From the IMG/VR virus record IMGVR_UViG_3300047189_000075, positions 1 through 24,914 of that record: a DNA stretch of 24,914 bases. One strand, given 5' to 3'. Each line of letters starts with the position of its first letter. Within the stretch, counting starts at the first letter, position 1. Below are positions 1 through 24,914 of the stretch, piece by piece. The translations under genes were made by a program, and so were the position numbers. The notes beneath the pieces are model-generated. The model worked only from the letters and a program-made list of their open reading frames with translations. It was not told the origin of the DNA and ran no database searches. Source of the stretch: a virus.

Positions 1-317
1 TTTTTATATAAATGATTTCCAATAAAAACCGTATCGATTTTATATTTTGTAGTTGTAGTATCACCATTATAAAGTGTTTGCTCTGATAATCCACAATTTA
101 ATAAAGTTATTTTTCTTCCCTCACTAGATTTACCCAAAACAACAAAATAAAATGGTGTATCATTATCATCTTTCATATTTGAAACATCAGAATCAAATGA
201 ACCTTGTAAATCTAAAATTGGTCCATCGAATTGATTAAAAAATAAATTTCCGGGAATTTGTTCTTTTTGATTTGAGGGGATCCACCATTTACCATTTAAT
301 TGAAAATTATTAATCAT
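1..317 (-). CDS. ApeA-like anti-phage defence protein, N-terminal part (cut by window edge)
   Basis: An open frame starts at ATG 315-317 and runs off the left edge, giving 105 visible residues. The product begins MINNFQLNGKWWIPSNQ, followed by a PGNLFF strand, a DLQGSF turn, a K-x-x-E-G-R-K-I-T-L strand and an F-I-G-N-H-L end. This order (WW-I/LP, PG-x-L, L-x-L-x-G-x-F, G-x-x-I/V-T-L-x-x-C, G-x-H) is what I know as the ApeA N-terminal domain. ApeA proteins are abortive-infection type defence proteins with a C-terminal HEPN RNase domain. That C-terminal R-x(4-6)-H part would lie outside the window, so nuclease activity cannot be judged. Upstream AAGAAG, 9 nt before the ATG, is a weak ribosome site. 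The gene sits just past the terminator that closes the phage lysis operon, so it may be a phage-borne moron or the first flanking host gene. The domain call is by eye, without a search. Confidence 0.7.
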   Translation of the reverse strand, partial: MINNFQLNGKWWIPSNQKEQIPGNLFFNQFDGPILDLQGSFDSDVSNMKDDNDTPFYFVVLGKSSEGRKITLLNCGLSEQTLYNGDTTTTKYKIDTVFIGNHLYK

Positions 318-483
318 CGGATAAATCTTCTTAATTGTTTAATTGTTAATATTTTTGAAAAAAAAATTATTTTCGGTAGGCTATTATATAAACTAGATTT
401 GTTATAAAAACGTTTTTTATACCATTTTATATCCATTATACTACAAATCTTTTAAAAACCCTTTTTTTTAAAAAACTTATTTA
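318..483 (-). promoter_or_regulatory. AT-rich upstream region of the ApeA-like gene with candidate promoter and operator
   Basis: This gene-free stretch separates the lysis-operon terminator from the ApeA-like start. On the minus strand it contains two TATAAT hexamers (complements of 435-440 and 383-388). Between them is a near-perfect inverted repeat centred on 411/412 (A5-C/G-T6 with flanking TAT/ATA). None of the possible -35 boxes is good, so the promoter call rests on the -10 boxes only. An operator overlapping a promoter would fit regulated expression of a defence gene, but homopolymer-rich DNA produces such symmetry by chance. Confidence 0.35.
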
Positions 484-521
484 TAAAAAAATAAACCCCT
501 GCGTACTCGACCGCAGGGGTT
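484..521 (-). terminator. Strong Rho-independent terminator closing the lysis operon
   Basis: On the minus strand, AACCCCTGCG pairs perfectly with CGCAGGGGTT (10 bp, loop of 8 nt). It is followed by TATTTTTTTAT. It is by far the most GC-rich hairpin in the window and lies downstream of the last lysis-region ORF. The plus-strand side has an A-rich lead-in but no U-tract after the hairpin, so it should work mainly on minus-strand transcripts. Confidence 0.9.
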
Positions 522-576
522 AGGAGGTAATTAATATGAAAAAGCACTTATGGTGCAGGTTGGTGGTGAGCAATTA

Positions 577-759
577 TTATTTTGGAAATTTTTCTTCTAT
601 TAATTTTTTAATCCGTTCTTTTAATCTTGTATCAAATAATTGGGCATACATATCTAATTTAACATTCTCAATATATTCTTTATATCTTTTTTGCTTTATT
701 AAATCCCTATACTTCTGATGATAATTTTCATCAAATATATTAAGTTCTTTAAAGATCAT
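577..759 (-). CDS. Small charged hypothetical protein (60 aa), last gene of the lysis operon
   Basis: I do not recognise this gene. The 60-residue product is rich in Lys, Glu, Tyr and Arg and looks helical throughout (K-Y-R-D-L-I-K-Q-K-R-Y-K-E-Y, then a K-E-R-I-K-K-L-I-E-E-K end), with no signal peptide. The ATG at 757-759 has GGAG only 1 nt before it, too close to work normally. The same frame stays open for 20-odd codons further upstream (F-V-A-E-S-W-L-E-K-K), overlapping the end of the holin-like gene, but contains no ATG, GTG or TTG. The start is therefore unresolved, and translation may be coupled to the gene before it. A strong terminator follows about 55 nt later, consistent with a real operon end. 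Confidence 0.5.
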   Translation of the reverse strand: MIFKELNIFDENYHQKYRDLIKQKRYKEYIENVKLDMYAQLFDTRLKERIKKLIEEKFPK

Positions 760-788
760 ACTCCAAAAAGGGATAGTTACTTTCTTCT

Positions 789-1085
789 CTAACCAACTTT
801 CGGCAACGAAGGGTTTACTGTTTCACCATGATTAAATGTTTTGACTGCATTTAAGAAAGCCACTATTGCATCTATTGCTTTACCAATAAATTCTAATACT
901 TTTTCTTTTACTATAGGCAATTCTATTCCTAAAGTTCCTAAAGTATCAAATATCAGACCTACTACTATTAATACTGCTGATTTTTTATTCTCCCCATTGC
1001 CTGGTACTTCAAATACTTTAACCAGTGCCATTACTGCTGCAATTAATGCAGGTAAAAATTTAAGCAATTCTAATATTTTAGCCAT
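789..1085 (-). CDS. Holin-like small membrane protein
   Basis: A 98-residue hydrophobic protein with three likely membrane or amphipathic segments: residues 7-26 (F-L-P-A-L-I-A-A-V-M-A-L-V), 35-55 (S-A-V-L-I-V-V-G-L-I-F) and 66-84 (F-I-G-K-A-I-D-A-I-V-A-F-L). The tail is short and polar. Size, topology and position directly after an M15 peptidase gene fit a phage holin, which would form inner-membrane holes that release or time the endolysin. A good ribosome site (AGGAAGGTGAGA) precedes the ATG. I cannot assign a named holin family. It could also be another small phage membrane protein. Confidence 0.6.
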   Translation of the reverse strand: MAKILELLKFLPALIAAVMALVKVFEVPGNGENKKSAVLIVVGLIFDTLGTLGIELPIVKEKVLEFIGKAIDAIVAFLNAVKTFNHGETVNPSLPKVG

Positions 1086-1116
1086 CTGTTCTCACCTTCC
1101 TTTCTTAAATATTATT

Positions 1117-1608
1117 CTATAAAATTAAATTAGTATCAATTATTCTTTCCTGTATTATTTGGTAGAATTTTAACAGGTCATTGTTCTCTATGGACCCGGA
1201 ATAAATAATTTTCTTCTCCAAATATATCCAAAACCTGCTCGGACTTGGAGGTCTTATATCCAAGTGGCAATAAGTTTTGGCTATCCCTATTCTCATACCG
1301 CCTATTTTTTCAGCAGCCAATCCTATATCGATAGGTTTTACTCCTTTTATCTTAACGTCAGCACCCTCTCCATCCGGGTTAGGAATATGAGCAGAGTCAG
1401 GGTGGCCACCTATACTGGCATTATATTCAGGACACCGGTTTCCACTATTTATAATTATAGGTTTATTGCCTAATTCAACTCTTAATATTTCTAATTTAAA
1501 AAGTAATAAAATACTTACTCTAACTTTTTTTCTTTTGCATTTCGGACATGGGCATCTAAATTCCCACTTCCAGAAATTAGTCGAAAGATCACCGGATATT
1601 TTAATCAC
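1117..1608 (-). CDS. M15-family zinc peptidase, probable endolysin
   Basis: This 163-residue protein matches the D-Ala-D-Ala / L-Ala-D-Glu peptidase M15 fold. It shows an N-terminal F-R-C-P-C-P-K-C stretch, then N-S-G-N-R-C-P-E-Y-N at about 54-63. The zinc signature S-x-H-(insertion)-G-x-G-A-D has H74 and D84, and the second part is C-H-L-D-I with H115 and D117. These are the expected zinc ligands and catalytic acid neighbours of the family, so the enzyme looks intact. There is no signal peptide, so export would depend on the neighbouring holin-like protein. Its role would be to cut peptide cross-links in peptidoglycan at lysis. The start is GTG 1606-1608, directly adjoining the stop of the previous gene, with only a weak ribosome site, which suggests coupled translation. 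Confidence 0.85.
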   Translation of the reverse strand: MIKISGDLSTNFWKWEFRCPCPKCKRKKVRVSILLLFKLEILRVELGNKPIIINSGNRCPEYNASIGGHPDSAHIPNPDGEGADVKIKGVKPIDIGLAAEKIGGMRIGIAKTYCHLDIRPPSPSRFWIYLEKKIIYSGSIENNDLLKFYQIIQERIIDTNLIL

Positions 1609-1950
1609 CTACTTTTTAATATCAACCTTTTCATTAATACCATTAAAATGATGGTTCAGATATTCAATTAAAGAGGTAAATCTATCCAATAAAGTTTCGA
1701 GCATATCTACACTCTTTCGATTTAGCTCTGCATTCAGAGAACTATCTTTATGTAAGTCTTTCAATTCATTTTGAAATAACCCCATGATGGTCGCCCTATC
1801 TTCCGTCTGTTGCTTAACAAAAATTTTTCTATCTTCCGTTTGTTGTTTAACATAATGTTTTATAAGCCAAATAGAGCAACCCACTAAAACACCACCTATT
1901 CCAATTGCCATATATTTGTTTACTAAATCAGCGATTAAGTTTTCTTCCAT
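1609..1950 (-). CDS. One-TM coiled-coil protein of the lysis region (holin/BhlA-like or accessory)
   Basis: I chose the ATG at 1948-1950 because AAAGGAG lies 11 nt upstream. An earlier in-frame ATG at 1980 overlaps the end of the preceding gene and has no ribosome site. The 113-residue product has a short N-terminal helix, one membrane segment (about residues 17-35, A-I-G-I-G-G-V-L-V-G-C-S-I-W-L) and then a long charged, probably coiled-coil region. That region contains a repeated V-K-Q-Q-T-E-D-R unit, seen twice in tandem. This single-TM plus helical-tail layout occurs in small phage holin-like proteins (BhlA/UviB type) and in some structural proteins. Its place before the endolysin favours a lysis role, but this is inference. 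Confidence 0.65.
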   Translation of the reverse strand: MEENLIADLVNKYMAIGIGGVLVGCSIWLIKHYVKQQTEDRKIFVKQQTEDRATIMGLFQNELKDLHKDSSLNAELNRKSVDMLETLLDRFTSLIEYLNHHFNGINEKVDIKK

Positions 1951-1966
1951 CGTTACATCATCTCCT

Positions 1967-2536
1967 TTATTGCAGTCCATTCCATTTACTAAAAGTAACA
2001 GTATCCCATTTGCCTATAGTTATAGTATTCCATTTATGTGACCAACCTACTGTTGCACCTGCCCCAAAAAGACTTAATGTTCTATTTGCGGTTAATGTAA
2101 AAGTGGTATCCGCACAAGGAATATTGTCGCCAGACTTATACCAAAACCCGTCCCCAGTAGTGTCTACATCTAATTTACCTGCACTATAATAAATACCAAT
2201 ATAATCTCCAACTTCTACATCAAGATTTACATTAAATTGATTATATCCTACTGCCACATTTCCAATAACTGCTGTAGCACGAGTGGAAAAGTTAGTTGCT
2301 TCCACATTATAAAAGATAGCTACTTCACAACCAGTCATTGCCACATTAGCCCATATTTCTACCGATGTAATTTTACCTGATTCATTAGCAGGATTATTTA
2401 CATTTATATAAGTATAACCAGGATTACCAGCAGTTGCTCTATCTATTGCTGGACAACCTATATCAATATCAACCGCTAAAACATTAACAGACAATATTAA
2501 AATTATAGTGAAAATTAACAGTAATATCTTTTTCAT
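1967..2536 (-). CDS. Exported beta-sandwich protein, paralogue of a tail-hub domain
   Basis: The 189-residue product starts with a clear Sec signal peptide (M-K-K-I-L-L-L-I-F then L-S-V-N-V-L-A, probable cleavage after A21). The mature part, residues 25-170, is homologous to residues 610-748 of the tail hub protein encoded at 6104-8917. Both show N-P-A-N-x-(S/T)-G-K-I-T, E-I-W-A, C-x-V-A-I-F-Y, S-T-R, V-x-(V/E)-G-D-Y-I-G-I-Y, W-Y, and I-P-C. This is probably a carbohydrate- or surface-binding beta-sandwich, judged from its Gly/Asn-rich strand pattern; no function is proven. The last residues (W-K-W-N-T-I-T-I-G-K-W-D-T-V-T) form a short repeat. AGGAGA precedes the ATG. A signal peptide on a domain also used in a virion protein is unusual. 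Confidence 0.7.
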   Translation of the reverse strand: MKKILLLIFTIILILSVNVLAVDIDIGCPAIDRATAGNPGYTYINVNNPANESGKITSVEIWANVAMTGCEVAIFYNVEATNFSTRATAVIGNVAVGYNQFNVNLDVEVGDYIGIYYSAGKLDVDTTGDGFWYKSGDNIPCADTTFTLTANRTLSLFGAGATVGWSHKWNTITIGKWDTVTFSKWNGLQ

Positions 2537-2538
2537 AA

Positions 2539-3558
2539 TTAAATCTCTCCTACGTCAATGGATGGATCAAAGAATAAAATATCAGCAGATTTTGCTACCC
2601 CTACTCTTTGAATTTGATTACCAGCAGTTGAAGGTACAGTAGAAGTCATAAGCCCTGCTGTTGCTCCCGCAGAAACGTAAACCATTGCTCCTGTAAATTC
2701 AAAATCAACATCATCTCGAATATAACCCTTTACTAACATCTTACAAGTCTGACCATCGGTTTTTGATTCAAGAGCAATTCTTAATCCTGGCATAGTAGTA
2801 GAAGCATTTGCTTTTGCTAATTTCCATTCTTTATCTGTCCAGTTAAAATACAATAACATCCCAAAAATTACCGTTTCCCCAACAGGTTGACTATCAATAA
2901 TTCCTGAATAAGTATAGTTAGAAGCTAAAGCATTATAAAAATCTATAGTTGGAGTATTCGCAAAAACTAAAGCACCTGTTCCAGTTTCATCACTTATTAT
3001 TCCAGCTAATTCTGAAGAACTATCCATTTCTGTTTTTAAATAATATAGTGATAAGTCAAGAGTGGTAAATTCTAAAGCAGTCTCACCTGTATTTACTTTA
3101 GGATATTTCCCTGCACTACCAGTATAACTTGCAGGGGTATCAGTTAAACCTATAAAAGTAGTAATTCCGCCTTCTGGATATACCTGGACCCAGTTCCCAG
3201 CCACAAAACACCGGTAAACCTTAACAGTATCAGTGGCTAGATACATATCATTTACAACCGGGACAGCAGGTTTACTCGCATCTAATCCATAATTTAATTT
3301 ACCTAAATAACCACCAGTAGTACTATCTTTCGGGTATAGATCATCTCTTTTAGAATGACCCAATAAATTCCCCAGATCATCGAGTATTTGCCTAACCTCA
3401 TTAGTATCTTCCAGGGCATCAGCCTTGTCATCAGTACCAACATAAAAGTTAGCCCCGGATTCCTGAGTATATTTGTAATATGCGGTAAAGCCATTTATGC
3501 TAAATACCAGTAAGATAATTGACAAAATAATCCCTAACCATATTCTTTTTTTAAACAT
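2539..3558 (-). CDS. Tail-fibre-like protein with an N-terminal export/membrane segment
   Basis: The 339-residue product begins with positively charged residues and a hydrophobic helix (residues 6-26, I-W-L-G-I-I-L-S-I-I-L-L-V-F-S-I), a signal peptide or anchor. The middle contains fibre signatures common in phage tail fibres: F-I-G-L-T-D-T-P-A-S-Y-T-G-S-A-G-K-Y followed by V-N-T-G-E-T-A-L-E-F, and I-S-D-E-T-G-T-G-A-L-V-F. The C-terminal part is beta-rich and ends in I-D-V-G-E-I. Its role is probably receptor or surface binding. It follows one of the three GAGCTC-box terminator-like elements and has a good AAAGGAGAG ribosome site. A Sec signal on a fibre protein is odd: it may be displayed on the infected or lysogenic cell, or the hydrophobic helix may instead pack into the virion. 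Confidence 0.7.
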   Translation of the reverse strand: MFKKRIWLGIILSIILLVFSINGFTAYYKYTQESGANFYVGTDDKADALEDTNEVRQILDDLGNLLGHSKRDDLYPKDSTTGGYLGKLNYGLDASKPAVPVVNDMYLATDTVKVYRCFVAGNWVQVYPEGGITTFIGLTDTPASYTGSAGKYPKVNTGETALEFTTLDLSLYYLKTEMDSSSELAGIISDETGTGALVFANTPTIDFYNALASNYTYSGIIDSQPVGETVIFGMLLYFNWTDKEWKLAKANASTTMPGLRIALESKTDGQTCKMLVKGYIRDDVDFEFTGAMVYVSAGATAGLMTSTVPSTAGNQIQRVGVAKSADILFFDPSIDVGEI

Positions 3559-3585
3559 CTTAATCTCTCCTTTCTTTTATTTAAT

Positions 3586-3652
3586 AAAAAAAGCCAGATC
3601 TAAAAGGTCAAAAACCTTTTTAAAATCTGGCTCTCTAAAAAATGGAGCTCTA
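3586..3652 (-). terminator. GAGCTC-box terminator-like element, copy 1
   Basis: Read on the minus strand this is TAGAGCTCCA (complement of 3643-3652), a T-run, AGAGAGCCAGAT, an inner hairpin AAAAGGT/ACCTTTT, ATCTGGCT, then a run of seven T. The stem AGCCAGAT/ATCTGGCT (3592-3599 with 3625-3632) is perfect. It lies about 20 nt after the last lipoprotein gene and upstream of the fibre gene. The same conserved outer parts recur at 19580-19644 and 21460-21523 around unrelated inner sequences. Confidence 0.8.
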
Positions 3653-3673
3653 AGTTTATTTAATTTTTAGATT

Positions 3674-4111
3674 TTATTTAAGTTTCCAGTCTCCGGGTGG
3701 AGAGGTCTCTTTAATTAACCCTATCTCATATTCAAAAACATCACTATAAGTTGTGAAACTACCAGGAAAAGGTATTTTATTAACAAAAATTGTTACATAT
3801 ACCATAGCATTATTCCCGATTACCTCAGTTTGTTTATGAAAATAAGGTTCTGGAATTAATACTGAGGCTTCACCCTCAGAATTAGTATTGATATATTCTT
3901 CCCATTCATCAACTTTATTATACCAGATTCCATCAGGTATGCAATACCACTTGGCTAATTCATATTGGCGATTAGTAATTGCCTGCCAATAAGAATAAAC
4001 TTCCTGTTCTGCCATTGCCTCTTCAGGTAATCCTGGAGGGATAGGGTTACAACCAATTAATATCAAAACTAAAAATATAACCAAAATTGATAACAAAAAT
4101 TTCCTTTTCAT
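3674..4111 (-). CDS. Lipoprotein, member A of a tandem family
   Basis: A 145-residue protein with a lipoprotein signal: M-K-R-K, a hydrophobic stretch, and the lipobox L-I-G-C with C21 as the lipidated residue. The mature domain (about residues 33-145) carries the family signature V-Y-S-Y-W-Q-A-I, N-R-Q-Y-E-L-A-K, Y-C, V-D-E-W-E-E-Y-I, N-S-E-G-E-A-S and V-F-E-Y-E. It ends P-G-D-W-K-L-K. The alpha-helix-then-sheet pattern is reminiscent of NTF2-like cone folds, but I cannot prove that. Asn follows the Cys, not Asp, so in a diderm it would be expected to reach the outer membrane. The GGGGG run before TATAAGCAATG serves as ribosome site. Its function is unknown. Superinfection exclusion is a hypothesis from position. 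Confidence 0.7.
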   Translation of the reverse strand: MKRKFLLSILVIFLVLILIGCNPIPPGLPEEAMAEQEVYSYWQAITNRQYELAKWYCIPDGIWYNKVDEWEEYINTNSEGEASVLIPEPYFHKQTEVIGNNAMVYVTIFVNKIPFPGSFTTYSDVFEYEIGLIKETSPPGDWKLK

Positions 4112-4149
4112 TGCTTATACCCCCTACTTAAATTATTCTTTTTTAGATC

Positions 4150-4590
4150 TTATTTAAGTTCCCATTCTCCAGGTGGGTGATTTTGCTTAATTAATTCTAC
4201 CTCGTATTCAAAGTTATCCCCATTTATTATATTACTACTAGGAAAAGGTATTATACTAACAGCAATTCTCACATATACAACAGCGTTATTTTCAATCGCT
4301 TCAGGTTGTTCATAAAAAGAAGGTTGATAAATCACCACTGAAGCCTCACCCTCAGAGTTAATATTTATATATTCTTCCCATTCGTCAGTCTTATGGTCCC
4401 AAACTCCGCCGATTACGCAATACCCTTTAGCTAATTCGTATTGCCGGTTAATGATCGCCTGCCAGTAATCCCAAACTGTTTGTTCTGCACAATCTGCATC
4501 TTCCAGTCCATCAAGAAAATGAGGACCGCAACCGGTTAAGGCTAAAATTAAAAATACGACAAAGACCAATAACAAAATTTTCTTAATCAT
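4150..4590 (-). CDS. Lipoprotein, member B of a tandem family
   Basis: 146 residues, lipobox L-T-G-C with C21. It is clearly paralogous to its two neighbours: V-W-D-Y-W-Q-A-I-I-N-R-Q-Y-E-L-A-K, Y-C-V-I-G-G-V-W, D-E-W-E-E-Y-I-N-I-N-S-E-G-E-A-S, N-A-V-V-Y-V-R-I, F-E-Y-E-V-E-L-I-K and a P-P-G-E-W-E-L-K end. The stop and downstream trailer (AAATAA then GATCTAAAAAA) resemble those of the 3674-4111 gene, and both leaders end in TATAA(G/A)CAATG, so intergenic DNA was duplicated along with the genes. The residues after the lipobox and the loop before the C-terminal strand are the most divergent parts, which suggests that partner-facing loops have diversified. Confidence 0.7.
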   Translation of the reverse strand: MIKKILLLVFVVFLILALTGCGPHFLDGLEDADCAEQTVWDYWQAIINRQYELAKGYCVIGGVWDHKTDEWEEYININSEGEASVVIYQPSFYEQPEAIENNAVVYVRIAVSIIPFPSSNIINGDNFEYEVELIKQNHPPGEWELK

Positions 4591-4627
4591 TGTTTATATG
4601 CCTAACCTAAATTATTCTTTTTAATAT

Positions 4628-5077
4628 TTATTTAAGTGCCCACCAATCTCCGTATGGGCCATTTGGCTTAATTAATTCTGTTTCGTATTCAAAGACATCG
4701 AACTCTAATCCAATCATTTTTTTACAGGGCAAAACTATTTTATCGGCAATAATTCTTACATATACAACAGCATTCTCTCCAATTACCTCAGTCGGTTTAT
4801 AAAACTTATCGAAATAAATTACTAGGAAAGAGCACTCACCTTCAGAATTAATATTGATATATTCTTCCCATTCGTCAACCTTGTTATCCCAAATTCCGCC
4901 AATTACACAGAAACATTTAGCTAATTCGTATTGCCGGTTAATGATTGCCTGCCAGTAATTATAAACTGCTTCTTCTACCAGGGACTTATCAGTAGTTAAT
5001 TCCGGAGTAACCCCGCAACCGGTTAAGGCCAAAATTAAAAGTATGACAAAGAACGATAACAAAACTTTCTTTTTCAC
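4628..5077 (-). CDS. Lipoprotein, member C of a tandem family
   Basis: 149 residues starting at GTG 5075-5077, preceded by a strong AAGGAGGG ribosome site. The lipobox is L-T-G-C (C21). The core repeats the family signature (Y-N-Y-W-Q-A-I-I-N-R-Q-Y-E-L-A-K, F-C-V-I-G-G-I-W-D-N-K-V-D-E-W-E-E-Y, N-A-V-V-Y-V-R-I). An extra lysine/cysteine loop (L-P-C-K-K-M-I-G) replaces the shorter loop of members A and B. It is closer to member B than to member A in its middle part. Functional proposals are the same as for the group and equally unproven. Confidence 0.7.
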   Translation of the reverse strand: MKKKVLLSFFVILLILALTGCGVTPELTTDKSLVEEAVYNYWQAIINRQYELAKCFCVIGGIWDNKVDEWEEYININSEGECSFLVIYFDKFYKPTEVIGENAVVYVRIIADKIVLPCKKMIGLEFDVFEYETELIKPNGPYGDWWALK

Positions 5078-5122
5078 CTTAAAATCCCTCCTTGGTTCTT
5101 TGATAGCCTTTAAAGAATCATC

Positions 5123-5539
5123 CTATTGAAGAGGACCGGTATAAGGTTCTAATATTAGATTAGTAACATTCATCCTTAAAACTTTTTCTCCTACTTTTTC
5201 ATTTTCTCCTACAGTTATCCAACAAGTGTGATCTTCAGAATGTCCCACTTCAACAAATGTCCCAATAGTATTCCAGTCTTCATAAATGCCTCCATCTTCA
5301 TAAATGCCTTCATATTCACAATAAGCAGCAAGCCAAATATTATAGTAACCAATATCGACATTCCCGGTATTAGTTATCGTATAATAAACTTTCACTTGAT
5401 CGCTCCACTTTCCGCCGGAATAATCTTGTTCCCACTTAGTTATTACAACATCAGCACTCAAATTTTCAAATAAACAACAACCCGATCGCAATACAACTAA
5501 TATTAAAAATAATATTATCCAAAAAATCTTTCTTTTCAT
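5123..5539 (-). CDS. Lipoprotein with an Ig-like (FxLYD/CARDB-type) domain
   Basis: 138 residues. The lipobox is L-R-S-G-C (C21, followed by another Cys), but the mature part is not related to the three neighbouring lipoproteins. It reads V-Y-Y-T-I-T-N-T-G-N-V-D-I, N-I-W-L-A-A-Y-C, T-I-G-T-F-V-E-V-G-H-S and W-I-T-V. This is the alternating strand pattern of small immunoglobulin-like domains such as FxLYD or CARDB (x-x-T-N-T-G-x-x-x-I-x-x-x). An 18-bp tandem duplication adds a second G-I-Y-E-D unit. Such domains usually mediate protein-protein contact at the cell surface. The ribosome site before its ATG is weak. Confidence 0.65.
   Translation of the reverse strand: MKRKIFWIILFLILVVLRSGCCLFENLSADVVITKWEQDYSGGKWSDQVKVYYTITNTGNVDIGYYNIWLAAYCEYEGIYEDGGIYEDWNTIGTFVEVGHSEDHTCWITVGENEKVGEKVLRMNVTNLILEPYTGPLQ
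5277..5312. repeat. 18-bp tandem duplication inside a lipoprotein gene
   Basis: Two copies of an 18-bp unit beginning TCTTCATAAATGCC lie head to tail at 5277-5294 and 5295-5312. They differ only near the unit end. The duplication is in frame and encodes the doubled G-I-Y-E-D segment of the lipoprotein at 5123-5539. Confidence 0.8.
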
Positions 5540-5586
5540 TTTTTACATATCCCATAATTTATTTAATTTTTAGACTTAATTTTATA

Positions 5587-6000
5587 TTATTTAAGTATCC
5601 AATTTACAGTTATCGAAGAACTTTTAGTTAGATATATAATATAATCACAGACTACTTCACTTTCATTAGATTTAATTATAATAAGATCAATGCTAACAAT
5701 AGCTTCATCTTCTATTATTTTAATCCAATTAAAGTTAATAATGAACTCTAGATTTGAATAATTCAAATCCTCATATTCCTCGACTACATTGTAAGCATTC
5801 CCATCCGGAATACAACAAATCTTGGCAAATTCATAATCACCAACGGAGATCATATCCCAGTAATAATTAATTAATTCTTCTATTTCTTTTTCATCATTCC
5901 AGTCGGGATCATCTTCAGGGATCATCCTGCAACCGGTAAATATTAAAACTAAAAGTATGATAAAGATCAATAACAAAACTTTCTTAACTTTTCTTTTCAT
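5587..6000 (-). CDS. Lipoprotein, divergent member D, first gene of the array
   Basis: 137 residues, lipobox I-F-T-G-C (C24). It is a distant relative of members A-C: I-N-Y-Y-W-D-M-I-S-V-G-D-Y-E-F-A-K-I-C-C corresponds to their Y-W-Q-A-I-x-N-R-Q-Y-E-L-A-K-x-x-C. An E-E-Y-E-D region and a short S-I-T-V-N-W-I-L-K C-terminus likewise correspond. The mature N-terminus is strongly acidic (P-E-D-D-P-D-W-N-D-E-K-E-I-E). It is the gene closest to the promoter at 6075-6103, with GGGG upstream of TATATAAGCAATG, the same leader as member A. The proposed role is the same as for the array. Confidence 0.65.
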   Translation of the reverse strand: MKRKVKKVLLLIFIILLVLIFTGCRMIPEDDPDWNDEKEIEELINYYWDMISVGDYEFAKICCIPDGNAYNVVEEYEDLNYSNLEFIINFNWIKIIEDEAIVSIDLIIIKSNESEVVCDYIIYLTKSSSITVNWILK

Positions 6001-6074
6001 TGCTTATATACCCCTAAATTAATCTTAAACCATCAATATATAATACGATATAAGCAAAGGGAAGTTCCAATAAA

Positions 6075-6103
6075 ATTATAAGTCTTTTTCTTATGTTTTA
6101 CAA
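6075..6103 (-). promoter_or_regulatory. Sigma70-type promoter for the lipoprotein array
   Basis: On the minus strand, TTGTAA (complement of 6098-6103) and a perfect TATAAT (complement of 6075-6080) are separated by exactly 17 nt. The -35 box begins immediately after the stop codon of the tail hub gene, and transcription would start about 65-70 nt before the first lipoprotein gene. A second, weaker TATTAT lies closer to the gene. A promoter of its own inside a late operon is the usual mark of a moron, a gene expressed from the prophage. Confidence 0.65.
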
Positions 6104-8917
6104 TTACTTTAAACTTTCATCAGTCCGGTTTAATAAATAAATAAATAGATCCTCTAATTTTCTAAACTTATTGGCGATAGTAACATTAAAAATATAATAT
6201 ATGATCCCGCCACTATCCCCGGCAGCCCTATATCCTTCTTCTGCTTCACTGGCAGGTTTATATCCTATTACCGCTTCAACAGCAGGTTTATAAGGTATAG
6301 TAGGCCATTCAGTAAGTACATCGACCCTTACCAATTCAATTTTTTGTATGATAAATTGTTGGTTAATATTTCTCTTTGTAGAATTTAAGGTTATTATCTG
6401 ACCGCTCCAAATATCGCTTCTGTTAGTTATAAAAGTTCCTTGAATAATCGGATTAGCATTCTGCAATAGGTCTGCTTTAGCCGCATCATTGGCCCAAGCT
6501 ATACTATCAATATTATTATCCACCAAGCAAAATTCAATAATACCGTCCCCACCTTCAATAGCGGAAACTTTATCTATAGAATCTTGATCTTCTCGTTTAA
6601 AACAAATGGGTACTCCGAAAGTAGTATAACCAACCAGCAATTCACTTCCTATAGTTAATTCTCCTTCCCCAATGCTTCCTGTGCCATAAATACTTACTGT
6701 ATCATTTGCACTAACCTCAAAAGTTTGATTTGTGCAGGGTATTTTATCTTCATTGATATACCATCTACCACTATATCCCGATTCAACTGCACAAAGATAA
6801 CCAGCGGTAAAATAAATACCTATATAATCACCCTCTACCACATTTAAATCAACTTCAAAGATTTGTTTTGAACCTGATATTACAGTACCAATAATTTCCG
6901 TATCCCTAGTGGAAAGTTTATTAGGAAATCCTACTGGGTCAGGACGATAAAAAATAGCCACTTTACAATAAGTTAAATTTGTATATGCCCATATTTCTAT
7001 CCGGGTAATCTTTCCGGTTACATTAGCCGGGTTACTTTTATTTATGTGTGTAATATTTGGATATCCAACTACTGCTGAACCACTTACTAAAGTCCCCACA
7101 TCAATCATTTGAGTACCTGCCGCCCCAATTGACAATACTTTCGTTTTTTCGTTTAACATAAAATCATAATAAAGTGGGTTATCTACTTCATCCCAACCGA
7201 TTGTTTTAATTATTCCATCCACTTTTATAATAGGAGAAGATTGTTTATATATAATAATATTGGGATCAGCAAAATAACCTATTACTAAATATTTACCATT
7301 ATGAGAATATATCGCTCCCTTACCATTTCCAGTAGGTAAATCGGTAGGATCAACCTGTTTACCTAAAATATCTCCCGTACGAGTATAGATAGTTATAAAA
7401 GGTGTGGTAGAATGAGCAACTGCTAACTGTATCCCATCAGGAGAGAAATCTACACCATAACTGGGACCAGTAGGTAATTCAGCAGGATTAGTTATTTTAG
7501 TAAATACGTCACCTGCTCGTTTATATACTGTAATAAAAGGTGTTACATCGTGACCTACCGCTAAATAAATAGAATCAGGTGTCCAAGCTATATTAAGTCC
7601 CCATCCAGTAGGTAAACTAGCGGGATTGGCTAATTTTGCAAAGGCATCTCCTGTACGCTTATATATAGTAATAAATGGTGTAGTATTATGAGCCACTGCT
7701 AAATAAACACCATCGGGAGAGAATTTACATCCGAAACCATCTCCAGTGGGTAAATTGGCAGGATTGGCAAGTTTAGTAAAGGTATCTCCACTTCTTTTAT
7801 AAATAGTGATATAAGGTGATGTATTATGTGCTATAGCCAGATAAGTGCCATCTGGAAAGAAATCGCAACCCCACCCAGTTCCGGTAGGCAATATATTGGG
7901 GTTAGTTAATTTGGTGAAGGTATCTTCTGCTCTTTTATAAATCATCACGTATGGTGTATTATCATGTACTACTGCCAAATAAGTAGAATCGTAAGAGAAA
8001 GATGCATCGTGTCCATTGTTATTAGGTGTAATATCAGGAAAGTTTAATCTTTTAAATAAATCATTTTCTCTTTTATAGATATAAATACCTTTATTCGCTG
8101 CCACCACTTTTTCATAAGGTACTGCCAAATAAATATCATCATGGGAAAAATCGCATCTCCAAACCCCCCGTGCTGGTTTAGGGTCAGGATCTGGTAATTT
8201 TTCACGCCCCCGGTTAATAGGTGCAAATTTACAAGTCCACTCCGTAGCCACACCATCATAAATAAATGTTTCTCCAAAAGTATCTTCTAACCCCGAACTT
8301 TTTACATAGATCCTATTCCTCAATTGAGAGATATTAGTATTAATTATTAAGTCTTTATAATTTGCCTGGTTATCATCCAATTGAAAAGGGGCCGGATAAG
8401 TATTTTTAGCAAAGAAATGGATATCCTGGTCATAATCCACATACCACTCATAACCGCAAATCTCAGCTATTTTGGTTAGGACTTCGGATACTTGCACAAA
8501 ATCGAAGGCTATTTCGCTTATAATGGGGCCATCACTGACATTATTATAAGTAAAACCAATAGTATAATTATCGATTATATGCTTATAAATATCACCGGCT
8601 TTTTGGTTTTTATAGGATTCAGATACTAATTTTTTATCTAAATCCCGGGTATGATCTATACATTCAACTGGATATTTCAAAAGATTAGGAGGTAAAAAAC
8701 TTTCTTCTTTGGATAAGATCCTTCCTGAAAATAGTTTATTAGCCCCTTCTTCAATTAAAACTGCTTCACCAGGAATGGGGGCAACAGCTATATTATTACA
8801 GATAAAATCAAAGGAAGCAGAATTAACTTTGCTGGTTAGCTCATCCCTTATGCTAAGGGTCCGGGCATCCACATATTCAGTTTTATCCACCCCGCCGATT
8901 TTAACCGTTATGCCCAA
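6104..8917 (-). CDS. Tail hub/baseplate protein with an inserted seven-repeat beta-propeller
   Basis: A 937-residue tail protein. Residues 1-210 look like a gpD/gp27-type hub: I-R-D-E-L-T-S-K-V-N-S-A-S-F-D-F near the start, then D-H-T-R-D-L-D-K-K-L-V and I-C-G-Y-E-W-Y-V-D-Y-D-Q-D-I-H-F-F-A, and Q-L-R-N-R-I-Y-V-K-S-S-G. Residues 250-560 hold seven repeats of about 43 residues with the consensus F-S-P-D-G-x-Y-L-A-V-A-H-x-T-T-P-F-I-T-I-Y-K-R-x-G-D-x-F, which predict a seven-bladed beta-propeller. Residues 610-748 are a beta-sandwich shared with the exported protein at 1967-2536. The remaining C-terminus returns to hub-like sequence (D-I-W-S-G-Q-I-I-T-L) and carries a small Y-K-P-A-x-E-A repeat. 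It follows the tape measure gene by 1 nt, the usual position for distal tail or hub genes. The inserted domains probably bind host surface glycans. Confidence 0.8.
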   Translation of the reverse strand: MGITVKIGGVDKTEYVDARTLSIRDELTSKVNSASFDFICNNIAVAPIPGEAVLIEEGANKLFSGRILSKEESFLPPNLLKYPVECIDHTRDLDKKLVSESYKNQKAGDIYKHIIDNYTIGFTYNNVSDGPIISEIAFDFVQVSEVLTKIAEICGYEWYVDYDQDIHFFAKNTYPAPFQLDDNQANYKDLIINTNISQLRNRIYVKSSGLEDTFGETFIYDGVATEWTCKFAPINRGREKLPDPDPKPARGVWRCDFSHDDIYLAVPYEKVVAANKGIYIYKRENDLFKRLNFPDITPNNNGHDASFSYDSTYLAVVHDNTPYVMIYKRAEDTFTKLTNPNILPTGTGWGCDFFPDGTYLAIAHNTSPYITIYKRSGDTFTKLANPANLPTGDGFGCKFSPDGVYLAVAHNTTPFITIYKRTGDAFAKLANPASLPTGWGLNIAWTPDSIYLAVGHDVTPFITVYKRAGDVFTKITNPAELPTGPSYGVDFSPDGIQLAVAHSTTPFITIYTRTGDILGKQVDPTDLPTGNGKGAIYSHNGKYLVIGYFADPNIIIYKQSSPIIKVDGIIKTIGWDEVDNPLYYDFMLNEKTKVLSIGAAGTQMIDVGTLVSGSAVVGYPNITHINKSNPANVTGKITRIEIWAYTNLTYCKVAIFYRPDPVGFPNKLSTRDTEIIGTVISGSKQIFEVDLNVVEGDYIGIYFTAGYLCAVESGYSGRWYINEDKIPCTNQTFEVSANDTVSIYGTGSIGEGELTIGSELLVGYTTFGVPICFKREDQDSIDKVSAIEGGDGIIEFCLVDNNIDSIAWANDAAKADLLQNANPIIQGTFITNRSDIWSGQIITLNSTKRNINQQFIIQKIELVRVDVLTEWPTIPYKPAVEAVIGYKPASEAEEGYRAAGDSGGIIYYIFNVTIANKFRKLEDLFIYLLNRTDESLK
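7238..8170 (-). repeat. Seven tandem WD40-like coding repeats (beta-propeller insert)
   Basis: Encodes residues 250-560 of the tail hub protein. The Y-L-A-V/I motif followed by x-H-x-x-T-P-x-I-x-I-Y-K-R recurs seven times at about 43-residue spacing. Repeats 2-6 are most alike; the first and last are degenerate, as is usual at the closure of a propeller ring. Each repeat ends with an N-P-x-x-L-P-T-G linker. Confidence 0.85.
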
Positions 8918-8918
8918 T

Positions 8919-10907
8919 TTAGTGTCTCCTCTTTAATTCTATTTTTCTTAATACCTCATCACTTATGGTTACCGCCAATCTTTTAATATCTACTTCGGAG
9001 TCAATCCTGTTATCATGGATATCAATATATATTTTAGTTTCACCAAAACTTGACGCAGTAATATTCGGAGTCCCTACTGATCCACCACCAGCAAAAGCAG
9101 GGATCGGAGTAGGTAAACCCCCAGCAATGGCACTAATTAAATCTTGAGGGATCGCTTTAAATCTCCTGATAAAATCAGTCATAGGTTTAGATATCACATA
9201 TTCTCCAATATCCAATTTTGCCATTACCGTATCGGTCATTCCACCAAATTGAAACTTTTTCACTTCTCCGCCAGATTGAAATTCTTTAACTATACCGCCC
9301 ATATCAAATCCAATAGCACCAAAGACTAATTTAATTACCCAGGAAGCTGCAAGTTTGGCTATTTGCTGAAGAATAGCATCTATTATGCTTTTCCAGAGGT
9401 CTTTCATGGCTTCCCCAAAGGTTTTAGACCCTGAAAGGATATTATAAAAAGCACTACTTAACCCACTTTGCATAGAAGTTTTTAAGTCAGATATAAGATC
9501 ACCAATAGCAGAAGTGGTATCATCGATATTTTCTTCTATCTTCTCGCCAGTATATTTTAGAGGTTCCAATACTAAATCCATGTTATTATAAATACCATCT
9601 CCGAACATAGTCATCATATTAGGCATCCATTGGTCAGAAGTAGAAAGCGGTCCTTCTATTGGTGGTGATTCAAAGCCAAAGAAATTTTTAACCTTATTAC
9701 CGACACTTTTACAGGCTTCGCCTATATCGCCTACTTTAGATTTAATTCCATCAGCAAGCCCTGAAACTGCATTTTTACCCCAATCCAACATTTTTTTAGG
9801 TAAATTAGCTAAATCTTCAAACTTTTGAACTATCCAATCTATCATCTCTTGAACTTTTAATATTGCACTGTCTTTTAAATCGGTAAGAAATCCGATTATT
9901 TTTTCATACCAATCTTCAACAAAGGTGACTATGGTATCCCAATTTTTCCAAATCAATACCACTGCACCAATTGCTAAAATCAATAAACCTATTGGTCCGG
10001 TTGAAATAGTGCCTATTGCGGATATAGCCCCTGATATTTTACCAAATGCTGCCACAGCCATTAGTATTGGTCCGCCTACTGCAGCCACAATTCCTACTAC
10101 CGCACCAACTTTTGTAATAGTTTCAATTAATCTGGGATTTTCTTCTGCCCAAAGTGAAATTTTACCTACTATTTCGGTAGCTTTTTCAATTAAGGGAATA
10201 ATTGCTGGAATTAAAACCTCTCCAATAGTCCTTCCTGCCCCGGCTAAACTTCCAGTTAAACTGGTCATTTTATCTTTAAATTCATCAGCTGCCTGTGCTG
10301 ATTTGGTAGATATTTCTATACCTAAATCTTTAGCCTTTCCCATTAATTCCTCTATACCTGCTCCACCTTCTTTAAGTAGAGGTATTAATTGAGTTCCTGA
10401 CCTTGCTCCAAATAAATCCATAGCCAGGGCTGCTTGTTTGGCAGGATTTTCTATTTCAGCAATTTTGGTAGCAGCTTCTTTTAAGACATCAATGGTGGGT
10501 CTCAAGTTACCTTCTGCATCTACAACAGATATTCCTAAATATTCAAAAGCATCTTTTGCTGTTCCTATTCCTTTAGAAGCATCATCCATACCTTTAGTTA
10601 AAAATTTTAATCCTATCTCTAATCCTTCAATATTTGTTCCTGACAGTTCAGCTGCGTAAGCAAGGGTTGATAAATGTTCTACTGATACCCCAGTCCTCAA
10701 GCTCATATCATTAAATTGGTCTCCAACTTGAGCAGTCTTAAGCACAATAGCAGTAAAAATACCAGTAATTGCAGTCCCGGCAATAGTCGCAATTTTCCCA
10801 ATAGAACCTATCTTTTCAGAAAAACTGCTAACATGGCCACTGGCTTTTTCTAAAGCACCTTCTAATTTTGTAGCATCACCTAAAATATTAACCCAAATAT
10901 CTGCCAA
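8919..10907 (-). CDS. Tail tape measure protein
   Basis: 662 residues, TTG start at 10905-10907 with AGGGGTG about 10 nt upstream. The N-terminal part (about 1-240) is alpha-helical with the PhageMin/TP901 tape-measure pattern: I-G-K-I-A-T-I-A-G-T-A-I-T-G-I-F, then F-N-D-M-S-L-R-T-G-V-S-V-E-H-L-S-T-L and D-L-F-G-A-R-S-G-T-Q-L-I-P-L-L. Two or three hydrophobic helices follow near residues 265-325. The C-terminal third has a G-I-x-x-x-M-x-x-V-x-x-P-L region and Gly-rich linkers (F-A-G-G-G-S-V-G-T-P). It sets tail length and enters the cell membrane during DNA injection. At this length the tail would be fairly short for a siphovirus. It starts 1 nt after the stop of the chaperone GT frame, as expected. 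Confidence 0.92.
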   Translation of the reverse strand: MADIWVNILGDATKLEGALEKASGHVSSFSEKIGSIGKIATIAGTAITGIFTAIVLKTAQVGDQFNDMSLRTGVSVEHLSTLAYAAELSGTNIEGLEIGLKFLTKGMDDASKGIGTAKDAFEYLGISVVDAEGNLRPTIDVLKEAATKIAEIENPAKQAALAMDLFGARSGTQLIPLLKEGGAGIEELMGKAKDLGIEISTKSAQAADEFKDKMTSLTGSLAGAGRTIGEVLIPAIIPLIEKATEIVGKISLWAEENPRLIETITKVGAVVGIVAAVGGPILMAVAAFGKISGAISAIGTISTGPIGLLILAIGAVVLIWKNWDTIVTFVEDWYEKIIGFLTDLKDSAILKVQEMIDWIVQKFEDLANLPKKMLDWGKNAVSGLADGIKSKVGDIGEACKSVGNKVKNFFGFESPPIEGPLSTSDQWMPNMMTMFGDGIYNNMDLVLEPLKYTGEKIEENIDDTTSAIGDLISDLKTSMQSGLSSAFYNILSGSKTFGEAMKDLWKSIIDAILQQIAKLAASWVIKLVFGAIGFDMGGIVKEFQSGGEVKKFQFGGMTDTVMAKLDIGEYVISKPMTDFIRRFKAIPQDLISAIAGGLPTPIPAFAGGGSVGTPNITASSFGETKIYIDIHDNRIDSEVDIKRLAVTISDEVLRKIELKRRH

Positions 10908-10908
10908 T

Positions 10909-11453
10909 CTATTTTTTCACCCCTAGAAAAGCTAAAACTGCCCTATAAAAAAGCATTTTTAACTCATAAATTTTGAGAGCATCTTCCATTATCCAGTCTA
11001 AATCATCAAGGGGAATTGCCAAGATATCTCTATACCCATAATCGTAGGCAAAAGATAAAGTCTTTACTATTTCTTGGAATCCCCCGGCTTGAAATATTTT
11101 TTTAATCCAGCTATTTGCACGATCGCTTTTTGCACTCTTTCAAAATCATCAACATCAATCATATCTTCAAAATCATCTATGGTTAAATCTTTTGCTTCCG
11201 GATTAAACTTCTTAATTACATGTAATAAAGTATAGAAACTATAATCATAAACCGTTACCTCATCCTCTTTCTTTACTTTCCTTTTTTCTATGTTTAATTT
11301 CTTGATATCCAGCATAGACAGAGATTTAATGATATACTCTTTATTCCCTATTTTAACCGGAGAAGTAAAGACTTCCTCTTCGGTAATATTTGGATTATAA
11401 CTTGTATCCCCATTAACAATATTTGATTTTTTAACTTCTTTATTTTTAGGCAT
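10909..11453 (-). CDS. Tail assembly chaperone GT fusion, made by -1 frameshifting
   Basis: The 128-residue G protein frame (11067-11453) reads A AAA AAA at codons 118-119. A -1 slip there opens a frame of 62 further codons to the TAG at 10909-10911, adding I-F-Q-A-G-G-F-Q-E-I-V-K-T-L and ending F-L-G-V-K-K. The fusion would be 181 residues. The extension has no start codon of its own in a suitable place, is strongly protein-like, and fills the whole gap up to the tape measure gene. This matches the G/GT pair of lambda and many other long-tailed phages, where the GT form binds tail tube protein and recruits it to the tape measure. Confidence 0.85.
11067..11453 (-). CDS. Tail assembly chaperone, unshifted (G-like) form
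   Basis: 128 residues with a disordered polar N-terminus, then V-K-I-G-N-K-E-Y-I-I-K-S-L-S-M-L-D-I-K-K-L and a helical acidic region (D-F-E-D-M-I-D-V-D-D-F-E-R-V-Q-K-A-I), ending P-G-D-S-K-K. Size, acidic helical makeup and position between tail tube and tape measure fit the lambda gpG role. GAAGGAG lies just upstream of the ATG. This is the main product; a minority of ribosomes would make the longer fusion. Confidence 0.85.
   Translation of the reverse strand: MPKNKEVKKSNIVNGDTSYNPNITEEEVFTSPVKIGNKEYIIKSLSMLDIKKLNIEKRKVKKEDEVTVYDYSFYTLLHVIKKFNPEAKDLTIDDFEDMIDVDDFERVQKAIVQIAGLKKYFKPGDSKK
11097..11103 (-). promoter_or_regulatory. Programmed -1 ribosomal frameshift site (A AAA AAA)
   Basis: Seven consecutive A on the minus strand are read as ..A AAA AAA in the G frame (codons 118-119), the classic bacterial slippery heptamer. 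The GC-rich GCCGGGGGATTCC segment some 10-25 nt downstream could add a pausing structure. The unshifted frame stops 9 codons later at 11067-11069. Confidence 0.85.
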
Positions 11454-11557
11454 AATACTCCTTCCTTACTATTAGATAATTCTCTCAAGATACCCCTGAA
11501 TCGTGTCAATTTATACCCTATTTAATGAAATTTTATCCTACCTAATATCTTTATACC

Positions 11558-13006
11558 TTAATATTCTGGCTCTAAGTTTATCAGGGTAATTTTGTAAGGA
11601 TATCCTAAACTTGCATCGTATTTGGCCTTACCGGTAACTCCACAAACTATCGGTCCCGGTCCACCCATATTAATTGGATAGGTTAGGTATCTAAATTTAG
11701 GTATGTCAATTTGCAAGGTATAGTAATATCCGGTTTCACATTCCGCCCCTACAAATTTAACCTGGAAGGACTGCTCCGTACCATTAATAAATTTATTGTA
11801 TTCAGTCCGATCTACAAAATCGATGTTGAAATTGACTGGAATAGTCCTAAAACCACTCCGAACAATCTTCCTGAGAATAGCGGTATTATTTAGGGCATAT
11901 TTTCCTACACATTTATTGTCATAATTTATCCCGAAACTTTCCAGATCATTATTGATATTTCCTTCTGCTGTTCCACCTATTTTAATAATTGCCTGTTCCC
12001 AGGTAAAAGGATTGGTAGTTTCAAGTGATAAACCGGTCTTTGGTGTATCGCCCAAATTCTTAGCAATGATTCCATTAGTAGCCTTTAAAATTTTATCAGT
12101 AGTAGAGAAATTTAAGGCTAGAGTATTAACTATTGCCCCTAAAAACTGGAAGGCATCCCCTTGATCCCGGTAAACCTCTAAAGTATAGGGGTTAATCGGA
12201 CAATCTGCATGAAAATCAGTAGCCTGTCTGGGAATAAAGATATGCTGTTTAGCATTGGTGGCATTGGTAGTGGTTATCTTTCTAATATTATCAATATTAA
12301 TAACACATTCCCCTAAATCAGTTATATATTTCAAGCCCATACTGATTACAGCGGTCAAAGCTGCTGGAGTAGCAATGGTTAGGGTTACCTCTTTCCATAC
12401 TCCAGCGGTTAAAGCCGGGATATTTAAAGATTCAAGCGGTGTGGCACAATTAGGTGAATCATCAAGTAAAAATTGTAAATCCCCTAAGGCAGTGACTACA
12501 GAGCATTTAATCCATAACTTTGTATGGGTTGAAGCAGTCATGTTATTAGAGGCAATTGCTTCAGTGGCTAAAATAGTCCCTGCTGTTACTCCAGAAGTAA
12601 CTCGCAATTTTACCGATTTAGTTCCTTTTTTATAATCGCTTGCATCTACCTCAGATATTACTCCACCGTTTACTAACTCGTCCCATTTATCTTCGCAATC
12701 CTCTATCTCGGTTTCTGCTGTACCTGCTGGGGTAGCTGCTGCCGGTTCATTAATTGCACTTCTTAATAGGTGGCCTAAACTTGCAGGATGTACTTCCACA
12801 ATAACATTACCAGCAAAAGCCCTTTCTCCTTGATATGATATTGGCTCGTCAAGTATTCCCCTTTGGGCAGCAGATAAAACATCTTCAATATTCGGGATCA
12901 GGGTTTCACTAACAAACGGTAAGAAAAAATCATTAACTCCGCTTTCTTTAGTTCCCCAAATTAATTCTTTTTTTAATCCTATATGTCCTCTGTTTCCTTG
13001 TGGCAT
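11558..13006 (-). CDS. Major tail tube protein with an inserted beta-sandwich domain
   Basis: 482 residues, ribosome site AAAGGAGTG. The N-terminal part (G-N-R-G-H-I-G-L-K-K-E, W-G-T, F-V-S-E-T-L, I-S-Y-Q-G-E-R-A-F-A-G, H-P-A-S-L-G-H-L-L) and the C-terminal part (N-P-F-T-W-E-Q-A-I-I-K-I-G, R-T-I-P-V-N-F-N-I-D-F, P-K-F-R-Y-L) together read as a Phage_tube-type tail tube. Residues about 100-245 are an insertion with a jelly-roll pattern (E-D-W/K-W opening, K-K-G-T-K-S-V-K-L-R-V, T-K-L-W-I-K-C, G-V-W-K-E-V-T-L-T-I, V-I-N-I-D-N-I-R-K-I). This resembles carbohydrate-binding modules and would project from the tube surface. Plain tube proteins of this type are closer to 300 residues, which the insert explains. 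Confidence 0.8.
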   Translation of the reverse strand: MPQGNRGHIGLKKELIWGTKESGVNDFFLPFVSETLIPNIEDVLSAAQRGILDEPISYQGERAFAGNVIVEVHPASLGHLLRSAINEPAAATPAGTAETEIEDCEDKWDELVNGGVISEVDASDYKKGTKSVKLRVTSGVTAGTILATEAIASNNMTASTHTKLWIKCSVVTALGDLQFLLDDSPNCATPLESLNIPALTAGVWKEVTLTIATPAALTAVISMGLKYITDLGECVINIDNIRKITTTNATNAKQHIFIPRQATDFHADCPINPYTLEVYRDQGDAFQFLGAIVNTLALNFSTTDKILKATNGIIAKNLGDTPKTGLSLETTNPFTWEQAIIKIGGTAEGNINNDLESFGINYDNKCVGKYALNNTAILRKIVRSGFRTIPVNFNIDFVDRTEYNKFINGTEQSFQVKFVGAECETGYYYTLQIDIPKFRYLTYPINMGGPGPIVCGVTGKAKYDASLGYPYKITLINLEPEY

Positions 13007-13184
13007 TATTTATCACTCCTTTCTTTTTAGATTCTATTTTTATTTCTTTTATTTCATTAAAATAGCCAGTTTTCAGATATTCTTTAGCCTTTGATTCATT
13101 ATCAATATTTATAATTTCATTAGGTTGAAAAATACCAAAACCAACTACTTCCAGCTTACTATTTCGATTATATTTTAATCGCAT
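12948..13184 (-). CDS. Small tail-region protein of unknown function
   Basis: 78 residues. The recognisable part is F-G-I-F-Q-P-N-E-I-I-N-I-D-N-E-S-K-A-K-E-Y-L-K-T-G-Y-F, a pattern common to small phage proteins with F-x-P-G-E-x-x-x-V-x-x-x-x-A-x-x-L-x-x-x-G-x-F found between connector and tail genes. The C-terminus is basic (R-K-Q-R-T-Y-R-I-K-K-R-I). Its last 59 nt overlap the start of the tail tube gene in another frame, so tube translation may be coupled. AAGGTGA precedes the ATG. Confidence 0.65.
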   Translation of the reverse strand: MRLKYNRNSKLEVVGFGIFQPNEIINIDNESKAKEYLKTGYFNEIKEIKIESKKKGVINNATRKQRTYRIKKRINLGN

Positions 13185-13199
13185 ATAATCACCTTCTTT

Positions 13200-13646
13200 T
13201 TATTCTCTGGTTACAAAATTTTGCCTTAAAGTTATTTTCATATCAATTTCTACTCCCCTAAATGGGAATGAATTAAAATTAAATCTGGTATCCGGGAAAC
13301 TAAAATATAGACATTCCCCATCCAGATCAATATGAGCGCCGAGAGCTTTTTTAATATCAAAATTTAAATCAAGAATACCTTTATTAGTGACATCCCCGAC
13401 TATTTGCTTATCCACATCAAAAATCTTTATGTAACCAAATATAGTTAAAGTAAAATTTATCTCCGTTTTATGAGGCATGGTTATCGCCTCTTCTGGTGCA
13501 TTGGTAGGCTCCAAAATAATACAGGGAAAATTATTTGTGGGGATATTATCGCGTGTCCCTGCATATACAATTTTAATATAAGTTTTTAAAACAGTATCCT
13601 CTTCTAAAATTGTTTTAACCTTATTCCAGATAGTCTCTAATTTCAT
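13200..13646 (-). CDS. Tail completion/terminator-like protein
   Basis: 148 residues: an N-terminal helix (I-W-N-K-V-K-T-I-L-E-E-D), then Y-A-G-T-R-D-N-I-P-T-N-N-F-P-C-I-I-L-E-P, strands N-F-T-L-T-I-F-G-Y-I, and a C-terminal R-G-V-E-I-D-M-K-I-T-L-R-Q. Helix followed by mixed strands with I-x-x-x-x-F-P-C-I-x-x-x-P is typical of small minor tail or tail-terminator proteins that cap the tube. It overlaps the upstream virion morphogenesis gene by 4 nt (ATGA type). The assignment rests on size, pattern and position. Confidence 0.6.
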   Translation of the reverse strand: MKLETIWNKVKTILEEDTVLKTYIKIVYAGTRDNIPTNNFPCIILEPTNAPEEAITMPHKTEINFTLTIFGYIKIFDVDKQIVGDVTNKGILDLNFDIKKALGAHIDLDGECLYFSFPDTRFNFNSFPFRGVEIDMKITLRQNFVTRE

Positions 13647-14209
13647 TCTTTAGTTATCTCCTCTAAATATTCGGTGAAGATCCTAACTATATTTGTTTTA
13701 TCCTCTTCTTGAAAGAGTAAAAATTTACGCTGGGGTAACTTAGCGATCCTTGCTTTTTGGTGAACGTGCATAGCAAAAACATCTTCTCCACTACCAGGGT
13801 CAACCCAATGTAAAACTCTGGCTTTTATCGGATAGATATCCCTTGCCGGTATTTTAATAGAGCCACCTTCTTGATGTTTCCTCATATAATCAAGTCTGGT
13901 TCCTATCTGGACTTCCTGATCAGATACAACTTCATAAACAATAGAGCCTTTCCCTATCCCGGTATCTTGTAATATCTTTGCTCCTTTACCTTCTTTTCTT
14001 CGCATGGCAATAGTCATCGGTGAAAGCGGGGCCCATTTTGTAGGCCTACCTTCTGCTCTAAAATTTTTATCAATAGATCCAAGCATCAATATTCCACATC
14101 GCTTTAAAGGGACTCTAAGATTTTTAGCCTTTTCCCCTGCCTGTTTTAATAAAGCCTTAACCTTTTCATCATCTTTTATCTCATAACTGATTAATGCTCC
14201 ATTAGTCAT
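13643..14209 (-). CDS. Virion morphogenesis / tail completion protein (Mu gpG / P2 gpS-like)
   Basis: 188 residues. The segment I-D-K-N-F-R-A-E-G-R-P-T-K-W-A-P-L-S-P-M-T, then R-R-K-E-G, I-L-Q-D-T-G and a later Y-M-R-K-H-Q-E-G-G is the family hallmark of phage virion morphogenesis proteins (F-x-x-x-G-x-P-x-x-W-x-P-L, L-x-x-T-G-x-L, Y-A-x-x-H-Q-x-G). The family acts in head-tail joining or tail completion. The C-terminus has the usual P-Q-R-x-F-L segment. It starts inside the end of the connector gene (8-nt overlap) and overlaps the next gene by 4 nt. Confidence 0.85.
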   Translation of the reverse strand: MTNGALISYEIKDDEKVKALLKQAGEKAKNLRVPLKRCGILMLGSIDKNFRAEGRPTKWAPLSPMTIAMRRKEGKGAKILQDTGIGKGSIVYEVVSDQEVQIGTRLDYMRKHQEGGSIKIPARDIYPIKARVLHWVDPGSGEDVFAMHVHQKARIAKLPQRKFLLFQEEDKTNIVRIFTEYLEEITKE

Positions 14210-14648
14210 CGTCTAAATCCTCTATCTTACCAGAATCAATTCCCCAGCAAGTTTCATCCCTCTCATCAAAGGTCCTTTTATAATCTTTAGTAGAAGATTG
14301 GATAGCCCCCATATCTACGATAATACCTTCCATTTGTAAAATACCATTAGCAATCTTTTCAAGGGTCTCTTTTGCTTCTTTATATCGGTCAATCCATTCA
14401 TTGGTGCTCGGCATTTTTCCTGAATACAATCCTCTCATCACATAATAAGAGGCAATATCCTCAGCCAAAGATTTTATAATAGCCGGGGTAGTCTCTAAAG
14501 CATCAAGGGCAGTTAATAAATCAGATGAGAAAGCCGCCCTTATTTCTGCATCGGCTTTAACAATAGCTTTAGCTAACAATGCAGAAGGTACTTCACTTGT
14601 TGACATATTCAAATTAGTTAAAACGTCAGTATTTTCACAAAAAGCCAT
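14202..14648 (-). CDS. Head-tail connector protein (gp36/DUF1320-like)
   Basis: 148 residues, helical. It has an N-terminal M-A-F-C-E-N-T-D-V-L-T-N-L-N, I-V-K-A-D-A-E-I-R-A-A-F, I-K-S-L-A-E-D-I-A-S-Y-Y-V-M-R-G and Y-K-E-A-K-E-T-L-E-K-I-A-N-G. The D-x-E-I-x-x-x-L/F ... L-x-x-x-A-x-D-I-A-x-Y pattern with a Y-x-x-A-x-x-x-L-x-x-I-x-x-G helix is that of Mu gp36-like connectors. These sit under the portal ring and join it to the tail. The acidic C-terminus ends D-D-D. Confidence 0.8.
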   Translation of the reverse strand: MAFCENTDVLTNLNMSTSEVPSALLAKAIVKADAEIRAAFSSDLLTALDALETTPAIIKSLAEDIASYYVMRGLYSGKMPSTNEWIDRYKEAKETLEKIANGILQMEGIIVDMGAIQSSTKDYKRTFDERDETCWGIDSGKIEDLDDD

Positions 14649-14668
14649 TTATTGCTCCCTTGTTATTA

Positions 14669-14702
14669 TTAGAGAGAGAGAACGTAATCCTCCCCCTCTA
14701 AT
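14669..14702 (-). other. Stem-loop after the major capsid gene
   Basis: Minus strand TTAGAG...CTCTAA with a purine-rich arm (GGGGGAGG) facing a CTCTCT arm pairs through several G-U wobbles. No U-tract follows (TAATAATAAC), so it is not a standard terminator. It may protect the 3' end of the capsid message or mark a processing site between the highly expressed capsid gene and the connector gene. Confidence 0.45.
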
Positions 14703-14710
14703 TTTATTTA

Positions 14711-15619
14711 TTAAGTTATAGCCGGTGATATCCTATATCCACAAGCCACAGCAACCATTTTTTCAGCTTCTATGTCGCCCACTTCAAACCAATCACTATG
14801 TCTTATTTCTATCCTTGCCCTTCTGGTTTGAAACGGTTGAGATTGGAAGGTATAACCTAAAGAGAATTTCTTTACTCCTGGTTTTGGCTCTACATAAGCC
14901 AATATGGCATTCTTGCCCCAGAGATAAGATAAAGATTCAGGCTTCCCTTCTTTGGCTGTATTATAACCAGCTTTACCGACTATTACTTTTTCTATTTCAA
15001 ATACACTGGCCATAAGTTCCGGAGTAACTACACCTTTTTGGACGTATTTAATCCGATCCAAAATCTTGGGATGATGTTTTAGCTTATCGTAAACAGCTTT
15101 TCCTAATAGTAATACATTCGGTTCTCTGAAGATCACTGCATGTATAGCATCCTTCCCAGTTTCAATATTAGCTATCGGATCAGAGGTTTCATAAACATCC
15201 CATTTAATACTTGGAGCATTGGCCGATAAATTTGCTTCTAATATATCTTTAATCCTCATCTCCAAACCTAATTGAAGGATATCAGTTAAAAATTCTACGG
15301 TATCTACTTCAAGATTTAGAGGGCTATCAGCATTATCTCTCTCTATATCATCAATTAAATCATTTAAGGCATGCTCATCGCACACATAACCATCAGTGGT
15401 TACTTTCCAATCCACAGTTTTTGACTCAGTTTTGGGAGCCCTCAAAGTTTTGGGAATTCTAAACCGATCAGCTTTATCATCATATATATAATATATATCC
15501 GATTTCTTTTTAACCGGTACAATCGGCATTAATTCTGTTCCAACATAAGCCGCATTACGGTACATTATGGAAATATTAGTTAAAATTTGATCTTTATGAA
15601 CATTTTCTACTTCTGGCAT
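14711..15619 (-). CDS. Major capsid protein
   Basis: 302 residues, within the usual range for HK97-fold capsids. It shows I-M-Y-R-N-A-A-Y-V-G-T-E-L-M-P-I-V-P-V, a long D-x-x-A-L-N-D-L-I-D-D-I-E-R spine-helix-like region, N-V-L-L-L-G-K-A-V-Y-D-K-L-K-H-H-P-K-I-L-D-R-I-K, and a C-terminal W-F-E-V-G-D-I-E-A-E-K-M-V-A-V-A-C-G-Y. The P-N-x-x-x-x-G-x-x-x-x-x-x-L-x-x-H-P pattern is characteristic of capsid proteins encoded beside Mu-type proteases. It lies between the decoration protein and the connector, the expected order. Confidence 0.85.
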   Translation of the reverse strand: MPEVENVHKDQILTNISIMYRNAAYVGTELMPIVPVKKKSDIYYIYDDKADRFRIPKTLRAPKTESKTVDWKVTTDGYVCDEHALNDLIDDIERDNADSPLNLEVDTVEFLTDILQLGLEMRIKDILEANLSANAPSIKWDVYETSDPIANIETGKDAIHAVIFREPNVLLLGKAVYDKLKHHPKILDRIKYVQKGVVTPELMASVFEIEKVIVGKAGYNTAKEGKPESLSYLWGKNAILAYVEPKPGVKKFSLGYTFQSQPFQTRRARIEIRHSDWFEVGDIEAEKMVAVACGYRISPAIT

Positions 15620-15653
15620 TTAATTTCACCTCGATTCTTTTATAAATTATTTA

Positions 15654-16040
15654 TTATGTAGCATGAGAAACAGGAGAATACATGTGAGTTATTAAAACTT
15701 CTATTATTTCATCTATTGCACCGGCAGCTTCCAGAGCTATTGCCCCAGCATACTCATCGGCAAGATCTACTACTTCACCGACTCCAGCAGCAGTAGAAGT
15801 TAAAGCTTCTCCTTCATCACAAGCTTCACCCATTACTAATTTACTCGTACCTAATACTCTTACCCTGGCAGCCTTCCCGACAACACTAGGAGCATTCTGT
15901 AAAATACCGATAGAGACTCCATTTAAACCACAAGCGACAACATCGCCATTGGCATCAAGTTTTACAAAATAATATTTCTTAGCAGTTAAGGCTTCACCAG
16001 CTTTAAAAGTTATATCTAAAGCTCCAACATCTTGAGACAT
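15654..16040 (-). CDS. Capsid decoration / head-stabilising protein (DUF2190-like)
   Basis: I chose ATG 16038-16040 because AAAAGAGG stands 8 nt upstream; the in-frame GTG three codons earlier overlaps that site. The 128-residue product is Ala/Gly/Val-rich and beta-type: I-T-F-K-A-G-E-A-L-T-A-K-K-Y-Y-F-V-K-L-D, N-G-V-S-I-G-I-L-Q-N-A, V-R-V-L-G-T-S-K-L-V. This is the pattern of small capsid decoration proteins (G-x-A-L/I-x-x-G-x-x-V-x-x-x ... G-V-x-x-x-x-A). Position between scaffold and major capsid fits. It would coat and stabilise the expanded capsid. Confidence 0.8.
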   Translation of the reverse strand: MSQDVGALDITFKAGEALTAKKYYFVKLDANGDVVACGLNGVSIGILQNAPSVVGKAARVRVLGTSKLVMGEACDEGEALTSTAAGVGEVVDLADEYAGAIALEAAGAIDEIIEVLITHMYSPVSHAT

Positions 16041-16075
16041 ATTTAACACCTCTTTTCATTTTTTATTTTATTAGA

Positions 16076-16630
16076 TTATTTTTTCTTTTCTTCAGTAGAC
16101 TCCAGAACGGCTAAGACAGCATCTCGATAGGATACGTCTTTATGCTCATCCATATACTTCTGGACCTTCTTTTCTTCTGGAGTTAATTTATCTTTGCCTT
16201 CTTCTTCTTTTTCTCCACCCTTGCTTAATTCAGCAAAAATTTTGTCAGAGAAATTAGGTTGAAGTTCGATAAATTTCTCCAGTAGTTCTCGCTGTGAAAG
16301 TTCGATTTCTTTGCTATCTACCATAAACTTGATCTTCTTCTCATCAGAAGTGGACCCTATAAGAGTCATCAAAACTTCTTTTTGTTTAGGTAGAAACCGC
16401 ATGTCTTTTTCGGAGCAGTGGGTATCAATAAAGGTTTTAATTTCAGCTTCTCTTTTTTCCTTAGAGATCTTGTTTAGTTTTCCTTCTGCTTCCTTAGCTT
16501 TTTTCTCTTCAGTTTCAAATTTAACCTTATAATCTTTATTCTCTCCTGCTTCCTTAGTAATTTTCTCAAAATCTTCCACTGCAACAAATTTCTTTCCATC
16601 GACCTCTGTTATTTTTAATCCATCAGCCAT
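16076..16630 (-). CDS. Capsid scaffold protein from an internal in-frame start (Mu Z-like)
   Basis: ATG 16628-16630 lies in frame inside the protease gene and is preceded by AAAGGAAGTG, a good ribosome site that in the longer reading encodes K-E-V. The nested product is 184 residues, highly charged and coiled-coil-like (E-E-K-K-A-K-E-A-E-G-K-L, K-R-E-A-E-I-K). It ends in a Lys/Glu-rich helix, exactly the makeup of a scaffold. In Mu the scaffold Z is likewise the C-terminal part of the I protease gene. It would direct capsid assembly and then be cleaved and lost. Confidence 0.75.
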   Translation of the reverse strand: MADGLKITEVDGKKFVAVEDFEKITKEAGENKDYKVKFETEEKKAKEAEGKLNKISKEKREAEIKTFIDTHCSEKDMRFLPKQKEVLMTLIGSTSDEKKIKFMVDSKEIELSQRELLEKFIELQPNFSDKIFAELSKGGEKEEEGKDKLTPEEKKVQKYMDEHKDVSYRDAVLAVLESTEEKKK

Positions 16631-17395
16631 AATATAAATCACTTCCTTTCTTTTTATTTTTTCTTGTTTCTCGTATATAATTAAATTAGCATTCTCATCA
16701 GCATCATATAAGGCAGCAATATCTTTTAAATTAGTTATTGCCGGTAGATCAGCACCTAAAAAGGCTATTGCTGAAAGGACCTTTTCATACTTTTTCTTAG
16801 TTGAAGGCTCAGTATAATCGTATAAAATCTCACTGGATATCCTCTTATATGCTCCGTTTTTAATCAAGTCATATAGGACCTTAGGCACTTCCTTAATATC
16901 CACTAAAATTTTATTGCCTACCTTCTTTAATTTGGTGATCCAGCCACCAGCAGGATATCCCGATTTTTGTAATAATTCCTGTTTGTCATCATGGCCTAAT
17001 TTTACTTTGGGTTTTAATTTATCGATTATTTCATTAGTACCATTTACGATATTATCCAGATCCTCATCGGTAATTTTATGCTTATTCCATTCTCCAGTAC
17101 CAAATACCTCTACATCTTTAAGCTCATAGGTCTGGGAATAGGCTTCCAAAAGTGCTAATTCCATAGTAGTTAGATTCCCCTGCTCTCCAGTTTTAACCCA
17201 GTTACCTTCTTTGTCCTTCTTCCAACCTGCTTTTTTCAATCCAGCCCAGGCAGTAGCAGCCGCTAAAGCCTCTTGGTCATCTCTATCTTTATAAGTTTCC
17301 CAAGCCGAATTAAATATATCAATCCAAGCCTTTTGGGCTTCGACTGGTAGTTTTTTTATCCCTTCCGGGATATTACTAGGATATTTGTAAGGCAT
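16076..17395 (-). CDS. ChaB-domain + Mu I-like prohead protease + scaffold polyprotein
   Basis: I chose ATG 17393-17395 (GGAGATG ribosome site 9 nt upstream) over an ATG three codons earlier; it gives 439 residues. The order is: a ChaB-like domain (about 8-65; L-P-V-E-A-Q-K-A-W-I-D-I-F-N-S-A-W, A-T-A-W-A-G-L-K-K-A-G-W); then the protease (about 75-235; E-V-F-G-T-G-E-W, K-L-G-H-D-D-K-Q with the candidate catalytic His, A-Y-K-R-I-S-S-E-I with the candidate Ser, F-L-G-A-D-L-P-A-I); then the scaffold. The protease cleaves scaffold and capsid parts during maturation. ChaB at the N-terminus is not in Mu itself; its role here is unknown. The gene overlaps the portal gene end by 20 nt. Confidence 0.82.
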   Translation of the reverse strand: MPYKYPSNIPEGIKKLPVEAQKAWIDIFNSAWETYKDRDDQEALAAATAWAGLKKAGWKKDKEGNWVKTGEQGNLTTMELALLEAYSQTYELKDVEVFGTGEWNKHKITDEDLDNIVNGTNEIIDKLKPKVKLGHDDKQELLQKSGYPAGGWITKLKKVGNKILVDIKEVPKVLYDLIKNGAYKRISSEILYDYTEPSTKKKYEKVLSAIAFLGADLPAITNLKDIAALYDADENANLIIYEKQEKIKRKEVIYIMADGLKITEVDGKKFVAVEDFEKITKEAGENKDYKVKFETEEKKAKEAEGKLNKISKEKREAEIKTFIDTHCSEKDMRFLPKQKEVLMTLIGSTSDEKKIKFMVDSKEIELSQRELLEKFIELQPNFSDKIFAELSKGGEKEEEGKDKLTPEEKKVQKYMDEHKDVSYRDAVLAVLESTEEKKK

Positions 17396-19562
17396 ATAAC
17401 TCATCTCCTTCCATATTTATAAAATTTTTAGGCTTTATAGCCATAATCCCCGCTTTCTTTTCTTTAGATATAGGGGTATATTTTTCATATATAGTTACGG
17501 GCACTAAAGTTCCTCTGCATTCATAGTGATTAGGTGGTTTACATCTTGCTAAATCAGGATCACCCTTTTCAAATACTTCTCCATCTAATCGCTCACATAT
17601 TTCGGTAGTTCTATCGTCCATGATAGAAGAGTACATAACCGCCGGGACAAATTCCCCTACTTCTGGATCATTCATCATGGCCCAGCGTCCCTCATTATAA
17701 GCATCACTAAAATTAGTTCTCACTACATTTTCAAGGTGCCAGGGAGTTAATTCTTTACCAGTTTTGATTTCTATTCCACTCGTTCCAATATATTGTTTAA
17801 AAAATCCATCTAATTGGAACATTATCTCAGGAGTACTCGCCCCACCTTTAAGGCCATTGTATAAAATTGCCTTTGCTTCTTTGAGAATATTATCCCTTAC
17901 TACTCCAGCAATCCAAAAAGATTTATTATTTAGATATTGTAAAGCCTTAGCAGGTGGTAACCCAGGAATAATATCAATAAATTTCACCTTATCTAATTCG
18001 CTGTTTACTTCTTGTTTACCATATTGCCATATCTCTTTTAACCAGTCTTGAATTTTATCCTTAAAATCTCCTACATAAGATAACTGGATTTTTTCAATCT
18101 GGGCTGCTGAATTATTTTCAATTATTTTTCTTCTGAGGATATCTTTTTTAAGGGCTTCCTTCTGCCAGTTTACAATCTCAATAAGTTCTTCTTTACATTT
18201 TGTTTCCCACTCATTTAAATTCTTTATTATTCTGGTAAAATTACATTTCTTTTCATATTGATTGGGTTGTCTTGATAGTCTAGCCTGATAATCTTCTGTA
18301 AATAATCCGCCTTTAGGTTTTGGTTCAGGTAAAACTATCCCCTCTTCTTTGGCTGGGATCTTCAAAAATCCTCTTACCCATTCCTCTTCTGGATTAATTA
18401 ACCCTGCATCAACTAACATCTTGGCAATTTCAGCTTTAGCCTTCTGGTCTTCTTTTATAAGTGATTCAAATTTAAAATAAGGATATTTAGGTTGAGGGAA
18501 GTTAAAATCTATTAATCTTTTTATGACCTGCTCCCGGATTATAGTATCTTCGGTTTCCTCCCCTAAATAATCAAGAATATAAATAAAGATATCAAAATGA
18601 GTTTTAGATAAAGCCCACGACCCTTTTTCTCCACTATCCATTAAAAGAGTACCTACCAACAAGGACCTGGCTATCATCGCGTTATTACTATCAAAAGCTT
18701 CTTTATAACCTGCATCCCCTCTCCTGGTAGCCTCTAAAAGTTCAGCTTCTAAACCTACAGGCATAACTATTGCAGTATCAGTCTGTATATTTTTTAAGAT
18801 GTCTAAATATTCATCTTGTTTAATCTTGGGAGTACCGGCAACATAACGACCTATTACAGTGGGCTGGCCAAACTTTTCTAAAAAGATATTCCAAAATCTT
18901 TGTACAATATCATTAGAAAAATAATAACGGTAGGCAGCCCTAAAATCGGACTCACCATATAAGCTATCTGCATCATCATCATTAGGATTATAGGCAAAGA
19001 TAATAAATTTATTGATAGGTAAAAGTTTATTGCCTGCTTCAATCAATCCTTCCTCTTTAATATTGCCATGCTCATCACATCCAAACATATAATTTATAGC
19101 TTTTCGCACTTTGATATTATCAATCCCGATCATCCCCTTAAATTCTCCACTGGGAATAATTTTATAATTGATTTCAGCCACAGAATAACCATCTCTCATG
19201 GCATTCCATATTTTAAGCAGGGAATTATTTATACTCCCCTTCATCTCTGAAAAGCAATGCTCTATAAATTCAGCCTGTTTTACAGCATCTTGATCATTCT
19301 CATCTTCCGGCCTAATACTCCAGGGGGTAGATAACCGGGCATGCTTTTTTAACATAAAAACAGCTTTAACCTGGCCATCCCGTTTTTGCATGGTCCTATA
19401 AATATCAAGCCCTTTTTTTCCTGCTAGATCATCTGGGTTGTAAATGGGAAGATTTTTAATTCCCCAAATATCCGTTCCAGAACTGGACATTTCGCCCATC
19501 TCTGGTTTAACTAATTTCTTTATAGTCTCTTTGGTATTTTGAAATATATTTTTTATATCCAT
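17376..19562 (-). CDS. Portal protein fused to a MuF head-morphogenesis domain
   Basis: 728 residues. Residues about 35-425 are a DUF935/Mu gp29-type portal: L-D-I-Y-R-T-M-Q-K-R-D-G-Q-V, I-W-N-A-M-R-D-G-Y-S-V-A-E-I, A-I-V-M-P-V-G-L-E-A-E-L-L-E-A, S-W-A-L-S-K-T-H. The C-terminal 250 residues are a Mu gp30/SPP1 gp7-like domain with the diagnostic Y-S-S-I-M-D-D-R-T-T-E-I-C, L-D-G-E-V-F and P-P-N-H-Y-E-C-R-G-T-L-V-P-V (near residues 643-690). In Mu these are two genes. The portal forms the DNA entry ring, and the MuF part is a minor head protein that enters with the DNA in some phages. The start ATG 19560-19562 has AAAGGGG upstream and lies downstream of a consensus promoter and a terminator-like element. 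Confidence 0.9.
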   Translation of the reverse strand: MDIKNIFQNTKETIKKLVKPEMGEMSSSGTDIWGIKNLPIYNPDDLAGKKGLDIYRTMQKRDGQVKAVFMLKKHARLSTPWSIRPEDENDQDAVKQAEFIEHCFSEMKGSINNSLLKIWNAMRDGYSVAEINYKIIPSGEFKGMIGIDNIKVRKAINYMFGCDEHGNIKEEGLIEAGNKLLPINKFIIFAYNPNDDDADSLYGESDFRAAYRYYFSNDIVQRFWNIFLEKFGQPTVIGRYVAGTPKIKQDEYLDILKNIQTDTAIVMPVGLEAELLEATRRGDAGYKEAFDSNNAMIARSLLVGTLLMDSGEKGSWALSKTHFDIFIYILDYLGEETEDTIIREQVIKRLIDFNFPQPKYPYFKFESLIKEDQKAKAEIAKMLVDAGLINPEEEWVRGFLKIPAKEEGIVLPEPKPKGGLFTEDYQARLSRQPNQYEKKCNFTRIIKNLNEWETKCKEELIEIVNWQKEALKKDILRRKIIENNSAAQIEKIQLSYVGDFKDKIQDWLKEIWQYGKQEVNSELDKVKFIDIIPGLPPAKALQYLNNKSFWIAGVVRDNILKEAKAILYNGLKGGASTPEIMFQLDGFFKQYIGTSGIEIKTGKELTPWHLENVVRTNFSDAYNEGRWAMMNDPEVGEFVPAVMYSSIMDDRTTEICERLDGEVFEKGDPDLARCKPPNHYECRGTLVPVTIYEKYTPISKEKKAGIMAIKPKNFINMEGDELYALQIS

Positions 19563-19579
19563 AAGTCCCCTTTAGAAAC

Positions 19580-19644
19580 AAAAAAGAGAGCCAAGATAAA
19601 AATGAATTAACATTTTCAAATTGGCTCTCTAAAGTGGAGCTCTA
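19580..19644 (-). terminator. GAGCTC-box terminator-like element, copy 2 (portal leader)
   Basis: Minus strand: TAGAGCTCCA (complement of 19635-19644), CTTT, AGAGAGCCAA, an inner hairpin AAAATG/CATTTT, TTGGCTCTCT and six T. The outer stem (19585-19594 with 19621-19630) is a perfect 10 bp. It lies about 15 nt downstream of the expected transcription start of the promoter at 19667-19695 and upstream of the portal ribosome site, so it is placed as a leader attenuator. Confidence 0.85.
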
Positions 19645-19666
19645 TAAACAATATTTATTTCTGTTT

Positions 19667-19695
19667 ATTATAATGCATAATTATTTTTTAGTCAA
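19667..19695 (-). promoter_or_regulatory. Consensus sigma70-type promoter upstream of portal
   Basis: Minus strand TTGACT (complement of 19690-19695), 17-nt spacer, TATAAT (complement of 19667-19672). One -35 position differs from consensus. It is the best promoter I see in the window and lies in the only sizeable gap between TerL and portal. The transcript would begin near 19660 and run straight into the terminator-like element. Confidence 0.75.
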
Positions 19696-19733
19696 ATATT
19701 TTTACTTTACATAATATAAATATAGGGTCATTA

Positions 19734-21005
19734 TTACCAGTTTTGGTCGGCGGTCAATCTCCTTCCTGCACTCTTCCCTTCTATCGGTGCTTCAGGTTCT
19801 AACATATAATAAACAGTATACATCACATAACGAATACAGGCCATAGCATGGTCAAAACCTTCCTCTGGTGCTTCTAATACATTGCCATCTTTATCCTTTC
19901 GCCTCTGGTAAACCTCTATCTCCTTTTTTACATTTACACTGCTTCTAGTTATAAATATTTTAAATTGTTGTACATAATCGATCCCCGCCAATACCGAACC
20001 CTTCCCCTTTTTCGACCCTTCTATATAAGGGAAGCCATCCCTCTTTATTTCTTCAATCTTCTCTGGCGCTTCACTATCGGCTATTATTTTATAATCATTC
20101 AACCCTAACTGATCCATTTCTTGAGATAATTCTGGTATAATCTGATGTCTTTTATAGATTAATTCATGTACCCATATCTCTTTTCTATCCAAATCTACGA
20201 TTATTTTCAGTAAGCAATTAGGATTTATAAAACCAAAGTCAAGACCACATATTGCTCTTTCCTGGGGAAATTTATCATCATCAATCATTTCCCAGTTGAT
20301 ATATATAGCATTCTCCAGCATTCCGTATCTACCTAAAGTAAATACGGTCCGCATATTGCCGGTATAGCCTTCTAACAACTTCTTATAGGCTTTATCCTCT
20401 TTGATAAAAACATTGTCTTTATAAGTAGTCCTTAACCTAGTAATATCCTCTAAGTCTTTTTTGGTCACATCAGAAAAAAATCTTAGATAAGTCCAATTAG
20501 TTTTTAATATCGGATTATAGGTCAATATGATCTGCACATAGACGTGGAATATTCCTCTTAATCTTCTGTCTAATTCCTGGAAGTCTTTTAAGTATAATTC
20601 GTTAGCTTCTTCAATCCAAATGCCAGTTATTCCTTCAATTGATTTAAGTTTCTCCGGATCATCTACTCCAGCAAACAATATCATGTTACCATTACCCTCA
20701 AAGGTAATAGTCATATCTGTCTTATTAATCTTAAATTCGCTGCTTAGTTCCCATTTATTAATATAATCTAAAAATAATTGGAATACAGATGCTCTCAGGG
20801 TCCTGGCCACTTTACGAATAATCAAAAATCGGTGACCTTCTTCGTTCATGATTCGATATAATATTTTCTGGCAGGCAAAATGGCTCTTCCCTGCCCCTGC
20901 CCCACCATATAAGATTAAATATCTTGTTTTAATATAAAGATAAGCGGCATAAATAGGGTTTAATACATTTTCAAATTGTCTTAAATCAATTATGGTTTCT
21001 TGCAT
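19734..21005 (-). CDS. Terminase large subunit (PBSX family)
   Basis: 423 residues. ATPase: Walker A G-G-A-G-A-G-K-S (34-41), Walker B I-T-G-I-W-I-E-E-A-N-E (126-136), and a coupling motif region L-T-Y-N-P (161-165). RNase-H-like nuclease: D256 in G-L-D-F-G, D310 in I-I-A-D-S-E-A-P-E, D386 in F-D-H-A-M-A-C-I-R-Y, so all three metal-binding acids are present. It cuts and pumps phage DNA into the prohead through the portal. The start overlaps the TerS stop by one base (TAATG). The length is normal for the PBSX/XtmB type. Confidence 0.95.
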   Translation of the reverse strand: MQETIIDLRQFENVLNPIYAAYLYIKTRYLILYGGAGAGKSHFACQKILYRIMNEEGHRFLIIRKVARTLRASVFQLFLDYINKWELSSEFKINKTDMTITFEGNGNMILFAGVDDPEKLKSIEGITGIWIEEANELYLKDFQELDRRLRGIFHVYVQIILTYNPILKTNWTYLRFFSDVTKKDLEDITRLRTTYKDNVFIKEDKAYKKLLEGYTGNMRTVFTLGRYGMLENAIYINWEMIDDDKFPQERAICGLDFGFINPNCLLKIIVDLDRKEIWVHELIYKRHQIIPELSQEMDQLGLNDYKIIADSEAPEKIEEIKRDGFPYIEGSKKGKGSVLAGIDYVQQFKIFITRSSVNVKKEIEVYQRRKDKDGNVLEAPEEGFDHAMACIRYVMYTVYYMLEPEAPIEGKSAGRRLTADQNW

Positions 21006-21436
21006 TATTCCTCATCATCTTTTTTCTTGCCGATAATAATAACCTTCCTAGTCTCCTCATGTTTTTCTGCCGGGTATATCCCCATTAATTTTGCTTCTTC
21101 TTTTGTTATCTCAAATATCAATCCTAAGTCAGCGATAGTAACTGTTTCCTTACTGTCGCCCCTTCCTATAATAACTTTTCTACTATAAGCCTGATCTTTT
21201 AGGTCTCTTAATTGAGCTATATGATAACTCATACCATCGTGTTTCAATTTTGCGAAATATTTTTGCCATTCTTTTCTTGCTAACTTAATATAATTATAGG
21301 CTTCCCGCTTTTCTAATCCCCAATTTTGTGCAATATATTGCAATATAAATGGATGCGGTTTCCTTCTTAATAGCAAACCAACCTGATATATTCTTTTTTG
21401 TTTTTCCGTGCTATCTACTTTATTCTCTCCTGTCAA
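21005..21436 (-). CDS. Terminase small subunit-like protein
   Basis: I place the start at TTG 21434-21436 (143 residues) with AAAGG 13 nt upstream. A GTG at 21473-21475 is also in frame, but it lies inside the right arm of the terminator-like hairpin and would need translation of its U-tract. The N-terminal third is a helix-turn-helix region (K-R-I-Y-Q-V-G-L-L-L-R-R-K-P, F-I-L-Q-Y-I-A-Q-N-W-G-L-E-K-R-E-A-Y-N-Y-I-K-L-A). Then comes a helical core, G-D-S-K-E-T-V-T-I-A-D-L, and a basic, acidic-ended tail. Such proteins recognise the packaging site and load TerL, which is the next gene. Supported mainly by HTH pattern and adjacency. Confidence 0.75.
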   Translation of the reverse strand: MTGENKVDSTEKQKRIYQVGLLLRRKPHPFILQYIAQNWGLEKREAYNYIKLARKEWQKYFAKLKHDGMSYHIAQLRDLKDQAYSRKVIIGRGDSKETVTIADLGLIFEITKEEAKLMGIYPAEKHEETRKVIIIGKKKDDEE

Positions 21437-21459
21437 TTTATTTTCACTACCTTTCGAAA

Positions 21460-21523
21460 TAAAAAAAAGAGCCACCTAAGAAGCTATAGCTTCTTCAAAT
21501 GGCTCTCTAAAAATGGAGCTCTA
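21460..21523 (-). terminator. GAGCTC-box terminator-like element, copy 3 (before TerS)
   Basis: Minus strand: TAGAGCTCCA (complement of 21514-21523), T5, AGAGAGCCA, an inner perfect 18-bp palindrome (complement of 21478-21495), TGGCTCT and eight T. The stem halves 21468-21474 and 21500-21506 are perfect complements. It separates the accessory cluster from the packaging genes. No good promoter lies just upstream here, unlike copy 2. Confidence 0.85.
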
Positions 21524-21557
21524 TGATATTTAATTGTTTAAAATCTAATCTTCCTTT

Positions 21558-22388
21558 TTAAAATAATGTAGGCTGTAAAACCTTTGTTTCTTCCGGGATT
21601 ATGTTTATTCTGGTGTTTTTAAGGGTTAAGTAGTCCTGATCAATATACTTATCATCCAATTTTATATTCATATATTTATATAAGTCTTTTTTTACATAGA
21701 AATTATTTTTATATTCCATCAATTTTTTTACTATATTGTTTCCGAATTCTCCCCAATTTACATCAGTTCCGAGTATGTAATGATTCATTTTGCCTACTTT
21801 ATATTGATCTACAAAGGGATAGCTTAATTCCAATAATTGATATGTGGTCAATGGCCTGATAACCGGTTCAAAACTCACCCAGGTCTTTATGCCTTCGTTA
21901 TGTAATTTTTTTAATACTTCTATTCTTTCTCTCGGCAATGCAGCGTTGGGTTCGTACTCTAAACTTTCCTTTTCATCCAGTAATGTTAGGGTAGCGCCCA
22001 CCTTTATTTTTTTGAATTTTTTGAATAAATCAATATCCCTTAATATTCTTTTACCGCCCTTAGATAATATTGCAGTTGGTATATTATATTTTAATAATAT
22101 ATTCAGAACTTCTCTTGTTGTTTCGTATTTTGTATCTGTCTTGCAGTAAGGATCGCCCATAAAGCATAATAGTACCTGTTCAGTTACTTCTTGCCTTTTT
22201 AATTGCTTTTCCAATTTTTCTATTATATCTTTCCGGGGTTCTATTTCGTTATTAAGTTTATATCTTTGTAATTTCAATATTTTTACATAACAATATTTGC
22301 AATTATGATCACATCCGTTATAGATGTTTAAGGCGTAAGGGCTATATTCCCTCGCTTTTCCTCTTGGTGTATAGATAATATCGCTCAT
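21558..22388 (-). CDS. Radical SAM enzyme of the SplB-like family
   Basis: 276 residues. The iron-sulfur cluster motif C-D-H-N-C-K-Y-C (C26, C30, C33; C-x3-C-x2-C) follows N-I-Y-N-G. It continues with C-F-M-G-D-P-Y-C, I-L-S-K-G-G and E-P-N-A-A-L-P-R-E-R-I-E, T-W-V-S-F-E-P-V-I, all hallmarks of the COG1533/spore-photoproduct-lyase-like branch. These use a 4Fe-4S cluster and S-adenosylmethionine to make a radical; the substrates of phage members are unknown. It overlaps the methyltransferase gene by 4 nt, implying joint function in nucleic-acid modification or repair. Activity cannot be read from the sequence. Confidence 0.82.
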   Translation of the reverse strand: MSDIIYTPRGKAREYSPYALNIYNGCDHNCKYCYVKILKLQRYKLNNEIEPRKDIIEKLEKQLKRQEVTEQVLLCFMGDPYCKTDTKYETTREVLNILLKYNIPTAILSKGGKRILRDIDLFKKFKKIKVGATLTLLDEKESLEYEPNAALPRERIEVLKKLHNEGIKTWVSFEPVIRPLTTYQLLELSYPFVDQYKVGKMNHYILGTDVNWGEFGNNIVKKLMEYKNNFYVKKDLYKYMNIKLDDKYIDQDYLTLKNTRINIIPEETKVLQPTLF

Positions 22389-22984
22389 ATTTTAACCTTC
22401 CTTTTAATTATTATATCACGGAAAGCCTTATCTTGCAAGGGTTTTAAAGGAATATATAAATATTTTTTATTGTTTTTATTGATTATTATTATTTTTTTAA
22501 TGCCATTTATTGCCAAATATTGTTTAAATTTTTCTATTCCGTTTCGGTTAAATAGTGTAGGGCATTTCTTGATCATCTTTCTTGTATATCCTATTTTCTC
22601 TAGCATTCTTACGGGCAGCCTGCCGAATATACTTTGAATGAAGGTTATAAATAATATTCCTTTGTATTTCTTTTTGAATATTATTTCCAGTTGTTTAAAA
22701 GGAACCCCGTAAGCGTCTAAATCGATGATATTATATTTATCTAAATTCATTCCTTTCAGATATTTTACATTATCGCCCTTTAATGTGCTTCCGTAAGATA
22801 TTCTATCTATCCCCACTACATTTATATTTTTATTTGATTTTTTCTTTATTTCTTTCCATATTCGTGATCGGCCAGCGAAGCAATCGAGCACTTTTATGCT
22901 TTGTTGGTCCGGCAAGTGATTCACTCTTAAATTGATTTTACTGTTTAAATAGGAATTGTCCGTTTTAATTTGCTGTCTGTTCAT
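22385..22984 (-). CDS. Class I SAM-dependent methyltransferase-like protein (Trm1-like motifs)
   Basis: 199 residues. Motif I is V-L-D-C-F-A-G-R-S-R-I-W (about 32-43); motif II acid is in V-V-G-I-D (D60); the motif IV-like segment is I-I-D-L-D-A-Y-G-V-P (about 86-95). The last recalls the D-I-D-P-F-G-x-P catalytic region of Trm1-type guanine methyltransferases rather than the D-P-P-Y of adenine methylases. The basic N- and C-termini suggest nucleic-acid binding. It starts inside the ParB gene (20-nt overlap, site GGAAGGG) and ends in the radical SAM gene. The substrate (tRNA, DNA or protein) is unknown. Confidence 0.65.
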   Translation of the reverse strand: MNRQQIKTDNSYLNSKINLRVNHLPDQQSIKVLDCFAGRSRIWKEIKKKSNKNINVVGIDRISYGSTLKGDNVKYLKGMNLDKYNIIDLDAYGVPFKQLEIIFKKKYKGILFITFIQSIFGRLPVRMLEKIGYTRKMIKKCPTLFNRNGIEKFKQYLAINGIKKIIIINKNNKKYLYIPLKPLQDKAFRDIIIKRKVKI

Positions 22985-23522
22985 ATTCGCCCTTCCCGGT
23001 TATTTTATTTTTTATTATCTCTAATTCCTTATTTATTTCATCATAGGAATCTACATCTATGGAAATTAGTATATGGACCCTTCTATATTCTCTTATCTCT
23101 TCTTCTTTTTCCATATCCTCGGTAGTTTCAAATGTCGGGTTTTCCAGTTCTTCTTCGGTAAATCCCACGTCCAATAACAATTCCTCATCTTCATTGGCCA
23201 GCATATCCCAGTCCCAACCTCCTAGATTCTTGTTTTCCCTTAAATTTGCTTCTTTCAATTCCTTATCGGTTAGCTTCCTGTTTGGGACCCTTACATCAAT
23301 TTCCTCATCTCCCCGGCCTAATAGCTGTAATATCTTCATTCGTTGGTGGCCTGATATGATAGTATTATCGGTATTAATTACCGGGATAGACATAAGATTA
23401 AATCTTTTCAAACTTTCTTCTAGATCATTTTTTTGCTTTTCGGTCATCGTTCTGGGATTTTCTTTATAGGGAATCAAATTATTAATTATTCTCTGTTCAG
23501 TATGCCATTCTAATTTTTTCAT
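22965..23522 (-). CDS. ParB/sulfiredoxin-fold nuclease-domain protein
   Basis: 185 residues. The N-terminal ParB domain shows I-P-Y-K-E-N-P-R-T, S-I-P-V-I-N-T-D-N-T-I-I-S-G-H-Q-R-M-K (GHQR at 58-61) and V-R-V-P-N-R-K-L-T-D-K-E-L-K-E-A-N-L-R-E-N. The C-terminal part (V-H-I-L-I-S-I-D, G-E-Y-E-Q-T-A-N) is the tail often seen on phage ParB-domain proteins linked to DNA methylases, not on chromosome-partition ParB. Members bind CTP or ATP or act as nucleases in some cases; here the role is inferred as part of a modification unit. It overlaps the Com-like gene by 4 nt. Confidence 0.85.
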   Translation of the reverse strand: MKKLEWHTEQRIINNLIPYKENPRTMTEKQKNDLEESLKRFNLMSIPVINTDNTIISGHQRMKILQLLGRGDEEIDVRVPNRKLTDKELKEANLRENKNLGGWDWDMLANEDEELLLDVGFTEEELENPTFETTEDMEKEEEIREYRRVHILISIDVDSYDEINKELEIIKNKITGKGEYEQTAN

Positions 23523-23713
23523 GTCTCCCCTTTAACCTCCTTTAAGGTCACCACCAATTTATCTGGATTCTGATAATCAACTATATTTATTGCTCCACAG
23601 CGGTCTTTATAACATTTAATCTCTATCTTGGTAATTCCATCAATGGTGCACTCTGGTAATAGAAAAAAAAGATTTTTGCCACACATTGCACATCTTACTT
23701 CTATCCTTTTCAT
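23519..23713 (-). CDS. Mu Com-like zinc-ribbon protein
   Basis: 64 residues: V-R-C-A-M-C-G-K-N-L-F-F then I-E-I-K-C-Y-K-D-R-C-G-A-I-N-I. The layout R-C-x-x-C-x-x-L-L/F-F ... I-E-I-x-C-x(2-4)-C matches Mu Com, a zinc-finger RNA-binding protein that activates translation of the mom DNA-modification gene. Cysteines are C8, C11, C34 and C39; the second pair is spaced C-x4-C rather than C-x2-C. It overlaps VRR-NUC (ATGA) and ParB. A Com-type regulator directly before a modification-type cassette is suggestive, but Com-like proteins also occur elsewhere in phages. Confidence 0.72.
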   Translation of the reverse strand: MKRIEVRCAMCGKNLFFLLPECTIDGITKIEIKCYKDRCGAINIVDYQNPDKLVVTLKEVKGET

Positions 23714-24048
23714 TTTATATTAACCGCCCTTTTAAAGTCAATTTCCAATATTTTCATAATTTCTTCTAAACTTCTAACTAAATAATATTCCCCGCCTGCT
23801 CTTTCTATATTAGCTTGAAACTCTTTCTGCTCATCACTTTGCTTCCAGCCCACTGGCTTTTTAATCTCCAAAAATAATACCCTACCCCCTTTAATTGCTA
23901 TCCTATCAGGAATACCTTTATAAGATCCCATGCCTGCCGATAAAGGAAAGTGAAAATATCCTTTGAGATCTAAATAATCTTTTACTTGGTTTTTAATATC
24001 ATCTTCACTTATGTATTTTTGGAGTAACTTAAACTTTACTACTTTCAT
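23710..24048 (-). CDS. VRR-NUC domain nuclease
   Basis: I chose ATG 24046-24048, with AAGGA 8 nt upstream, over a TTG 8 codons earlier. The 112-residue product has H-F-P-L-S-A-G-M-G-S-Y-K-G-I-P-D-R, R-V-L-F-L-E-I-K-K-P and S-D-E-Q-K-E-F-Q-A-N-I-E-R-A-G-G. These are the D...E-x-K core (D48, E61, K63) and the Q-x-x-F-x-x-x-I-x-x-A-G helix of the VRR-NUC (PD-(D/E)xK) family. Stand-alone phage members probably resolve or cut branched DNA during replication or packaging. It starts 1 nt after the stop of the open frame at 24050-24187. Confidence 0.9.
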   Translation of the reverse strand: MKVVKFKLLQKYISEDDIKNQVKDYLDLKGYFHFPLSAGMGSYKGIPDRIAIKGGRVLFLEIKKPVGWKQSDEQKEFQANIERAGGEYYLVRSLEEIMKILEIDFKRAVNIK

Positions 24049-24049
24049 T

Positions 24050-24187
24050 TTATTTATCCTTAAAAGTTTCAATAAATGATTTATATAATTCTCTGCCTAT
24101 ATGCCCTGATAATCTGTCTATTGGATAACCTAATTCTTTTTCGTATTCATTTAATCGCCTCCGACTTTTATAATATTTCCTGGACCA
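24050..24187 (-). pseudogene. Displaced C-terminal frame of the helix-turn-helix gene
   Basis: A +1 frame, open through the end of the HTH gene, reads W-S-R-K-Y-Y-K-S-R-R-R-L-N-E-Y-E-K-E-L-G-Y and ends R-E-L-Y-K-S-F-I-E-T-F-K-D-K at the TAA 24050-24052. It has no start codon in frame but looks strongly coding, and it ends 1 nt before the next gene. Joining it to the HTH gene at the run of five T (complement of 24187-24191) gives a 205-residue protein. A natural frameshift, a programmed one, or an assembly error in the homopolymer would each explain it. Confidence 0.65.
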
Positions 24188-24668
24188 AAAATTCCTCTTT
24201 ATACGGATATCTTGAACTATATTTTTGATTAATCCGGGTATTCTCTTTCATTTTAGCAAGTAATTCAGAACTTATCCTTTTTTCAAAGGGCACAATAGGT
24301 ATTGATTTTTTTCTTTCTATATAACGATTAGTAATAATCTTTTCTCTTTTTTCTTTAGCTCCCCATTTTATTAAATATTTATAGATAGTAAACATGGAGA
24401 CATTTTCGTTTTCCGCTATTTCCTTGATCGGTGTCCCCTGATGGTATTTGCGGATTATTTCTTCTTTGCGTTCTGCAATATTCATCTTTCTGTTATAGGT
24501 TCTCTTTATCCCGCATCCTCTCAAAATATCATAAATAGTATTGCGATGGACATTATATTCTTGGGCAATTTCTGCTATTGGCACGCCATCCTTTTCTTTC
24601 TGGATTATTGTGTCTTTGTGATTCATTAATATTTGATGTATTCTATTTGTGCTCGTTTTAACTCTCAT
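24168..24668 (-). CDS. Double helix-turn-helix DNA-binding protein, apparently frameshifted near its end
   Basis: 166 residues as read. Two homeodomain/resolvase-type HTH units are in tandem: G-V-P-I-A-E-I-A-Q-E-Y-N-V-H-R-N-T-I-Y (about 28-46) and G-T-P-I-K-E-I-A-E-N-E-N-V-S-M-F-T-I-Y (about 78-96). Basic linkers follow (Y-I-E-R-K-K-S-I-P). GGAGAATAATAAA precedes the ATG. It lies immediately downstream of an 84-nt inverted-repeat element. Possible roles are a terminase-small-like DNA recogniser or a transcription regulator. The reading ends early (E-F-L-V-Q-E-I-L) compared with the open +1 frame that follows, so the true product is probably longer. Confidence 0.75.
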   Translation of the reverse strand: MRVKTSTNRIHQILMNHKDTIIQKEKDGVPIAEIAQEYNVHRNTIYDILRGCGIKRTYNRKMNIAERKEEIIRKYHQGTPIKEIAENENVSMFTIYKYLIKWGAKEKREKIITNRYIERKKSIPIVPFEKRISSELLAKMKENTRINQKYSSRYPYKEEFLVQEIL

Positions 24669-24687
24669 TTTATTATTCTCCTTTTAT

Positions 24688-24771
24688 AAGGCCCTTTTGT
24701 TTAGGTGCTTGAACTAGGAACCAAAGTTCGGGTTTTGGAAAATCCCTAACTCCACCTTGCAAAAGAGCCTT
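24688..24771 (-). other. 84-nt cruciform/structured leader element
   Basis: On the minus strand a 12-bp outer stem (complement of 24760-24771 with complement of 24688-24699, one G-U) encloses AGGTG/CACCT (24753-24757 with 24703-24707). Inside are two adjoining hairpins: GGG/CCC with a TTTT/AAAA extension (24730-24746), and GAACT/AGTTC with a 9-nt loop (24711-24729). Loops CCAA and TTGG could pair with each other. The 3' arm ends 7 nt before the AAAGGAG site of the HTH gene. It fits a structured mRNA leader or a protein-binding DNA site. It does not match any riboswitch or tRNA I can recognise. Confidence 0.6.
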
Positions 24772-24847
24772 ATTTAATAAATAAAATAATCTCATAATTG
24801 CCATCTCTATGAAGTCTAATTTTTAAATTTTCTAAATTCTTATTCAT
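24770..24847 (-). CDS. 25-residue coupled small ORF
   Basis: ATG 24845-24847 overlaps the stop of the upstream partial gene (ATGA). It reads M-N-K-N-L-E-N-L-K-I-R-L-H-R-D-G-N-Y and then E-I-I-L-F-I-K, ending at the TAA 24770-24772, exactly at the 5' edge of the structured element. A basic, then hydrophobic, short peptide. It could be a leader peptide or a genuine small phage protein; no function is known. Confidence 0.4.
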   Translation of the reverse strand: MNKNLENLKIRLHRDGNYEIILFIK

Positions 24848-24914
24848 TTAATTACCATCATCCTTTTCTTATCTTTTAAATATTCTTCCAATTTTTTAAA
24901 TCTTTTATCATGGC
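24844..24914 (-). CDS. C-terminal end of an upstream gene (cut by window edge)
   Basis: The frame enters from the right edge and gives 22 residues, H-D-K-R-F-K-K-L-E-E-Y-L-K-D-K-K-R-M-M-V-I-K, before TGA 24844-24846. It is helical and very basic. The ATGA overlap with the next small ORF and the dense packing of the cluster support a real gene end. Nothing more can be said about its identity. Confidence 0.5.
   Translation of the reverse strand, partial: HDKRFKKLEEYLKDKKRMMVIK

Follow-up and report, generated by a model that had tools for sequence, protein, structure and literature searches.

Why would a tailed phage carry, between the genes for its tail hub and its fibre, a row of small genes whose products bear signals for export and lipid attachment? 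The question is raised by the DNA analysed here (the window), a 24,914-base linear and incomplete virus record from IMG/VR. The late region of the window comprises the usual tailed-phage set (terminase, portal, capsid, tape measure and hub, with the tape measure gene matching PHROGs at E 4e-54), and a first-pass annotation had pointed out five small lipoprotein-type open reading frames (ORFs) lodged among these genes. The five ORFs are present on the minus strand at 3674-6000, with the hub gene upstream and a fibre-like gene downstream. Comparison with related viral contigs (designated below by L and a number) leads us to propose, with a probability of roughly 0.85, that the array constitutes a self-contained, mobile accessory cassette, or moron, which a group of tailed phages carries in its tail operon. 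Among the several functions that such a cassette might serve, superinfection exclusion is the leading candidate.

Organization and paralogy of the lipoprotein array

The array and its flanking genes comprise the following features, listed in the direction of transcription:

6104-8917, minus strand: tail hub gene (upstream flank), with a YqbQ-like N-terminus and a WD40-type propeller; matches Pfam and PHROGs baseplate hub/tail families
5587-6000, minus strand: LP4, diverged NTF2-type lipoprotein, 137 aa, lipobox FTGC
5123-5539, minus strand: Ig-like (beta-sandwich) protein, 138 aa, lipobox RSGC in the window and LSGC in relatives
4628-5077, minus strand: LP3, NTF2-type lipoprotein, 149 aa, GTG start, lipobox LTGC
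4150-4590, minus strand: LP2, NTF2-type lipoprotein, 146 aa, lipobox LTGC
3674-4111, minus strand: LP1, NTF2-type lipoprotein, 145 aa, lipobox LIGC
2539-3558, minus strand: fibre-like or virion structural-like gene (flank, 3' of the terminator); weak PHROGs tail/virion structural match, E 8e-6

LP1 matches its paralogues within the window with E-values of 9e-54, 3e-47 and 1e-14, placing their paralogy far above chance, and is 59% identical to LP2, 57% to LP3 and 38% to LP4. The existence of four paralogues, as first proposed, is therefore confirmed; the core YWQAIxNRQYELAK that had been ascribed to all of them is complete in LP1, LP2 and LP3 only, the corresponding sequence of LP4 (5587-6000) being YWDMISVGDYEFAK. 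All four proteins possess the signal peptide and good lipobox by which bacterial lipoproteins are recognized.

The fifth ORF is Ig-like, as had been noted; its designation as a lipoprotein has to be qualified for the window copy, in which the RSGC lipobox is non-consensus at position -3. The LSGC lipobox is found in L015, a contig 99.96% identical to the window, and in other relatives, and RSGC may reflect a point polymorphism or a sequencing error at 5487, so that this copy may be defective. Five further differences separate the window from L015, clustered in the hub gene at 7826-7857. The WD40-type beta-propeller of the hub (6104-8917) is an insert, and a few isolate phages encode propellers like it, at 27-41% identity.

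An undescribed family with a predicted NTF2-like fold

Database searches bear out the initial impression that the family is undescribed: LP1-4 match no family in Pfam, PHROGs, NCBIfam or PADLOC, where the only library matches were weak and fell mostly over the signal peptide, and isolate phages yielded no match. Searching the sequences of solved structures with the family profile returned nothing, a viral structure library yielded only scattered weak matches, and literature searches on phage NTF2-like lipoproteins retrieved nothing relevant.

An AlphaFold2 model of LP2 computed with 19 family members (m1a9de245bccb; pLDDT 85.5, pTM 0.73) presents three helices (residues 27-47, 51-56 and 63-78) followed by strands that form a curved sheet. 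The top Foldseek matches were NTF2/KSI-like, VirB8-like and PBP5 N-domain chains, at a modest E of about 0.003; VIA-align assigned the top chains (3rob, 3d9r and 3hx8) a Z of 11.3 over 108-113 residues, and the NTF2-type N-domain of PBP5 superimposes on the model at 2.3 A over about 103 residues. The model thus displays the three helices on a strongly curved beta sheet that define NTF2-like proteins, and the four paralogues are predicted to adopt this fold, which does not in itself give their function. The model of the Ig-like protein is a low-confidence beta structure (pLDDT 65), too poor for its fold search to return a usable match.

A conserved leader and terminator delimit the array

The non-coding elements that bound the cassette are the following:

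6001-6103, minus strand: cassette leader, about 104 nt, aligned across viral contigs
6103-6098, minus strand: -35-like TTGTAA, in the leader
6080-6075, minus strand: -10 TATAAT, in the leader
6054-6037, minus strand: near-invariant 18-nt block CTTATATCGTATTATATA, in the leader
3586-3632, minus strand: strong rho-independent terminator closing the cassette, AGCCAGATTTTAAAAAGG...CCTTTTAGATCTGGCT TTTTTT

The promoter TTGTAA-17-TATAAT (6103-6075) had been put forward from its resemblance to the consensus. Consensus counts lend it no significance (32 found against 32.5 expected in shuffled sequences), and its support comes instead from conservation. TATAAT is retained in 10 of 11 comparable loci, ahead of differing first genes and hubs, the remaining locus (L014) reading TACAAT; the -35 box is unconserved in L011 and L014, and the promoter is lost in L017. 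The alignment of leaders from 10 viral contigs, to which those of L058 and L017 were joined afterwards for comparison, contains 58 invariant columns at a mean identity of 87%, and the leader also contains a purine-rich ribosome-binding site (RBS), with ATATAAGCA ahead of the start codon. Outside the window, the near-invariant block turned up in just 10 IMG/VR contigs, each belonging to this phage group, and it has no further site within 3 mismatches in the window; inspection by eye identified no -35 suitable for a second promoter within it.

The leader of the window remains 0.82-0.89 identical to those of L007, L014, L006 and L008 despite cargo dS values of 0.6-1.05 between these contigs and the window, which argues that the leader is under constraint. 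In these diverged pairs the leader is better conserved than the synonymous sites of the cargo that follows it. This constraint is visible only at depth, since the contigs closest to the window, L009 and L010, show similar divergence in leader and cargo. RNAalifold identified a candidate hairpin over the RBS (arms TTGCTTATAT/ATATAAGCAA), in which most changes preserve G-U pairing, and single-sequence energies were no better than those of shuffled sequences, except in L009.

The terminator at 3632-3586 had escaped the first-pass annotation. A terminator of this form closes the lipoprotein genes at the equivalent position in all relatives but L013, and in L006, L011 and L058 its stem has been rebuilt from other bases (GAGAGCCA...TGGCTCTTTTTTT). 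Judged by sequence conservation, the array possesses the promoter and terminator of its own that are expected of a moron, and the conserved leader, -10 and terminator uphold the earlier suggestion that it forms a putative independent transcription unit within the late operon. A separate segment of the window at 21457-21542, between a radical-SAM-like gene and TerS, is 75-80% identical to the surroundings of the cassette terminator in L006, L009 and L011, a likeness that suggests recurrence of a terminator-type element in the genome.

Cargo, tail type and insertion site vary between relatives

Scans of IMG/VR yielded about ten more contigs with NTF2-type proteins and a few others with only the hub, the Ig-like protein or the leader, and no relatives were found among the isolate phages and plasmids scanned. 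Leader and terminator stay fixed across these contigs while cargo, tail type and insertion site vary, the cargo genes being exchanged, duplicated or lost from one relative to another. Gene maps place one to five lipoprotein genes in each phage, mostly in the gap between hub and fibre genes. The first cargo gene is LP4 in the window, L006, L009 and L014, LP2 in L008, L010 and L012, LP1 in L007, and the Ig-like gene in L011, L023 and L058, which, like L006, encode relatives of the Ig-like protein. In L058, whose hub is 81% identical to that of the window, the same leader and terminator enclose a single Ig-like lipoprotein gene. In the phylogenetic tree, LP3 forms one clade in five phages (support 100/99) and LP4 another across four phages (100/100); because each constitutes a single well-supported clade across phages, these paralogues either predate the phage lineages or owe their distribution to exchange.

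Insertion between hub and fibre genes is seen in the window and in at least six other contigs. This location would suit a component of the virion, for example a tail-tip protein anchored by lipid, a reading that we consider most improbable because close lipoprotein copies go with unrelated hubs: LP4 is 89% identical in L009, where an unrelated Prophage_tail-type gene and module lies upstream of the cassette, and the Ig-like protein is 90% identical in L011, whose hub is barely similar to that of the window. The number and type of lipoproteins also vary, and Sec/lipobox export signals are ill-suited to a tail assembled in the cytoplasm. The hub/fibre junction of L014, moreover, is uninterrupted, with an empty 26-nt spacer that resembles the right flank of the window, and the cassette lies after g189, past the next gene pair.

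In nearly all relatives the cassette shares its strand with the late genes and immediately precedes fibre and lysis genes, an arrangement that would agree with a late-lytic envelope factor active at the end of infection. Such a factor might, for instance, mask receptors to spare progeny from loss to debris, or it might assist lysis. T5-type exclusion proteins are reported to keep phages from adsorbing non-productively to infected cells and debris (PMC9586334). The cassette's own -10 and terminator speak against simple late co-transcription, as does the L013 locus, where LP3 lies near an integrase gene outside the tail region and keeps only the last part of the leader; no spanin-like pairing was seen, and we regard a late-lytic role as quite unlikely.

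Scanning 84,980 genomes with short conserved peptides returned a single contig, L017, in which leader, Ig-like gene, LP1-type gene and terminator lie beside miaA and a DUF2922/holin/M15/YvrJ gene set. A cassette copy next to miaA on a chromosome-like contig could indicate capture of a host housekeeping lipoprotein with no phage-specific role. The L017 cassette is decayed, with the -10 lost and the Ig start codon changed from ATG to ATA; since it retains the phage leader and terminator and is preceded by a broken phage-like ORF, it is best interpreted as a remnant. This, together with the lack of any other close relative in the genomes scanned, where distant homologues lie beyond the reach of short peptides, makes housekeeping capture improbable. 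The L017 segment (L017:1-4430) is binned in a 'Bacteroidales' metagenome-assembled genome, and its remaining genes (YvrJ, DUF2922, LLH holin) resemble those of Firmicutes; it is probably misbinned, and possibly derives from the true host group.

The empty site in L014, the differing hubs of L009 and L011 and the decayed copy in L017 point to the horizontal acquisition and variable position and presence that distinguish morons. Neither an integrase nor a resolvase was found in the window, an incomplete linear record; among the 12 related records, most of which are fragments, two contain an integrase and none a resolvase. Several relatives encode a second kind of lipoprotein just 3' of the cassette (L006:10776-11381, L011:10564-11151, L014:10575-11618 and L058:9882-10448). 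It does not occur in the window, and the L058 protein matches the transglutaminase-like Pfam family DUF553.

Variation is concentrated in one predicted loop

The first-pass annotation had suggested that loop variation among the paralogues would be in keeping with an arms race. Whole-gene dN/dS lies at about 0.15-0.6 for every lipoprotein pair, paralogues included, which denotes purifying selection (the hub yields 0.13-0.24) and thereby confines any arms race at best to one loop. Variation within LP1-LP3 is real and clustered: pN/pS is lowest in the helices (0.22), intermediate in the beta half (0.59) and highest, at about 1.2 (bootstrap 0.77-2.4), in the hairpin loop that spans residues 112-124. 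As this loop was chosen after the alignment had been inspected, a scan of all 13-codon windows was added; the top window, residues 107-119, has a pN/pS of 2.3 with pseudocounts, a value reached by none of 2000 column shuffles. Since the pairwise counts depend on one another and the loop alignment contains gaps, the clustering of variation is firmer than positive selection.

This pattern bears on lysogenic or lytic conversion, in which the lipoproteins would alter the host envelope through ligand capture, a cell-wall or stress function or surface masking, benefiting the infected host with no phages being blocked. NTF2-like folds often bind small molecules or act as wall-associated domains, as the matches to the PBP5 N-domain, RsgI9 and KSI-like proteins recall, additional lipoproteins lie near the cassette in L006, L011, L014 and L058, one of them transglutaminase-like, and a decayed cassette persists on the chromosome-like contig L017. 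Amplified paralogues with a single hypervariable loop are more easily reconciled with a binding partner that changes than with a constant ligand, however, and we judge conversion to be unlikely.

A proposed role in superinfection exclusion

The accessory, exported nature of the cassette is well supported, and we interpret it as a new lipoprotein family in a known kind of element. Cassettes of this sort commonly enable a phage to alter the cell that it infects. Superinfection exclusion is the function that we infer here, from the organization as a moron, the export signals, the arrangement in arrays, the variable loop and the resemblance to phage T5 Llp. The assignment is tentative, and we place it a little below even odds for the moron and its function together. 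The cassette would be transcribed apart from the late operon, in the infected cell or the lysogen, and its products would be exported and, with a lipid attached to the cysteine, remain anchored to the outer face of a host membrane, where the rapidly evolving beta-hairpin loop of the NTF2-like domain would bind a partner, either a host receptor or entry channel or the tail-tip protein of an incoming phage, and thereby block adsorption or DNA entry of further phages, with several paralogues widening the range of phages excluded. Lysogeny would not be required, as T5 demonstrates. Against an exclusion role of the lipoproteins, NTF2-like domains also bind small ligands or join envelope machines, and other envelope roles would fit as well.

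If exclusion were confirmed, the NTF2-like fold would be a new addition to the small set of phage lipoproteins known to exclude competitors, and exclusion genes would be seen to persist as exchangeable arrays that follow a conserved control region. A broader and decidedly speculative generalization is that the fixed leader and terminator are a standard phage expression slot for exchangeable lipoprotein cargo, and that NTF2-like arrays with one diversifying loop provide combinatorial surface exclusion in uncultured hosts. The arms-race idea becomes testable through the swap of a single loop, and the leader, which retrieved only contigs of this phage group, can serve as a search tag to gather more cargo and perhaps point to the host.

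Comparison with known systems

The window proteins share their predicted fold with the NTF2-like/SnoaL/KSI-like superfamily and differ from it in being only 8-16% identical, in matching no family model and in being phage-encoded and, by prediction, lipid-anchored. The comparison originally drawn was with Ltp of Streptococcus phage TP-J34, a lipoprotein that blocks DNA injection and whose gene has been proposed to be a moron (PMC3952083). The likeness to this moron-type phage lipoprotein holds at the level of function only. Ltp is encoded in the lysogeny module and combines a serine-rich spacer with a repeat domain, whereas the window proteins have a predicted NTF2-like fold and are encoded in the late operon, between hub and fibre-like genes; in Pfam searches with the 19 family members, extended to an E of 1, none matched the Ltp/host-cell-surface-exposed lipoprotein domain.

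With its different module and domain, Ltp is a weaker match than Llp of phage T5, which by analogy appears to be the better counterpart. Llp is a superinfection-exclusion lipoprotein that blocks the receptor, and its gene adjoins that of the receptor-binding protein pb5 (PMC9586334). Like Llp and T1-type Cor, the window family consists of small phage lipoproteins encoded beside receptor-binding or tail-tip genes, here the hub and fibre-like flanks, and Llp has its site of action in the infected cell's envelope (PMC9586334), where the window proteins are proposed to act through an unrelated fold. Llp is much smaller, with 61 residues in the solved model, against an NTF2-like domain of about 120 residues that occurs in arrays; a tblastn search of isolate phages with LP2 (E up to 1) gave no match, a remote relation to Llp or Cor being beyond such a search.

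As an element, the cassette most resembles phage morons, accessory units with their own promoter and terminator that lie between late genes and are horizontally exchanged (PMC6469090, PMC7067206), and it differs from them in keeping leader and terminator fixed around an expandable array of lipoprotein genes.
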